Below, one piece after another: positions 1-64,000 of a DNA stretch of 64,000 nt. The translations under genes were made by a program, and so were the position numbers. The notes under the pieces are model-generated. The model saw nothing but the letters and a program-made list of their open reading frames with translations, was not told the DNA's origin and did no database searches. This DNA comes from Planctomycetota bacterium (GTDB lineage: Bacteria > Planctomycetota > MHYJ01 > JACQXL01), in assembly GCA_016235865.1 (NCBI GenBank), contig JACRIK010000027.1, positions 152,213-216,212 on the forward strand, given 5' to 3'. How positions within the stretch are numbered: position 1 is the first letter of the stretch; each line of letters opens with the position of its first letter.

Positions 1-1
1 C

Positions 2-1279
2 CGCTCTTTGGGGCACCGGAATTACCGGCTTTATTTCATCGGTCAGGGGGTTTCGCTCATCGGCACCTGGATGCAGCATATTGCCATGTCCTGGCTGGTT
101 TACCGGCTGACCGGCTCGGTTTTCCTGCTGAGTTTTGTCGGGTTTGCCAGCCTGGTTCCGTCTTTTATCCTGACCCCGATTGCCGGCGTCATGCTGGACC
201 GCTGGAACTGCCATCGGGTCCTGCTGGTCACCCAAATCCTGGCCATGCTCCAGGCCTTTATGCTGGCGGCCTTGTTCTTCACCGGCGCCATCCAAATCTG
301 GCATATCATCGCCCTGGGTGTTTTCCTGGGCTGTATCAACGCCTTTGATATGCCCACCCGGCAATCGTTCATCGTTGATTTGGTGGAAAATAAAAATGAT
401 TTGGGCAATGTCATCGCCCTGAACTCATCCATGTTCAACAGCGCCCGGATGATTGGTCCGGCTATCGCGGGAATCATCATCGCCGTCACCGGCGAAGGCG
501 TTTGCTTCCTGGTTAACGGCCTGAGTTTTCTGTGCATCATCGTTACCCTGCTGCTGATGAAAATCCCGCACCGGGAGGCAAAACCGCATGCCGGCCATAT
601 CGAGGATTTTAAGTCCGGCCTCAAATACACCTTCGGGTTCCCGCCTATCAGGACCGTAATTCTCCTGCTGGCCCTGCTTAGTTTAGTGGGCATGCCCTAT
701 GCGGTGCTGATGCCGGAGATTGTCAAGAAGGTGCTCCATGGCGGCCCGAACACCTACGGATTCCTGATGGCCGCGTCCGGCATCGGCGCGCTGACCGGCG
801 CGCTTTACCTGGCTTCCCGGAAGACCGTGGCCGGGCTGCTTAAAATCATTCCGATTTCCACCGCGGTTTTCGGCTCCGGGCTGGTGCTGTTCTCCTTGTC
901 GCATTATTTCTGGCTTTCGGCCGGGCTGATGTATTTCTCCGGCCTGGGCATGATGATGCAGATGGCGGCCAGCAGCACCATTGTCCAGACCATCGTAGAT
1001 GACGACAAACGCGGCCGGGTCATGAGCCTGTTCACCCTGGCCTTTATGGGTATCATGCCGCTGGGCATCCTGTTGGCCGGCAGCGTGGCCAGCGTCATCG
1101 GCGCTCCGGCCATACTGGCTATCGGGGGCTGGATCTGCATTCTGGGCGCGGTTCTTTTCGCCTTCCAGCTCCACGCCATAAGAAAACACATTCATCCGAT
1201 TTACGTCCGACTGGGTATCCTGCCGGCGGTCTCAGCCGGCGTCCCAACCGCCGCCCGGCTGGCGACGCCCAGGGAATGA
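2..1279 (+). CDS. MFS exporter, MFS_3 / EntS-like family (5' end cut by window edge)
   Basis: Twelve-helix major facilitator protein, probably a proton-driven drug or siderophore exporter in the inner membrane. The reading frame is open to the first base of the window, and the residues RSLGHRNYRLYF are the usual family N-terminal stretch just before helix 1, so the true start lies outside. Hydrophobic helices run throughout, with the family's DRWNCHRVL loop between helices 2 and 3 and MPTRQSF near helix 4. The C-terminal tail is short and polar. The substrate cannot be read from sequence. No downstream gene on this strand follows closely. Confidence 0.85.
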   Translation, partial: RSLGHRNYRLYFIGQGVSLIGTWMQHIAMSWLVYRLTGSVFLLSFVGFASLVPSFILTPIAGVMLDRWNCHRVLLVTQILAMLQAFMLAALFFTGAIQIWHIIALGVFLGCINAFDMPTRQSFIVDLVENKNDLGNVIALNSSMFNSARMIGPAIAGIIIAVTGEGVCFLVNGLSFLCIIVTLLLMKIPHREAKPHAGHIEDFKSGLKYTFGFPPIRTVILLLALLSLVGMPYAVLMPEIVKKVLHGGPNTYGFLMAASGIGALTGALYLASRKTVAGLLKIIPISTAVFGSGLVLFSLSHYFWLSAGLMYFSGLGMMMQMAASSTIVQTIVDDDKRGRVMSLFTLAFMGIMPLGILLAGSVASVIGAPAILAIGGWICILGAVLFAFQLHAIRKHIHPIYVRLGILPAVSAGVPTAARLATPRE

Positions 1280-1664
1280 AACGTGCCGGTAAATAACGGA
1301 AATCCGGGGCTAGCAGCCCAGATTATTCGCTGGCGCTGTCGCTTCGCGGTCACTGCTATGCTCATCCGCGTCTATCTGCGTGTCCAATCCATCATCGGGT
1401 AAGATACAGTGGAATCAGGAATCGTGTCCTTACAAAACACAGGAAACAGAATAGTAAAATACAGGCTGGAAATCGCGGGCAGTATTACAGTTACAATATG
1501 GATAACCTCGTGGGATATATCCTGTAGATATAAGATGCGAGATATCCCGCTAAAGCAGGATCTAAGAGTCAGTAAGTCACTTTGTTCCAACTGACTCTAA
1601 GAGATGCAAATGGGATGCAGGATATGGGACTCGGCTTAGCGGGGTTTGCTCCGCGTCCTGTTTC
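1280..1664. other. 385-bp spacer without a convincing gene
   Basis: Short ORFs exist on both strands but have no recognisable protein character. The stretch contains an inverted pair GGGATAT / ATATCCC around 1513-1548 and the AGAGTCAGT hairpin at 1565-1600. It also has a motif near 1328 resembling the TTCGCTGG...CGGTC repeats seen at 52319 and inside grpE. It is best read as decayed repeat-filled spacer. Confidence 0.6.
1564..1603. repeat. AGAGTCAGT...ACTGACTCT hairpin, copy 1
   Basis: Nine-base inverted repeat AGAGTCAGT / ACTGACTCT with a loop of about 16 nt. A second copy with the same arms and a similar loop lies at 51859-51896. Both sit at the 3' side of genes on the minus strand, so it could act as a terminator or be a mobile palindrome. 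Confidence 0.65.
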
Positions 1665-3194
1665 CTATTCCTTTTTCTTGCCGGACAGGTCAATGGACTT
1701 GTTGTCCTTATCCCTGGCCGAGGTGATTTCAATGGTGACATTGCCCATCATTTTAGATATTTTTAAGCCGGTGGTATTGTTTTCTTTTTCGCCTTCTTCG
1801 GCTTCCCCGAGCTTGATATAGCCGGCCGGAATGCCGACTCTGTTGAGAGTGGCATCGACCGGTATCCACCGGCCCAGATAGACCTCAGTCCAGGCATGGT
1901 ATCCAAAACGCGAGCCGTCAAAGACCAATCCGCTTATCTGGCGGATCGGCAGGCCCGAGGCCCGGCCCAGGGCGCATAACAATATGGCGTGCTCGGTGCA
2001 ATCGCCGGCTTTGTCGCGCAGGGTTTCAGCGGCTGATTTCTCCGCCACCGCGCCCCGCTCTTTCTTTAGGTTCTGGAATACCCATTCGCAGAGTAAGTTC
2101 GTTGTTTTCAGGGCGTCTCTTTCATCCTTGACTATTGCTTTGGCCTGGGCAACGATAGCCGCATCTTTGCTTTGGATTTTTACGGATGAATTGAGGTATT
2201 TTTTGAACGCCTCATCGCCGGCCGGCGGTTGGACCGGATTTTTTATGCCGTCAGGGATGGCCTTCAGGGTGATGCTGTATTTTTCCTTGTCTTGGACGAC
2301 ATCCTGGTATTCGTTGGCTGGGATGACATCGTCGAATCTTTCCCTGAATGTTATGGTAAGTTTCATCTGCCCGATGGCATAGAATGCGGCAATATTGGCG
2401 TTGGTATTGATATAAGACGAAATCGTCGCGGTCTTGGTCATCTTTTTGGCCTTGGTTTTATTGGTCCGCCTGATTTCAATGCCGGCCATCTTCATCAGGA
2501 CCACGCAGCCGTCCTTGTCAACGTTAACCTGCATTATTTCTCCGGGCATTTCAGAATTGGTCGATTCGGTATAGTAGGTGTCAATCTCTTCCTGGCCAAC
2601 CTTGATTTTCTCCTCTTTCAGTATCTTGACGGTTTCGGTCCGGATGCTTTTGGTTTCCGGGGAAAGGCTTCTTAATGATGTCTCGGCGCCGACCTTCAGG
2701 AGGTCTTTCGCTTTTAATATGAAGCCGTCAATGCCGGGGAACAAGTCGGGCTCTTTCTTAATCGTAGTTATTTCCGGTTTTTCATCGTTCAGCGTTATCT
2801 TGAAGGTGATTTCATCGCCGGATACGCTGATGTCGGAGTTTTTGGCCTGCCCGGCGTTAATTTCGGTTTTGGTGATGCGAATCGGGTAGAAATTCATATC
2901 GACCAGGGAAACCGACCTGTTTTTAATCTCCATGACGTGGCTTTCATCCGTCTGCACTTTCAGCGTCATTTCATCGCTGAATTTATAACATTCCTTTGAC
3001 AGATATTCGGCCTTTTCTATCTTAAAATGGGCAAAGCCGATTTTCTGGTCGGACATGTGGCAATCATACCAGGCTTCCTGGAGCGCGACCGGGTTTTTTT
3101 CCTGGGCATAACCGATGCCGAACATGGTGCTGGCGATTAACAATACGATGAGCAGAGTTCTAGTTTTCGCTGACACGGTCTCAGTAGAGTTCAT
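1665..3194 (-). CDS. Secreted transglutaminase-like cysteine-fold protein
   Basis: 509 aa. The N-terminus (hydrophobic residues 13-28, ending near GYAQ) looks like a signal peptide, so the protein is probably exported. Residues 30-330 form a beta-rich region without a recognised family. The transglutaminase-like core is at about 375-450, with Cys399 in AGDCTEHA, His433 in YHAWTEV and Asp447 in PVDAT in the right order for the triad. In bacteria such domains act as peptidases or amidases on peptides or cell-envelope material, and the substrate here is unknown. A promoter-like TTGACA/TAAGAT pair lies 70-100 bp upstream. A functionally similar but differently built protein is at 33121-34722. Confidence 0.8.
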   Translation of the reverse strand: MNSTETVSAKTRTLLIVLLIASTMFGIGYAQEKNPVALQEAWYDCHMSDQKIGFAHFKIEKAEYLSKECYKFSDEMTLKVQTDESHVMEIKNRSVSLVDMNFYPIRITKTEINAGQAKNSDISVSGDEITFKITLNDEKPEITTIKKEPDLFPGIDGFILKAKDLLKVGAETSLRSLSPETKSIRTETVKILKEEKIKVGQEEIDTYYTESTNSEMPGEIMQVNVDKDGCVVLMKMAGIEIRRTNKTKAKKMTKTATISSYINTNANIAAFYAIGQMKLTITFRERFDDVIPANEYQDVVQDKEKYSITLKAIPDGIKNPVQPPAGDEAFKKYLNSSVKIQSKDAAIVAQAKAIVKDERDALKTTNLLCEWVFQNLKKERGAVAEKSAAETLRDKAGDCTEHAILLCALGRASGLPIRQISGLVFDGSRFGYHAWTEVYLGRWIPVDATLNRVGIPAGYIKLGEAEEGEKENNTTGLKISKMMGNVTIEITSARDKDNKSIDLSGKKKE

Positions 3195-3262
3195 ATTCTA
3201 AGTCCTTTCTTTAATCTTCAATGCGGGCAAAACATGGCTGCAGTTTTATAATGTTTAATCTA

Positions 3263-3290
3263 ATCTTATTTATGACGCGGGAGTTGTCAA
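3263..3290 (-). promoter_or_regulatory. Candidate sigma-70 promoter for the transglutaminase gene
   Basis: On the minus strand TTGACA (3290-3285), a 16-bp spacer, then TAAGAT (3268-3263). The predicted leader to the ATG at 3194 is about 60 nt. Confidence 0.5.
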
Positions 3291-3330
3291 GGAAAAAGCG
3301 CCAGGGTGTCCTTCGGCAGGATCCCCGATG

Positions 3331-3370
3331 TTGAATCGGGACGGAGTTTATCCCCCGATGTTCATCGGGG
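3331..3370. repeat. CCCCGAT...ATCGGGG hairpins
   Basis: Two adjacent stem-loops. The second (3351-3370) is the perfect palindrome CCCCCGATG-TT-CATCGGGGG, and a looser one precedes it. The same core with a different loop occurs at 23312-23331. They sit in the 299-bp spacer at 3195-3493, which has no other recognisable content apart from the promoter. A terminator role for the lipoprotein gene is possible, but there is no U-run. Confidence 0.55.
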
Positions 3371-3493
3371 GGCTGCGGTTACGCAGGGTAAACGGGATAT
3401 GGGACGCACATTCACTACGCCCCAGTAGGGGCTCGTGGTCACTGCGGTGTTCGCTACGCTCAATGTAAACAGCTGGCGCCGAGCCTGACGGCC

Positions 3494-4852
3494 CTATGGT
3501 TTATCCCAGTCGACCACATAGTGGTTGCCGAAGATGTCGTTATAGACCATGCTGATACGGTTGACATTAGCCCAGGGTATGGACCAGGCCGCGCCGGATG
3601 ACGAGGTCAATGGCAGGGTGTGGGTTAATGTGGTCGGCGGGAAGTTGGCGGAGTTATAAAGCCGGCTGGCGCCCTGGGAATAGGTCGGGTCATACTGGGT
3701 GCCGGTGCCGTTTACCTGGATTTCGATGTATTCAATCAGGGTCCGCGGGTCAATGGCCGTGGCATCGCCATTGCCCAGTTTGTAAACCCAATCAAGTTTC
3801 TCAATAGCGTTGCTGCCGTTTAGGGTAACGGTCGGAACGGCCAGGACGATATTGGAGAATGCGGCCGATTGAGCCGGTATGTTGAAGACCAGCGGCACGG
3901 CGTTATAGGTGACGGTGTAGGCGCCGGCCGGCGGGATAACCGGCGCTGAGACGTAAGGCGAGCCGTATAAGGCCTGGTTGGTCTGGGTCTGGGGCGCGGC
4001 GTCGTTGGTCTCTCCCGTCAGGCCGGAGCCGCCCGGACCGGTAAAGGTGACGGTAGGAGGAAAAATGGATACGCCCTGTTCGTAGATGTGGGCGTTGAAC
4101 CTGAACCCGGTGATGTTGGCCGGGGTGACTACCGATGGAGTCAGTCCGACGAAATCGCCGCCGGTGACGAAATACATAATAAACGGACGGTAGAATTTGT
4201 TCTGCAGCAGGTCAATGGTGCCGTTGTTGTCCACGTCGGTGTTTTTTATGACGGCCGCGAAGAAGTCGTCGCCCTGGGCAATGGCCGTTTGCTCTTCGGA
4301 ACTTAAGGGCAGTTCAGAGCCGATGGGGTTGTGCGAGGGTTCGACGATGACGCCGGTGGATGAAAGTATATTCAGGTCAATGGTGGCCAGTTCGGTCATG
4401 GTGACGGTGTCGGCCAGTTTGGCCAGCGGGAGCGAGTCGATGCCGTTGCTGAGAGTAAGATAGCCCAGGTAATTGTCTGAGGCGTCGATGAATATCAGGG
4501 CCGTGGGATATCCCTTGTCCACCTGGATGGCGAAGTTGTCGTTGCTGTCAACCGTGGTAACGAAGTAGTTGCCTCTCTGGTTGAAACCGATGACCTTGGC
4601 CACGTCAGCCGCGGTCAGGGCGTAGAGCCGGGGCGTGAACAGGTCGGCCAGGAAGCGGTCAAGCCAGTTGAGGTGCTTGAGCCGGGCGTGGGTGCCGCCG
4701 GTCAGGGTGCCTTTGATGGTGAGCTTGGCCGTGGTGTTGGCGCTGGAGCCGGAGGAAGAGGATTTACCGCCGCAGCCGATGTAAATCAGTGAGATTAACA
4801 GGGCCAGCGACAGAATCGCGCCGGCGCTGATGGCCAGTTTATTTAGCTTCAT
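3494..4852 (-). CDS. Predicted lipoprotein, unknown function
   Basis: 452 aa. The N-terminal hydrophobic segment (about residues 7-26) ends in IYIGC followed by a Gly/Ser linker, which fits an imperfect lipobox (Tyr at -3) and export as a lipoprotein. The rest is beta-rich and Thr/Asn/Gly-rich, with Ig-like or carboxypeptidase-regulatory-like stretches but no domain I can name. The start has SD-like AAAAGGA upstream, and a well-formed promoter lies 38-66 bp before the ATG. It is probably a single-gene unit. Confidence 0.7.
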   Translation of the reverse strand: MKLNKLAISAGAILSLALLISLIYIGCGGKSSSSGSSANTTAKLTIKGTLTGGTHARLKHLNWLDRFLADLFTPRLYALTAADVAKVIGFNQRGNYFVTTVDSNDNFAIQVDKGYPTALIFIDASDNYLGYLTLSNGIDSLPLAKLADTVTMTELATIDLNILSSTGVIVEPSHNPIGSELPLSSEEQTAIAQGDDFFAAVIKNTDVDNNGTIDLLQNKFYRPFIMYFVTGGDFVGLTPSVVTPANITGFRFNAHIYEQGVSIFPPTVTFTGPGGSGLTGETNDAAPQTQTNQALYGSPYVSAPVIPPAGAYTVTYNAVPLVFNIPAQSAAFSNIVLAVPTVTLNGSNAIEKLDWVYKLGNGDATAIDPRTLIEYIEIQVNGTGTQYDPTYSQGASRLYNSANFPPTTLTHTLPLTSSSGAAWSIPWANVNRISMVYNDIFGNHYVVDWDKP

Positions 4853-4889
4853 AAGACAATCCTTTTCTTAACGGTACAGAATTACCGGT

Positions 4890-4918
4890 AATATAGCAGC
4901 TGGCCCGGGGTTTGTCAA
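4890..4918 (-). promoter_or_regulatory. Strong sigma-70 promoter for the lipoprotein gene
   Basis: Minus strand TTGACA (4918-4913), 17-bp spacer, TATATT (4895-4890). This is near consensus in both boxes and spacing, with a leader of about 30 nt to 4852. Confidence 0.7.
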
Positions 4919-5065
4919 GAGGAATCTGGTATTTTGGGGCGCCCGAAGTTATCGGGATTCGCTGCGGCTGCGCGGATGGACGTAACCCGCCTGAGGCGAG
5001 GGCTAACTCGCAGATAAAGTTCCGGTGTCGCCAAGTGCGGGTAAGAGATTGGCCGGGCGGACGGA

Positions 5066-6052
5066 TTAGATCAGGGTTTTCAGAATCAGGAGGGTCAGGG
5101 CCGAGACCGCGGCCGCGGCCGGAATAGTCAGTATCCAGGCCCAGACGACCTTTTTGGCCACGCCCCAGCGGACCGCGGACAGGCGCCGGGTGGCGCCCAC
5201 GCCGATAATCGAGCCGGTGATGGTGTGGGTGGTCGAGACCGGAATCCCCATGAAGGTGGAGACGAACAGCATGATGGCGCCGCCGGTCTCGGCGCAGAAA
5301 CCGCCCACCGGCTGGAGATGGGTGATTTTCTGGCCCATGGTCTTGACGATGCGCCAGCCGCCCATCATGGTGCCCAGGCCCATGGCCGTGTGGCAGGCCA
5401 GGACCACCCAAAACGGAACGTAGAATTCCGGCCCGAGTTTGCCGGAGGTAAAAAGCAATATGGCGATAATGCCCATGGTTTTCTGGGCGTCGTTGCCGCC
5501 GTGCCCCAGGCTGTAGGCGGCGGCCGAGATGAGCTGAAAGCGCCGGAAGTATTTGTCCACCCGGGCCGGGGTGAAATTGTAAAAGATTAGCTGGACCAGG
5601 TTCATCAGGATGTAACCGGTAATCAGCCCGAGCAGCGGGGACAGGATGATGAAGATGCAGATTTTGAGGATGCCCGATCCGATAACCGCGCCAACGCCGG
5701 CATGGGCCACGGCCGCGCCGACCAGGCCGCCCACCAGGGCGTGCGATGAGCTGACCGGCAGGCCGGCATACCAGGTGAACAGGTCCCAGGTAATGGCGCC
5801 CAGCAGCCCGGCCGCGATGACGGCGGTGGTGATGGCTTCGGGATGGACTACGCCTTTGCCGATGGTGTTGGCCACGTGCAGGCCGAAAAACAGGAAGGCG
5901 ATGAAGTTGAAGAAGGCGGCCCAGGCTACGGCGGCCCGGGGCGAGAGTACCCGGGTCGAGACTACCGTGGCGATGGAGTTGGCCGCGTCGTGCAGCCCGT
6001 TGACGAAGTCGAAGATCAGGGCCACGGCGATGATGATAATTATTATGGTCAT
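5066..6052 (-). CDS. pit: Inorganic phosphate transporter, PiT/PHO4 family
   Basis: 328 aa, about ten predicted membrane helices, matching the short bacterial Pit form rather than the 499-aa E. coli PitA. It carries both family signature repeats: DFVNGLHDAANSIATVV near the N-terminus and GHGGNDAQKTMGI in the middle, each with the Asn-Asp type residues that bind phosphate and cation. It imports phosphate, probably as a metal-phosphate complex with protons or sodium, across the inner membrane. It is divergent from the ATPase operon. No PhoU-like partner (DUF47) is adjacent, which is slightly unusual for this family. Confidence 0.93.
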   Translation of the reverse strand: MTIIIIIIAVALIFDFVNGLHDAANSIATVVSTRVLSPRAAVAWAAFFNFIAFLFFGLHVANTIGKGVVHPEAITTAVIAAGLLGAITWDLFTWYAGLPVSSSHALVGGLVGAAVAHAGVGAVIGSGILKICIFIILSPLLGLITGYILMNLVQLIFYNFTPARVDKYFRRFQLISAAAYSLGHGGNDAQKTMGIIAILLFTSGKLGPEFYVPFWVVLACHTAMGLGTMMGGWRIVKTMGQKITHLQPVGGFCAETGGAIMLFVSTFMGIPVSTTHTITGSIIGVGATRRLSAVRWGVAKKVVWAWILTIPAAAAVSALTLLILKTLI

Positions 6053-6224
6053 ATGGCTTTTTGGCTTTATTGCCTGCCGGCAGGATGATAATTAATCCGG
6101 GGCGATTGTAAAGAAATTAGAGGTTTTTATTGGCTGGTACGGAGAGCCGCGGTTGCGCCGGTCCCGCCTCCGGCGGGGTTTCATTATAGATATTTCTTAG
6201 GCGGACTTTAATTATGCTTTTTTC

Positions 6225-6252
6225 TTGAGTTTTGGCGTAAATGGTGTATATT
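6225..6252 (+). promoter_or_regulatory. Promoter of the ATPase operon, leaderless layout
   Basis: TTGAGT (6225-6230), 16-bp spacer, TATATT (6247-6252), then only 8 nt to the ATG at 6261. There is no Shine-Dalgarno sequence before that ATG. The longer upstream start at 6225 would place the promoter inside the coding region, so 6261 is preferred. Confidence 0.6.
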
Positions 6253-6260
6253 ACATAGTA

Positions 6261-6485
6261 ATGGATACGATTGCCATAATCCTGATTCTTCTCGCCGTGA
6301 GTCTGGGCCCTTCTTTCGTCATCGCTCTGGTTGGTTACGCCAGCATCCAGGCCCTGGGACGCAATCCGTCGGCCGCGCCTAAAATCCAGATGGCCATGAT
6401 TCTGGCTTTTGTCTTTGCCGTGGCTATTGCCCTGATAGCCATGCTGGTGATTTTTAATGTATTTGCGCCTAAGGGGGGAGGATAA
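6261..6485 (+). CDS. F-type ATPase c-like subunit lacking the ion-binding carboxylate
   Basis: 74 aa, two hydrophobic helices joined by the polar loop GRNPSAAPKIQ that is diagnostic of AtpE-type c subunits. In ordinary c subunits, helix 2 holds an essential Glu or Asp that carries the proton or sodium ion. Here helix 2 (residues 43-67) is entirely hydrophobic and the only acidic residue in the protein is Asp2. The glycine repeat of helix 1 is also eroded. The reading frame is clean with no sign of frameshift. It is first in the operon with b/delta, alpha, gamma and beta. It may still form a membrane ring, but ion transport by the classical mechanism is not supported by the sequence. Confidence 0.8.
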   Translation: MDTIAIILILLAVSLGPSFVIALVGYASIQALGRNPSAAPKIQMAMILAFVFAVAIALIAMLVIFNVFAPKGGG

Positions 6486-6512
6486 TCCCGTTAGAGAGCT
6501 TGAGAAAATTTA

Positions 6513-6586
6513 ATTCCCCCTTGTTAAAGGGGGATAAAGGGGGTTATTTAGAACAACCCCCCAACCCCCTTTTTTAAGGGGGATTT
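6513..6586. repeat. CCCCCTT/AAGGGGG quasi-palindrome inside the ATPase operon
   Basis: Nested inverted repeats (AATTCCCCCTTGTTAAAGGG on the left, AAGGGGGATTTT on the right, with AGGGGGTT / AACCCCCC within) fill the 111-bp gap between the c-like and b/delta genes. This is the type of intergenic palindrome dispersed in many bacterial genomes, and a degenerate relative lies at 20710-20753. It could fold in the mRNA and alter relative expression of the two genes. Confidence 0.7.
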
Positions 6587-6596
6587 TAGACGCCTT

Positions 6597-7370
6597 ATGG
6601 AATTAAGAGACACGATTATTTTAGTCATCGGGTTTGTGGTGGTGGCCGGGATTCTGGTGGCCCTGTTGAGGATGGTGCTGGCGGGCCAGTCCAATACGGC
6701 TATCGAGCGGCTGAAGCGCATCAACCAGGATAATCTTCAGCGCGAGCTGGAGTTGAAGAAGAAACTGGACGAGGCCGAGGCCCAATACCAGAGACGGCTG
6801 TCCGAGGCAACCGGCGATATACAGAAGATGAAGGAGAAGATGGAGGACGAGGTCGGCCAGATGAAGCAGAAGGTGGTGGCGGCGGCCGAGAAGGAGAAGG
6901 AGGGCATCCTGTCCGACGCCCGGCAGGAGGTGGCTGACCTGAAGAACGAACTGACCCTGGCGAGCAGCCAGCGGATTGCCGGATTCGCCCAAGAGGTGAT
7001 AAATAAATTGTTGGCCGGCGCAACGGACAGCGATAAAATAGCGGCCGGATTGCACCAGTATTTTATCGACGAGGCGGTGAAGAGAATCAGGTCAATGAAG
7101 AAGGAGATGCTGGCCTCGGCATTGGCCCTTCCGGGACAAGCCGGCTCGCACGAGATAGAGGTGTCGTCCCGGCTGGCCCTGACCGCGCATCAGAAGCAGG
7201 CCCTGAACGAGGCGTTTTCCGAGGCGTCCTCCAAGGCCGTGAAGATTGTCGAGAAACCGGCCAACAGCAAATACCTGGCCGGAGTTTCCATCAAGATAGG
7301 CAACCTGGTCGTAGACGCCACCCTAAGCAACCGGCTTAAGGAAATAGTGGCGGAGATAACGAAGAGTTAG
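6597..7370 (+). CDS. F-type ATPase b/delta fusion subunit
   Basis: 257 aa. One membrane helix at about residues 7-29, then a long charged coiled coil (about 35-130) typical of the b stalk, then a C-terminal region (about 130-257) resembling subunit delta, with the pattern VSIKIGNLVVDATLSNRLKEI near the end. Together it would form a peripheral stator linking the membrane part to the top of the alpha/beta hexamer. b-delta fusions are known from mycobacteria but there a second b is present; none is seen here. It starts at ATG 6597 after the palindromic repeat. Confidence 0.85.
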   Translation: MELRDTIILVIGFVVVAGILVALLRMVLAGQSNTAIERLKRINQDNLQRELELKKKLDEAEAQYQRRLSEATGDIQKMKEKMEDEVGQMKQKVVAAAEKEKEGILSDARQEVADLKNELTLASSQRIAGFAQEVINKLLAGATDSDKIAAGLHQYFIDEAVKRIRSMKKEMLASALALPGQAGSHEIEVSSRLALTAHQKQALNEAFSEASSKAVKIVEKPANSKYLAGVSIKIGNLVVDATLSNRLKEIVAEITKS

Positions 7371-7372
7371 CC

Positions 7373-7419
7373 GTAAATGACGAATGCCTAAATCCTAATG
7401 ACGAATACCAGTAATTTCT
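7373..7419. repeat. AATGACGAAT / CCTAAATCCTAATGACGAAT spacer repeat
   Basis: The 49-bp gap between b/delta and alpha holds two imperfect copies of AATGACGAAT joined by CCTAAATCC. This is low-complexity dispersed-repeat sequence rather than a regulatory site. Confidence 0.45.
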
Positions 7420-8868
7420 ATGCCTGAATTAGTAGAAATCAAAGAGGTTGGGACGGTCAAGGATGTCCGGCGGGGCATTGCCCGGATAGAGGGGCTGACT
7501 TCCTGCATCAATTCCCAGATGATTCATTTCGCCTCGGGCGCCAAGGGCATTGTGATGGGCTTTAACGAGAAGGAGGTCATGGCCCTGGTCATGGGCGACG
7601 AGACCTCGGTCTCATCCGGCGAAGAGGTGACCAGCCGGATTGAGCCGTTCCGGGTGCCGGTGGGCTACGGATACCTGGGCCGGGTGGTCAATTCCTTGGC
7701 CGAGCCGATGGATAACCGGGGTCCGGTCAAGGCGGATGATTATTATCCGGTCTTCCGCGAGGCCCTCGGCGTGATTGACCGCATGCCGGTGGATACGCCG
7801 CTGGAGACCGGCGTCAAGATTATCGATCTGGTCATTCCCATCGGCCGGGGCCAGAGGGAACTGGTCATCGGAGACCGGATGACCGGGAAATCCACCCTGG
7901 GCCTGGATACCATCATTAACCAGAAGGGCAAGGACGTCCTGTGCATTTATTGCTGTATCGGCCGGAGCCAGGCCTCGCTGATGAAGACGGTGCAGTTGTT
8001 CCAGGAATATGGGGCGATGGATTACACCGTGGTGGTGGCGGCCACCGGAGCTGATTCGGCCAATGCCCAATACCTGGTGCCTTACACGGCCTGCGCGCTG
8101 GGCGAGTATTTCATGCTGGCCGGCAAGAATGTCTTTATCGTCTTCGACGACCTGACCCGGCACGCCTGGGCCTACCGCCAGATTGCGTTGCTGTTGGAGC
8201 GCGCCCCCGGACGAGAGGCCTACCCGGGCGATATTTTTTACATCCATTCCCAGATGATGGAGCGGGCCGGCAAGCTCAAGCCGGAATTGGGCAACGGCAC
8301 CATGACCTTCATGCCCATCATCGAGACCATCCAGGGCGATTTCACCGGCTATGTGCCGACTAACCTGATTTCCATCACGGATGGCCAGATTTATCTTTCC
8401 ACTTCGCTGTTCTACGAGGGATTCAAGCCGGCCATTGATATGGGCCTGAGCGTCTCGCGCGTGGGCAGCAAGGCCCAGCATCCGGCCATCAAGGAGGTTT
8501 CCAAGATGCTCCGGCTGGAATACGTCCAATACCGCGAGCTGCTCAAGCTGACCCGGCTGCGCACCCGCTATTCGCCCGAGGTGGAGACCAAGCTGAAGCG
8601 CGGGCAGATACTGACCATTCTTTTCGCCCAGGATAAATACCAGCCGCTGTCGGTCGAGGAAGAGGCGGTGATGTTCTACGCGTTCAAAATAAGAATCCTG
8701 GACCTGATGTTAGTGGATGACGTGCTGTTATTCAAGGCTAATATTATGGGATTCCTGGACAAGAATTATCCCCAGGTGGTGCAAAAGATAAGGGAGACCA
8801 GGAAACTCGCGCCGGACGTAACCGAACAGCTGGACAGGGCGATAATGGAGTTCTTTAAACGGAAATAG
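7420..8868 (+). CDS. atpA: F-type ATPase alpha subunit, short form
   Basis: 482 aa, about 20-30 residues shorter than typical bacterial alpha. It has the N-terminal beta barrel, the nucleotide-binding domain with P-loop GDRMTGKST (canonical GDRQTGKT), and the arginine-finger signature SVSRVGSKAQ that completes the catalytic site of beta. The C-terminal helical domain is present. Non-catalytic nucleotide-binding subunit of the alpha3beta3 head. Gene order is c-like, b/delta, alpha, gamma, beta, without an a or epsilon gene beside it. Confidence 0.93.
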   Translation: MPELVEIKEVGTVKDVRRGIARIEGLTSCINSQMIHFASGAKGIVMGFNEKEVMALVMGDETSVSSGEEVTSRIEPFRVPVGYGYLGRVVNSLAEPMDNRGPVKADDYYPVFREALGVIDRMPVDTPLETGVKIIDLVIPIGRGQRELVIGDRMTGKSTLGLDTIINQKGKDVLCIYCCIGRSQASLMKTVQLFQEYGAMDYTVVVAATGADSANAQYLVPYTACALGEYFMLAGKNVFIVFDDLTRHAWAYRQIALLLERAPGREAYPGDIFYIHSQMMERAGKLKPELGNGTMTFMPIIETIQGDFTGYVPTNLISITDGQIYLSTSLFYEGFKPAIDMGLSVSRVGSKAQHPAIKEVSKMLRLEYVQYRELLKLTRLRTRYSPEVETKLKRGQILTILFAQDKYQPLSVEEEAVMFYAFKIRILDLMLVDDVLLFKANIMGFLDKNYPQVVQKIRETRKLAPDVTEQLDRAIMEFFKRK

Positions 8869-8872
8869 TTAA

Positions 8873-8961
8873 CACGAATGGGACGAATGGTACGAAAAGC
8901 GCAATAACAAGATAAATATTATTCGTATTACTCGGAATTATTCGTGTGATTCGTGTTTAAG
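8873..8961. repeat. CACGAAT-type dispersed repeat between alpha and gamma
   Basis: Multiple imperfect copies of ACGAATGG and its complement ATTCGT (inverted halves ACGAATGG... and ...TTATTCGTGTGATTCGTGT) fill the 100-bp gap. Relatives occur at 52265-52303 and 55650-55750. The inverted halves can pair into a long imperfect hairpin within the operon mRNA. Confidence 0.6.
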
Positions 8962-8968
8962 TATTCTT

Positions 8969-9880
8969 ATGAAAACGATATCTGAACTGAAGAAAGATCT
9001 GGTGTTCAACCGCGAGATGAATGAGTTGATGGACATCCTCAAGAAGACCGCGATATTCGAATTCCAGGCGCTCTTTAACCGGCGCAAGGCGCAGACCGTG
9101 TTGGGGAAATACGTGGCGGCCTTGGAGGATTTGCTCAGGATATTTCCGCCTGGGGCGGAACACCCGTTTCTGACCAATCCGCTGGACAAGATTATCCTGG
9201 TCCCGGTGACCTCGGATATGGGCTTTGTGGGCGGATTGAATACCGAGGTGGTGGAAACGGGCCTGAGAGAAATCAGGAAGAAGGACGAGGTGCATCTCCT
9301 GGTATTGGGCGAAAAGGGCTACCTGCAGCTTGAGGAAAAGGGCTACAAATTCGAGTTCCTGCCCGGCATCGGCACCGAGATGAATTTCGGACTGGCCGAG
9401 AAGGTCCGGGATTACATCTACGCCAGTTGCTGGAAGTATAAAATCGGCCGGGTGATAATCAGCTATCCCAGGTTTATTTCCTTTGCCCGGCAGGAGATAG
9501 CCGTTGACACCCTGATACCCTGCGGATATTTATTTAAGACGGATGAGACCGACGCGTCATCGCTTGCGCCTGAACGGGTTAATAAGGTTAATGCGCCCCG
9601 AAGCAGAACAAAATTCTTGTTCGAGCCGTCGCCCCAGAAGGTTTTGGATTATCTGCTCAAGACCTATCTGGCCTACAAGATTTATGATATCTTCTGGCAG
9701 GCCAAGCTGTCCGAATTCGCGGCCCGGAGCATGCATCTGGACGGCTCGATGCAGGAGTTGATTGAGATGAAAAAAGGCATCCAGCAGCAGTATTTCCGGA
9801 GCAAGCACGAGATTACGGACCGGACGATCAGGGATATTTTCGGCGGCCGGATGGCAACCCTGCGGAAATCAAGGGTATAA
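8969..9880 (+). CDS. atpG: F-type ATPase gamma subunit, divergent
   Basis: 303 aa. N- and C-terminal helices that would form the central coiled-coil rotor are recognisable: the N-terminal LKKDLVFNREMNELMDILKK, and a C-terminal end with EITDRTIRDIFGG comparable to the usual ITxELxEIVGG. The middle domain contains VPVTSDMGFVGGLNTEV, matching the family's LxTSDRGLCGGLNxN. Sequence is far from typical gamma and has a Ser/Arg-rich insertion near residues 193-213. It would couple the head to the c-like ring. It lies between alpha and beta as in standard atp operons. Confidence 0.85.
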   Translation: MKTISELKKDLVFNREMNELMDILKKTAIFEFQALFNRRKAQTVLGKYVAALEDLLRIFPPGAEHPFLTNPLDKIILVPVTSDMGFVGGLNTEVVETGLREIRKKDEVHLLVLGEKGYLQLEEKGYKFEFLPGIGTEMNFGLAEKVRDYIYASCWKYKIGRVIISYPRFISFARQEIAVDTLIPCGYLFKTDETDASSLAPERVNKVNAPRSRTKFLFEPSPQKVLDYLLKTYLAYKIYDIFWQAKLSEFAARSMHLDGSMQELIEMKKGIQQQYFRSKHEITDRTIRDIFGGRMATLRKSRV

Positions 9881-9885
9881 TTTAA

Positions 9886-11259
<1,374 letters not shown>

Positions 11260-11262
11260 TTA

Positions 11263-11291
11263 GCGCCACTAAGACACCAAGGCACTAAGGA
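11263..11291. repeat. CACTAAGACACCAAGG spacer repeat
   Basis: Imperfect direct repeats of CACTAAG / CACCAAGG between atpD and the next gene. Related or complementary copies occur at 11608-11666 and 52232-52258. Confidence 0.5.
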
Positions 11292-11293
11292 AT

Positions 11294-11581
11294 ATGCTTA
11301 AATTGTTTAAGATATTATTTGGGATAAGCAAGTTCAGTTTACTTTGTTTAGCGCTTGCAACGATTGTTATAATTTCCGGCTCCGCTATTTTAATATGTGT
11401 TGCCATAACACTTGCATCAAACTATGTTTTACCTGTAGTTGGTGCTTTTGGGGCAATCTGGCTGGTTCTTTTAGGTCTCTTTATGGTATCTGCGCAAAGA
11501 TTGATTCTACTGTTCATAAATGAGATTGAGGAGAAATCGCAAGCGTCGATGAAATCGGATAAGCCGGATAATAAAGAATAG
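11294..11581 (+). CDS. Small two-helix membrane protein, unknown
   Basis: 95 aa, starting 34 nt after atpD. Two hydrophobic segments (about 14-40 and 44-66) and a charged, Lys/Glu-rich C-terminal tail. No family recognised. Its place directly behind the beta gene, where epsilon would be expected, makes it a candidate accessory part of the ATPase, but it has no sequence resemblance to epsilon or to AtpI that I can see. Codon use looks more AT-rich than the ATPase genes. Confidence 0.6.
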   Translation: MLKLFKILFGISKFSLLCLALATIVIISGSAILICVAITLASNYVLPVVGAFGAIWLVLLGLFMVSAQRLILLFINEIEEKSQASMKSDKPDNKE

Positions 11582-11607
11582 GTTTTATTGTAGTAAGATA
11601 CTACTTA

Positions 11608-11666
11608 ACCGCTAAGGCGTTAAGAAGGAATTGGTCTTCTCCGTGTCTTTGTGCCTTAGTGGCAAG
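11608..11666. repeat. Inverted CTAAGGCGTTAAG / CTTAGTGGC spacer repeat
   Basis: ACCGCTAAGGCGTTAAG on the left and TTTGTGCCTTAGTGGC on the right form an imperfect stem. It belongs to the same dispersed family as 11263-11291 and 52232-52258. Confidence 0.5.
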
Positions 11667-11689
11667 ATTTAATGGAGGGTTTTATTTAT

Positions 11690-13996
11690 ATGGTCAAGAA
11701 TGAAAACGTTCTGGGCGAACTGTTAGTCAAGAAGGGCATCATCACCAATAAGGCGTTGGGGGAGGCCCAAGAAGCCAAGCACGCCAATTACAACCGTCTG
11801 ATTCAGACTATCGTCAATCTCAACCTGGCCAAAGAGGATGCGATTATCCGCGCCTTTTCCGAGGAATTGAATATGCCCATCATCCGGATGCGCGACACGA
11901 ACGTGGAAGGCGCCGTGATTAAGAAGGTGCCGGTGCGTTTTGCGGCTTACTACCGTTTTATGCCCGTCAAGCTGGTCTCGCCGCCGCCTGATGCCAGCGG
12001 AAAAATCTACGAGACGCTGACCATCGCAGTGTCTTCTCCTTTGGATATCCGGATGCGAGACGAACTCCGGCTGCAAGTCGGCTGTGAAATACAGATGGTC
12101 CTGACCACGACGGATGAAATCCTGCAGGCCATCAAGAAATATTACGGCTTTGCGGCCGATACGGTGGAAAAGATGTCCAAATACGGGATGAATAACATCA
12201 CCGAATCCCCCCTGGCCCAGGCCGACGAGCGGGTCGAGGACATCGAATCAGCCGAGAAGACCGAAGACGCCTCGGTTATCAAACTGGTCAACCAGATAAT
12301 TCTGGAGGCTCACGCCAAGCGGGCCACGGATATCCACATCGAGCCCTACCGGGGCAAGATTAAACTGCGCTACCGGGTGGACGGCATCCTCTACAATATG
12401 AATATCCCGCCGGCCATGAAGAAATTTTTCCCGTCCATCCTGTCCCGTATCAAGATAATGTCTAATCTTAATATCGTGGAGCGGCGTATGCCTCAGGACG
12501 GACGCTGCGTAGTTAAGACCGAGAAAGAAACCTTTGATATGCGCGTCTCGGTCATCCCGACCCCCTGGGGCGAGAGCATTGTCATCCGCCTACTGCCCAC
12601 CAAGATGCTCTACTCGCTGGCTGAACTGGGCCTGGAGCCGGAAGAGGTCAACGCCTTGGACGGCCTGCTGGAGAAGCCGCACGGGATTATCTTTGTCACC
12701 GGCCCGACCGGTTCGGGGAAAAGCACCACGCTTTATGCCTGCTTGCAGAAACTCAATACCCAGGATGTGAAGATTCTTACCCTGGAAGACCCGATAGAAT
12801 ACGAAATGGAAGGCATCACCCAGATACAGGTTATGCCGGATATCGGCCTGACCTTTGCCCGGGGCCTACGCAGTATGCTTAGGCATGACCCGGATATTAT
12901 GATGGTCGGTGAGGTGCGCGACTTTGAGACGGCCGAGATTACCATCCGGATTGCCCTGACCGGACATTTGATATTCTCCACGCTCCACACCAACGACGCG
13001 GCCAGTTCCGTCACCCGGCTGGTGGATATGGGCGTTGAGCCGTATCTGGTGACTTCGTCAGTTGAGGCGTTTGTCGCCCAGCGCCTGGTCCGGACTATCT
13101 GCCCGCAATGCAAGATTGAGGATACGCTGGTTCCCTTTGAATTGCTCAGGAAGGAATTCAATCTGCCGGACAGCGTCACCCCGAAATCAGTGAAGATTTA
13201 CAAGGGCAAAGGCTGCGATAACTGCAATTTCACCGGATTCCTGGGCCGGACGGCGATTTACGAGATTCTTCTTTTGAACGACAAGGTCAAGAGATTGATT
13301 CTGCAGAAAGCGCCGTCGGATGAGATAAAGATGGCGGCCTCGGAAAACGGCATGCGGACCCTGCGCCAGAGCGGCTGGGCAAAGATTAAGGCGGGCTTAA
13401 GCACCTTTGACGAAGTGACCAGAATTACGCCGTCTGACCCGCATGGCGTTACGGCCGGGCAAATAAAAAGCTCCGGCAGTTCGGTTCCGGGCCCTTTGCC
13501 GAAAAGCGCGCAATCCAAACCGACTACCCCTGAGTTCAAGTTAGCGGAAGAGATAAAAAGCCCGTCTCCCTACGGGATAAGTAAGGATAAGGATAAATTC
13601 CAAGCCACGAATGTTACGAGAGTTTTCAAGCGGGCGAATCTGCGGATTCCGGTGGAATACAAACTCTATAAGGCATCGATGAATGCGGCCCAGGAATTAT
13701 CGTCCAAGCCGGTTAAGACCGTGGCGATTGCCATCTCGGCCAGCGGACTGCAATTTGAGGCGTCCGAATCCATTCCGGTCGGATCTTTGCTGGACTTGAA
13801 GATATTTCTACCTTCGATTCCTACTATTGACTGCATGGTCCGGGCGGTCCGGGTGGAGGTGGAGCACGAGCCGCAGAAACGGGCCGAGTTATCCGATGAC
13901 AAATACTGGGTGAGTTGTTATTATCTGGATATTGAAAGCGCGGCCAAGGCAACTCTGGATAGTTATGTTCTCAAGAATATGGCTACAACTTCGTAA
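11690..13996 (+). CDS. PilB/GspE assembly ATPase with C-terminal PilZ domain
   Basis: 768 aa. The N-terminal T2SSE_N/MshEN-type region (about 1-150) precedes the secretion ATPase core with Walker A GPTGSGKST, His/Asp boxes, and Walker B region VGEVRDFETAEI, plus a zinc tetracysteine (CPQC ... CDNC). After about residue 580 comes a Pro/Ser-rich linker and then a PilZ-like domain (about 646-765) with RANLR matching RxxxR and AISASG matching [DN]xSxxG except for Ala in place of Asp/Asn. It powers a type IV pilus or type II secretion machine in the cytoplasm. Start 11690 is chosen because GGAGGG lies about 10 nt upstream. No other pilus genes are adjacent. Confidence 0.9.
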   Translation: MVKNENVLGELLVKKGIITNKALGEAQEAKHANYNRLIQTIVNLNLAKEDAIIRAFSEELNMPIIRMRDTNVEGAVIKKVPVRFAAYYRFMPVKLVSPPPDASGKIYETLTIAVSSPLDIRMRDELRLQVGCEIQMVLTTTDEILQAIKKYYGFAADTVEKMSKYGMNNITESPLAQADERVEDIESAEKTEDASVIKLVNQIILEAHAKRATDIHIEPYRGKIKLRYRVDGILYNMNIPPAMKKFFPSILSRIKIMSNLNIVERRMPQDGRCVVKTEKETFDMRVSVIPTPWGESIVIRLLPTKMLYSLAELGLEPEEVNALDGLLEKPHGIIFVTGPTGSGKSTTLYACLQKLNTQDVKILTLEDPIEYEMEGITQIQVMPDIGLTFARGLRSMLRHDPDIMMVGEVRDFETAEITIRIALTGHLIFSTLHTNDAASSVTRLVDMGVEPYLVTSSVEAFVAQRLVRTICPQCKIEDTLVPFELLRKEFNLPDSVTPKSVKIYKGKGCDNCNFTGFLGRTAIYEILLLNDKVKRLILQKAPSDEIKMAASENGMRTLRQSGWAKIKAGLSTFDEVTRITPSDPHGVTAGQIKSSGSSVPGPLPKSAQSKPTTPEFKLAEEIKSPSPYGISKDKDKFQATNVTRVFKRANLRIPVEYKLYKASMNAAQELSSKPVKTVAIAISASGLQFEASESIPVGSLLDLKIFLPSIPTIDCMVRAVRVEVEHEPQKRAELSDDKYWVSCYYLDIESAAKATLDSYVLKNMATTS

Positions 13997-13998
13997 GG

Positions 13999-14640
13999 TT
14001 ATTTTGATGGCCTGATGTTTTCTATGGCTTCAGCCGCAATCTTGCGGACCGCTTCTGACTGGTCACTGTCCGCCGCCTTCTGAAGAATCTCAAGTGTATC
14101 GGTATTTTTGAGCCGGCCCAGGGACCAGGCCGAGTTCTCACGCACAAAGGCGCTGGTGTCATTCCGGAGCAGTTCCATAAATAACCCCAATAAGTCCGTC
14201 TTGTTCTGACGGCCCAATATTCTTACGGCAAATGCCCGGACCCGTTCATTGGTGTCTTCCTTGGCTAATTTGGTCAGGAAAGGGATGGCTTCGTCGCCCG
14301 CGCTTCTGATCTGCGAGTCCAACTGGTTGATTTGAGTAATGTTCTTAGTCAAGACCGCCTTACGCCAGATATTGAATAGTCGCCCGGTTTGGCGCTCTTT
14401 TTCGGGTACTGTGTCATCCACCGGAAACGGGCCTTTTTCTTCAGGCGGTATCTCTGTTTTCTTGAGTGCTTCCGGTTTTAGAGGAGGCTGTTCATGGGTC
14501 TTGGGCGCCGGAATATTTTCTTTGCCCGGTGATTGAATGGGCAAGGTTGATTGAGGCGTCGTCGTAAGGTTGAGAATGAATAGCGCTGCGACCAGCGCCA
14601 GGACGACCGAGATTATGACGATTAATTTAATTCTGGTCAT
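13999..14640 (-). CDS. Membrane-anchored HEAT-repeat protein
   Basis: 213 aa. An N-terminal signal anchor (residues 5-24) is followed by a Pro/Lys-rich linker to about residue 85. Then come three or so HEAT repeats (about 95-210), with the recurring pattern VRAFAVRILGR, VRENSAWSLGR, VRKIAAEAI. It is probably periplasmic and scaffold-like. It converges on the PilB-PilZ gene with 2 nt between the stops. No enzymatic motif. Confidence 0.75.
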   Translation of the reverse strand: MTRIKLIVIISVVLALVAALFILNLTTTPQSTLPIQSPGKENIPAPKTHEQPPLKPEALKKTEIPPEEKGPFPVDDTVPEKERQTGRLFNIWRKAVLTKNITQINQLDSQIRSAGDEAIPFLTKLAKEDTNERVRAFAVRILGRQNKTDLLGLFMELLRNDTSAFVRENSAWSLGRLKNTDTLEILQKAADSDQSEAVRKIAAEAIENIRPSK

Positions 14641-14667
14641 TAGATTCTTTTGAAATATTCTGTTTTT

Positions 14668-14703
14668 CCCCTCACCCTACCTTTTCTCTCAAGGGGAGAG
14701 GGT
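14668..14703. repeat. CCCCTCACCC...GGGGAGAGGG repeat, copy 1
   Basis: Half-palindromic C/G-rich dispersed repeat between two minus-strand genes. Better preserved copies occur at 16111-16158, 57641-57690 and 59761-59843. Confidence 0.6.
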
Positions 14704-14704
14704 T

Positions 14705-15349
14705 TTAACATATCTTTTCATTATTGTTTTTTGTCCCAATGGGCCGGATGAAGAATAACACGGTAATCACCATGAGCCATAAGAGGCAGTTATAAAACCA
14801 GGGGGCATAGAATATATTAGGTGTTTTTATCTGCCAGAAGAGATAGAACGGATTGATGGCCGTCAGAACCCATAATGATTTTCCGGCAAACTCCAGAACC
14901 AAGTAATGCAGGATGGGTAGAACCCCGAACAATATAATGAATACGAGATAATACACGGTCAGTCGCCCGGGGAATTTCATGCACATCAACACCAGCGCTG
15001 TGGCAATAAGAATGAGCACCAGGTGGGAGCGCAACAAGACGCTGAATCCGGCGCAGCTGAAATACGAGGCCAGAATGGTCAGCGGCAGCGATAAAAGAAT
15101 AAAGGCAGCCAGATGCCCGACCCCATTAGAAATAACCGTCCCGTTGGGACTATTTCTAACGGGGCAAGCATCCTTGGTTAAGACTAATGGAAGGAGGATG
15201 GACAGGAAGAAGAGTTTGGCCTGTTCCACGACCACTATCAGTTTATCCGCGGTGATGGCGGAGAATGGCGGGACCTGCCTGATGACCAGAATCATCAGGG
15301 CGAGCGCCAGCCAGAACCACAGGACCGGCATAAACAGATAACGGGACAT
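14705..15349 (-). CDS. Integral membrane protein, unknown, with an in-frame palindromic insertion
   Basis: 214 aa from the ATG at 15349, 4 nt after the ubiE stop; a longer frame upstream overlaps ubiE and is not used. About six hydrophobic segments, no recognised family and no charged catalytic motif. The gene contains a 44-bp hairpin (15121-15164) encoding a polar stretch between membrane segments, which looks like an inserted repeat. Its tight spacing behind ubiE suggests co-transcription and perhaps a role in quinone or lipid metabolism, but that is only context. Confidence 0.6.
   Translation of the reverse strand: MSRYLFMPVLWFWLALALMILVIRQVPPFSAITADKLIVVVEQAKLFFLSILLPLVLTKDACPVRNSPNGTVISNGVGHLAAFILLSLPLTILASYFSCAGFSVLLRSHLVLILIATALVLMCMKFPGRLTVYYLVFIILFGVLPILHYLVLEFAGKSLWVLTAINPFYLFWQIKTPNIFYAPWFYNCLLWLMVITVLFFIRPIGTKNNNEKIC
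15121..15164. repeat. CCCCRTTAGAAA palindromic element inside a coding gene
   Basis: Left arm CCCCATTAGAAATA (15121-15134) and right arm TATTTCTAACGGGG (15151-15164) pair, with an inner stem GTCCC-GTT-GGGAC. Spacer element 61719-61797 has the same termini. It is read through in frame by the membrane protein gene. Confidence 0.75.
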
Positions 15350-15353
15350 AGGT

Positions 15354-16082
15354 TTAGCGATTATCGGATTTAATTCCTTGGTGTATAGCGGCCAGGCCGC
15401 CCAGCAGGGATTTATAGTTACATTCCGCAAAGCCGGATTCAAGTATAATCTCGGATAATTCATCCGCATCATAGAAGCGCGGGATGGTTTGGGACAGATA
15501 GGCATAGGCCGGCCGGGAGCCGGAGATGGCCGCCCCGATCGGACTGACAAAGGTCCTGACAAAGCCGTGGAGCAGATTCCGTAACAGGGGCAACCGGGGC
15601 TGGCTGGTTTCCAGGTTGATGAACCGGCCGCCGGGCCTTAAGACCCGGTGGAATTCCTTCAGGCAGCCAATCAGGTTCCGGCGCGAGACGTTGATGTTGC
15701 GGGTGGCAAACGAGATGGTCACTAAGTCAAAGGTGTTGTCCTTGAAAGGAAGCCGGAGGCTGTCCGCATTGGCGAAATCGGTTGATGAGCCGTTTTTGCT
15801 TTTGGCATAGCGCAACATCGGCAGGGTGAAATCAGATGCCATAATCAGGGTGTTGGAGTTATTATACTTAGAAAGATAGTGCGCCATCTCGCCCGTGCCG
15901 GTGCAGACGTCCAGCCACTTAGGTAATTCTGAATTATGAGTTATGAATGCTGAATTATCAGATGCTGCGAATTTAGCCGTGTAGCGCCGGATGGGCGTAT
16001 CAAATCCCAGGGTCAGGATATGATTCGCCAATTCATAGGTGGCCGGGATGGATGAGAATATATTTTGTATGCCTTTATGCAT
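15354..16082 (-). CDS. UbiE/MenG-type C-methyltransferase
   Basis: 242 aa, SAM-dependent class I methyltransferase of the ubiquinone/menaquinone family. Family features: N-terminal IFSSIPATYELANHILTLG, SAM motif I LDVCTGTGEMA, DFTLPMLRYAK, the post-I motif FANADSLRLPF, and the C-terminal FYDADELSEIILESGF. It would methylate demethylmenaquinone or a related lipid quinone at the membrane. A short Ser/Asn-rich stretch (about residues 40-54) is encoded by AT-rich repeat-like DNA (15922-15963). No clear SD precedes the ATG. It is followed by a membrane protein gene after 4 nt. Confidence 0.88.
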   Translation of the reverse strand: MHKGIQNIFSSIPATYELANHILTLGFDTPIRRYTAKFAASDNSAFITHNSELPKWLDVCTGTGEMAHYLSKYNNSNTLIMASDFTLPMLRYAKSKNGSSTDFANADSLRLPFKDNTFDLVTISFATRNINVSRRNLIGCLKEFHRVLRPGGRFINLETSQPRLPLLRNLLHGFVRTFVSPIGAAISGSRPAYAYLSQTIPRFYDADELSEIILESGFAECNYKSLLGGLAAIHQGIKSDNR

Positions 16083-16110
16083 AATGTATTGTAGGGAATT
16101 TCAAATCCAT

Positions 16111-16158
16111 CCCCTCACCTATCCTCTCCCCATCGAGGAGAGGGAAGGGTGAGGGGGA
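16111..16158. repeat. CCCCTCACC...GGTGAGGGG palindrome, copy 2
   Basis: Nearly perfect 48-bp stem-loop: CCCCTCACC, TCCTCTCC on the left and GGAGAGGG, AGGGTGAGGGG on the right. It fills the spacer between the polyferredoxin stop and the ubiE start and may serve as an intrinsic-like transcription barrier. Confidence 0.7.
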
Positions 16159-16163
16159 TTAAT

Positions 16164-17633
16164 TTACAATTCCGCATCCTTCGGGGGCGAGACACGGATA
16201 GCCGCCAGTCCCTGGACCGGGCAGACCTTTTCACATAACCCGCAGCCGATGCACCGTTCCTTGACCACATAAGGATATTCCAGCCCGTCCTTGACATAGT
16301 GCTCGATGGCCTTTTCCGGCACCGGGCAGAATTCCTCGCAGGTCAGGCAGTGCTCCTTGTTGACATACGGGATGCAGCGGGTGGTGTCAAAATAGGCCCG
16401 GCCGATTTTCCATTCCTGCTTGTCCGCCAAATCCATGTCCGGGATAGCATGACTCGGGCAGACCTGGCCGCAGGCATTGCAGTAGTAGCGGCAGTTGCCG
16501 ATGCGCGGGACCAGGACCGGCGAGAACATGGCATAGAGCCCGCTTTCGGCCAGCAGGGGTTGCAGTCCGTTGGTTGGGCAGGCCTTCATGCACTCGCCGC
16601 AGCGCTGGCACTTGGACAGGAATTCTCCCTCAGAGCGTGATACGCCGGGCGGGCGTAGGCGGGGCAGCGACTGGCCCAGCCGCAGGCCGAAACTGCGTTT
16701 TAACAGCGGGGCGGATAATACGGCCAGTCCCGAGGCAACGAGCAATCCCCGGCGGGATGGAAGAATAGAGATTCTTACGGATTTATCCTTGGAGAATCCG
16801 ATAGAGATACCGGTCTTGGAACATTCCTTGACGCAGGAAAAACACTGGATGCATTCCTCGTCATTCAGGGAAAAATCGCTATTGAACACGCCGGTCTTGC
16901 AAGACGACTGGCAGCGCTGGCATTTGGTGCACAGGTGCCGGCCGGTACTCAGGTTTAGGATGCGCCATTTTGACAGCAGGGTCAACAAGGCGCCCAGCGG
17001 GCAGAGGTTCCGGCACCAGAAACGCGTCTGATAAAAAGTCAGCAGAAGAATTACCGTCAGAATCAGGAAGAAGATTATCGAGTTATGGAACAGGATGCTA
17101 TGGGTATCCAGTATGCCGATATCGTTTAGCGGGCTGATGAATGACTTCAACCCAACTTTATTGAATAAGCCTTTTAGGATATAGTCCACGGCGGGGTATA
17201 AACTCAGGGCGAACGATTTAAAGGCGATGGTAATCGGGTCCAGCCAGCCGGCGATATTAGCTCCGAATATGGCGGCAATGATTATGGTCAGGAGAACGAA
17301 ATATTTTACCCGGCGCAGCGGTGGTAAGATTGGCTGGATATCTGGTTTCCGGGGTTTCTTGAGGCGGTGGAACAGGTCCATGGTGGTGCCCAGCGGACAG
17401 GCCCAGCCGCAGAAGACCCGGCCCAGGAAGATGCTGGCAATGATGATTAGGCCTGAGGCCAGGAAGGCCAGCTGTAAGGTCCGGCTGGCGATGATGGTGG
17501 TGATAACCAGGAGCGGGTTGGAGATGAAAAAGAGATTGGCCGGTATAACGTTCTTGGCCGGTTCGGGATAGAGCATCAGGAATAAAAACAACGCCAGAAA
17601 GAGTAACTGAACAATGCGTCGCAAGTAAATCAT
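16164..17633 (-). CDS. Membrane polyferredoxin (NapH/YccM-like plus 4Fe-4S domains)
   Basis: 489 aa. N-terminal half has about five membrane helices with the paired CGWACPLG and CRNLCPLGA motifs of the NapH/NosR/RdxA group. These are followed by two 4Fe-4S motifs (CTKCQRCQSSC, CIQCFSCVKEC). Residues 310-489 add more cysteine clusters (CQRCGECMKACP, CNACGQVCP, CLTCEEFCP, CIGCGLCEKVCP), so it could hold six or more iron-sulfur clusters. The likely role is membrane electron transfer between quinol or a low-potential donor and an unknown partner. It overlaps the DUF362 gene by 4 nt (ATGA), indicating coupled translation. Confidence 0.88.
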   Translation of the reverse strand: MIYLRRIVQLLFLALFLFLMLYPEPAKNVIPANLFFISNPLLVITTIIASRTLQLAFLASGLIIIASIFLGRVFCGWACPLGTTMDLFHRLKKPRKPDIQPILPPLRRVKYFVLLTIIIAAIFGANIAGWLDPITIAFKSFALSLYPAVDYILKGLFNKVGLKSFISPLNDIGILDTHSILFHNSIIFFLILTVILLLTFYQTRFWCRNLCPLGALLTLLSKWRILNLSTGRHLCTKCQRCQSSCKTGVFNSDFSLNDEECIQCFSCVKECSKTGISIGFSKDKSVRISILPSRRGLLVASGLAVLSAPLLKRSFGLRLGQSLPRLRPPGVSRSEGEFLSKCQRCGECMKACPTNGLQPLLAESGLYAMFSPVLVPRIGNCRYYCNACGQVCPSHAIPDMDLADKQEWKIGRAYFDTTRCIPYVNKEHCLTCEEFCPVPEKAIEHYVKDGLEYPYVVKERCIGCGLCEKVCPVQGLAAIRVSPPKDAEL

Positions 17634-18583
17634 ATCTTCTTTTCAATAATATCTATTTTAGACAGGTCCATCTCGCCCAGGCCGGAGTCATAGGCGGCTT
17701 TGACGCAACTGATGTTCTTGCCTTCCAGCGAGAATGGTTTAAGGGTGCAGGCGTAACTATCCGCCGCTACAATATCGGTTGAGGCAATGACCTTGCCGAC
17801 AAAGGCCACATCCTTGGGATTTCCGCCGGTCGGTCCGTTACGAACCAGCACCCGGTAGGCGTCAATGATAGTCAGGTGCGGCTTGATGACCGATAGGATA
17901 TCAGCCATTTTTTGTCCCAGCAGGTGGTGCAGTTCATTTCGTTTTCCGCCGGTTATGCCCATCAGGTTCTTGATACCGAGCGTCAATTTGGCCAGGCCGT
18001 GGTGTTTGGCAATCGGGATATTAATGAAGGTGTCGCATTCCAGGACGTCCTTGGCAATCAGAATAGATTTTAATTCCTTGCCGTCAGGTATTTTTACCTC
18101 TTTGTATTCCTTGTGGTCATCGGTTAAATGCACAAACTCAACACCGCTTTTGTTAAAGGCATTCTCAAAACCGCAGATTTGGAAGCATTTTTTGGGATTA
18201 TTGCAGGCGCGCTCAACCACCTTGACCTTCTTAGCGCCGGCCTTGAAACATTCACGGGCTATCGCCAAAACCACCTCAGGATTGGTCGTGGCGGCCAGTT
18301 CCATTGGTTTCTCCCATGCGATATTGGGCTTCAGGACCACGACCGAATCCTTCCTGACGAACTTGCTGATTCCGCCCAGGATAGCCAGGGCCTCGATGGT
18401 TATCTCGGCCGGTTTCTTGCCTTCGACCACAGCCAGCACCAGTTTGGAGTCGGGTTTTTTCTCATCCGGTTTTTTATCCTCAGGCTTGTCCTGGCCGTGG
18501 ATAGGCAGATAACCCGAGGCAACTGCCCCGATACCCAGGATGGAAAGAGATTGCAGAAATTGGCGGCGGTTAATGTCTTTCAT
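17630..18583 (-). CDS. DUF362 family protein with Tat-like signal
   Basis: 317 aa from ATG 18583, chosen because AGGAGG sits 7-8 nt upstream; a longer frame starts at 18637 but lacks an SD. The N-terminus NRRQFLQSLSILGIGAVASG is a twin-arginine type signal, so the protein is probably exported folded. The body matches DUF362 (LKPNIAWEKP, INIPIAKHHGLAKLTLGIKNLMGI). DUF362 proteins often accompany ferredoxin domains, and here the polyferredoxin is the next gene with a 4-nt overlap, so the two likely form one redox unit. Confidence 0.85.
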   Translation of the reverse strand: MKDINRRQFLQSLSILGIGAVASGYLPIHGQDKPEDKKPDEKKPDSKLVLAVVEGKKPAEITIEALAILGGISKFVRKDSVVVLKPNIAWEKPMELAATTNPEVVLAIARECFKAGAKKVKVVERACNNPKKCFQICGFENAFNKSGVEFVHLTDDHKEYKEVKIPDGKELKSILIAKDVLECDTFINIPIAKHHGLAKLTLGIKNLMGITGGKRNELHHLLGQKMADILSVIKPHLTIIDAYRVLVRNGPTGGNPKDVAFVGKVIASTDIVAADSYACTLKPFSLEGKNISCVKAAYDSGLGEMDLSKIDIIEKKI

Positions 18584-18618
18584 GATAAATCCTCCTTGTT
18601 GGCTAAACTTATTCATTC

Positions 18619-18647
18619 TATTTACCAAATTAGCCATATTATGTCAA
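18619..18647 (-). promoter_or_regulatory. Candidate promoter of the DUF362/polyferredoxin operon
   Basis: Minus strand TTGACA (18647-18642), 17-bp spacer, TAAATA (18624-18619). It lies back to back with the plus-strand nfeD promoter that starts at 18655. Confidence 0.45.
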
Positions 18648-18654
18648 TCAACTC

Positions 18655-18685
18655 TTGACAAATAAGCGGAGTGATGTCTTATATA
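18655..18685 (+). promoter_or_regulatory. Candidate leaderless promoter of the nfeD genes
   Basis: TTGACA (18655-18660), 18-19 bp spacer, TTATAT/TATATA (18679-18685), then 5 nt to the ATG at 18691, with no SD. The spacer is slightly long. Confidence 0.45.
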
Positions 18686-18690
18686 GTGTT

Positions 18691-20211
18691 ATGTTAAAAC
18701 ATCTGGTAGCTTTATTGGTTGTCCTGATGGCGGCGATTAATGCCGAGGCGCAGCAATTTCCCGCAAACGTTCCGGTTAGTCCGACCCAATCCGCTTTGGT
18801 CTATGTGGTGCCGATCAAGGGCGAGATAATGGACCGCGGGTTGGCTTACTTTGTCCGCCATGCGGTGGAGCAGGCCAAGGAAGAGAAAGCGGCGTTGATA
18901 ATATTTGAAATAGACACGCCGGGCGGGGCAGTCGGCGGCGGCGAGGAATATACTATCGGCATCTGCAATTCCATAGACCGGGCGGTGCCCATTACCACTG
19001 TGGCTTATGTCACGCACTGGGCCTGGTCGGCCGGTTCGCTCATCTCCATCTCGGCTGATAAGATTGTGATGAAACAGGTGGCTAGTATTGGTTCGGCCGA
19101 GGTTATCGCCGGAAGTGGTGATGAGAAAGAATCTATTCATCAGGAAAAATACACCTCGGCCATCAGGACTGAATTCAAGGCCCGGGCTGAGAAAAAGGGC
19201 TATTCGGCTAATCTGGCGATGGCTATGGTGGATAAGGATTTAGAGGTGCATGAAGTTATGGTAGATGGCGCGCGGCAATTCCTGACGCCCCAGGAAATCC
19301 AGGAGACCAGGAATAAAGGCAAGTTAGTGGAGGAAATTAAATTGGTTATTGCCAAAGGAAAATTACTGAATCTCTCGGCGAAAGACGCCCTGAAGTACGG
19401 GTTGGCAACCGCCATTAAGGAAGAGCGTTCCGAAATTCCGCCGTTGGTCGGCATCAGCAATTTTACATTCAAGGAGGTTACGCCCACCTGGTCCGAACAT
19501 CTGGTAATGTATATCACCTCGCCGATAGTTTCGGGTATTTTGCTACTGGCCGGATTTCTAGCGGCTTATATGGCTTATCAAACTCCCGGCACCGGACTCA
19601 TGGAAGCTATTGCCGTTGTTTGTTTCGCTCTGGTTTTCTTTGGATACCATCTAATAGGCTTGGCGGAGGTTACCGAGGTGCTGCTGTTTATTTTAGGTAT
19701 GGGATTAGTAGCCGTGGAGATTTTCCTGTTGCCCGGTTTCGGCGTATTCGTTATTAGCGGCGTTATTTTGATTATAGTAAGTTTAATAATGTCCATGCAG
19801 GGATTTGTCATCCCGGATATAAAAGGCGCACCGTGGCAATTAGTTACCCTGAAAAGGAATTTTATTGTGGTCGGCTTCGCCTTTAGTTTATCAGTGATTA
19901 TTTTTATTATAATTGCGCGTTACCTTTCGTCGGTTCCATTCTTTAACCATCTGATTCTTTCAGCTGACGTGAAAACCTCTGCCGGATTCAGCAGCGTGGC
20001 CATGGACGCCGCGCCTCTGCTGGGCAAAAAAGGCGTTGTCTTTACGGCCCTCAGGCCGGTGGGCAAGATAGCTATGCTTGATGGCAAGGGCAATCAGACC
20101 GGGGAAAATATCGAGGTGGTAACCGAAGGCGATTTTATCAATAAAGGCGAAACGGTGGTGGTCATAAATATTGACGGCAGCCGAATCGTAGTGGAGAAAA
20201 CCAAGGCATGA
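18691..20211 (+). CDS. nfeD: NfeD long form: ClpP-class membrane serine protease
   Basis: 506 aa from ATG 18691. N-terminal signal peptide, then a ClpP/crotonase-like protease domain (about 40-270) with the nucleophile region WAWSAGSLISI (family ASAG) and GGAVGGGEEYT oxyanion glycines. A block of four to five membrane helices follows (about 270-420), and a C-terminal NfeD OB-fold (about 435-506) with GKKGVVFTALRPVGKIAM. Family members cleave membrane stomatin-like proteins and help maintain membrane quality. No stomatin gene is in the window. It overlaps the next NfeD gene by 4 nt. Confidence 0.9.
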   Translation: MLKHLVALLVVLMAAINAEAQQFPANVPVSPTQSALVYVVPIKGEIMDRGLAYFVRHAVEQAKEEKAALIIFEIDTPGGAVGGGEEYTIGICNSIDRAVPITTVAYVTHWAWSAGSLISISADKIVMKQVASIGSAEVIAGSGDEKESIHQEKYTSAIRTEFKARAEKKGYSANLAMAMVDKDLEVHEVMVDGARQFLTPQEIQETRNKGKLVEEIKLVIAKGKLLNLSAKDALKYGLATAIKEERSEIPPLVGISNFTFKEVTPTWSEHLVMYITSPIVSGILLLAGFLAAYMAYQTPGTGLMEAIAVVCFALVFFGYHLIGLAEVTEVLLFILGMGLVAVEIFLLPGFGVFVISGVILIIVSLIMSMQGFVIPDIKGAPWQLVTLKRNFIVVGFAFSLSVIIFIIIARYLSSVPFFNHLILSADVKTSAGFSSVAMDAAPLLGKKGVVFTALRPVGKIAMLDGKGNQTGENIEVVTEGDFINKGETVVVINIDGSRIVVEKTKA

Positions 20212-20666
20212 GTATCGAGATAGTCATCACCATATATTTTGCGGCCCTGGCCATACTGGTTCTGGAGGTTTTTATTCCTTCAGGCGGAGTACTGGCGGTT
20301 TTAGGCGGGCTCGGGCTTGCGGTTAGTATATTTTACGGATTCCAGGAAAGCACACTTTTGGGGGTTGGGCAGATTCTGGTTTCCATCATCGCAATTCCCC
20401 TGTTGTTCTATTACGGACTCAAGAAGATGACCTTGGACAAGAAGTTGGATACCGAAGAGGGCTTTCATTCAGATAAAAGCGGGATGGATTATCTTATTAA
20501 TAAAGAAGGTATGACTTTGACTACCTTGAGACCTTCAGGTACTATTATTATTGATGGCAAGCGATACGATGTGGTGACCGAAGGCGAGATGATTGACAAA
20601 AGCACGCCGGTAAAAGTGGCCAAGATAGAAGGCGCGCGGATAATTGTCAGGACAGTTCTGAAATAA
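20208..20666 (+). CDS. Short NfeD-domain membrane protein
   Basis: 152 aa. Two or three N-terminal membrane helices (residues 5-70) followed by the NfeD OB-fold (about 90-152; GMTLTTLRPSGTIIIDGKRYDVVTEG). It lacks the protease domain. It starts inside the stop of the long NfeD gene (ATGA overlap), so the two are co-translated and probably act in one membrane complex. Confidence 0.88.
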   Translation: MSIEIVITIYFAALAILVLEVFIPSGGVLAVLGGLGLAVSIFYGFQESTLLGVGQILVSIIAIPLLFYYGLKKMTLDKKLDTEEGFHSDKSGMDYLINKEGMTLTTLRPSGTIIIDGKRYDVVTEGEMIDKSTPVKVAKIEGARIIVRTVLK

Positions 20667-20709
20667 ATGCCTGGGCAAAAGCCGCTCAAAAGTTTCCTAT
20701 TGCAGATAA

Positions 20710-20753
20710 AATTCCCCTGTTCCCCATTTATCAGGGGGATTAAGGGAGATTTA
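20710..20753. repeat. Degenerate CCCC/GGGGG spacer palindrome
   Basis: AATTCCCCTGTTCCCC on the left and AGGGGGATTAAGGGAGATT on the right lie between the convergent nfeD and larE genes. They resemble the element at 6513-6586 and could act as a bidirectional terminator. Confidence 0.45.
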
Positions 20754-20766
20754 AGGAGGCGTGTTT

Positions 20767-22005
20767 CTAAAACAACCGCATTATAAAGCTTTTGACCTGA
20801 TTGAATATTCCGCGTGCCTGAAGTTTAGCCACCTCAGAACCGTTAATCCATCTGCCCTGGCAGATCATACAGGCCGAGATCTTTACGTCAGGCAATTCCA
20901 GGCCTCTGATTACCGACATATTGGTAAAGCAAGCCGGACATTTGGCGGTGGTCATGGTTTCCTGTGGGGTGGCCGACTGGGGCAGATTGAATCTAATTTT
21001 GTCGCCGACCGCCTTTTCCATTTCGTTGATATTAAACCAGATGCCGCCGCACTTCTCGCACTGTCGGTAGCGGGTATTCTTGGTGACGGTCTCGTAGAGT
21101 TTCTGGTCCTGGCAGTGCGGGCAAGTAAAATAGGCTACGGCCAAATCCATTTCGGCGCCGGGTGTCTGTGCTTCCTGAACCGCTTCTTCCGTTGAGAGAG
21201 TCGAGATATTCTTATTCATACTACCGCTCCTGTACCCTTCCAAGTCAAGGGTCACGTAATCAAAACCTAAGTCCTGGAGTTTGGTAACAATCGGCTCTCT
21301 CTGGCTGATGAGATTAGTTAACTGCGAGACCTCAACCTCAATCCGGGCCATATTCTGATGAGACCGCACCCGGCAGACCCTGAAGCCCAGTTTATGCAGC
21401 AGTTCTTCTGCCTCTTCCACCCTTTTCAGTTTGTCAACCGTGATTTCCTCGCCATAAGGGAATCTTGAGGCAAGGCAGGCATAAGCAGGTTTGTCCCAGC
21501 TTGGGACATTGAGTAACTGGGAAAGTTCTCGAACCTCCTTTTTGTTCAAACCGGCTTCTGCCAGCGGCGAGCGGACCTTCAATTCGCACGCCGCTTGTCG
21601 TCCGGGTCGATAATCTCCTTCATCAGAGAGAGTCGTTCCATCCAGAACATCTGGAACGTCTTCTTTATCGGCAATCTCCCGTAATTTCTTGAATAATTCT
21701 TGTTTGCAATAATAACACCGGTTTACGGGATTGCGGGAAAACTCCTCTGATGACAGTTCCGAGGTGTGGATAATGCGGTGGTTTAATCCCATCTGGCGGG
21801 CGAAGGCAACGGCTTCTTCGTACTCTTTTTGGGGATAGGTTTCGGAAACGGCCGTGACGGCAATACTCTTATTTTTCAGGATGGCATTGCAGGCAAAGGC
21901 CAGGAAGGTGCTGTCCACGCCGCCGGAGTAGGCCACCACAGCCGAGGGCATCCGGCGGATGATATCCTGGAGCTTTTGGTACTTTTGTTGCAACTCTTTT
22001 TCCAT
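20767..22005 (-). CDS. larE: LarE sulfur transferase fused to zinc-ribbon (zf-TFIIB-like) domains
   Basis: 412 aa. Residues 1-270 are LarE, the ATP-dependent enzyme that adds sulfur to the nickel-pincer nucleotide cofactor: PP-loop SGGVDS (27-32), NRCYYCK, and the PAYACLASR cysteine region that donates sulfur or holds an Fe-S cluster. Residues about 285-412 contain two CxxC...CxxC units (CPHC/CEKC followed by GGIWFN, CPAC/CMIC followed by GRWINGSE), as in zf-TFIIB. LarE is normally about 270 aa, so this is a fusion. No larB, larC or larA neighbour is present. It shares 1 nt with the upstream gene's stop. Confidence 0.88.
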   Translation of the reverse strand: MEKELQQKYQKLQDIIRRMPSAVVAYSGGVDSTFLAFACNAILKNKSIAVTAVSETYPQKEYEEAVAFARQMGLNHRIIHTSELSSEEFSRNPVNRCYYCKQELFKKLREIADKEDVPDVLDGTTLSDEGDYRPGRQAACELKVRSPLAEAGLNKKEVRELSQLLNVPSWDKPAYACLASRFPYGEEITVDKLKRVEEAEELLHKLGFRVCRVRSHQNMARIEVEVSQLTNLISQREPIVTKLQDLGFDYVTLDLEGYRSGSMNKNISTLSTEEAVQEAQTPGAEMDLAVAYFTCPHCQDQKLYETVTKNTRYRQCEKCGGIWFNINEMEKAVGDKIRFNLPQSATPQETMTTAKCPACFTNMSVIRGLELPDVKISACMICQGRWINGSEVAKLQARGIFNQVKSFIMRLF

Positions 22006-22850
22006 CAGGAATTGTTTCTCTTCGGAGGAGGCGCGTCTTTATGCTTGCTGAAAAGTGACATGGTTTCTTTTCTTTCTTTACGACCGGTGCGAACCACATA
22101 AAAGAAAATAAACATCAGGATTGCCCCTAAAACAACCGCGATCAGCCACTGGAATTTTCGGGCGGCTTCAGGCGGCGGATGGACCACTTTGGTTATCTTC
22201 CGTCCGATGATAAACGGCGCGGAATTATGGGTCTTGCCGCTTCGGCCTTTGGCCCGGGCATCCAATTCATATAGCGCTATTTTCAGGAATGCCCCTTCCA
22301 CCTCCACCTCATCAGCCAGAGAACGGTCTTCCGCCAGGTTCTTCAACGGCTCATTGGGCTTGTCAATAAGATGGAAGAAATAAAATTCATCGGTGGATGG
22401 GTTGCCGATCATCCCCGAATAGTAAACGTCCACGCCGGCGGTATTGGTCCGCAATGTGTAAGGATTCAGAAATAAAAGGACTCCTTTACAATAGATGAGT
22501 TCTCCGCGGTATTTTTCTGGCGTCTTCATCAGGTTTTCAAAGGTGATTTCCGGCCTTATTTTTGCGGAAATCTTATCCGGATTAAGGCGGCTGATGTATT
22601 TAAGAAGCACGTTATACGGGGCGTCCTGTTCTATCGGCGTGCGGTCATTGACATTATCCAATTGCCCTTCAAACATTTTTATTATTACTGGCGGAGTGCC
22701 TGTAACCGGGGTCGGAGTAGTCGGGGAAATAGCCGTTGGTTCCGGCGGTAAGGTTTCTTTTGGTTGCGGAGACTGGGTAGCATTCTGACCGAAGACATAT
22801 AACGGCAGTATTAGTAATGCCGACAAACCGATAATGTTAAGCAATCTCAT
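22005..22850 (-). CDS. Exported single-pass membrane protein, unknown
   Basis: 281 aa. Signal peptide (residues 1-21), Pro/Thr-rich linker to about 55, a globular region (about 70-220) and one C-terminal membrane helix (about 234-256) followed by a Lys/Arg-rich cytoplasmic tail. No family recognised. It is the middle gene of a PilZ / this / LarE run with gaps of 4 nt and a 1-nt overlap, so it is co-expressed with them. Confidence 0.65.
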   Translation of the reverse strand: MRLLNIIGLSALLILPLYVFGQNATQSPQPKETLPPEPTAISPTTPTPVTGTPPVIIKMFEGQLDNVNDRTPIEQDAPYNVLLKYISRLNPDKISAKIRPEITFENLMKTPEKYRGELIYCKGVLLFLNPYTLRTNTAGVDVYYSGMIGNPSTDEFYFFHLIDKPNEPLKNLAEDRSLADEVEVEGAFLKIALYELDARAKGRSGKTHNSAPFIIGRKITKVVHPPPEAARKFQWLIAVVLGAILMFIFFYVVRTGRKERKETMSLFSKHKDAPPPKRNNS

Positions 22851-22854
22851 AATT

Positions 22855-23256
22855 TTAAGACGGCAACTGGTTACGGATAATAAACCTGAATATTTTATCG
22901 GTGTCTTTAGTGGTGATTTCCTTAAACTTTAATCCCATTGTGCAGATATGGGCGTTCTCGTCAACGGTTTCAATCCAGGCGGCCCGGGTTAGGATTTTTA
23001 TCGGCTCTTCTTCATTCGGCAGCGAGAAGTTAATCCCGATAACCATTCTCTGCATCAGGAGTTCAGGCACCCAGCGTGGGTCAGGGATGGGACCAGAAAT
23101 CATAATACCGCCGCCGCTGATATTAGTAACCTTACCTTGGTAGATTTTGTCAAGGTTTGGGTCAGAGATACTGGAGCCCAAGAATTTATAGCGGACCACC
23201 AGTTCGCTTCTGATACGGACATATTCCCTGCGGTCAGAATCAAATAAACTTCCCAT
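22855..23256 (-). CDS. PilZ domain protein (c-di-GMP receptor)
   Basis: 133 aa, essentially one PilZ domain. Both binding motifs are intact: RREYVR near the N-terminus (RxxxR) and NISGGG at about residue 47 ([DN]xSxxG). It should bind cyclic di-GMP in the cytoplasm. Good SD (AAGGAG) precedes ATG 23256. It is the first gene of a three-gene minus-strand unit with a membrane protein and LarE. Confidence 0.9.
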   Translation of the reverse strand: MGSLFDSDRREYVRIRSELVVRYKFLGSSISDPNLDKIYQGKVTNISGGGIMISGPIPDPRWVPELLMQRMVIGINFSLPNEEEPIKILTRAAWIETVDENAHICTMGLKFKEITTKDTDKIFRFIIRNQLPS

Positions 23257-23377
23257 AATTATAATCTCCTTTTACTGCCCGTGCGATACGTAGTGAGTTT
23301 GCGGACAGTTAGACCCCGATGAATATCGGGGTATGCAATAATTCTTACTTCGCTGGCGTAACTAACCGGCTCTAAAC

Positions 23378-23466
23378 GGAGAGGCTGGGATTTGAACCCA
23401 GGGTAAGGGAAAACCCCCTACAACGGCTTAGCAAGCCGCCGCCATCAACCACTCGGCCACCTCTCC
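23378..23466 (-). tRNA. tRNA-Ser (GCT)
   Basis: 89-nt class II tRNA on the minus strand. Acceptor GGAGAGG pairs with CCTCTCC, anticodon loop TTGCTAA gives anticodon GCT (Ser, AGC/AGU codons), long variable arm and TTCAAAT T-loop are present. No encoded CCA. Confidence 0.95.
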
Positions 23467-23698
23467 TTAGAAGTTAGTTAGGACTCAGCTACTTACTAAT
23501 TCTTATCTCAGCAGTTTTTGCCGGGATTAGTCAGTCACATTGTGTGACATCTAACTATATTTGTTAATTTATTTACCAATAATTAGCCAGCCTGTCAAGA
23601 AACTCCCGGACCAAAATAAAGGGTGTTATTTTGTGCTCGGTAATAATTAGAATGCTAAATTGTTTGATATTTCCGTTCCTTAATTATATTATTAGAAT
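23467..23698. other. Spacer between tRNA-Ser and the HD-GYP gene
   Basis: 232 bp of AT-rich sequence. Apart from the HD-GYP promoter at its end I see no gene, strong hairpin or repeat. Confidence 0.5.
23664..23692 (+). promoter_or_regulatory. Leaderless-type promoter of the HD-GYP gene
   Basis: TTGATA (23664-23669), 17-bp spacer, TATTAT (23687-23692), then 6 nt to ATG 23699. There is no SD in front of the ATG, so the transcript start is predicted at or next to the start codon. Confidence 0.6.
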
Positions 23699-24889
23699 AT
23701 GCCCGAACAGATAAGATTCTCGTTTAATAATCTAATCTCGGCTTTATCACTTTCTCTTGATTTACTCACTACTGAGACTATTAATCATCACCGCCGGGTT
23801 ACCCTTATTGCCACCCAATTGGCTAAAAACCTGAGATTAAGCGAGGAAGAATACACAAAAGCCTTTTACGCATCACAACTCCACGATGTTGGCGTGATTT
23901 CTTCCAATGATAAACTTAATATAATGAAGTTTGACTATGTGGACAGCCAGCCGCATTGCGAGCGTGGCAGTTCGGTTTTACAGGAATCGGCGCTTCTCCG
24001 GGATTTATCTTTTATCATAAGGCATCACCACGATCGCTGGCTCGGCCCCAATAAATCAGGGTTAATTAAAGACAGCATCCCGCTACTGAGTCAGGTTATT
24101 TATCTGGCTGACCGTCTATCGGTCCTTATCTCAAACAGCAAGTACGTCCTAGAGCAAAAATCAGGCATCATTAACAAGATTAAAAGCTTCAGCGGGACAT
24201 TTTTTAATCCTGATTTAGTCTTGGCATTAAATCGGGTATCACGCCACGACGGGTTTTGGCTTGACCTGACCAGTGGAATGATAGAACACCAGCTTATTTA
24301 TTTTACGCCACCGAAAAAGAGCGAGGTGACATTGGAACAGGCAATAGATATCGCCCGCATTTTTGAGATTATTGTTGATAACAAGAGTCATTATACGCAC
24401 ACCCATTCTCAGGGCGTGAGGAAATTAGCCCTGCGGCTGGCCAAGGAATTGGGGTTCAATGACGATGGTTTGAAAAAGATAGAAATCGCTGCCTCATTGC
24501 ACGATCTGGGCAAGCTGGCCGTGGCTGACGAAATATTGGAAAAACCCGCATCTCTGACCCCGACTGAATACAGCATGATAAAAAAGCATTCTTATTATAC
24601 ATATAATATTCTGCGGTTGATAGGGGGGTTTGACGAGATTACCAAATGGTCGGCCTTGCATCACGAGCGGCTTGACAGCAGCGGATATCCTTTCAGCCAC
24701 GACCGGGATACCTTGCCTCTGGGTGCCCGGATTATTGCTGTGGCCGACGTCTTTACCGCGCTAACTGAAGACCGACCATACCGGCGCAAGTTGCCGGCCG
24801 ACCAAGCCGTCAGGTTAATGGAACAGCAGGTCAAACAAAGCATCCTGGACGGGAATATCGTTGAAGTCCTCAAAAAAATCATATCATAA
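23699..24889 (+). CDS. Tandem HD / HD-GYP domain protein
   Basis: 396 aa with two HD-type domains. The first (about 20-170) has LHDVG and a HHHDRW segment and looks partly degenerate. The second (about 215-390) is HD-GYP with LHDLGKLAV, KKHSYYTYNIL, and HHERLDSSGYP, close to the canonical HHExxDGxGYP, plus the DVFTALTEDRPYR motif. It is probably a cytoplasmic c-di-GMP phosphodiesterase, with no sensory domain other than the first HD. With the two PilZ proteins nearby it fits a local c-di-GMP theme. Confidence 0.85.
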   Translation: MPEQIRFSFNNLISALSLSLDLLTTETINHHRRVTLIATQLAKNLRLSEEEYTKAFYASQLHDVGVISSNDKLNIMKFDYVDSQPHCERGSSVLQESALLRDLSFIIRHHHDRWLGPNKSGLIKDSIPLLSQVIYLADRLSVLISNSKYVLEQKSGIINKIKSFSGTFFNPDLVLALNRVSRHDGFWLDLTSGMIEHQLIYFTPPKKSEVTLEQAIDIARIFEIIVDNKSHYTHTHSQGVRKLALRLAKELGFNDDGLKKIEIAASLHDLGKLAVADEILEKPASLTPTEYSMIKKHSYYTYNILRLIGGFDEITKWSALHHERLDSSGYPFSHDRDTLPLGARIIAVADVFTALTEDRPYRRKLPADQAVRLMEQQVKQSILDGNIVEVLKKIIS

Positions 24890-24934
24890 AAATCGTCGCT
24901 AACCGCATCTTAATCGCAGCCTCATTTAGAAATG

Positions 24935-24962
24935 TTGACATAGTTTTAATATTTAGTATAAC
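24935..24962 (+). promoter_or_regulatory. Promoter of tRNA-His
   Basis: TTGACA (24935-24940), 16-bp spacer, TATAAC (24957-24962), about 48 bp before the tRNA. Confidence 0.6.
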
Positions 24963-25010
24963 TATGCACACTAAAAATATGTTTGCCTGTTTTAAAGTAG
25001 GTAACATTTG

Positions 25011-25087
25011 GTGGGTGTAGCTCAAATGGTTAGAGCGTCAGACTGTGGCTCTGAAGGTTGCGGGTTCGATCCCCGTCACTCACCCCA
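25011..25087 (+). tRNA. tRNA-His (GTG)
   Basis: Anticodon stem TCAGA/TCTGA with loop CTGTGGC gives GTG. Acceptor GTGGGTG pairs with CACTCAC. A G precedes at 25010 opposite discriminator C, the extra G-1 expected of tRNA-His. CCA is encoded (25085-25087). Confidence 0.97.
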
Positions 25088-25115
25088 CATTTGAAGCTTG
25101 CGAGAGAAAGATGCT

Positions 25116-26252
25116 ATGAAGTTACAACATGATTGCAATAACCAGGTGTCTGAAAAAGAGATTGCCCGGCTGGTCCGTAAAAATGGAACACCGCTATTTA
25201 TTATTAAGCGGTCCGGTTTATGCGCCAGTTTGAAAAGGTTTAAGACGCTACTGCCTCGGGTTGAGCCGTTTTATGCGGTTAAGGCCAATTCGCACCCCGA
25301 GATTCTTAAGGTCTTTGCCCGCAAGGGCGCCTCGTTTGACGTGGCCTCCCAGGGCGAAATGGAGTCGCTTTTTAAACTGGGCGTGCCGGCCAACCGGATG
25401 CTCTTTGCTAATACCATGAAACGGGCCGAGACATTGAAGTTCGTTAAGAAAAATGGTATTAATCTGATGACCTTTGATTCGGAATACGAGCTGTATAAAA
25501 TAAGCGAAGTGGCGCCAGGATCCAAAGTCATGGTTCGGGTCAAGGTGTCCAATGTCGGTTCGATCGTAGAGCTTTCCGTAAAATTCGGGGTTGAACCGTC
25601 TGATGCGATTGCGTTGTTAATCAAGGCCCATAAATTGGGTTTAAAACCGGTGGGTGTGAGTTTCCATGTAGGTTCCCAATGCCTTAAGGTGGAAAACTAC
25701 ATCGAGGCCCTGGAAATGGCTTCCATTATTTTCCGCGACGCCAAGCTCAAGCAGCTGCCTCTTCAAATGCTCGATATCGGCGGCGGATTCCCCATCAGTC
25801 ATTTTGATTTCGAGAGCGATTACTTCGCCGAGATGGCGCCGACGATCAACAAAGAGATTAACCGGCTCTTTGATCCGTCGGTCCGGATTATCGCCGAACC
25901 GGGCCGGGCTCTGGTTGGTTCGGCTTGCACCCTGGCCATGAAGATTATCGGCAAGTCCATTCGCTTTAACAAGCACTGGTATTATCTGGACGACGGCATT
26001 TACGGCTCGCTTTCCGGATTGCTTTACGATCATTGCAAATACCAGTACCGGGCGCTGAAGAAGGGCAAGCCCCAGATATCCACCCTGGCCGGGCCGACCT
26101 GCGACGGGCTGGATGTGATTTCCAATACCGAGGAAATGCCGGAATTGGAGATAGGCGATATTATTTATACACCGAATATCGGAGCATATAGTATTGCCAG
26201 CGCCACGGATTTCAACAGTATTCCCAGGGCCAGGGTCGTGGCCATTGATTAG
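25116..26252 (+). CDS. Type III PLP decarboxylase (ornithine/lysine decarboxylase family)
   Basis: 378 aa, alanine-racemase-fold decarboxylase of the eukaryotic-type ODC/LDC group. PLP lysine Lys56 in FYAVKAN, SFHVGSQC, the phosphate-binding GGGFP, EPGRALV, and the C-terminal GPTCDGLDVI with the active-site Cys/Asp are all present. It makes putrescine or cadaverine from ornithine or lysine in the cytoplasm. Start 25116 is preferred over the TTG at 25098. The next gene, 39 nt downstream, is a deoxyhypusine-synthase homologue, so the pair probably makes a polyamine. Confidence 0.92.
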   Translation: MKLQHDCNNQVSEKEIARLVRKNGTPLFIIKRSGLCASLKRFKTLLPRVEPFYAVKANSHPEILKVFARKGASFDVASQGEMESLFKLGVPANRMLFANTMKRAETLKFVKKNGINLMTFDSEYELYKISEVAPGSKVMVRVKVSNVGSIVELSVKFGVEPSDAIALLIKAHKLGLKPVGVSFHVGSQCLKVENYIEALEMASIIFRDAKLKQLPLQMLDIGGGFPISHFDFESDYFAEMAPTINKEINRLFDPSVRIIAEPGRALVGSACTLAMKIIGKSIRFNKHWYYLDDGIYGSLSGLLYDHCKYQYRALKKGKPQISTLAGPTCDGLDVISNTEEMPELEIGDIIYTPNIGAYSIASATDFNSIPRARVVAID

Positions 26253-26291
26253 TAATTTATAGGTTTTTCTAAATAAGGAAAGGAGACCATA

Positions 26292-27455
26292 ATGAAACGA
26301 GACCATCGCATGCGAGAGGACTTGTCCGATATGCCGGACTGGCTAAAGAAAAAACACTGCCCGCATAAAGCCAAATATTTATCAGGCAAGAAAATCTGTC
26401 CTCCTCCGATTACTGGAAAAGAAACTCTGGTTACTTTAATTGACGAATCATTTTTGGCCTATAATTCAGCCCGACTCAAAGAGGGTTGCCGTTTGTTTAC
26501 CGAGAAGATGTTGGGTAAGGATGTAACCGTGGGTATGAGTTTGGCCGGCGCTCTGACCCCGGCCGGTCTGGGTTCGGCCGCCATCGTGCCGTTAATCAAT
26601 GCCGGGTTTGTTGATTGGATTGTCGGGACAGGAGCCAATATGTATCACGATATGCATTTTGCCTTTAACGTCCATCCTCGGGTCGGGACCCATTTGGCCG
26701 ATGATGCGGACCTGAGGCGCAATGACGTGGTGCGTATTTATGATATCTTCCTGAGTTATTCTGATTCGCTCATGGGTACGGACGAAATCCTGCGCAATAT
26801 CCTCCGGAGCCAGGACTTCCAGAAGGAAATGGGCACCGGTGAATTTTACTATTTACTTGGTCGATATATGAATGAATGGGAGGGGAAGACCAAACAGAAA
26901 AATGTTTCAGTGCTGGCCGCGGCCTACCGGGCCGGCGTGCCGGTCTACACCTCATCGCCGGGCGACTCAACCATTGGTATGAATATCGCCGGGGTGGAAC
27001 TGGAAGGCAACAAGCTGCGTATCAATCCGTCCATGGATGTCAATGAAACCACGGCTATTGTGCTGGAAGCCAAGCGTTCAGGTGGAAAGTCTGGGGTATT
27101 ATTAATCGGCGGGGGCAGCCCCAAGAACTTTATGCTCCAGACCGAGCCACAGATTCAGGAGGTGCTCAGGATAAAAGAAGTCGGGCACGACTTTTTCTTC
27201 CAGATAACCGACGCCCGGCCGGATACCGGCGGCCTTTCCGGCGCCACGCCGCACGAGGCGGTCAGCTGGGGTAAGATTGACCCGGATATGCTGCCTGATG
27301 CCTTGGTCTGTTATTTGGATGCCACCGTGGCGTTGCCGTTATTGGTTCATTATGCACTGGCCCGGCATAAAAAGCGGCCGTTAAAAAGATTGTATTTCAG
27401 ACGTCAGGAATACCTGGAAAAATTGGTTCGGGAATACTTTGCGCATAATAAGTAG
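26292..27455 (+). CDS. Deoxyhypusine-synthase-like protein (probable homospermidine/polyamine synthase)
   Basis: 387 aa, Rossmann-like DHS family: [17 protein letters not shown] (NAD site), [20 protein letters not shown], and the C-terminal EAVSWGKI containing the catalytic lysine. Bacteria lack eIF5A, and bacterial DHS homologues are thought to use a free diamine as acceptor, giving homospermidine-type polyamines from spermidine or putrescine. Its place right after the decarboxylase supports that reading. SD AAAGGAGA lies before the ATG. Confidence 0.88.
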
Positions 27456-27467
27456 GTTTGATATAAT
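27439..27467 (+). promoter_or_regulatory. Promoter of the tRNA-Lys/tRNA-Arg pair
   Basis: TTGCGC (27439-27444, inside the end of the DHS-like gene), 17-bp spacer, perfect TATAAT (27462-27467), 13 bp before tRNA-Lys. Confidence 0.6.
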
Positions 27468-27480
27468 CGGTGAATGTTAT

Positions 27481-27553
27481 ACGCCCGTAGCTCAGCTGGT
27501 AGAGCAGCTGATTCTTAATCAGCGGGTCGCCCGTTCGATTCGGGCCGGGCGTA
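27481..27553 (+). tRNA. tRNA-Lys (CTT)
   Basis: Anticodon stem GCTGA/TCAGC with loop TTCTTAA gives CTT. Acceptor ACGCCCG pairs with CGGGCGT, T-loop TTCGATT, discriminator A, CCA not encoded. Confidence 0.95.
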
Positions 27554-27643
27554 CTTTCAAATACAGAATAGAGATGAAAGCGGAAAGATGATAGGCGGAT
27601 AATCTTTCATCTGTTTTCTCCCATCTTTTATCTCTTCATAAAT

Positions 27644-27717
27644 GTCCCCGTAGCTCAGCTGGATAGAGCAACTGATTTCTAATCAGTAGGTCGTGTGTTC
27701 GAATCACACCGGGGATA
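27644..27717 (+). tRNA. tRNA-Arg (TCT)
   Basis: Anticodon stem ACTGA/TCAGT with loop TTTCTAA gives TCT (Arg, AGA). Acceptor GTCCCCG pairs with CGGGGAT (one G-T end pair), T-loop TTCGAAT, CCA not encoded. Confidence 0.95.
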
Positions 27718-27719
27718 TT

Positions 27720-28811
27720 TTACTTAAATTTATTAAGCGGTATTTGATATGCATTGGCTAGGCCGATGCGATTAGGCAAGATTTCTGTAATCTTACCTGC
27801 TATAATCTTTTTATCCTGCTCTAAGAATTTTGCTATTCGTGAAAGCTTGATTGGCTCTCTTGGCCGAACAGGTAATCTATACGCATTCAGTATGGTTTCT
27901 TGCTGTCCGATAAAATCTTTTCCGATTAACCCCATCCGGCAGGCGATGCGGGCTGCGGTCATCATTCCAATCGCGACTGCTTCGCCGTGCTTGTAATTCC
28001 GGTATTGGCCCAGGGATTCCAGGATATGTCCGATGGTATGCCCGTAATTCAGCAGAATTCTTTTGTCCTTGGTGTCATATTCATCTTGTTCTACTAGGGC
28101 TTTCTTGACCATTATGGCGCGCATAATTATAGTTTCTAATATCGCCGGATTCATATTTATTATCTGCTGCTGATTGTCTAACAGCAACCTGAACAGTTGG
28201 GCGTCTTTTATGACAGCCACCTTAATCACCTCAGCCATTCCGTTTGAGAATTCCCGTCTGGGCAGGGTTTTGATGGTCAGCGGGTCAATCAGCACTGCCG
28301 ATGGCTGGTAAAACATCCCAATAAGGTTCTTGCCCAATGGATGGTTGACTCCGGTCTTTCCGCCGATACTGGAATCCACCTGGGCCAATAGCGAGGTTGG
28401 TATCTGAATAAGTTTTATTCCACGCTTGTACGTCCCGGCCACGAAACCGGCAATATCGCCGACTACTCCGCCGCCTAAGGCGATTATTGCATCAGAACGT
28501 TCTATTTTATTCTGTATGAGAAAATTGTAAATCCGGTTAACCGTAGCCAATGATTTTTGTTTCTCTCCGGCCGGAATTACATAATAAAGGCATTTCAGCC
28601 CGGATTTTCCGAGTGAGGAAACAACTTTGTTTAGATACAGGGTCGCCACGTTTCGGTCCGTAATGATGACAAATCTACGGGCGTGGAGTGTAGCGTTCCG
28701 CTTTGAGCGGGATAAATTCCGAGCGCTAATCGTTCCGATCTTATCAAGCAATCCGTTTTGGATTATTATCGGATAACCCCGGGCACCCAAATTGATTCTA
28801 ATAATAGACAT
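27720..28811 (-). CDS. aroB: 3-dehydroquinate synthase
   Basis: 363 aa. NAD- and metal-dependent cyclisation of DAHP to 3-dehydroquinate, second step of the shikimate pathway, cytoplasmic. Signature motifs: GGGVVGDIAGFVAGTYKRG, PTSLLAQVDSSIGGKTGVNH, KNLIGMFYQP, and metal-binding LLNYGHTIGHILE and KHGEAVAIGM. Length is normal. It is transcribed away from ligA; its stop lies 3 bp from tRNA-Arg on the other strand. Confidence 0.97.
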   Translation of the reverse strand: MSIIRINLGARGYPIIIQNGLLDKIGTISARNLSRSKRNATLHARRFVIITDRNVATLYLNKVVSSLGKSGLKCLYYVIPAGEKQKSLATVNRIYNFLIQNKIERSDAIIALGGGVVGDIAGFVAGTYKRGIKLIQIPTSLLAQVDSSIGGKTGVNHPLGKNLIGMFYQPSAVLIDPLTIKTLPRREFSNGMAEVIKVAVIKDAQLFRLLLDNQQQIINMNPAILETIIMRAIMVKKALVEQDEYDTKDKRILLNYGHTIGHILESLGQYRNYKHGEAVAIGMMTAARIACRMGLIGKDFIGQQETILNAYRLPVRPREPIKLSRIAKFLEQDKKIIAGKITEILPNRIGLANAYQIPLNKFK

Positions 28812-28833
28812 ATTATCTGTGGTTTCTTTTCCC

Positions 28834-30853
<2,020 letters not shown>

Positions 30854-30947
30854 TATAATAGTGCTTTACTGACAATCCTAAACGATTTTCCGACACACCG
30901 TATTCTTTTATAAACCGATACGGTCTCTGTTGATAACTATTTGCACA

Positions 30948-31172
30948 CCTTATATACTGTATGTTTTAGTAAGTTTACAAGAGATAGCGCCTGTCTTGAT
31001 TAGAAATGCCGTTTGTTTGTTAATCAGATGCCGGTCCTTCATCAATCAGATGCCATTTCTTTGCCTATCAAATGCCATCCCTTATATACTGTATGTTTTA
31101 GTAAGTTTACAAGGGATGGTGTCTGTTTACCAGACTGATGCCGGTTCTTTATCAATCAGATGCCATTTCTGA
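30948..31172. repeat. Two-copy direct repeat with ATCAGATGCC motifs
   Basis: A segment beginning CCTTATATACTGTATG and running through TTTTAGTAAGTTTACAAG occurs at 30948 and again at 31080, 132 bp apart. The second copy is shortened by about 22 bp. Within both, ATCAGATGCC and close variants recur five times in all. No ORF explains it. Confidence 0.75.
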
Positions 31173-31312
31173 GGAGCAGAATGGGAATGTAAGTTGATAA
31201 GGGGGGTGGGGGGACTCCCCCCTGCACTATTTTATAGTAGGAAGGGGGCAAAATGGACAGGCATGGCGTGGAGTTTATCCCGCCTCGGCGGGAGCGCTAG
31301 TGGTGAAAGGGG

Positions 31313-31423
31313 CTATACCCCTCTTTGCAGCCGTTTCCACAACATCTGGTCCAGTTCGGCAATGCCCTGCATCCGGCTGACGGTCTTGTTGATGTCGTAT
31401 TCCACCCGGTAGTGCGTGACATT
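31313..31423 (-). pseudogene. Duplicated 3' end of the metallophosphoesterase gene
   Basis: 111 bp nearly identical (about 5 differences) to 34727-34837, the last 37 codons and stop of the phosphoesterase gene. It has no start or upstream part. The copy starts exactly at the stop codon and ends abruptly, and lies just downstream of the operon that the intact gene heads. Confidence 0.85.
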
Positions 31424-31463
31424 AAGAAGGGTAGGAGACAGATCTTAAACTTTCCAAAATTCT

Positions 31464-33119
31464 TTATTTTATTCCAGCTAAATCAGCGTTGATAGTTATT
31501 TCGCAATGAGCGCCTTTGGTCCGCTTGCCCAGGTCAATCATTATCAGATTATCAAGCGCCAGGATTTTGAGTCCTTCCGGCACTGATTTAACCTGCGGAT
31601 TACGGATGAGTTCAGGCAGGAATGCAGCGGCCGGCTGGCCTTCATAATCCTTATTGAAATCTATGGTGAAGGTAATCGTAACCTGCTTGTCCTTTTTGTC
31701 GAACTTGAGCGATTGATTATAAGGCGGCTCAATCTCGGGGCTGAGCCGGGCTTCCCATGCCGGGTCGCCGTAGAGAACTGTGCTCCGGCAGCATCGGTCA
31801 GAATCACCCTTGAAAACTATGGCCGCCCGGTTGAGATAGATTGATTCGGAGAATGTAAAACGCCCCTGGAGCGCCATAAAATATTCGGTAATATTAAATG
31901 AACGGCAGGAGCCGTCTGAAAACTGCCAGAGGGTGTGGCCGTAAAATTGGTTTGCTCCGCTATGCAGCCACGCCAACGCCATGCAATCCATATTCGCCGA
32001 GATATGGGCTATCAGGCAATTGCCTGGTGCATAATATATCTTGGAGTTGGTGGTGATAATTGGGTATTCATTGTTAGTCAGGTCCCGGCCGAACAATTTG
32101 CCTTTCTCCGGGAATAAGCGGCCATTCGGGTAACTATAACCGATTTGCCAGTCGCGCTCGGTGGCATGCCCGCTGGTGGACATGATTTGGTATTTATTGG
32201 TGTTAAGCGCATCCACGAAAGATTTGGTGGTGTCGTCGGGCCCCGGCTGTCTTTCCGGCGGTTTGCCGGCCTTCTTGACAAACATGGCATTCTTCTCGCC
32301 TTCGGAGAAAGCCAGCCCTTCGTTAAAATATTCCAGCCAGCCGCTGCCAACGCCGCTTAAGCCGTTTTTAATCACCAGTTTATCAGCCCGGGCCATGCGC
32401 AGGCAGTCTTCGTAATCATATCCGGTAATGATGCCCCAGAGCGCGTCTTCATACGGGTCCTCGTCTATGGTGCACATCATCTGTTTTGCCCGGGTGATGA
32501 AAGGAAAGGTGACTTCGGCCGGCGGAGCGATAAAAGCCACGTATTTGGGCGCATAGTTGACCAGCTCTTTCATTATTGCGGCCGGGTCAATGCCATCGTA
32601 AATAAATGCTTTGGCCTTGTATTTTTTGGTAAAGGCGTCAACTACCTGGGCCCAATCAGTATCGGCATTGGTAGATTTACCGACGATAATGGCATAGGCG
32701 AGTTTTGCCCGCTCCGTTGGATATGTCGGGCGTGGATAGGAATCCTTATCCATAAATTTTATTATTTGCTGATAACGCACCTCGGTGCGGATATTTTCAA
32801 AAGCCGATTCGGCTTTTATCCGGTTAAAATCATTCCAGCCCAAGCCGATGCATTTCTCCAGATAATCCAGGGCCACGGTTTTCCGGCGCAGGGCTGAATT
32901 AACCTGGGCCGCGGTAAAATAAATATCCGGATTGGTCGGGACGATTGCCAGAATTTCATCGAGCGCCGTGGCGGCTAATTCATACTCTTTATCCTGCAAA
33001 AATGTATTAACTAGCTGTTCCAGTTTATTAAGCCGTTCCGCTTGGTTGGATTCCCGGCTATACAGCGCCGAGCTGATTATCAGGATGAATATCAAGGTGG
33101 AGCACACTATCTTTCGCAT
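31464..33119 (-). CDS. Secreted TPR protein with C25-like (caspase-fold) peptidase region
   Basis: 551 aa. Signal peptide (1-20), then TPR-like repeats (about 30-125) ending in GLGWNDFNRIKAESAF. The body (about 140-480) has the order expected of clan CD cysteine peptidases related to gingipains: a conserved His in STSGHATERDW, a Cys in APGNCLIAHIS, and the YGDPAW motif that in C25 proteins marks the end of the catalytic fold. A beta-sandwich-like tail follows. The C25 assignment is inferred from motif order only. It starts 1 nt after the stop of the transglutaminase-like lipoprotein and is the last gene of a three-gene operon. Confidence 0.6.
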   Translation of the reverse strand: MRKIVCSTLIFILIISSALYSRESNQAERLNKLEQLVNTFLQDKEYELAATALDEILAIVPTNPDIYFTAAQVNSALRRKTVALDYLEKCIGLGWNDFNRIKAESAFENIRTEVRYQQIIKFMDKDSYPRPTYPTERAKLAYAIIVGKSTNADTDWAQVVDAFTKKYKAKAFIYDGIDPAAIMKELVNYAPKYVAFIAPPAEVTFPFITRAKQMMCTIDEDPYEDALWGIITGYDYEDCLRMARADKLVIKNGLSGVGSGWLEYFNEGLAFSEGEKNAMFVKKAGKPPERQPGPDDTTKSFVDALNTNKYQIMSTSGHATERDWQIGYSYPNGRLFPEKGKLFGRDLTNNEYPIITTNSKIYYAPGNCLIAHISANMDCMALAWLHSGANQFYGHTLWQFSDGSCRSFNITEYFMALQGRFTFSESIYLNRAAIVFKGDSDRCCRSTVLYGDPAWEARLSPEIEPPYNQSLKFDKKDKQVTITFTIDFNKDYEGQPAAAFLPELIRNPQVKSVPEGLKILALDNLIMIDLGKRTKGAHCEITINADLAGIK

Positions 33120-33120
33120 C

Positions 33121-34722
33121 TTATCGGCCTTCCATCAACTTTTTAAATCTCTCCTCGTTACGAATGTTATCCAGGTCAGTATCTTTTTTGATATGCGTGA
33201 AATCATTCCAGCCGGCGCTGATGGCTTTTGCCAGGTAATCTAGCGCCTCACTTTTTTCTTCCAGCAATGAACAAACGCACGCCATATTATACAGCACATT
33301 CGGGTGAGCGGGATAGATTCCGGTCATCTTTAGGAATATTGTTTTCGCCTCTTTGAGCTTGCCGGATTCCAGCAATTGAACCGCCTGCTGGCTTAATAAG
33401 AGGATTTCATCACCCGGGTCAGGCGGGGTTGTTTTCATTGAGCCGTCCGGCTGAACACTTATTACCTGCGAGCAATATGCCGGCGTATCATTATTCCAGG
33501 TCATCAGGCGATAGCGGACCTCGCAGCCGACCTTTGGGAAAGTTACTTGGCCGTCCGGAGTTGACCGCGCGCCGGCTACCGGTTTCCACACGCCGGAATT
33601 TTGGATGGCCAGCCAGATAAGCGTATCGGCCGGCACATCAGCCCATTTCAGGTCAATGACGTTATTATAGCGTTCGGTCATATCCGTCATCGGCTTGGCA
33701 ATGAGGTATTTTTCTATGCTGGGCGGGTAGGCCTCGCTGCCCTTAAGTTGCAGGTCGGTGAAGGTTGGCCCGGTTTCGTCGCCGGGCGTGACCCAATAAA
33801 TCTTGGCGGCTTTCTTTTCCTGGTGATGGATGAATTTGCGGAAGTAATCTGGGTCGGACGCAGTCCCGCCCTGGCCCGAATCAATATCCAGCCATTCTTT
33901 GGTAACCGGATTGTAAACCGCGGTCCAGGTGTGGTTGTCGTTATGCTCAGGCCACCAGACCACGCGCACGCCGGTGGCCGCAATCCCGAAGGTCCGCAGG
34001 ATGGCAATCAGCGTATTGGTCTGGTCGGTGCAGCGGCCGGTCCTGGCGTTAATCGCCTCAATCGGATTCATATCCGGCATCCCGCGTGGGGCATAAGGCA
34101 CATTCTTGCCCACCCAAGCAGTGTTAATCTGATGGATCATCTCCCTGAATATATGATTCTTATCTTCTGCGGTCTGGGCTTGATTAAATCGTTTAGCGTA
34201 GTCATCAACCAGCGGTCTCAATTCCGGATGGTTCCAGAAATAGGTGCGCCAATCAACCGGTTTTTCCGTAGTTGTGCGGTAGGGCAGGACAAAAATCCGG
34301 AAGGTGTCGTCATCCAGGTTCTTAGCCCAGGGGAATGTCCGGCGGGCCTCGTCGCCCAGTTTGATATGGGTCGTAAGCAGTTCGGAGCTGACAGTTGCGG
34401 CATCAATTATTTTCTTATCCATGCTCGGAAAGAAGTAACGGTAGCCGGTTTGGGATATCAGGAAGGCCATGCCGGAACGATATTCCTCCGGCGCAGACAT
34501 CAAGGCCATAACCAGCTCAGTTTTGTTAGTCCCGGCCTGGGAGAAGGCATGAGCCACTTTTGCGCGGTATTCAGCCGGCGACAGTTTTAGAACTGTTGCA
34601 CAGTCCGATTCTTTGTATCTGTTCGTTGCGTCTGGATTGGTTATGCTCGGATTATTGCCCGTATTGCTACAGCCAATAAATAAAGCTCCGGATGTAATGA
34701 TAACCCCGAGCAATCTTTTCAT
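33121..34722 (-). CDS. Transglutaminase-like lipoprotein with C-terminal TPR
   Basis: 533 aa from ATG 34722; SD GAGGGGTG overlaps the end of the upstream phosphoesterase. Lipobox LFIGC at Cys18. The transglutaminase-like core has Cys231 (GRCTDQT), His264 (NHTWTAVY) and Asp279/281 (WLDID). The C-terminal part (about 440-533) is TPR-like and ends with the same AGWNDFTHIK...NIRNEERF element found near the N-terminus of the downstream protein, suggesting shared partners or a common origin. It is probably anchored in the outer or cytoplasmic membrane facing outward. Confidence 0.8.
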   Translation of the reverse strand: MKRLLGVIITSGALFIGCSNTGNNPSITNPDATNRYKESDCATVLKLSPAEYRAKVAHAFSQAGTNKTELVMALMSAPEEYRSGMAFLISQTGYRYFFPSMDKKIIDAATVSSELLTTHIKLGDEARRTFPWAKNLDDDTFRIFVLPYRTTTEKPVDWRTYFWNHPELRPLVDDYAKRFNQAQTAEDKNHIFREMIHQINTAWVGKNVPYAPRGMPDMNPIEAINARTGRCTDQTNTLIAILRTFGIAATGVRVVWWPEHNDNHTWTAVYNPVTKEWLDIDSGQGGTASDPDYFRKFIHHQEKKAAKIYWVTPGDETGPTFTDLQLKGSEAYPPSIEKYLIAKPMTDMTERYNNVIDLKWADVPADTLIWLAIQNSGVWKPVAGARSTPDGQVTFPKVGCEVRYRLMTWNNDTPAYCSQVISVQPDGSMKTTPPDPGDEILLLSQQAVQLLESGKLKEAKTIFLKMTGIYPAHPNVLYNMACVCSLLEEKSEALDYLAKAISAGWNDFTHIKKDTDLDNIRNEERFKKLMEGR

Positions 34723-34726
34723 AAAA

Positions 34727-35512
34727 CTACACCCCTCTTTGCAGCCGTTTCCACAACATCTGGTCCAGTTCCGCGATGCCCTGCATCCGGCTGACGGTCT
34801 TGGCGATGTCGTATTCCACCCGGTAGTGCGTGACATTGGTTCCGTCAAACGAGGCGTAACAGGCCCGGGTGTCATTGTCCCTCGGCTGGCCGACCGAGCC
34901 GACATTGACGATGGTCTTGGTGCCGGATAACAGCGGATAGGATTCATAGTTCTGCCATTCCGGATGGACCAGATACAGGTCGGTGGTGCATATATAAGGG
35001 ATATGGGTGTGCCCAAGAAACCCTACTTCCTCAACCGACTCGAAGTTTTCCCTGAGGTTCTTTTTGACCTCGTCGGTCAGGTTAAACAGGTCGTCGCGCC
35101 GGATGACGTATTCGTCCACCACGCCCCGGGGCGAGCCGTGCGCATAGACAATCCCGCCGGAGAACGCGCTGGATTCGGTTCGGTATTCGTAAGTGAGCGA
35201 TTTGAGGAACTGGCTGACCTTGGGATTGGCCAGGTTCTTCTGGATGATGGTCTTGGTCCAGAATATGGCCCGTTGGGCGGACGGATTGAAATTGGTCTTA
35301 TCCTTGGACAGGGCCAGTTCGTGGTTGCCCATGATGTTGATGAGATTATGCTGGATGGCTAGCAGGATGCACTCTATCGGGTTCGGGCCGTAGCCGACTA
35401 AATCGCCTAACGATATAATCTGGATGTCCTTGCCGAATCGGGCCTTGATATCAGCTAAGACCGCTGAAAATGCCTCGAGGTTGCTGTGCACGTCGGAGAG
35501 GATGATTTGCAT
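34727..35512 (-). CDS. Calcineurin-like metallophosphoesterase (YfcE/MJ0936-type)
   Basis: 261 aa. Dinuclear metal motifs in order: DVHSN, GDLVGYGPNPIE, GNHELA, GHTHIP and NVGSVGQPRD. It hydrolyses a phosphodiester or phosphomonoester of unknown identity in the cytoplasm. It is first in a tight operon (4 nt and 1 nt gaps) with two secreted proteins. Its last 111 bp are duplicated at 31313-31423. Confidence 0.9.
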   Translation of the reverse strand: MQIILSDVHSNLEAFSAVLADIKARFGKDIQIISLGDLVGYGPNPIECILLAIQHNLINIMGNHELALSKDKTNFNPSAQRAIFWTKTIIQKNLANPKVSQFLKSLTYEYRTESSAFSGGIVYAHGSPRGVVDEYVIRRDDLFNLTDEVKKNLRENFESVEEVGFLGHTHIPYICTTDLYLVHPEWQNYESYPLLSGTKTIVNVGSVGQPRDNDTRACYASFDGTNVTHYRVEYDIAKTVSRMQGIAELDQMLWKRLQRGV

Positions 35513-35515
35513 ATA

Positions 35516-35579
35516 GCATAGAGCGTAGGGCTTAGAGCATAGAGTTAATCTACGCTCTATACTCTTTGCTCTACGCTAT
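35516..35579. repeat. ATAGAGCGTAG / CTACGCTCTAT quasi-palindrome
   Basis: Repeated AGAGC(A/G)TAG units on the left and their complements on the right fill the spacer between acsC and the phosphoesterase gene and can form a long imperfect hairpin. Confidence 0.6.
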
Positions 35580-35580
35580 T

Positions 35581-36921
35581 TTACTTCCACACGTTCTTTA
35601 AGTACGACGGCAGAGACGATGCCTCGCGCGGGCCGACCAGCACTTCCCAGCCGGATTCGGCCTCCAGTTTGCCGCTTAAGGTGGCTACATAGCCCGGGAT
35701 AATCACCTTCTTGTGCTTGATTTTCTGGGCGATATTGGATTCGGTCAGCGCCTTGGTGATTATCTTTTCGTTGAGTTTGTCAGCCGCATAGGCCGTCATT
35801 ACGGACATGCCTTCGGTATTGACCACCAGGATATAACTTGGCACCTTGCTGCCTTCCACCTCGGGCTCGACCGTGAAATAGGTCAGCGAGAAATTGGTGG
35901 TAATCAGGACCGGCGAGGTCTCGGTGACATTGCCGATCGGATATAGTTTTGATTCCACCTGAATAGGTTTCTGCGGGTCGGTATAGACATTCTGCCGGGC
36001 CGTGACCAGCGGGAGCATCTGCCATAATTCGCTGCCTTTCAAGACCACGATGCCGGCGTATTTGAGGATGAAGGTGGCGGCAAAGAGTGTTTCGCTCATG
36101 GTGTCTGTGCCTTCAGCCGGGAATACGATGACCGGGAACCCCAAAGGCCGGAAGGTCTTCTTCAGTCCCAGGCGCCGAATCTGGTTTACGTCCGAGAGGA
36201 GCTGGCCCTGGGTCTTGGAATTGGGATTTATGACCAGTTCCTTGACGCCGAGAGCGGTAATCTTGGGGGTCAGGTCAGCCAGTTCATCCAGGTTATTTCC
36301 GGACACGCCCAGCGGACAGCTGTATTTCTTGGCCAGTTCTGCCATGGCCGCGTAATTCTGGGTATCAGCCGCATAAATCAGGGGTTTGCGGCTGGCCGTA
36401 ATCTTTAAGCCGGCTTCCTGGACCGCCGGGTTATTGCTAATCTGTATCAGGGCTAATGTAGAATTGGCTGCAACGGTCTTGCAGGCATTGGCAAAGGTGT
36501 CGGGATTATTGCTGATGCTTCGGATGGCGATGAGTTCTACCCGCACCTTCTTGCCGACCCGGTCAAATACCAGGTTCTGGACATACTTGGCCTTTTTCTC
36601 TATCTCGGCCAAAGGCAGGTTATCCGCGATTTCCACGGCAATGCCGGTCGGATGGTAGAAGGTTTGTTCGTGGCGGAAGAGCACGGTCTCGTTGCCGATT
36701 TCCAGTTTGTTTTCTCCGGTGCCGATGGTCACCAGTTGGATAGGCGGAGCCGAGGCGCCGGCCAGGGCGGCCTTGGCCTGTTCCGAGACGTGCGGGCATT
36801 TATCCAGCGATGTTTTCTTGGTGGCCAGGGCCATGGCAAACGCCAGGCAGGTGGGCACGCCGCATTCGCCGCAATTAGTCTTGGGTAATAATTTATAGAT
36901 ATCTAAACCTGTCAATGCCAT
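35581..36921 (-). CDS. acsC: Corrinoid iron-sulfur protein large subunit (ACS/CODH gamma subunit)
   Basis: 446 aa. N-terminal 4Fe-4S domain with Cys17, Cys20, Cys25 and Cys42 (CGECGVPTC...KC), a TIM-barrel middle (about 90-310) and a C-terminal cobalamin-binding domain (about 320-446; ARQNVYTDPQKPIQV). It carries the methyl group from methyltetrahydrofolate to acetyl-CoA synthase in the Wood-Ljungdahl pathway, normally with AcsD. No acsA, acsB, acsD or acsE is adjacent. SD TAGGAGG and a strong promoter precede it, so it is expressed alone. Confidence 0.93.
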   Translation of the reverse strand: MALTGLDIYKLLPKTNCGECGVPTCLAFAMALATKKTSLDKCPHVSEQAKAALAGASAPPIQLVTIGTGENKLEIGNETVLFRHEQTFYHPTGIAVEIADNLPLAEIEKKAKYVQNLVFDRVGKKVRVELIAIRSISNNPDTFANACKTVAANSTLALIQISNNPAVQEAGLKITASRKPLIYAADTQNYAAMAELAKKYSCPLGVSGNNLDELADLTPKITALGVKELVINPNSKTQGQLLSDVNQIRRLGLKKTFRPLGFPVIVFPAEGTDTMSETLFAATFILKYAGIVVLKGSELWQMLPLVTARQNVYTDPQKPIQVESKLYPIGNVTETSPVLITTNFSLTYFTVEPEVEGSKVPSYILVVNTEGMSVMTAYAADKLNEKIITKALTESNIAQKIKHKKVIIPGYVATLSGKLEAESGWEVLVGPREASSLPSYLKNVWK

Positions 36922-37025
36922 ATCATGCCTCCTATTTCTTAGTCGCTGTTAGACCGCAGGTCGTTACAGCGACTTAGATCCCGCCGAATGGCGGGACAAT
37001 CAATGTGAACAATAAATTGACGGAT

Positions 37026-37054
37026 TTTATAACTCTTATTAAGATGGAGGTCAA
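37026..37054 (-). promoter_or_regulatory. Strong sigma-70 promoter of acsC
   Basis: Minus strand TTGACC (37054-37049), 17-bp spacer, TATAAA (37031-37026). The leader to 36921 is about 100 nt and includes the TCCCGCC hairpin. Confidence 0.65.
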
Positions 37055-37117
37055 GTAAAATGAGCAGATAATTTAGAGGTCATAACAAAATGAAATATCT
37101 TTCCCTAAACTGTCATA

Positions 37118-37215
37118 CCTGCGCAGGCAGGTATCCAGTATTTCCTTATGGATTCCCGCCTTCGCGGGAATGACAAACGGGGCGGGAATGACAAACGGGG
37201 CGGGAATGACATTAG
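37118..37215. repeat. GGATTCCCGCCTTCGCGGGAATGACA element with short direct repeats
   Basis: A CCTGCGCAGGCAGG stem and a CCCGCCTTCGCGGG stem, each flanked by ATGACA-like ends, followed by three tandem copies of CGGGGCGGGAATGACA-like units. A related single copy is at 48899-48927. It is a common kind of dispersed palindrome in bacteria. Confidence 0.7.
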
Positions 37216-37227
37216 AAAGGAATAACT

Positions 37228-37620
37228 ATGACCCACAAGAAGATAATCGAAACTGCCAATGCGCCGGCCGCCATCGGCCCTTATTCCCAGGCCATCGCAG
37301 TTGATGGCTGGGTGTTTCTGTCCGGACAGATTCCGATTGACCCGGCCACGGCTAAGATAGTCAGCGACGACATCGCCCGGCAGACCGAACAGGTCATGAA
37401 CAATATCAAGGCCGTGGTGGAAAAAGCCGGCGGGACCATGCAGAATATCGTCAAGACCACCATCTATCTTAAGGATATGGATGATTTTGCCAAGGTCAAC
37501 GAGATATATAAAAGGTATTTCCCAAGCGAGCCGCCGGCCCGGGCCACGGTCCAGGTCAGCCGCCTGCCTAAGGATGTCGGGATTGAGATTGATGCGGTGG
37601 TCTTCATAAAAGGCGTTTAA
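37228..37620 (+). CDS. ridA: RidA family reactive intermediate deaminase
   Basis: 130 aa, full-length YjgF/YER057c/UK114 domain. Family residues: APAAIGPYSQA at the start, SGQIPIDP, TTIYLKDMDDFAKVNEIY, and the C-terminal ARATVQVSRLPKDVGIEIDAVV with the catalytic Arg and Glu. It hydrolyses reactive enamine/imine products of PLP enzymes in the cytoplasm. Good SD (GAAAGGA) before the ATG. Confidence 0.96.
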   Translation: MTHKKIIETANAPAAIGPYSQAIAVDGWVFLSGQIPIDPATAKIVSDDIARQTEQVMNNIKAVVEKAGGTMQNIVKTTIYLKDMDDFAKVNEIYKRYFPSEPPARATVQVSRLPKDVGIEIDAVVFIKGV

Positions 37621-37652
37621 CCACAGATTCCACTGATTACGCAGATTAAAAT

Positions 37653-38420
37653 ATGAATAGATTTATTCTTATAATAATCGGCATTACCTGCGCTATGATT
37701 ACCGCCGCGGGGATAATGGGAATTGAATGGCTCAACAGCCCTATTAACGAACTCCGCTGGCATCTCCACGACAAAAACCCATCTGTGCGTTGCGAGGCTA
37801 TCTATGCGCTTGGTGGACTCGGCGATAAAGAATCTATTTCTGAGATACGAGGAATGCTTAATGATGAAGATACAAAGATTATTTCATCTGTAATTTATTG
37901 TATAGGTAGATTAGGAGACAAGAAAGACATTCCAGAGATACGAAAATATCTTAATAATAAGGATGATTCTGTACGCTACTCAGCCGTACTCGCTCTTGGC
38001 GATTTAGACGACCAGGAATCCATTCCGCAAATAAGAGGAATGCTTAATATAGAACAATTACGTTGGGCAGTTATATATGCGCTCGGAAAATTAAACGATA
38101 GAGAATCCATCCCGGAATTGCGCAGATTTATTAACGACAAAGAGATAAACGCCCGTAATACAGCTATTTATGTTCTTAGCAAACTGGGCGACAAAGAATT
38201 AATACCGATAGCACGAAAATTTCTTAGTGCTGCTGATACAGAAATGCCTACGCGTCTTACATCGCTTGATGCTCTTGCTGAATTAGATGACAAAGAATCA
38301 ATTCCTCGAATAAAAGAACTACTCAAAGATAAATATGAATGGATGCGTAAAACAGCCGGAGAAGCATTAAAGAAACTCGGCGTGCCGGAGGAGGAGATTA
38401 AGAAGGCGAAAGAAAAGTGA
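37653..38420 (+). CDS. HEAT-repeat protein with N-terminal membrane anchor
   Basis: 255 aa. Signal anchor (4-25), then about seven HEAT repeats of about 31 residues with the recurring pattern ...YALGGLGDKESISEIRGMLND.... No catalytic motif. It is more AT-rich than RidA, which lies 32 nt upstream. Flanked on both sides by CACAGATT-type spacer repeats. It is likely a protein-binding scaffold; substrate unknown. Confidence 0.8.
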   Translation: MNRFILIIIGITCAMITAAGIMGIEWLNSPINELRWHLHDKNPSVRCEAIYALGGLGDKESISEIRGMLNDEDTKIISSVIYCIGRLGDKKDIPEIRKYLNNKDDSVRYSAVLALGDLDDQESIPQIRGMLNIEQLRWAVIYALGKLNDRESIPELRRFINDKEINARNTAIYVLSKLGDKELIPIARKFLSAADTEMPTRLTSLDALAELDDKESIPRIKELLKDKYEWMRKTAGEALKKLGVPEEEIKKAKEK

Positions 38421-38439
38421 TTTCTTGCCTCGTGTATTA

Positions 38440-38476
38440 AGAAATCTGTGTATATCTGTGTAATCTGTGGTTTAAC
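38440..38476. repeat. ATCTGTGTAATCTGTGG spacer repeat
   Basis: Imperfect tandem ATCTGTGT units. Related copies in either orientation occur at 37620-37650, 39413-39440, 40565-40605, 48875-48960 and 51800-51838, so this is one of the commonest spacer repeats in the window. Confidence 0.6.
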
Positions 38477-38490
38477 TCTTTAATGTATTT

Positions 38491-39444
38491 ATGGATTCTT
38501 TAACCCACACGCTTTCGGGTATAGTGGTCTCGTCCTTAGGACTCAGGCAGGAATTCCGCTGGCCCGGGTTTCTGGTCTTTACCGCGGCCACGCTGTTTCC
38601 TGATATTGACTTTATCTTCAACTTCATTGCCCGTTCCATCTACGTCCGGTTCCATCGGGGCTTTACCCATTCATTTATCTATCTGCCTGTGTTTGCCTTG
38701 TTGCTGGCTGTAATATTTTATTTCCTGTTCAAGAGCATAGGATTCAAGAATCTCTATCTTATCTGCCTGGCTGGGATAGCAATGCATCTCCTGCTGGATG
38801 TGGTCAATTCCTACGGAACGCCGGTGCTGATGCCGTTTTCCTCGGCCCAGTATTCCCTGAACCTGGATGTTATTATTGATGCCTATGTGTTGGGACCGCT
38901 ATTGCTCGGAGCGGTGGCCGTCTGGGTCTGGCCGTCATTCCAGAAACCCACGGCGTTAATCGTGCTGGCCGTTATGCTCAGCGGATTCCTGTTCAGATTC
39001 ATCCAGCAACAGCAGGCCGCGCGCCTGATAGCCAGGATAGAGTCATCGGACCGGACGGTCCTGATACCTGCGGGCATGGGCACGATATACAATCCCTTTA
39101 CCTGGCAGGCGATAATTCCTCATGACAATGGGTATAATGTTTATGCCGTCAACAGCGCCCAGGGTCAGGTGGCTGGCCCGCATTCTATTGCCCATCAGAT
39201 GGATGAGATAAATACCTTCCGGCCGAACTCCAGGGCGGTCCGGGATTTTCTTAACTGGAGCAGGTTCCCTTTCGGTCGGGTGGAGCAGACCGATGCGGGC
39301 ACAGTGGTGAAATTGGGCGACCTGCGTTTCCAGTTCGGGACCCAGGAGCGGTATATGTTGTTGGTCAGATTCAATAAGGACGGAACGCTGGTCTCAGAAA
39401 AGTTCGGGTTTAGCCACAGATTAACACAGATGGATACGGATTAG
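38491..39444 (+). CDS. YdjM-type (PF04307) membrane-bound metal-dependent hydrolase
   Basis: 317 aa. N-terminal half has four or five membrane helices with the family pattern MDSLTHTLSG, FPDIDFIF, HRGFTHS and MHLLLDVVNSYG, which supply conserved His/Asp residues for metal binding. The C-terminal 150 residues form a soluble domain. The function is not established; the family includes E. coli YdjM, an SOS-regulated membrane protein. Confidence 0.85.
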   Translation: MDSLTHTLSGIVVSSLGLRQEFRWPGFLVFTAATLFPDIDFIFNFIARSIYVRFHRGFTHSFIYLPVFALLLAVIFYFLFKSIGFKNLYLICLAGIAMHLLLDVVNSYGTPVLMPFSSAQYSLNLDVIIDAYVLGPLLLGAVAVWVWPSFQKPTALIVLAVMLSGFLFRFIQQQQAARLIARIESSDRTVLIPAGMGTIYNPFTWQAIIPHDNGYNVYAVNSAQGQVAGPHSIAHQMDEINTFRPNSRAVRDFLNWSRFPFGRVEQTDAGTVVKLGDLRFQFGTQERYMLLVRFNKDGTLVSEKFGFSHRLTQMDTD

Positions 39445-39501
39445 GGCGTGGATCGAACAGTATCTGTTATCGCCGGATTATTCTATACCTTAAGATTGGT
39501 A

Positions 39502-39529
39502 TTGACTTTCTCATTTAAGTTGATATAAT
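39502..39529 (+). promoter_or_regulatory. Promoter of the 39556 gene
   Basis: TTGACT (39502-39507), 16-bp spacer, perfect TATAAT (39524-39529). A leader of about 20 nt follows. Confidence 0.65.
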
Positions 39530-39555
39530 AAATTACATTTGAGATAAAAACATTT

Positions 39556-40542
39556 ATGCTAAAAAGCAGTTGCTTGCCTATTTGGGTGGTGGTAATCTGG
39601 CTGACATTTGTTACTTCATCATTATTTGCTGAAGCATATATTAATAACGAACAGCATAAAAAGGAAAAGCAACAGATAGAACAGTTTGTTAAAGGGAAAG
39701 ATATAAACGGGCTGATAAAAGTTGTCAAGGACGGTGAAATCAGGAGCAAAGAAATTGCCGCAAAGTGGTTAGGAGAATTTGGAGACCAATCAGCTATTCC
39801 TGTTCTTGAAGAAATGAACAAGTTCTATGCTAATTTTGAATGTTATTCGAGCGGGGAGTTTGCTGTTGCAATCTGCAAAATAAAGAATAAAGGCAGAACA
39901 AACAAGGAGAAAATAAATGCTTTAATAGAATTGGCTAAGAGTAAAACAGGTTCGATTTCTTCTGCAGCTGCCATTGAAATATCTCGGTTCCAAGATCCTG
40001 TGGTATTGTCTGCACTTCCGGAGTTGCGTAAACTAGATGGCTATGGGGCAGTTCAAGCTGTGATTAAACTTGAATCATTTAATCTAACCCGGGAAGAAAA
40101 GATGCCTAAGTATATCCAGATATTAAAGGAGCATAAAACTCCAATGCTGGCAGAAGGAGCTGAAAATCTTTTAATAGAAATCGGAGAACCCGCAATCTCA
40201 AATACCATTGAATTATTAATCGGTCTTGATGCCGGTCATACCGAAATGTTACGTGAGTCATTCAGCATAACGGCAACGGTTATGACAAGATGTATTAGGA
40301 TTTTAGAAAAAATAAGTAATAATAAGTGTATCTTAGCAATCGGGGAAAGAGTATACGACCATAATCTATACGTAAAATCTTATGCAATAATAGCCTTGCA
40401 GCGGATTACAGGAGAAAACTTTGGTTTCGACTATGACGACCTTAGAATGGGAGAAGATAAGTTTCAGAAAGCATTGCAAGGCATTGCGAAAGCGCAAGAA
40501 TGGTGGAGCAAGAACAAATATCGTTTTGAGGAAAAGAAATAA
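39556..40542 (+). CDS. Exported HEAT-like repeat protein, unknown
   Basis: 328 aa. Signal peptide (about 1-25) and alpha-helical repeats (about 45-300), of which several read as HEAT units (KEIAAKWLGEFGDQSAIPVLEE; SYAIIALQRITGENFG). AT-rich relative to neighbours. No catalytic residues recognised. It has its own promoter. Confidence 0.7.
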   Translation: MLKSSCLPIWVVVIWLTFVTSSLFAEAYINNEQHKKEKQQIEQFVKGKDINGLIKVVKDGEIRSKEIAAKWLGEFGDQSAIPVLEEMNKFYANFECYSSGEFAVAICKIKNKGRTNKEKINALIELAKSKTGSISSAAAIEISRFQDPVVLSALPELRKLDGYGAVQAVIKLESFNLTREEKMPKYIQILKEHKTPMLAEGAENLLIEIGEPAISNTIELLIGLDAGHTEMLRESFSITATVMTRCIRILEKISNNKCILAIGERVYDHNLYVKSYAIIALQRITGENFGFDYDDLRMGEDKFQKALQGIAKAQEWWSKNKYRFEEKK

Positions 40543-40640
40543 CTAAGAAATCAACCTTGATTTTCTTGTTGTGTCAATCTGTGTATATCTGTGGAATCTG
40601 TGGTTCCAAACGGTAATCTTATTATAGAAAGGATATGATA

Positions 40641-41123
40641 ATGCAAGTTTTGGTATTATATCATTCCCGGAGCGGGAACACCAAGAAACTGGCCGAGGAG
40701 ATTGCCCGCGGGGTGGAGGAGGCAGGCGAGGTCAAGGCGCTGCTCAAGTCCGCGGCTGAAGTGACCAAGGACGATTTCCTGGCCTGCGAAGGCATTATTG
40801 CGGGTTCCCCGGTCTATTTCGGGACCATGGCCGCCGAATTAAAGGCGGTGTTTGACAAGTTCGTCAGTGTCCGCAAGAAGATGGAGAACAAGGTCGGCGC
40901 GGCATTTGCCACCTCGGCCGATGCCTCAGGCGGCAAGGAGACTACTCTGATGTCCATTATCCAGGCCATGCTCATATACGGGATGGTCATTGCCGGCGAC
41001 CCGCTCGATGCCACGGGCCATTACGGTGCCTCGTGCGTCGGCGCGCCGGATGAAAAGGCATTATCCAACGCCCGGAAATTGGGCAAGCGCGTGGCGATGT
41101 TAGCGAGGAAACTGAGGGGATGA
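40641..41123 (+). CDS. Flavodoxin-fold NAD(P)H:quinone oxidoreductase (WrbA-like)
   Basis: 160 aa from ATG 40641 (GAAAGG 8 nt upstream; the ATG at 40635 is too close to it). FMN phosphate loop YHSRSGNTKKLAEEIARG, SPVYFGTMAAELKAVFDKF and the GHYGASCVGAPDEKA region are typical of WrbA/flavodoxin. It probably carries out two-electron quinone reduction or electron transfer in the cytoplasm. Confidence 0.9.
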   Translation: MQVLVLYHSRSGNTKKLAEEIARGVEEAGEVKALLKSAAEVTKDDFLACEGIIAGSPVYFGTMAAELKAVFDKFVSVRKKMENKVGAAFATSADASGGKETTLMSIIQAMLIYGMVIAGDPLDATGHYGASCVGAPDEKALSNARKLGKRVAMLARKLRG

Positions 41124-41162
41124 TAGAATGCCAGGTATAAATCAGAAAATACCAGAAACTAC

Positions 41163-41191
41163 TTGAAATCCATTGAGGGAATGAGTATATA
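41163..41191 (+). promoter_or_regulatory. Candidate promoter of the propeller lipoprotein
   Basis: TTGAAA (41163-41168), 17-bp spacer, TATATA (41186-41191), 9 nt before the ATG at 41201, without a clear SD. Confidence 0.45.
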
Positions 41192-41200
41192 TATAACTGT

Positions 41201-43372
41201 ATGACAAAGATGAAATCTAGCTCAATTGGACTGATGGTCTTATTTCTGGCATATACGCTGTCCAGCGGTTGTGGCGGTTCGTCGGACAGCGGCAGTAGCG
41301 CTCCAGTAAACCGCGTCCCGATTCTGAACTCTATCGGCGATAAATCCATAGATGAAGGTCAGATACTGACCTTCACCATCAGTGCTACTGACCCGGATTC
41401 AGACACCATTATCTATTCAGCTACCGGATTGCCCACCAGTGCTGATTTCTATCCTATTACCCGGACTTTCAGCTGGATTCCGTCATACAGCCAGGCTGGC
41501 ACGCATACCGGTATCACCTTCATTGCCACTGACCCTGGCGCTCTTTATGATGAAGAAACTATCACCATCACCGTGGTCAATGTTCCGCGTGCAGTAGATG
41601 ACTATGTCTGGGTAGCAAATGATATTTCTCAGAATATAACTCATATTCTAAAATCAAGTCCTGTAATCTCGACCACGATTTCTGTAGTAGGAACTAGACC
41701 TCAAGGAGTTGCAGTAGACGAAACCTATTGCTGGATAGCTAATAGTACTAATAATGTTACTCGTATCAATAAATCAGATACGGCTATTTCGACTACGATT
41801 GAGTTGGGAGTCACTCCCAGTAGTATAGCCGTAGATGATGCTTACTGCTGGGTGGCAGCTTCAGATGACGTCGTCCGGATTTTAAAATCAAACTTAGCCA
41901 TTTCGTCCACAATTGCAGTAGGAAATCACCTCCAAGGGATTACGGTAGACGGGACATATGTCTGGGTAACAAGGGATTCTGCTGATACGGTTATTCGTAT
42001 ACTTAAATCAGATCCGGCTATTTCGACTACAATTACGGTCGCGGGGGCTAAACCTATGGGAGTCGCGGTAGATGAAAACTATTGCTGGGTAGCAAATTAT
42101 GATTTGAATAGTGTTACCAGAATATTAAAATTAGATCCGTCTATCTCGACAACTATAACGGTAGGAAATAGGCCTTTTGGAGTCGCTGTAGATGATACCT
42201 ATGTTTGGGTAACAAATTATGGTGCAGGTACAGGTAATACTGTTACGCGAATCCAGAAATCAGACACTGCTATAACAACCACGGTTGTAGTAGGATATTG
42301 TCCTCAAGGAATTTCTGTAGATGATACCTATTGCTGGGTAGCAAATTATAATAGCGCTGGCACTGTTACACGTATACAGAAATCAAATTTAATTACGACT
42401 ACAGCCATGGTGGGAAGTTGGCCAATTTCACTGGGTGACATGACTGGTTATGCCTATGATAATTATTCAATGAGAATGATGAATAATTATCTTTGGGTGG
42501 CAAATTATTATTCTTCTGTTACCTGCATAACGAAGTCTACTTCGGCCACGACCAATATTGCGGTCGGAACTAACCCCGAAGGAGTTGCAGTGGATAAGAC
42601 CTATGTTTGGGTGACAAATGTTGGCTCTAATAATGTCACCCGAATCAATAAATCAGATCTCACCACGACCACGATTGCCGTGGAAAATCGCCCCGAAGGA
42701 GTTGCAGTAGATGAGACATATTGCTGGGTGGCGAATGTGAGTTCTAATAATATCACCCGAATCAATAAATCAGACCTCACCACGACCACGATTGCCGTGG
42801 GAACTGCCCCTGCTGGAGTTGCGGTAGATAACACCTATGTCTGGGTGGCAATTAGGGGGTCTGCTGCGATAGATGGGACCGATAGTGAACCAGCTAATGT
42901 TACCCGTATCCTTAAATCAGATACCGCCATCACGACCACAATTGTTGTGGGAACAGGTCCCTATGGAGTTGCTGTAGATGGAACCTATGTCTGGGTGGCA
43001 AATGTACTTTCTGATAATGTCACCCGTATCAGGAAATCGGACTTAACCACGACCAATATTGCGGTGGGAACTGACCCAATTGGAGTTGCGGTAGATGAGA
43101 TATATGCTTGGGTGACAAATTACAATTCTCATAATGTTACCCGCATCCTAAAATCAAATCCGGTAAGTATGACCACGATTGCGGTGGGAGTACACCCTTG
43201 TGGAGTCGCAGTAGATGAAGTATATTGTTGGGTGACAAATGTGGATTCTGATAATGTTACCCGTATTAGGAAGTCGGACTTAATCACAACCGCGATTGTT
43301 GTGGGAAGCGCTCCCTATTCGCGGGGCGATATGACTGGCTATGCCTATGACCATTACGCAAAAGAACCATAA
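41201..43372 (+). CDS. Lipoprotein with Ig-like domain and two seven-bladed beta-propellers
   Basis: 723 aa. Lipobox SSGC followed by a Gly/Ser linker, then one Ig/cadherin-like domain (about 38-128; DEGQILTFTISATDPDSD). Fourteen copies of a repeat of about 40 residues follow: VDxTYxWVAN...NVTRIxKSD...TTIxVGxxPxGVA. The seventh and fourteenth copies both end with GDMTGYAYD, so the repeats divide into 7 + 7, as expected for two seven-bladed propellers. It is probably exposed on the cell surface and binds a ligand or forms part of the envelope. Copies 9 and 10 are nearly identical in DNA, showing recent repeat duplication. Confidence 0.85.
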   Translation: MTKMKSSSIGLMVLFLAYTLSSGCGGSSDSGSSAPVNRVPILNSIGDKSIDEGQILTFTISATDPDSDTIIYSATGLPTSADFYPITRTFSWIPSYSQAGTHTGITFIATDPGALYDEETITITVVNVPRAVDDYVWVANDISQNITHILKSSPVISTTISVVGTRPQGVAVDETYCWIANSTNNVTRINKSDTAISTTIELGVTPSSIAVDDAYCWVAASDDVVRILKSNLAISSTIAVGNHLQGITVDGTYVWVTRDSADTVIRILKSDPAISTTITVAGAKPMGVAVDENYCWVANYDLNSVTRILKLDPSISTTITVGNRPFGVAVDDTYVWVTNYGAGTGNTVTRIQKSDTAITTTVVVGYCPQGISVDDTYCWVANYNSAGTVTRIQKSNLITTTAMVGSWPISLGDMTGYAYDNYSMRMMNNYLWVANYYSSVTCITKSTSATTNIAVGTNPEGVAVDKTYVWVTNVGSNNVTRINKSDLTTTTIAVENRPEGVAVDETYCWVANVSSNNITRINKSDLTTTTIAVGTAPAGVAVDNTYVWVAIRGSAAIDGTDSEPANVTRILKSDTAITTTIVVGTGPYGVAVDGTYVWVANVLSDNVTRIRKSDLTTTNIAVGTDPIGVAVDEIYAWVTNYNSHNVTRILKSNPVSMTTIAVGVHPCGVAVDEVYCWVTNVDSDNVTRIRKSDLITTAIVVGSAPYSRGDMTGYAYDHYAKEP

Positions 43373-44009
43373 ATCACTTGGGGATAGCATACCTAATTCT
43401 ATTTAATTTCTGCCCTGATATTTCAAAACCCCCGCCACTGCCTCTACCGTCCGGGGCTACCGGATACATAGCCGGAATAGACCATCCTTCCGGCGCATGG
43501 GTATCGGATGCCAGACCTCCGGATTCCAGAGTTATAGCCGACATATCCCGGATACCGGTACGCCGGTCGGGACTTCTCCTGTCCGGACACCCGGCTTGAC
43601 CATACGCCAGCCGGTAAATACCGGTCCTACGGCTATTACTTATCCCGGCGCCGGCTATCACGATTACCGGACATATCCGGCAGATACCGGTACGCCATAC
43701 CCCTGACTTGCCTATAACGGCTACTGCCTTTCAATCAGGCATAGGGTATGATTCCAATATGCCGACATACTATATCCGGGCAATCTCTATATAGTATCAG
43801 GGTGTTCTCTACTGAATAGGGAATGACGGGCTATTGCCTGTAAGGCGCATAGATACCGGATATGCTAACGGCGTTTACTATACATTATAAGATGGCCTAT
43901 GGAAGCATAACCGGCCCGACCTGGCCGGGCAGAAGGCGATACAGGGGGGTGGTATAGGGGGTTGATGATTTTTGCGGTATCCCTATAAAAGATAAGGAGT
44001 TGGGTTAAT
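43373..44009. other. 637-bp spacer rich in CCGG motifs
   Basis: No convincing gene. Between 43390 and 43700 the core CCGG and variants such as TACCGGATA, ACATATCC and GATACCGGTACGCC recur many times, the last identical at 43551 and 43683. The right half (43740-44009) is AT-richer with TATATAGTAT-like stretches. It separates the propeller gene from the accessory island. Confidence 0.6.
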
Positions 44010-45011
44010 TTACATTGTGGAAAACGCTTCCTTAATAATAGAATTAGCAATTTGCTCAAATGCCATACCACCATGAAATAATTGCGAGGGATTAGAATCT
44101 CTTAATAGAGAACGCAATGCTATTAACCTTAAATAAGCGGGGGGATGCATATTATATAAACGAGGTTTCGCATAATATTTTTCGTAGAAGGTGTCTAGCA
44201 TATGCTGTACGATAAAAACTAATTCTATGGCGGTATAGCTCAATATCTTCCGCAAATCTTCTTTTATAACCTCAAGCAATAATTGCATGCCAATTATGTC
44301 TGCGGCGATTTCTTCACCCCACTGCACTATTACATCAATCACGTTGTTATTAGTTAACGCTGGAATATCAGAAGAAATACGTCTCATCATTTCCAAGCCA
44401 ACATTTAGTTCATTAATGTTTTGTGACGATGTTTTAATTATAATATGGCCAAACTCATGAGCTACTGCAAAGTGTTCAGCATTATGTAGAAGTCCTCCAC
44501 CTATTTTTATCTGATTGTTACTGAGGTCCATAAAATAGAATCCTCTTTGTTTCTCTAAAGCATTGTCCCAATATGCTTTCATTAGATTGTTAGCCACAGA
44601 AACTTGCTTCTCAAATGAAATGCTTGATCGTTCTAATACTTTTTTAACTCGACCACTCGCCTCTATTTCTGCAACACCAGCACCACTGACAAACAGCTTA
44701 ACCATGTGATGTAAAAACATCATCAATCCAGAATTAATTTCTATTCTAAATGTTTTCCAGTTATCTGACGAATACGCATGCCCATTAACTTCTGTATTCT
44801 TAATAACACTTACCTTCTTTATGCGGCTTTTTAGTTCATCCGTTTTTATGCCGATTTTTACGGCAGCAGGCGGTATTAATTGTTCTGCCATAGTTATTAT
44901 AGCATTACGAAGCAATGCCTCTGAGCCTTCTTGAGTAAAATCCATATCTATATGATACCTTAATGCTCTTCGCTTTAAATCTTCAAGATGTAAATTATAG
45001 GAATCTTGCAT
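44010..45011 (-). CDS. Zincin-type metallopeptidase-like protein (HEFGH)
   Basis: 333 aa. AVAHEFGHIII places His185, Glu186 and His189 in a classical HExxH zinc motif, and EEIAAD about 45 residues later (233-238) supplies a plausible third ligand, as in gluzincins. No signal peptide or membrane helix, so it is cytoplasmic. The family is not recognised. It is last of four AT-rich genes (FRG, HEPN-like, HNH, this) with short gaps. It could be a regulatory or effector protease of the cassette. Confidence 0.7.
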   Translation of the reverse strand: MQDSYNLHLEDLKRRALRYHIDMDFTQEGSEALLRNAIITMAEQLIPPAAVKIGIKTDELKSRIKKVSVIKNTEVNGHAYSSDNWKTFRIEINSGLMMFLHHMVKLFVSGAGVAEIEASGRVKKVLERSSISFEKQVSVANNLMKAYWDNALEKQRGFYFMDLSNNQIKIGGGLLHNAEHFAVAHEFGHIIIKTSSQNINELNVGLEMMRRISSDIPALTNNNVIDVIVQWGEEIAADIIGMQLLLEVIKEDLRKILSYTAIELVFIVQHMLDTFYEKYYAKPRLYNMHPPAYLRLIALRSLLRDSNPSQLFHGGMAFEQIANSIIKEAFSTM

Positions 45012-45058
45012 AATATATGTTATGAATTCTAATCAATCGTGAACTGAAAGCTAAATGC

Positions 45059-45958
45059 CTACAAATCTGAATACCAAGTTTTACATTCTTTTATAATTTT
45101 CTTGCCTTCAATAAATAGTTTTGAATCCCTTTCAATATCGCAACTCTCTTCGCATGCTGTAAAATGCTGCAATATTTCTTTTTCCAATTCATCTAACTTA
45201 TTAATCTGTGCATACCTTAGAATCCTGGCAAGTAAATCAGCTCCCTTCTTAACAATCTTAATTTCTCTAAAATATTTAGATGCATCATATAGAATATTAA
45301 AACCAATCTCACCTGCCGTTTTTATAAGTTCAATATCTTTCTTGGTTATTTTATGACTTGCCGGCCCTCTAAGACTGTAGAGAGGTATTGAATTATACAC
45401 CACATTAGTTGCAGCCCGTATGAGGTCAATTGTTGTTCCAAATCTTACATAATCGGTCGCCTCGTATACGGCGGATAATACTTCCCGTCGAACCTCATAT
45501 CCAAACTCTCTACCATAAGAATTGAGTTTAATTAATAATTTCTCAATCTCTTTCCAGTCGTCACGAACAATCTCAATTTCATAACGAATGCGCATAACAT
45601 CATGTTGCGCCAATGTAGAGAGCATACCAAAATTTTTACTTTTAGAGCGTGATTCTATTATATCGTCTTGTTTTTCCCTTATAGGTGTTCGCTCTGCTAC
45701 TTGCCTATACCACTCATCGCGATACTTTCTTATTAATTTTGGGCTATATGCCTTACTTGTTCCACCGGTCTTATGGGTTTTATCCTGACAATTAGGGCAG
45801 AGCGGAGCAAGATTATCAGGATTATTATTAGAAGGATTCCCGTCAATATGATGCATCGAAGGATTACTGTCAGGGCTTTTACAAACACAGCATTTACGGT
45901 CGGCCCGGAAGATAATATCCGCAGAAACTTTATCAGAAATTTTTGGTCTCTTTTTCAC
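45059..45958 (-). CDS. HNH endonuclease with unknown C-terminal domain
   Basis: 299 aa, GTG start with SD TAGGAG. N-terminal HNH domain (about 15-65): Cys23/Cys26, HHIDGNPSNNN with the catalytic His pair at 36-37, Cys54/Cys57 and His62, all residues expected for a metal-dependent nuclease. Residues 95-299 are alpha-helical and unlike anything I recognise. It is a DNA-cutting candidate effector inside the AT-rich island. Confidence 0.85.
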   Translation of the reverse strand: MKKRPKISDKVSADIIFRADRKCCVCKSPDSNPSMHHIDGNPSNNNPDNLAPLCPNCQDKTHKTGGTSKAYSPKLIRKYRDEWYRQVAERTPIREKQDDIIESRSKSKNFGMLSTLAQHDVMRIRYEIEIVRDDWKEIEKLLIKLNSYGREFGYEVRREVLSAVYEATDYVRFGTTIDLIRAATNVVYNSIPLYSLRGPASHKITKKDIELIKTAGEIGFNILYDASKYFREIKIVKKGADLLARILRYAQINKLDELEKEILQHFTACEESCDIERDSKLFIEGKKIIKECKTWYSDL

Positions 45959-45995
45959 TCTTTTCTCCTATTTAGGAAAGTAATTTGACATTAGA

Positions 45996-46529
45996 TTATG
46001 CTTTGACCACGATTGATGGCTCGTCATAAACAATCTTGCTCCAATTTGATTCAAATAGCTCTTTCAAATCCTTATTTAATTCAACATCCTTAATAAACTT
46101 GTCGAGGCCATTTGCAATAGCACAATAAACTTTATCAATAGAATAAAACTTTGAGTTCTTAAGGGAATTACTTGGTGGCGTAGCAGGTTCTTTATATGGA
46201 ATCAGCCGAACGACCCATCCTTCCCTTACTTTATCGGAATCCAGAGCCGTCATATGTAAAAGTGCGTTTCTATGCTCCCATAATTCATCAACGGTAACTC
46301 CTGTTGCAGAAAGGTTAACATATTTATTCAGCCATTGTTTAAACTCGTTTCCTCGGTTATTCCCTGTTTCAAGAAAAGCCATAGTATCAACTGCACTTAA
46401 GAGAAGTTTCATTGAAGAAACATATAGCCCCATATCAAGAGTATTGCAAGCACCCTGCATTAATGCCTTGTATACTTTTAAGCCCAAATCAGATTCTGTA
46501 ATATCGGGATTAATTTTTATTTGCTGCAT
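45996..46529 (-). CDS. HEPN-like protein (RNALLH motif)
   Basis: 177 aa, all alpha. DELWEHRNALLHM gives Arg87-x4-His92, the Rx4-6H motif of HEPN ribonucleases, preceded by a helical bundle. The match is based on one motif, the helical character and size. It lies 12 nt after the FRG gene and 37 nt before the HNH gene. Many HEPN proteins are toxin or abortive-infection RNases, and the context fits that. Confidence 0.55.
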   Translation of the reverse strand: MQQIKINPDITESDLGLKVYKALMQGACNTLDMGLYVSSMKLLLSAVDTMAFLETGNNRGNEFKQWLNKYVNLSATGVTVDELWEHRNALLHMTALDSDKVREGWVVRLIPYKEPATPPSNSLKNSKFYSIDKVYCAIANGLDKFIKDVELNKDLKELFESNWSKIVYDEPSIVVKA

Positions 46530-46541
46530 ACAATGAATTTA

Positions 46542-47474
46542 TTACTTTAGTTCATCAAATCTATGATGATAGACATTTAGCGACCGAGCAAAACCGTCAA
46601 GGCCTGGGAACAATGAATCTGCTGATACGTTCATTCCCAAAAGCTCCCGGAGCCATTTCCGGCGTTCCTTACCTTTAGCCACTATATGAAACCTCCAGAT
46701 ATTCTTTTCGTTATCGTTTTTGTATTTATAACCATTATTGAATCCTGGCATACTTATAAGATTGGCAATAAATGTATTAGTAAGACTACCTAAAGACATA
46801 AACAAACCCTTTTGCACTGCCAACCGCTGGTTAAGATTAAATGGGGTGGAGGGAAAAATAAATCTTATAGACTGTTTATACAACCAATTACTGACTTTCT
46901 GTTTTTCCTTAGCTGTGGGAGCCTTGAGCATAAAATGTCTCACCATTTCTTTATCTTCTTTATTCATATTTTTATATTTAGAATACCTCTCGACTACTTT
47001 CATTCCCGCACCTTGCAGCCATCGAAGGTCTAACGCCCATACAACGGCGTGCTTACCATTTGAGGCCTCTCGTTCTAATGCATTATAAAGCGCAACATAT
47101 GGTGAATATGTCCAATCAAGTAAGCGTGTTGCAGCGCCATAATGCTGCATAATAGCAAACCATTCAAGATTATCACTAGGTTGGGGCACATGTGTCTCGT
47201 AGTGATAAAAACGCCTTTTAAATTCACGTAGAAGAATTTTCTCTACTTGACGATAATGCTCTGGTTCTATACCCAAAGATACGCATAACCGTTCTAATGT
47301 CGTAGCCAGTGGCCAATCTTGAGTTTGACCACGGAAGACCCACTTTCGGCTCAACGGATACGAGGTTTTTGTCCTATCGGTTAAATCATTGGGCGTCTTA
47401 ATAGTTAACGGTTCGATACTATCTATTTTTTCTTGTTCATTAAATACCTTCATATCAGAATGATATCCTTTCAT
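46542..47474 (-). CDS. FRG-domain protein
   Basis: 310 aa. FRG domain (about 45-150) with WVFRGQ at 45-50, and MQHYGAATRLLDWTYSPYVAL (109-129), the two defining segments. FRG proteins are widespread in defence islands and their biochemical activity is not settled. A second possible start at residue 7 exists; neither has a clear SD. It is the first gene of the four-gene minus-strand unit, with a perfect palindrome 32-51 bp upstream. Confidence 0.85.
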   Translation of the reverse strand: MKGYHSDMKVFNEQEKIDSIEPLTIKTPNDLTDRTKTSYPLSRKWVFRGQTQDWPLATTLERLCVSLGIEPEHYRQVEKILLREFKRRFYHYETHVPQPSDNLEWFAIMQHYGAATRLLDWTYSPYVALYNALEREASNGKHAVVWALDLRWLQGAGMKVVERYSKYKNMNKEDKEMVRHFMLKAPTAKEKQKVSNWLYKQSIRFIFPSTPFNLNQRLAVQKGLFMSLGSLTNTFIANLISMPGFNNGYKYKNDNEKNIWRFHIVAKGKERRKWLRELLGMNVSADSLFPGLDGFARSLNVYHHRFDELK

Positions 47475-47492
47475 ATTCTGAAGCTGTTAGGG

Positions 47493-47498
47493 TTTATA
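47493..47498 (-). promoter_or_regulatory. Candidate -10 box of the FRG operon
   Basis: Minus strand TATAAA (47498-47493) with no good -35 partner; the palindromic site lies just upstream, where a -35 element or activator would bind. Confidence 0.3.
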
Positions 47499-47505
47499 GT
47501 CAAAT

Positions 47506-47525
47506 ATTTGTATCTCTATACAAAT
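47506..47525. promoter_or_regulatory. Perfect 20-bp palindrome, candidate operator of the FRG operon
   Basis: ATTTGTAT-CTCT-ATACAAAT, 8-bp arms without mismatch. It sits at the FRG operon promoter and touches the stop codon of the upstream TPR gene. Dimeric repressors of mobile cassettes use sites of this form, but no repressor gene is in the cassette itself. Confidence 0.5.
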
Positions 47526-48859
47526 TACTCCTTCTTATTATTACTTGGTCTTTCTACTACCGGCATTACTATGGTGCTATAGGGTTTTCGGGAGAATATA
47601 CCGCTGGTAATCTCCGGCGTCTGCTGGATATGATAGTGGTATTCCGGCTTCTGCTTAGCTATCTCCAGCACCAGTTTCATGGTATCCTTCAGTGATTCTA
47701 TCTCCTTACGTAATTCGTTAATCTCACTCTTTTGATTCTCTTCTGTCTTTGCCTTGGCAATGGCTTTCATAATGGATTTTTCTATCTTGGCCGTGGCCTG
47801 CATCATCAGGAGTTCTTTTTCGGCTTTGGCCAACGACTCCGTGGCATTGATATCTCTGGGCTTGAGTTTGAGCGAATGCCTGAAGTCCGCAATCGCCTCT
47901 TTGAGTTTGCCGTCCCGGGCATAAAGCACCCCGCGGTAGAAATAGCCTTCCCCGACTCGGGGGTTTAATTGGATTAACTTATTGAAGTCAGCCATGGCCT
48001 TGTCAAACTCACCTAAGATTCCATAACTCCTACCTCTAACCGTCCAAGCTATTGTTTCATTTTCCTCTATCTTGAGAAGTTCATTGCAGTCCTCAATGGC
48101 TTCATAATAAAGCCCCAACATCTCGTAACTCATTGCCTTGAGAAGATAGCACAAAGGATTCAAAGGCGGAATCTCTAACCCTTTGGTGGCATCAGCAATC
48201 GCGGATGCGAAATCATTAATCATAAAATATAGTAGTCCCCGGTCTAAATACGCCTCGGTATAATCCGGATTATTCCTAATGGCAGAGGTATAATCCTGCA
48301 AGGCGGACGGAATCTGGCCCAACAGGTTATAAACCACGGCACGATGGTAATAGGCGTCCGCATCATAGGGTTCATGCTCGATGGACTTGGAGAAATTATT
48401 GATGGCCTCTATGGGATTATTGAGTTGCTGGTCAACCAAACCCAGATGATAATAGGCATCGGCCAACACTTCCCGTTCGGCGTCCGGCAATTTCTGGTTC
48501 ATTACCAGAACCTGGGCCAGTCCGCTGAATACAACCCTGGCCTCGGTGTATTTATGCTCTTTATACAAGGCAATGCCCTGCTTTAAGGTAGCCCGCAGGC
48601 TGGCCACCGGACCGGTCGGCTGGGGCGGCGTCTTCTTGAAGATGTCCTTGATGGCCTGCATTCGTTTGGCCGTCTCTTCAGGCGGGACCGCGGCCTTCTG
48701 GAATTCATAGACCACGCCCTTCATCCCGAAGAGCTGGTTGCGACAATCCGCGCATTCCTCAAGATGCCTGAAGAACGCCTCGTAATCCTTGATATACTCG
48801 TAGCGCCCCAGACAATAGTCCGCAATGTCAGGTTGGAATTTGATGCAATCTTTATTCAT
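47525..48859 (-). CDS. Anti-sigma-factor-like zinc finger plus TPR protein
   Basis: 444 aa from ATG 48859 (SD AAGGAG). Residues 1-60 form a zf-HC2-type anti-sigma finger: HLEECADCRNQL. Residues about 100-390 hold seven or so TPRs (AEAYLDRGLLYFMINDFASAI, AYYHRAVVYNLLGQI). A coiled coil and a Pro-rich tail end the protein. There is no membrane helix, unlike most zf-HC2 anti-sigmas. The ECF sigma gene lies directly upstream, so this is probably its cytoplasmic regulator. Confidence 0.8.
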   Translation of the reverse strand: MNKDCIKFQPDIADYCLGRYEYIKDYEAFFRHLEECADCRNQLFGMKGVVYEFQKAAVPPEETAKRMQAIKDIFKKTPPQPTGPVASLRATLKQGIALYKEHKYTEARVVFSGLAQVLVMNQKLPDAEREVLADAYYHLGLVDQQLNNPIEAINNFSKSIEHEPYDADAYYHRAVVYNLLGQIPSALQDYTSAIRNNPDYTEAYLDRGLLYFMINDFASAIADATKGLEIPPLNPLCYLLKAMSYEMLGLYYEAIEDCNELLKIEENETIAWTVRGRSYGILGEFDKAMADFNKLIQLNPRVGEGYFYRGVLYARDGKLKEAIADFRHSLKLKPRDINATESLAKAEKELLMMQATAKIEKSIMKAIAKAKTEENQKSEINELRKEIESLKDTMKLVLEIAKQKPEYHYHIQQTPEITSGIFSRKPYSTIVMPVVERPSNNKKE

Positions 48860-48874
48860 AATACGCTCCTTTGC

Positions 48875-48960
48875 AACCACAAATACACATAGATTAATCT
48901 GGATTCCTGCCTTCGCAGGAATGACATCTGTGTCAATCTGTGTTAATCTGTGATTTCTTC
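48875..48960. repeat. Composite spacer: CACAGATT and GGATTCCTGCC repeats
   Basis: ACAAATACACATAGATT, then GGATTCCTGCCTTCGCAGG hairpin (48899-48917 and flank), then ATCTGTGTTAATCTGTG. Two repeat families are nested here, and the sigma factor's last codons run into the second. Confidence 0.6.
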
Positions 48961-49532
48961 TTCGGCACCCATTTAGCCACTTCTTTATTTCTCTGTTCCC
49001 AGACCTTGCGCCAGGCCTGGCCGAATATAGTCCGCAGTTCTTCCTCGGTCTTGCCCCTGAATAGTTTCTCATCCTGGGCAATGGCCTCGTATTTCCAGCC
49101 CTTGGTCACGACCAGTTCCCAGAGTTTATGTTCCTCGTGGGTCAGGACGGCCAGGATTCTGAACCGGACCTCCATTGATTCGGCGACTTCCTTAATCGGG
49201 CCGGGCTTGAGTTTCTCTATCTTATCAGGCAGGTCGGAGAAAGCGGTAAACCTGTTCCGGCCCCGCTCCCGCATCTTCATAAAGCAGAAGTTCTGGCAGA
49301 TTTTATAAAGCCAGGAGGAGAACTTGTGGGTGTCGTCAAAACTGGCCAGGCTCTGCCAGGTCTTGAACCAGGTGTCCTGAACCGCGTCCTGTGCGTCCTG
49401 GTGATGCCGGAGTTTATCCCAGGCGAATATGAACAGGCGCCCGTCGTAGCGCTCTACTATTTCCTCAAAGGCGGGCTTGTCACCGGAGAGGTAGGCGGCC
49501 ACTAATTGTTCGTCGCTTCGCACTTCTGGCAT
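48933..49532 (-). CDS. ECF-type RNA polymerase sigma factor
   Basis: 199 aa from ATG 49532. Region 2 is clear (AFEEIVERYDGRLFIFAWDKLRHHQDAQDAVQDTWFKTWQ in the usual order), and region 4 is atypical: the WKYEAIA helix is followed by an insertion (EKLFRGKTEEELR) before the recognition helix FGQAWRKVWEQ. It would direct RNA polymerase to a specific promoter set under control of the zinc-finger TPR protein. A promoter ends 7 nt before this ATG, which favours it over the TTG at 49562. The C-terminal SQINTD comes from spacer-repeat DNA. Confidence 0.88.
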   Translation of the reverse strand: MPEVRSDEQLVAAYLSGDKPAFEEIVERYDGRLFIFAWDKLRHHQDAQDAVQDTWFKTWQSLASFDDTHKFSSWLYKICQNFCFMKMRERGRNRFTAFSDLPDKIEKLKPGPIKEVAESMEVRFRILAVLTHEEHKLWELVVTKGWKYEAIAQDEKLFRGKTEEELRTIFGQAWRKVWEQRNKEVAKWVPKKKSQINTD

Positions 49533-49861
49533 GGATGACTTTATACCATAAATCAGGCGCAAGTCAAGGAAAATTCTCGTTGACTAACGAGATGATATTT
49601 ATGGAGTTATAAGAATCTGCATAGAAATATCATTTTCCCGCGCCGGAGGGTGGGGGGTCGAGCATAGTATAAGTTAGAGGGGAGCAAGGGTCCCCGGCTT
49701 AAGGGATGTATCCCCCGGGCGCTGGTAGGGATACCCGATGCCCGGATTCCTGAAAGCCAAGAAACCCTTGCTCAATCTCACGTTGCCCGCTATTCGTCAT
49801 TCGCGGTTCGGATACCCAGACAACGAAACCTTAACACTAACTGCGAGTTGGAGACATTAAT
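49533..49861. other. Spacer with sigma-factor promoter; otherwise no gene
   Basis: 329 bp. Apart from the promoter at 49540-49567, I see a G/C-rich stretch with CCCCCGGGCGCTGG near 49711 and no coding character. Confidence 0.5.
49540..49567 (-). promoter_or_regulatory. Leaderless-type promoter of the ECF sigma gene
   Basis: Minus strand TTGACT (49567-49562), 16-bp spacer, TATAAA (49545-49540), then 7 nt to ATG 49532. Confidence 0.6.
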
Positions 49862-50665
49862 ATGTTTACCAAGAAGTTTGAACTGAGGCTTTACGTGCCG
49901 GCCACCTGGGAGCCGTCCGGCGATATGCCCACCAGATGGAGGGATAACCTCAAGAACGCGGCAGAGATTCTGCACAGCCGACTTGTGGCCAAGATTCCGG
50001 ATGACGGGACATACATCAACGAGATGGTGACCAGGGCCAACAAGGAGTATGCCGGGATGCTTAATCCCGGATTTATCTCCAAGGGCGGCCGCACGGCAGA
50101 GCGAATCAGGGAAGCCCATGCCAAGAACATGGGTAAACGGTTCACCAGATGGCTCACTAACCTGAATAAGGCCTTTGAGACCAAAGACGGTGTGCCGGCC
50201 AAGGCATTCAAGGACAAGGTGGATGCTTCTATAGATAATTGGGCGATAGAGGCCGGGGATAAAATCCTGCGCCTGACGGGTGACAAAATCCGAGGTCGGA
50301 GTGTGGCCCCGATAGTGGCCTTTTATCTGGTAGGCGACGAACGCGCGACATCCTGGACCAAACAGGGTGACACGGTCGACGGCTTACCTTACAGCATCAC
50401 CTCGGAACTTGAGAGGACTGCGGTCAAGGCGGCTGTCCAGCAACGGCTGGTTCAGGGCGGGATGCTCGTCATCAACTCTGAATACCAACCCGCTGTGATA
50501 GCCGAACAGAACGCGGTTAACGCCTCTCTCCTGAGCAAGATGAGAGACCCCGCAAGGGCGGATGCCTTTGTGGTAACTCCGGCACCGGATAAGTGCTATT
50601 GCTCCTGGGAGATGGAAAATAACCTGCTGGTTCTCCATGTTCAGGTCGGAATAACCGTACCGTAG
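49862..50665 (+). CDS. Unknown protein next to a tail-fibre-like gene
   Basis: 267 aa, SD TTGGAGA before the ATG. No signal peptide, no membrane helix, no recognised family. Mixed alpha-beta with an Arg/Lys-rich N-terminal half and a C-terminal beta region ending ENNLLVLHVQVGITVP. It is probably co-transcribed with the next gene, whose repeats resemble phage tail fibres, so a structural or phage-derived role is possible. Confidence 0.55.
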   Translation: MFTKKFELRLYVPATWEPSGDMPTRWRDNLKNAAEILHSRLVAKIPDDGTYINEMVTRANKEYAGMLNPGFISKGGRTAERIREAHAKNMGKRFTRWLTNLNKAFETKDGVPAKAFKDKVDASIDNWAIEAGDKILRLTGDKIRGRSVAPIVAFYLVGDERATSWTKQGDTVDGLPYSITSELERTAVKAAVQQRLVQGGMLVINSEYQPAVIAEQNAVNASLLSKMRDPARADAFVVTPAPDKCYCSWEMENNLLVLHVQVGITVP

Positions 50666-50726
50666 TCCCTAACGGGATAACGCGTTGTAACGCCCGTACG
50701 GGCTAACAGCGAGTAAGAAAGATGGT

Positions 50727-50812
50727 TAGCGTGAGTGGTCCTGCCCTTTGCAACTCAAAGGGCGGGGCCCGACCACGCTTGATAATAATGAAGGTGGCGC
50801 CTTTGGCGCCAT
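50727..50812 (+). other. Two stem-loops ahead of the tail-fibre-like gene
   Basis: GGTC..GCCCTTTG and CAAAGGGC..GACC form a strong stem (about 50730-50774), and a GGCGCC-TTT-GGCGCC hairpin follows near 50795-50809. They sit in the leader between the two genes. The perfect palindrome GCCCGTACGGGC is nearby at 50691-50702. Confidence 0.45.
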
Positions 50813-50831
50813 CTACGAAAGTGAGAATTTT

Positions 50832-51683
50832 ATGGAATACAGAAGAAGATATTCTGATGGCGGGGTTACTTCACCCCAAATCGTTGAAGGCGCGGTGACC
50901 GAAGAGAAGATTGCGGATAACGCAGTTACCTCGGAGAAAATTAAGGATGAGGAAGTCAAGTCCGTGGACATCGGACAAGGCCAAGTCAGGACTGAGGATA
51001 TTGCGGACGGAGCCGTAACCTTAGCCAAACTGGGCGGAGATGTTTCGGTCATCCCGCTGATGGACGGCTCGGTAACGAACACCAAGCTGGCAGGTAATGC
51101 CGTGTCCAGCGAAAAGATACAGGATGCCAGCATCGTGGCTGATAAGATTGCGGCCGGCGCGGTTACATCTACCAAGATACCGGACGGGTCTATCACCAAC
51201 GCCAAGATTGCGACCAACACCATAACCCAGGGCAAGATTGCCAACAACGCCATCGGCACAGGCGAGATACAGAACGGTTCAGTCACACAGGATAAGCTGG
51301 CCCCGGGCGTGGGCGGGAACAGGATAATATGGTTTGGGACGAGATTACAGTTGACCAGTTTAATCGTGACCGGCAATCAGGATTGGATACCCGCGCCTCC
51401 ATATCCCAGTATTCCGGCTAACGCCATTGGTTTAATCCTGCAGGTAGAACTGATAAACAACCTCAACGGTGCCAACGGGTTTATCAACTGCCGCATCAGG
51501 AAAGACGCCGGACAACAGGGCGCAATAACCATCGGCATAGAATCCAATTACCAGGGCAAGATTGCCAGCGATAATGGGATTGTGCCGATAGCTTCACCGG
51601 GGTTTTTCGAGTATGCCTTCACGGATGCTTTTGGCGTGGTGAATGTTACTTTCAATCCGTATGTGATTGGGTACATTCTGTAG
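50832..51683 (+). CDS. Tail-fibre-like repeat protein
   Basis: 283 aa. Residues about 14-155 are a run of 10- to 14-residue repeats of the form GxVTxxKIADNAVTxxKI, as in trimeric phage tail fibres and similar beta-solenoid stalks. Residues 160-283 form a beta-rich head domain. No chaperone domain or signal peptide seen. It may be part of a phage-derived particle or a surface adhesin; only one other unknown gene accompanies it. Confidence 0.7.
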   Translation: MEYRRRYSDGGVTSPQIVEGAVTEEKIADNAVTSEKIKDEEVKSVDIGQGQVRTEDIADGAVTLAKLGGDVSVIPLMDGSVTNTKLAGNAVSSEKIQDASIVADKIAAGAVTSTKIPDGSITNAKIATNTITQGKIANNAIGTGEIQNGSVTQDKLAPGVGGNRIIWFGTRLQLTSLIVTGNQDWIPAPPYPSIPANAIGLILQVELINNLNGANGFINCRIRKDAGQQGAITIGIESNYQGKIASDNGIVPIASPGFFEYAFTDAFGVVNVTFNPYVIGYIL

Positions 51684-51858
51684 ATGCCCTTCGACAGGTT
51701 CAGGGTAAACTCGATACAGGATGCAAGATGCAAGTGGGATGCGGAGAAGATTTATAAGGAGGCCAGGAAGGCAGGAGTGTTTTCTTGGTCTCCTTATTGT
51801 AGTTTATCTGTGAGCATCTGTGTAATCTGTGGTTTAGCCCCGTCATGCGACGGGATAA

Positions 51859-51896
51859 GAGTCAGTAACTCATTGCATTCGAACTGACTCTAAAAC
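51859..51896. repeat. AGAGTCAGT...ACTGACTCT hairpin, copy 2
   Basis: Same arms as 1564-1603, with a loop of similar length. Upstream of both copies is related sequence (GATGCAAGATGCAAGTGGG here; GATGCAAATGGGATGCAGG follows copy 1), so a larger repeat may be involved. Confidence 0.65.
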
Positions 51897-52216
51897 CCCG
51901 GTAGGCCGCCTAAGCCGCCGGTTACCTTGCCCATCTCGGCCTGTGAGAGTTCCCGTGATTTCTGCAGTCCCTGATTAACAGCCGCCATGACCATATCAGC
52001 CAGCATCTCGGCATCCTCGGGTCTGACCACGTCCGGATTTATCTTGATGCCCATAACCTCCTGCGCGCCGTTGACAAATGCCGTGACCGCTCCGCCGCCG
52101 GCGGAACCTTCCACTACCCGTTCCTTGAGTTCTTCCTGGACCTTGGCCATCTTGGTCTGCATATCCTCAGCCATCTTCTTGAGATTGCCCAGATTCATTC
52201 CGCCTTTTCCGAACAT
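51890..52216 (-). CDS. YbaB/EbfC nucleoid-associated protein
   Basis: 108 aa. N-terminal GNLKKMAEDMQTKMAKVQEEL helix, the conserved VEGSAGGGAVTAFVNGAQEVMGIKI core, and a Gly-rich tail. It forms a DNA-binding dimer and is commonly next to dnaX/recR, which are absent here. SD AAGGGA. Confidence 0.92.
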   Translation of the reverse strand: MFGKGGMNLGNLKKMAEDMQTKMAKVQEELKERVVEGSAGGGAVTAFVNGAQEVMGIKINPDVVRPEDAEMLADMVMAAVNQGLQKSRELSQAEMGKVTGGLGGLPGF

Positions 52217-52231
52217 AATTTAATTCCCTTC

Positions 52232-52346
52232 ACCACAAAGGCACTAAGACACAAAGAAATACTGAACACGAATGGCACGAATAATACGAATCGCACGAAT
52301 TAGTAATTGTTATTTACATTCGCTGGACGCGGTCGCTCTGGGTTCG
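52232..52346. repeat. Composite spacer repeat block
   Basis: Left to right: CACAAAGGCACTAAGACAC (CACTAAG family), CACGAATGGCACGAATAATAC (CACGAAT family) and TTCGCTGGACGCGGTCGC (52319 on), the same sequence that occurs twice inside grpE. Three dispersed families are stacked in one 115-bp stretch. Confidence 0.6.
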
Positions 52347-52437
52347 TGAGCATCGGAACTGGTATCTGGGGGCATAGCATTATCTTCAATTTATTTAGTT
52401 GTTGCATCCCCATAATTCCAGACAATTCTAATAGTTT

Positions 52438-55400
52438 TTATTTTCCCTGCCCTTGACCGTATGGAGGCGGATATTTTCTCAATAAGCCAAACCAGTCGTC
52501 TACCCCAGGTATTGTGGGATCTGGGGGGCCGGGTACCCAGCCAGGTCCTGTTCTGCTTGCGGAGCCGGGTCTAATACTTATACCCGCTGAGGAAATGTCT
52601 ATTATATAGCTGAAACTTTCCGCAAAATAGCCTATGAGTTCCAGAGGCGGCCCAGTATCAATTACTAAAGTACGAAATTCATAACTTACCTCTATCCAGC
52701 CTGGTGGCTCCGGTGCAATATTTCGTAAGCCAGGATGGTCTAATGAAAATCCCGCCCCGGCTCCTTGTCTTCCCCATCGACCAGCATATCTTGGATCTTG
52801 AGGAGAAATAGGCTGGTCGACTTGCCAACCGGGATTGTCATCAGTTATTATTGTTCCGTCTGCGGCTTTTCTTGTAATACGTTTCTTTACAAACTGGATT
52901 GTCCAGTAAACTCCTTTTTTATCGCCAGTGGCCGCCATATCCACTATAAAAATTTTCCCAAATTTCACTAGGCCGGTCGCAACTTCAACGGAAGAAATTA
53001 CTCCCTGAAACCAGGTGACATATCCATTGGCTGAGTCGTTAAGCCAGGTGTGAATAATGCTCGGTAGTGTCTCTGTCACACCGGTGGCGGTAAATGTTAT
53101 TGTAAGTGTGCAATCAAGATTCCTGGTTATTGTAAAAAAGACCGTTATTCCATCTAATTCAAACTTATCTTTTTTTGTCCAAGCATGTTTCGGTGGAGGA
53201 GTAGGTGATGTGGTTGGCTTAGTAGGATTTGAGGTGTTTTGAGTAGCAAGAGTTGCCCCACCTAACACAGGAACATTATAGGGAATAGTTCCTCGTTCTG
53301 TTGTTTGAATGTTTGCATATTGCGGCTGCATAGGACAGAAGGTACCGGTGTGGTGTATCTCCATCGGTAATGGCGCCAGACCCACTGATTCAAGATAACT
53401 GCTGTTTACCAAGAGCCGCTGGGTAATATCAATATGTCCGGTTCTCATATTAAGAGTTCCGGCAGAAGGATTATCGGGGTTTTCCGAGAAGAATAGAACG
53501 CCTGAATCTATGCCCTGGTATATAATCGGCGTTCCCCAGCAAGAGGAAGAAATGATACTGATAGAAGCAGTCTCTGGGTCTACGGTAGTGGATAATTGGA
53601 GCGCAAAACTTCCTTCTAATGAAGTAATCAACGTCTCGCCGTTAGGCGCAATTATGGCCGACTCGTTTGGAATATAATAAAGATAAAGTTGGAGTGTTTG
53701 CGGTAAGGCGAACGGAGGCATTGGTAAGGTAGTTCCTTGTGTCAGATAATCATTGTAGCCGGCTGTATTATAGGCCCGGACACGATATAGATAGGTAGTA
53801 GATGGCTGGAGGCCGGAGTCAGTATAAAACATAACATCCTTACCAACCATAGCAATAGGTTCATAGGTTTGACCATCCAATGAGCGTGCTATTTCATAAC
53901 CGTCCTCATTATCCGCGTCAAGCCAGGAGATTGTAAATGACGAGGGTGTTTCATTATCGGCAAAGTCACCTCTGGTTCTATGAGGAAACTTCGGCGGAAT
54001 CCTGGTCGGATTTACTGATGCCTCATTGGAATATAAGGAACTGCCCATATTATTAAAGGCATAGATACGATAATACTGGGTTTTGTCATTATGAAGAAGC
54101 GGGAAATATGAGGTATCTATGTACCCGGTAACATTCGGCCCTACCGTAACAAGGGGCTGATAAACACCGTCTAAAGATTCTTTCCATTCTATCTTAAAGC
54201 TAATCTCATTATTGGAATTATCTGTCCAATGCAGTGCAACTTGTTCAGCCGATAACGCATTGGCGGATAATCCTGTGGGCGTAGATGGCGGATGGGAATA
54301 ATCAATTATTTCATTTGCCTGCGCCGTAAGGGCTGTGACCGCATTATGAGAAATACCTTTATTATCCTGGGCTTTCAGCTCATTAAGGAAGGCATTGAGT
54401 TGCCCGAGACCGCCTTTAAGTTTGGCAAGCAGCGAATTATAAATCCCCTTGTTCTTAATGGCTCCCTGTTGATAGTAGTAAGTAAGCAAGGCGCTTAAGT
54501 CATCAATGGTTGGAATCTTTGGAAAAGTAGTTACAACTGCTTCATTAGAATACGGACTTTCTGCTATCTGATTGTATGCCTTAACACGATAATAATACTG
54601 CGTGGCTGGCAGAAGACCTGAATCAGTATAAACCATAGAAGCAAATTCGCCGGTAGTATCACGCGCAACTATGGCTATTTGAGCATATTCTCCTGTTTCT
54701 CCTATTTTTCTTTCAACCTTAAATCCATCTTCAAGATGAGATTCATCAAGCCAGGATAATTCCACCTGTGAATCAGAGATGATTTTTGCCTCTAATCTTG
54801 TTGGTGTTTCAAGCGGTGTGGTAGCGCCATCTATGTTAGAGTAATTGCTATAGCCCGCATTATTATGCGCCCTGACTTTATAGTAACAGGTAAATCCTCC
54901 GGGTAATCCTTGTTCATTATCAACAGTATAAAGATATGGCTGTATATGAGAATAATTAGTGGTATTGTAAACCAGCGGTACATAAAGATAGAAGTTTGTA
55001 CCATCATAGGAAAACCATAATTCAAAGCCGGTTTCATTATTAGAATTATCAGTCCATTGGACTTTTATTTCAGAGGTAGAGATTGCAGTTGCTACTAAAT
55101 TGGTTGGTGCGGCGGGCGGTGGTGATGAGACATTAACAGTAATAGATACTTCGGTATATGGTGGGAATCCGTGCGCTCCGGCAATGCCCCTGAATCGTAA
55201 TAGATATGTATGAGAACCGGCGGCGGATTTGGTAAATGAGTATGTCTTATTCAATGCCTGTCCAAAGACGAAACCGCTGCCTGCTACAAGAACATTATCC
55301 TGATAAAAACCCCACTGATAAATATTGGCGTCTGTGGTTGCAGAAAGCGTAATCGTATAGGTTTGACTTATCGAAGCATTAAATGGGCCTGTTATGGTTA

Positions 55401-55518
55401 CGGTTGAACCGTATTCAGTCTTAGTCTGAGAATTGTCCTGGGCAAGGAGAGAGACAGGATTATAGATTAGGGCAATTAATATCATTGTCCCTAGAAAGAA
55501 CCATCCTGATTTATTCAT
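52438..55518 (-). CDS. Large secreted fibronectin type III repeat protein
   Basis: 1026 aa. Signal peptide (1-27), an Ig-like domain (about 35-130), then at least four fibronectin-III domains starting near APTNLVAT, ETPTRLEA, STPTGLSA and DNETPSSF, the first and third sharing WTDNSNNE. The C-terminal 400 residues (from about 620) are beta-rich and unknown. It is probably an extracellular matrix or adhesion protein. SD AAGGAGAT; own promoter upstream. Confidence 0.85.
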   Translation of the reverse strand: MNKSGWFFLGTMILIALIYNPVSLLAQDNSQTKTEYGSTVTITGPFNASISQTYTITLSATTDANIYQWGFYQDNVLVAGSGFVFGQALNKTYSFTKSAAGSHTYLLRFRGIAGAHGFPPYTEVSITVNVSSPPPAAPTNLVATAISTSEIKVQWTDNSNNETGFELWFSYDGTNFYLYVPLVYNTTNYSHIQPYLYTVDNEQGLPGGFTCYYKVRAHNNAGYSNYSNIDGATTPLETPTRLEAKIISDSQVELSWLDESHLEDGFKVERKIGETGEYAQIAIVARDTTGEFASMVYTDSGLLPATQYYYRVKAYNQIAESPYSNEAVVTTFPKIPTIDDLSALLTYYYQQGAIKNKGIYNSLLAKLKGGLGQLNAFLNELKAQDNKGISHNAVTALTAQANEIIDYSHPPSTPTGLSANALSAEQVALHWTDNSNNEISFKIEWKESLDGVYQPLVTVGPNVTGYIDTSYFPLLHNDKTQYYRIYAFNNMGSSLYSNEASVNPTRIPPKFPHRTRGDFADNETPSSFTISWLDADNEDGYEIARSLDGQTYEPIAMVGKDVMFYTDSGLQPSTTYLYRVRAYNTAGYNDYLTQGTTLPMPPFALPQTLQLYLYYIPNESAIIAPNGETLITSLEGSFALQLSTTVDPETASISIISSSCWGTPIIYQGIDSGVLFFSENPDNPSAGTLNMRTGHIDITQRLLVNSSYLESVGLAPLPMEIHHTGTFCPMQPQYANIQTTERGTIPYNVPVLGGATLATQNTSNPTKPTTSPTPPPKHAWTKKDKFELDGITVFFTITRNLDCTLTITFTATGVTETLPSIIHTWLNDSANGYVTWFQGVISSVEVATGLVKFGKIFIVDMAATGDKKGVYWTIQFVKKRITRKAADGTIITDDNPGWQVDQPISPQDPRYAGRWGRQGAGAGFSLDHPGLRNIAPEPPGWIEVSYEFRTLVIDTGPPLELIGYFAESFSYIIDISSAGISIRPGSASRTGPGWVPGPPDPTIPGVDDWFGLLRKYPPPYGQGQGK

Positions 55519-55556
55519 AATAATCTCCTTTCCTTAAGGAAGTTATGTGCTGTGTT

Positions 55557-55584
55557 AATATACCCATTACTTCTGAGAAATCAA
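55557..55584 (-). promoter_or_regulatory. Promoter of the fibronectin-III gene
   Basis: Minus strand TTGATT (55584-55579), 16-bp spacer, TATATT (55562-55557). The 35-40 nt leader contains the SD. Confidence 0.55.
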
Positions 55585-55649
55585 GTAAAATCTTAAATTT
55601 ATTGGCGTTTTGACAGGATGCCTCATTCAGATGATGGTGTTAAACGTCA

Positions 55650-55750
55650 ATACGAATCACACGAATTAATAATTATTATTTCCTATTTGTGATATTCGTT
55701 CCCATTCACTTCGTGGTCACGCTTCGCTTAGTGCGTCATATTCGTGTTAA
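55650..55750. repeat. CACGAAT-family spacer repeat
   Basis: AATACGAATCACACGAATT on the left and ATATTCGTGTT on the right, with TTCACTTCGTGGTCACGC between, lie downstream of grpE. Same family as 8873-8961. Confidence 0.5.
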
Positions 55751-55751
55751 A

Positions 55752-56480
55752 CTATTTGTGTTCCTCTTGTCTTTGTGGTTCTCCTGAGGTTTTTACTTCG
55801 CTGGACGCGGTCGCTCCGCGGTCTTCTTTAGGTTTGGGTTTCATGGCAATCCTGACCTTGGCCGCCCGGATGAGCCGGTCATTGAGCATAAATCCGGGCG
55901 CTACCTCTTCCAGTATCTCATGGTCCTTGTGTTCGCTGGACGCGGTCCCTTCGGGTTCGGCTATCTCGGTTACGGCCACGGCTTCGTGGAGATTGGGGTC
56001 GAATTTCTCGCCAAGGGTCTTCATCTGTTTCAATCCCCGCTTTTCCAGAATCCTGAAGACCTCGCGCTTTATCAGTGTCACGCCGTCCATGATGCATTTG
56101 GCCTCGTCCGAATTACATTCCAGTTTGAGCGTCCGGCCGAAATTGTCAAAGGCCGGCAGGAGTTCCCGGAGCAGGTTTTCATCCTGGTATTTATCCCAGC
56201 ATTCCCGCTCGGACTTGATACGTTTCTGATAATTGAGGAAATCCGCCTGGACCCGCTGGAGCAGTTTCAGGAATTCGTCCCGTTCCGTGGCCGCCTTACG
56301 CAGGGCCTCAATCTCTTTCTGGAGTTTTTGCAACTCAGCGGTTGAATCGTCAGTTGGCAGGGCGCAGGCCTTGTCCTCGGCCGGGGTTTCAGGCGCTGAT
56401 TTGGTCGGCGTCTCGTCCGTATTCTTGCAGGTTCGTCCTGAGGACTCACTGTCCGAAGGATCAGTCGGTTTAGTTTTCAT
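55752..56480 (-). CDS. grpE: Nucleotide exchange factor GrpE
   Basis: 242 aa, longer than the usual 190-200. N-terminal disordered and coiled-coil region, then the core [31 protein letters not shown] and the C-terminal beta domain ([13 protein letters not shown]...[19 protein letters not shown]). It releases ADP from DnaK. Two short segments reading TASSE are encoded by copies of a dispersed DNA repeat (55797-55823 and 55932-55959). Start overlaps the dnaJ stop by 4 nt. No dnaK in the window. Confidence 0.94.
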
Positions 56481-57607
56481 TCGTGTTTCGGCTCCTCCCA
56501 GAGTTTTACCTTGCGGGCCACGTTTATATTAGAATAATTCTCGGTGGCGGACAGCTTTTTCAGCAGTTCTTTTTGGTCGGCTGAAATATCCTTGGGCACG
56601 TCTATAATCACCCTCACCAGTTGATGGCCCTTTTGCCTGGGGCTGTGCAGGTTATTGAATCCCAGGTTCTTCAGCCGGAACACCTGGCCGTTGGTGGTGC
56701 CGGCCGGGATGGTCATATCAATATTTCCGTTCAGGGTCGGGACGGATATCTTCGCGCCCAGCGTGGCCTGGGTGAACGAGACCGGCATTTCGCAGACCAC
56801 GTCGTCATAATGGCGGTCAAAGACGGTGTCCGGCGCCACGAAGATATCGCAATATAAATCACCCCGGGCCGAGCCGTCCTGGGACGGTTCGCCTTCACCG
56901 GCCAGGCGCATCCGGGTGCCGTCTTCTATGCCGGCCGGAATCTTTATCTTTATCTCGCGCTCCTTGCGGTGGCGTCCGCTGCCCTGGCAGGCCGGACAGG
57001 GTTCCTTGACGATTTTGCCGGCGCCCCGGCATTGGGGGCAGATGGTCTGGATAGTGAAGAATCCGCCGCCTTGCTGGACCTGGCCCCGGCCCTTGCAGAC
57101 CGGGCAGGTAACCGGCGGCACGCCCTTTTTGGCGCCCGAACCGCGGCAGTCGTCGCAGAGTTCGTTGCGTTTGAGCGTGATGGTCTTTTCAGTGCCAAAG
57201 GCCGATTCCTTGAACGAGATGGTCAGTTCGGCGCGCAAAGAAGCCCCGCGCTGTCTTTGACGGCGCGCGCCGCCCCCGCCGAAGAAACTGGAGAAGATAG
57301 AATCGCCTTCGAACAGGTCGCTGAAGTTCTCAAAGATATCCTCGTAACTGCTGTAAGCCCGGCCGCTGGAGCCGGACAGTCCTTCGTGTCCGAAGCGGTC
57401 ATACTTGGCCTTTTTATCGGCATCGCTCAGGACTTCATAGGCCTCGGCGATTTCCTTGAACTTCTTCTCGGCCTCCTGCTTGTTATCCGGATTCTTGTCC
57501 GGGTGGTATTTCAGGGCCAGCTTGCGGAACGCCTTCTTGATGTCGTCCGGCGAGGAGTTGCGCGTCACGCCCAGCAGTTCGTAATAATCTTTCTTACCGT
57601 CGCTCAT
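56477..57607 (-). CDS. dnaJ: Chaperone DnaJ
   Basis: 376 aa. J domain with HPD (YHPDKNP), Gly/Phe linker ([10 protein letters not shown]), four CxxCxGxG zinc-binding repeats ([32 protein letters not shown]) and the C-terminal substrate-binding domains. Co-chaperone of DnaK. No SD is evident before ATG. Overlaps grpE by 4 nt. Confidence 0.97.
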
Positions 57608-57640
57608 GTTTGGTTATTTAGTAAATCAATAATGGAAATC

Positions 57641-57690
57641 ACCCTCTCCCTAACCCTCTCCCCTCGAGGGAGAGGGCAGGGTGAGGGGGT
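57641..57690. repeat. CCCTCTCCC...GGGTGAGGGG palindrome, copy 3
   Basis: 50-bp stem-loop with ACCCTCTCCC, CCCTCTCCCC and GAGGGAGAGGGCAGGGTGAG, between groEL and dnaJ in the chaperone run. Confidence 0.7.
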
Positions 57691-57695
57691 AAGTA

Positions 57696-59318
57696 TTACA
57701 CAACGCTCTCAGCAATCTTCTTGGCGTTATCCTTAAGGTCGGTCAGGAAGGTCTTGGCCGTCAGCATCAGGCCGCCGGAACTGGCCGCGTTCTGCAGGGC
57801 AATCCGGAGCAGCTTGGCCGGGTCAACGATGCCGGCCTTGACCATATCAACCATCTCGTTCTGGCTGGCGTCATAGCCGATTGATTTGGATGACGATAAT
57901 TTCTCCTTGACCTCGTCTAAGACCAGCGAACCATCGCCGCCGGAGTTGGAGACGATTTGTTTAAGCGGTATCTGGAGCGCCTCTTTGATAATCCTGATGC
58001 CGGCGATTTCAGCCGGGTCATCGGTGGTCTTAAGTAGTTTGTCCAGTTCCGGCAGTGCCGCCAGGTAAGCCACGCCGCCGCCCGGCAGGAATCCCTCTTC
58101 CCGGGCCGCCTGGGCCGAATGGACCGCGTTCTCGACCAGATTCTTCTTGTCCTTCTGTTCGGATTCGGTTACGGCGCCGACCTTAATCAGGGCCACGCCG
58201 CCGGAGAGTTTGGCCAGGCGCTCTTCCAGCTTTTCCCGGTCATATTCCGAGGTGGTGGCCTTTATCTGGGTTCGAATCTGGTTCAGCCGGGCGTCTATCT
58301 TGGACTTGGCGCCGGCGCCCTGGATGATATAGGTATTCTCTTTTTCTATCTTGGCCGACTTGGCTTTGCCCAGTTCGGATAATTGTATCTTTTCCAGTTT
58401 CACGCCCATCTCTTCGGAGAAGAACTTGCCGCCGGTGACGATGGCGATATCCTCCATAATGGATTTCTTCCGGTCTCCGAAGGCCGGGGTCTTGACCGCC
58501 GCCACCTTCAACACGCCCTGGAGTTTGTTCAGGACCAGAACGGTCAGCGCCTCGTTCTCCACCTCGTCGGCGATAATCAACAGCGACGCGCCGGTCTGGG
58601 CTACCTGCTCCAGCAGCGGCACCAGTTCCTGGACACTGCTGATTTTCTTATCGTAGAGCAGGATGAACGGCTCGTCCAGCACGCAGGTCATGTTGTTGGT
58701 ATTATTGACGAAATACGGCGAGATATAGCCCTTGTCAAAGGACAGGCCTTCGGCGAATTCCAGGGTGATTTCCCGGCCCTGGGATTCCTCAACCGTGATG
58801 ATGCCTTCCTTGCCGACCTTTTCCATGGCCGAGGCGATATGTTTGCCGATGAGTTCATTATGATTGGCCGCGATGGTGGCGATATTCAGGTAATCGGCCT
58901 TGGTCTTGACCGGCGTGGCCGCCTTCTTCATGGACTCAACCACGGCCTCGGTAGCCCGGTCAATGCCTTTCTTGATGTCCAGCGGATTCAGGCCGGCGGT
59001 GAGGTATTTCAGTCCGGATTCGTAAATGGCGTGGGTCAGGATGGCTGTAGTGGCTGTGCCGTCGCCGATGATATCGGATGTTTTGGACGCGGTCTCGGCA
59101 ATCATTTTGGCGCCCATATTCTCGAACGGGTCAGCCAGCTCCACCTCTTTGGAAATGGCATGGCCGTCCTTGATGATTTCCGGCGAGCCGAATGATTTTC
59201 CGACCAGGACATTGCGGCCGGTCGGTCCCAGGGTGATTTTCATCAGGTCAGCCAGGCTCTTGGCGCCCTTGAGCACCTTTTGCCGGCCATGGTCATCGAA
59301 CATCAATTGCTTGGACAT
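57696..59318 (-). CDS. groEL: GroEL-type chaperonin without GGM tail
   Basis: 540 aa. TLGPTGRNV, GDGTAT in place of GDGTTT (Thr90 to Ala), and the GAVTESEQKDKK segment with the ATPase Asp equivalent nearby. The C-terminus ends IAESVV and lacks the Gly-Gly-Met tail. It is closer to typical GroEL at the N-terminus (ITLGPTGRNVLVGKSFGSPEI) than the paralogue at 59854. Good SD (GGAGG). Two GroELs around one GroES imply specialised rings or mixed oligomers. Confidence 0.94.
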   Translation of the reverse strand: MSKQLMFDDHGRQKVLKGAKSLADLMKITLGPTGRNVLVGKSFGSPEIIKDGHAISKEVELADPFENMGAKMIAETASKTSDIIGDGTATTAILTHAIYESGLKYLTAGLNPLDIKKGIDRATEAVVESMKKAATPVKTKADYLNIATIAANHNELIGKHIASAMEKVGKEGIITVEESQGREITLEFAEGLSFDKGYISPYFVNNTNNMTCVLDEPFILLYDKKISSVQELVPLLEQVAQTGASLLIIADEVENEALTVLVLNKLQGVLKVAAVKTPAFGDRKKSIMEDIAIVTGGKFFSEEMGVKLEKIQLSELGKAKSAKIEKENTYIIQGAGAKSKIDARLNQIRTQIKATTSEYDREKLEERLAKLSGGVALIKVGAVTESEQKDKKNLVENAVHSAQAAREEGFLPGGGVAYLAALPELDKLLKTTDDPAEIAGIRIIKEALQIPLKQIVSNSGGDGSLVLDEVKEKLSSSKSIGYDASQNEMVDMVKAGIVDPAKLLRIALQNAASSGGLMLTAKTFLTDLKDNAKKIAESVV

Positions 59319-59429
59319 AACATAACCTCCGTCTGTGCAAGTAGAGTCAAGTATTGTCAGGCATGGTCAAGTGTTGTTTTGGCGCTACCTCTTGACTACG
59401 TTTGACTACCCTTGACGGTTTTTACGTAT
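59319..59429. repeat. TTGAC/GTCAAG spacer repeats
   Basis: AGTCAAGTATTGTCAGGC and GGTCAAGTGTTG on the left and CTTGACTACGTTTGACTAC, CTTGACGG on the right form an imperfect palindrome between groES and groEL. It is similar in style to the other spacer families. Confidence 0.5.
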
Positions 59430-59717
59430 TTACTCAACCTTGGCCAGTATCTCTGATTCAGTCATAATCAGGTATTCCTGATTGTTGACTTTAATCTCAT
59501 TGCCGGAGTATTTGCCGTAGAGAATCTTATCACCCTTCTTGACGGAAAGCGGGGCTCGTTTGCCGGTATCCAGCAGTTTGCCGTTGCCGATGGCCATGAC
59601 TTCGCCTTCCTGCGGACGCTCCTTGACCGTATCCGGCAGGACGATGCCGCCCTTGGTCTTGCCTTCACGCTCTAGGGGTTTTACCACGACTCTGTCTGCT
59701 AATGGTCTGAGGTTCAT
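59430..59717 (-). CDS. groES: Co-chaperonin GroES
   Basis: 95 aa. LRPLADRVVVKPLEREGKTKGGIVLPDT with the mobile loop, GDKILYGKYSGNEIKVNNQEYLIMTESEILA. SD AAGGAGAA. It caps the GroEL rings and is the only GroES in the window, placed between two groEL genes. Confidence 0.97.
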   Translation of the reverse strand: MNLRPLADRVVVKPLEREGKTKGGIVLPDTVKERPQEGEVMAIGNGKLLDTGKRAPLSVKKGDKILYGKYSGNEIKVNNQEYLIMTESEILAKVE

Positions 59718-59760
59718 ATTGTTCTCCTTGTCTCTTACGCGCTGTTAAAGTTTCTAACAA

Positions 59761-59843
59761 ACCCTCTCCCCTTGTGGGAGAGGGCAGGGGTGAGGGGAAT
59801 AAATTAATCACCCGCCCCTAACCCCTCCCATCAAGGGAGGGGA
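59761..59843. repeat. CCCTCTCCCC / GGGGTGAGGGG and CCCCTCCC repeats, copy 4
   Basis: Two consecutive stem-loops (59761-59797 and 59811-59843) between groEL and groES, of the same family as 14668, 16111 and 57641. Confidence 0.65.
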
Positions 59844-59853
59844 TATTTATATA

Positions 59854-61557
59854 TTAGTAATCCATCCCGCCCATATCAGGCATACCACCCATTCCGCCCA
59901 TGCCTGGCATTCCACCCATGCCGCCCATTCCTCCCATCCCGCCCGGAGGCATTCCGGCCGGCATCTCGGGTTCGTCGCCCTTGACATCGGTGATGGCCGT
60001 GTCGCTGGTCAGCAATAATTCCGCGATGGATGCGGCATTGATAAGGGCGTAGCGTTCCACCTTAATCGGGTCGAGAATCCCGGCCTTGACCAGGTTCTTG
60101 AACTCGCCGGCGATGATATCGTATCCGAACTGCAGGTCCGGGTTGCTCTTTATCTTGCGCATAGCCACGGACGGCTCAACGGCGCTGTTGGCCAGCAGTT
60201 GGCGGAACGGCGCCTCCAATGCCTGGCGCACGATGGCCAGTCCGATGGTCTCATCATTTTCCAAGTCCAGTTTGGCGCTCTTCAGGTTATCAGCCAGGCG
60301 CATCAGGGTCACGCCGCCGCCCGGCACCACGCCTTCGGCATTGGCCGCCTTGACCGCGGCCAGGGCTGACTCAGCCCGGGCCTTCTTTTCTTTCATCTCG
60401 GCTTCAGTCGAGGCGCCGATATTTATCTGGGCGATGCCGCCGCTGAAACGGGCTATCCGCTCCTCAATCTTCTCCCGGTCGTAATCCGAATCGGTCTTGG
60501 CTATCTCGGACCTGAGTTTATTGACCCGCTCCTGGATTTTCTTATCCGCGCCCGCGCCTTCGATAATCGTGGTGTTCTCGGAATCGATGATAACCTTCTT
60601 GGCCCGGCCCAGCGAGGTCAGTTTCAGTTTCTTGAGTTCGATGCCCAAATCCTTGAATATGGCCTCGCCGCCGGTCATGATGGCGATATCTTCCAGCATA
60701 TCCCGGCGCCGGTCGCCGTAGCCGGGCGCCTTGACCGCGACACACTCCAGGATGCCCTTGGTCTTATTGACCACCAGCGTAGCCAGCGCGTCTGACTCGA
60801 TGTCATCCGCGATAATCAGCAGGGGCTTTTTGGCCTCAGCCAGCTTTTCCAATAGCGGAATCAGCTCGGCATTGGACGAAAACTTGTCTTCATAGATAAG
60901 AATGTAGGGCTCTTTGAGCACGGCCTGCATATTCTCCTGGTCCGTGATAAAATAAGGCGAGGCATAACCGCGGTCGAACTGCATGCCCTCGACGATTTTC
61001 ACCTCGGTCTCAATGCCCTTGCCGTCGTCGATGGTGATGACGCCGTCCTTGGACACCTTCTTCATGGTATCGGCGATAATCTTGCCCAGGGCCGAATCGT
61101 TGGCCGAGGCAATGGTGGCAATCTGTTCAATCATCTCAGGCGTGGAAACCGGGATAGCCATCTTCTTCAGTTCCTCGACGAGGTAGGTCACGGTCTTCTT
61201 GATGCCCCGGCTGATGGCCATGGAATTAGCGCCGGCCACCACATAGCGCAGGCCTTCGGAAAATATGGCTTCGGCCAGGATGGCGGTGGTGGTGGTGCCG
61301 TCGCCGGTCTGGTCCGAGGTCTTGGAGGTGGCCTCCTTGATAATCTGGGCGGCCAGGTTCTCGTGCTGGTCGTGGAGTTCGATTTCATCGGCGACCGAAT
61401 TGCCGTCCCGGGTGATGTTCGGCCCGCCCCAGCCCCGGTCAATCATGACATTGCGTCCGGCCGGCCCGTAGGTGGACTTGATAGCCCGGACCATCTTATT
61501 GACCCCGGCCTTCAGGGCATTACGCACCACATCGTCAAAAACTATATCTTTCGCCAT
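59854..61557 (-). CDS. groEL: GroEL-type chaperonin with Gly-Met-rich tail
   Basis: 567 aa from ATG 61557 (SD AGGAGATT); the longer frame upstream begins inside the promoter leader. Divergent apical and N-terminal sequence (STYGPAGRNVMIDRGW), GDGTTT intact, and GASTEAEMKEKKAR. The tail of about 30 residues repeats GGMGGM and PGM/PDM, as in canonical GroEL. It is the first gene of the chaperone run, behind a consensus promoter. Confidence 0.95.
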   Translation of the reverse strand: MAKDIVFDDVVRNALKAGVNKMVRAIKSTYGPAGRNVMIDRGWGGPNITRDGNSVADEIELHDQHENLAAQIIKEATSKTSDQTGDGTTTTAILAEAIFSEGLRYVVAGANSMAISRGIKKTVTYLVEELKKMAIPVSTPEMIEQIATIASANDSALGKIIADTMKKVSKDGVITIDDGKGIETEVKIVEGMQFDRGYASPYFITDQENMQAVLKEPYILIYEDKFSSNAELIPLLEKLAEAKKPLLIIADDIESDALATLVVNKTKGILECVAVKAPGYGDRRRDMLEDIAIMTGGEAIFKDLGIELKKLKLTSLGRAKKVIIDSENTTIIEGAGADKKIQERVNKLRSEIAKTDSDYDREKIEERIARFSGGIAQINIGASTEAEMKEKKARAESALAAVKAANAEGVVPGGGVTLMRLADNLKSAKLDLENDETIGLAIVRQALEAPFRQLLANSAVEPSVAMRKIKSNPDLQFGYDIIAGEFKNLVKAGILDPIKVERYALINAASIAELLLTSDTAITDVKGDEPEMPAGMPPGGMGGMGGMGGMPGMGGMGGMPDMGGMDY

Positions 61558-61599
61558 AATTATAATCTCCTCTGTCCCCGCCTGTCCCGAATTTATTTC

Positions 61600-61622
61600 G
61601 GGGGCAGTATTTGTCGGGACTA
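61600..61622 (-). promoter_or_regulatory. Hairpin in the groEL leader
   Basis: Minus strand CCCGAA-ATAAA-TTCGGG stem-loop in the leader of about 75 nt, followed by a G-rich stretch pairing partly with upstream GTCCCGAC, and ending near the SD. A thermosensor or translation control is conceivable but unproven. Confidence 0.35.
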
Positions 61623-61640
61623 TTGCTGTCAAAGCTCTGT

Positions 61641-61669
61641 ATTATATCAGCGCGTGTTTGAGATGTCAA
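61641..61669 (-). promoter_or_regulatory. Perfect consensus sigma-70 promoter of the chaperone run
   Basis: Minus strand TTGACA (61669-61664), exactly 17 bp, TATAAT (61646-61641). No CIRCE inverted repeat (TTAGCACTC-N9-GAGTGCTAA) is present around it. Confidence 0.85.
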
Positions 61670-61718
61670 GAAAAATATTATGGTGTGGCCATATTGTCAG
61701 GTGATGTGCGGTTGCTGA

Positions 61719-61797
61719 CCCCGTTAGAAAGTCACCTAATTACATCTATACCAATGGTATAGGTTTTATTACCCAAGGGGTGGTCTTTCTAACGGGG
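61719..61797. repeat. CCCCGTTAGAAAG palindromic element
   Basis: Left arm CCCCGTTAGAAAG (61719-61731), right arm CTTTCTAACGGGG (61785-61797), with an internal perfect palindrome CTATACC-AAT-GGTATAG (61746-61762). Termini match the element in the coding gene at 15121-15164. Confidence 0.75.
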
Positions 61798-61879
61798 CTG
61801 ACACCCCACTGGGGGAGGGGTGGGGGACACTCCCCCTCGTTATAGGGGAAACCAGGTTTATATATAGTAGGCATACCGT

Positions 61880-62125
61880 CTATCTACGGAAGAAATACAG
61901 TTCTTCCGGGAAAGTAATGCAGTTTAATAACGGAGGAAATGCAGTTTGGCAACGGCGGTAATAAAGTTTAATAACGGAAGTAGTAGAGTTTAGCAGCGAC
62001 GGTAATATAGTTTGGTAACGGAAGAAATGCAGTTTAGCAGCGTAGGAAATGCAGTTTGCCGGTGTAAGTAATACAGTTTAGCAACGTAAGAAATGCAGTT
62101 TATATAGGAAAGACATACAGTCGGG
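61880..62125. repeat. Degenerate 22-bp tandem repeat, about 11 units
   Basis: Successive 22-bp units share the core GAAATGCAGTTTA preceded by AACGGA or AGCGTA-like starts. About eleven units run without gaps, diverged at 2-8 positions each. There is no spacer between units and units are too short and variable for CRISPR. Not in an ORF. Confidence 0.85.
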
Positions 62126-62282
62126 CGGCAGGTGATATTCCCCGCGATATTTATGAATTAGGTGTTGCGTTTCCGGAAACTGCGGAACTGCGGGAATTTA
62201 TTTCGCCCTATAAGAATGCTTTTTTTCCCTTAACAGCATCAGTTGGGGTTGGTTGGTTTCCATCTCCTCTTTTCGCATGCTG

Positions 62283-62507
62283 TTATTTAGTACCTTTAAA
62301 AACAACCCTTTTATTTTCTGCCGAGATTTTCTCGTCAATTTCATTCCCGCATTCACGACAAAAAACCCTACGTTCTTCATCAATAAGTTCTGATTTAGCA
62401 ACCTCGAAATTTCCACTGACAAATTTCAAAAGGTCATACCGGTTAGGCCCCGATACAAAATCTTCCGAGTTGCAACCTGGACATTTAATATTGCTTGTTG
62501 ATTTCAT
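62283..62507 (-). CDS. Small zinc-ribbon protein
   Basis: 74 aa from ATG 62507 (SD GAGGTG overlapping an upstream ATG). Two CxxC pairs, CPGC near the start and CREC (residues 49-52), suggest a zinc ribbon. A Lys-rich tail follows. It lies 42 nt after the gene at 62550 and is AT-rich like it, so it is likely part of the same accessory operon. Confidence 0.6.
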   Translation of the reverse strand: MKSTSNIKCPGCNSEDFVSGPNRYDLLKFVSGNFEVAKSELIDEERRVFCRECGNEIDEKISAENKRVVFKGTK

Positions 62508-62549
62508 ATTGCACCTCATATATTCTATTGAATCTTTTTATAGAATAAT

Positions 62550-63899
62550 CTAAGACATTAATCCGCCCCCACCCTCATCTACGGTTGCTCTGGCACTATC
62601 CCAGCCGGTCTGCCCTAAAATGCTTATTGATTTGGGAGGGTTTAATTTTCTAAACATCTTAGTTTTCGGATTACACACAATTACAAATGGACATTCCTTA
62701 AGGTTAGGAAGCAAAGGTTCCCTTCCTGAAACAAAATCCGATTGCTCAATTGCTATATATCCATCATTATCAGAACAAGGTAATACTTTATTCAGTATAT
62801 TGGCTTTGTTTTTAGTATTATTCTTAAAGCATACTTGACAAGTTTTATTCCTACCTGAATGCCATTTGAAAGTATGCTTTTTAGTTTCACATTCAAAAAT
62901 ACATAGCGACTCTTTACAAAAATCCTTTCCTATCACCTTGTAGACAAAATAATCAATTAAGCAGGGACTTTCGACACACTCGTCAGGATACTTATGATTC
63001 CAGATTTCCCATACCTTTCGCCAAGCCAACGCATTCATTTGATCTATTAAACCATATTGATAGCAAAAAATATCCAGGAAACTGCTAATCAAAATAATAT
63101 CTGTTTTTAGAATACGACTTCTTAGGGCGACCTTGGTAGTATTGATGTCACTGGCAACATCAATCTTGTCAAAATTCTTTGGATTCTTCCATACTCCTAA
63201 AACAACCATATCTCTCAAAAACATATCTGTCTTTTTATTCCCAAAACCAGACCCCCGGTTATCTATCAAAAGATTTCGCACCTTCTCAATATCATTATTG
63301 CAGAATGACAGAAAATCATAAGGTTCGATTTTATTGTCTATTAGAATTTGTGATGCGGTGATTGCGTATTTAACACGCTTGTCACTTTGGGATAATCCGG
63401 TAATTCCAATATTCTTTAAAAAATCTTCCGGATTCTGGTTGATATTTTTAATATCAAATATACTTGGGTCGTCTTTATATTTCTTAAATAGGTTCTCGAA
63501 ATCTCTTGTGCCTCTAAAATCTTGATTAGCAGAAAAATACCTTATTCGACAAACCTCTTTAGGTTTCAGAGAATAGGTATCATACAATTCAGTAAAGGGT
63601 CGTCCCTTGTACTTAACGAAAACATCATGCAACACATCAGCAACAAGGGAACATTGAGACTCGTCTACTTTCGGATTTAATATCTCTTTATGATGTTTTT
63701 CCCAAACTTTATGGAATTCTGAGAAATATGCGAATTCTTCATTATCAAGGGCTTTTGTAACTCCTAATTCCGGATAGGATTGATAAAAGAATTGATTAAT
63801 CTTTGATATAGAGCTTTGAATATCATTTAGACTAATCTCATCTTTCGCATAAGATTTAAGATCCTTTAGAAACTTTTTGAATAAATCTAATTCTTTCAT
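62550..63899 (-). CDS. Unknown protein, possible helix-hairpin-helix DNA glycosylase relative
   Basis: 449 aa, AT-rich. Middle segment NRGSGFGNKKTDMFLRDMVVLGVW resembles the hairpin of HhH-GPD glycosylases (GxGxKxAxxFL), followed by an acidic patch and a cysteine cluster (CKESLCIFEC...CQVC) reminiscent of the 4Fe-4S or zinc loop in that group. The C-terminal region looks like a small beta domain. The assignment rests on pattern alone and is tentative. Starts within the stop of the next upstream gene (ATGA overlap). A DNA-modification or repair role in an accessory operon is possible. Confidence 0.5.
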   Translation of the reverse strand: MKELDLFKKFLKDLKSYAKDEISLNDIQSSISKINQFFYQSYPELGVTKALDNEEFAYFSEFHKVWEKHHKEILNPKVDESQCSLVADVLHDVFVKYKGRPFTELYDTYSLKPKEVCRIRYFSANQDFRGTRDFENLFKKYKDDPSIFDIKNINQNPEDFLKNIGITGLSQSDKRVKYAITASQILIDNKIEPYDFLSFCNNDIEKVRNLLIDNRGSGFGNKKTDMFLRDMVVLGVWKNPKNFDKIDVASDINTTKVALRSRILKTDIILISSFLDIFCYQYGLIDQMNALAWRKVWEIWNHKYPDECVESPCLIDYFVYKVIGKDFCKESLCIFECETKKHTFKWHSGRNKTCQVCFKNNTKNKANILNKVLPCSDNDGYIAIEQSDFVSGREPLLPNLKECPFVIVCNPKTKMFRKLNPPKSISILGQTGWDSARATVDEGGGGLMS

Positions 63900-64000
63900 A
63901 ACATTGCTATTTTCGCATAAGAGAAAATATTGGAATGTTTTTCAGATATGGCATCCTTTAATCTCTTTGCGGACAACTCCAAATATTCCGCTTCCTTGTC
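63896..64000 (-). CDS. C-terminal end of an unknown gene, cut by window edge
   Basis: The last 34 codons of a minus-strand gene, ending SEKHSNIFSYAKIAML and stopping at 63896. The TGA overlaps the next gene's ATG (ATGA). Helical, Lys/Glu-rich. Too short to classify. Confidence 0.6.
   Translation of the reverse strand, partial: DKEAEYLELSAKRLKDAISEKHSNIFSYAKIAML

Follow-up and report, generated by a model that had tools for sequence, protein, structure and literature searches.

What kind of element is a gap-free run of degenerate 22-bp units in a non-coding gap of a bacterial chromosome, and what holds its units at a step of two helical turns? The question is raised by a 64,000-nucleotide stretch of a Planctomycetota genome, which we call the window. 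The initial annotation described about eleven units in strict 22-bp phase at 61880-62125 and considered a protein-binding array, an iteron-like site and a decayed minisatellite.

A phased array between genes

The periodicity of the window array is not a product of chance. Identity at a lag of 22 is 0.615 over 61850-62136, while the maximum over periods of 10-60 in 1,000 first-order Markov simulations averages 0.34 and is always at or below 0.42. The units can be written as rows in a single phase and without a gap, and 12 of them exceed 50% identity to the consensus, in good agreement with the first description. The array lies where it had been placed, but its true extent is slightly wider, and its conserved core (Table 1) takes the place of the shared unit GAAATGCAGTTTA proposed initially. 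TRF recovers the array with 0-1% indels, and nine copies of an 88-nt repeat within it are all spaced by 22. Over 61860-62130, identity is 0.63 at a lag of 22, 0.67 at 44 and 0.62 at 66; the slightly higher value at 44 than at 22 means that adjacent units alternate somewhat.

Three simple explanations had been set aside in the annotation, and each stays excluded. A coding repeat is rejected since no ORF of at least 60 aa overlaps 61763-62197. An Rfam search of the array returned no known RNA family. The units follow one another without gaps and are alike along most of their 22 bp, which differs from the identical repeats and unique spacers of CRISPR.

The neighbours of the array are groEL, a zinc-ribbon ORF and a 449-aa ORF (62550-63899, minus strand) whose protein has no Pfam match. 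A perfect sigma-70 consensus promoter (TTGACA-17-TATAAT; 61641-61669, minus strand) precedes groEL, approximately 200 bp from the array. Among the closest relatives of this GroEL, at 50-55% identity, many carry the names Planctomycetota or Phycisphaerae, which makes that phylum likely. A second, weaker array of another unit family was found elsewhere in the window, next to a ligA gene identified by Pfam. Its lag-22 identity is 0.62 in the period scan, and its copies are spaced by 22, 22 and 88, with an additional 132-bp (6 x 22) repeat. TRF also reports two runs of 117-bp repeats at 42546-43307; since 117 is a multiple of three, these probably encode a repeat protein.

Table 1. Positions of the element, its parts and the second array in the window.
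Feature	Position	Strand	Basis
Family A whole element, 344 bp (leader, 22-bp array and tail)	61797..62140	+	Alignment of three copies
G-tract leader (GGGGGAGGGGTGGGGG ... CTCCCCC), adjoining the array	61798..61856	+	Conservation across copies
22-bp array, twelve degenerate units in one phase, core AATRCAGTTT	61872..62135	+	TRF, row alignment, repeat spacing, simulations
Last partial unit and tail	62114..62140	+	Alike in all three copies (alignment)
Weaker 22-bp array, the second in the window, from a different unit family; lies between ligA and a convergent ORF	30968..31170	.	Period scan

The array as the body of a dispersed element

Far from being a local oddity, the window array forms the body of a non-coding element, here called family A, that is dispersed in the genome. 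The search for other copies of the unit that the annotation had suggested found two more in the genome, at G000:C12 (88%) and G000:C3 (89%), and the flanks of the three copies are mutually unrelated in the alignment. The window and C12 copies are 89.2% identical over 344 columns with no gap, and the C3 copy is shorter by 110 bp, which is exactly 5 units. Conservation is uneven along the element. The leader has no differences from the C12 copy in 59 positions, compared with 37 in 281 for the rest of the element (p=0.0009), and differs from the C3 copy at 2 of 59. The family A sequence is absent from all 58 relatives searched. Immediately before the element, at 61719-61797, there is an inverted repeat with perfect 13-nt arms (CCCCGTTAGAAAG); it has a 77% copy at G000:C19 and looks like a separate REP-like unit.

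A genome-wide class with a locked pitch

A second array adjoins the C12 copy of family A. Its 22-bp unit is unrelated and belongs to a family of its own with seven elements, and for this reason a period scan was run without regard to sequence. The sample of the own genome comprised 802 kb, that is, 40 stretches, most of them taken at rough intervals along the contigs, and the window. Arrays covered over more than 80% of their length by an ORF of at least 150 aa were treated as coding and removed before the counts (19 in the own genome, four of them with a 21-bp and two with a 22-bp step, and 3 in G005). Those of the own sample are mostly of 30 bp or other multiples of three, and some of the arrays removed are probably open by chance. 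Arrays fetched as matches to families A or B are included in the family, folding and column analyses; the pitch and gene-context counts are made without them.

The scan placed the window array in a genome-wide class whose members repeat at exactly 22 bp, with a sister set at 21 bp. Of the 28 non-coding arrays in the own sample, 19 have a 22-bp step, 7 a 21-bp step and the remaining 2 a 10-bp step. All 15 non-coding arrays of G005, from the same order, have one of the two pitches (12 of 22 bp, 3 of 21 bp), as do all three of G003, from the same family (2 and 1). The pooled count for the three genomes is 44 of 46. The comparison of 26/28, 15/15 and 3/3 with 0/11 non-coding arrays in 80 named control loci (1.19 Mb) gives p=4e-10. 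Members of the class lie between genes and have about 8-20 degenerate units each. Outside the window, 24 arrays of 21 or 22 bp were found in 738 kb, which extrapolates to approximately 87 per genome; at a typical length of about 340 bp, the class would occupy about 1% of the genome.

The sequences are far less uniform than the pitch. By unit sequence, the 43 arrays of 22 bp form 27 families, and the elements themselves come in small groups of diverged copies with unrelated genes as neighbours. Identity among the units of an array spans from 0.99 (L213, a contig beginning inside the array) down to about 0.6.

Anatomy, gene context and mode of change

Runs of at least five G or C are found at the edge of 18/19 and 11/12 arrays (29/31), against 26/83 and 26/70 array-free gaps. 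Convergent gene pairs flank 10 of 27 arrays and 22 of 153 gaps (p=0.011); this count covers the 27 arrays of 22 bp, out of 31, that have genes called on either side, the gene calls being the longest ORFs and not the output of a gene finder. The neighbouring genes have no common function by eye, and Pfam was checked for eight window and flank proteins.

Within the unit, the columns are uneven. In 39 arrays with at least 7 units, one part of the unit is conserved and another varies; the conserved columns lie in clusters (mean lag-1 autocorrelation 0.145, against an expected -0.048) and column conservation is overdispersed 2.4 times. A common motif is weak: a CATAYCC-like word reaches 5.14 bits, against 4.50 +/- 0.17 in column-permuted controls, in which dinucleotides are also destroyed. 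A half-step of 11 bp is rejected because no such sub-period is found in the 22-bp arrays, and a dyad binding site is rejected with 2 of 41 22-bp units at p<0.05.

Arrays change by substitution and by whole units, and hardly ever by phase-breaking indels. In 40 arrays, which span 11,242 bp and depart 2,395 times from their consensus, each of the 13 phase jumps is within 50 bp of an end of the detected stretch. This count does not include L210 or three arrays, L040 among them, in which fewer than 6 units pass, and it comes from a detection requiring a fixed lag, which favours indel-free arrays. The copy at C33 (L040) has an interior phase break. Between close paralogs of an element, at 87-90% identity, the alignment needs 0-2 small gaps, and where units have been lost the lengths differ by multiples of 22 (110, 66+44 and 176).

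Distribution among relatives

The class is patchy within the order. According to the annotation, random spacers without periodicity in related genomes would speak against the array. The answer is a partial one: arrays of the same pitch are present in G003 and G005, and none was found in six other sampled genomes. In the 240 kb of readable sequence from these six (G001, G002, G004, G006, G007 and G008), where the density in the own genome predicts about 8 arrays, there are no arrays of 21 or 22 bp. These six assemblies are fragmented and two contigs of the own genome, L197 and L213, begin inside an array, so that loss during assembly may contribute to this absence.

Among 23 genomes of the taxonomic class, 3 of 30 loci fetched with a 15-base G-tract pattern lie beside a 22-bp array, all in G003; the pattern has no match in the window's own genome. 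The 15 loci fetched from the 27 matches of this one pattern in G010 contain no 22-bp array, and neither does the site of a family B match in G008. Stretches located 3' of B elements (L076:8163-8230 and L041:4270-4336) recur in G008 without an array, and the latter precedes a methylase gene. Carriage of the arrays by viruses or plasmids was also considered, and the two leaders and the unit pattern tried had no match in viral_contigs, phages and plasmids.

What sets the pitch

Tandem repeats normally share sequence or nothing. Dozens of unrelated arrays in one genome that have only a two-turn step in common call either for a spacing-sensing protein or for an enzyme copying DNA in two-turn steps; to our knowledge, both would be new. 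Since unrelated units have one pitch, the pitch appears to be set from outside the sequence, either by a coating protein or by a duplicating enzyme. The retention of phase in old arrays and the site-plus-spacer pattern of the columns favour the former. The latter fits the gain and loss of units, the presence of homogeneous, recent arrays and the fact that the array evolves faster than the leader. In its general form, the idea is that the element is defined by its geometry, with letters free and the two-turn pitch held by one protein or enzyme of the lineage that measures along one face of the DNA. We regard this as quite possible, if rather doubtful.

The protein-binding array of the initial annotation stays the leading reading among those weighed, as a putative assignment drawn from the pitch. 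We propose, tentatively and with somewhat less than even confidence, that the arrays are phased binding platforms for a putative DNA-coating protein that responds to spacing more than to sequence. Such a protein, or family of proteins, of this lineage would bind the arrays cooperatively, with a protomer or dimer for every two turns of the helix, always on the same face of the DNA. It would read the spacing and a partial site instead of a fixed word, and the G tract may be a border or a loading point. The likely role would be structural, or that of a boundary at the ends of genes. Here, we infer the protein from the pitch and the role from the place.

The pitch lock, the 27 sequence families, the keeping of phase, the length changes by multiples of 22, the clustered and overdispersed columns, the G/C runs at the edges and the excess of convergent pairs count for the binding platform. 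Several observations argue against it. No candidate binding protein was found, and a sequence-specific binder could hardly serve 27 unit families. Conservation is higher in the leader than in the array, which looks like the less constrained part, and shared ancestry of the units can also give clustered, overdispersed columns. The weak motif, the lack of a 22-bp dyad and of an 11-bp sub-period, the patchiness and the break in L040 also weigh against it. If the proposal is true, arrays defined by geometry would be a sequence-independent way to mark or fold the chromosome at gene ends. If the pitch is selected, they would be a ready-made set of natural sequence variants in which to study recognition by spacing alone.

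The main rival is that the arrays are selfish, minisatellite-like elements without host function, generated in two-turn steps by a lineage-specific enzyme or replication error and spread by copying. We consider this somewhat unlikely, though it accounts for the families of diverged copies beside unrelated genes, for changes of length in whole units and for the range of unit identity, which makes amplification look recent in some arrays. Avoidance of coding DNA and the more frequent convergent gaps are also expected of inert DNA. Against it stand old arrays with about 60% unit identity that are still in phase and the clustering of conserved columns. The enzyme searches count against it as well: the RVT_1 reverse transcriptase is found in none of G000, G003 and G005, on which arrays made by reverse transcription are rejected, and the Y1 transposase (two in the own genome) occurs in all but one of the 9 genomes of the order, also where no array was seen. 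The decayed minisatellite of the annotation, in its plain form, leaves the shared pitch of nearly all non-coding arrays and the kept phase unexplained.

An RNA-level role is unlikely. In this reading, transcripts from gene ends would carry the arrays as repeated sites for a protein, as C-rich sites for loading Rho or as terminator-like structure, which suits the location of the arrays at gene 3' ends and in convergent pairs. Some arrays do fold better than column-permuted controls (z of -3.8 for L065, -3.5 for L056 and -3.3 for L210), but the mean z over 43 arrays is only -0.60 and -0.59, alike on both strands, and the window array has +1.4 and +0.1 and no Rfam match. With folding barely above the controls, a few families excepted, an array of RNA hairpins is rejected as the general common denominator.

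An iteron or a centromere-like site serving replication or partition is very improbable: tandem 22-bp direct repeats are known from plasmids and one array (L203:11033-11378) lies 98 bp from a parB gene, but its sister L046 is located elsewhere, the many sequence families and the estimated number per genome do not suit the few sites of one sequence expected of an origin, and unrelated arrays lie beside groEL, ligA and other ordinary housekeeping genes, with no rep gene among the neighbours of the window array.

Comparison with known systems

Direct or tandem repeats or iterons of 22 bp are reportedly present in the Lactococcus lactis IL594 plasmids (PMC3138775) and in the Chlamydia pecorum plasmid (PMC4748734). 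The arrays described here have many sites, many unit sequences and no replication gene beside them. Plasmid repeats of the same length, which are direct, in phase and non-coding like the arrays, function at plasmid origins, typically at one site per replicon beside a replication gene. In bacterial VNTRs and minisatellites, unit length varies from locus to locus. The arrays share their gain and loss of units (paralogs differ by whole units) but not the free unit length. MITE and REP-like elements are small, non-coding and dispersed as diverged copies. The arrays are likewise dispersed with unrelated flanks, but their body is a tandem array, and neither a terminal inverted repeat nor a target-site duplication was seen by eye across the three family A copies.

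The tandem repeats of Borgs resemble the arrays in part. They are described as many arrays per genome, partly intergenic, with nearly all units unique (PMC9879509). The large number, the diverse unit sequences and the intergenic sites are shared. Borg units are perfect, of mixed length, A-rich and located in ORFs in about half of the cases (PMC9879509), whereas the arrays here are degenerate, of 21 or 22 bp, intergenic and edged with G/C tracts. The open-access literature searched, including PMC9879509 and PMC4060949, gave no description of such a class. We file the arrays under dispersed tandem-repeat elements, as a variant. Each of the kinds compared, from plasmid iterons and CRISPR to Borg repeats, VNTRs and MITE/REP elements, appears to differ from them in a defining feature.

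The sister arrays of 21 bp

The 21-bp arrays are possibly a second class. Their units are enriched in dyads, with 5 of 18 at p<0.05 and 9 of 18 at p<=0.1. They often adjoin a 22-bp array (L039, L040, L042 and L046), and L211 also holds a 21-bp array. The genome also has a selenocysteine tRNA, at L046:17852-17944.
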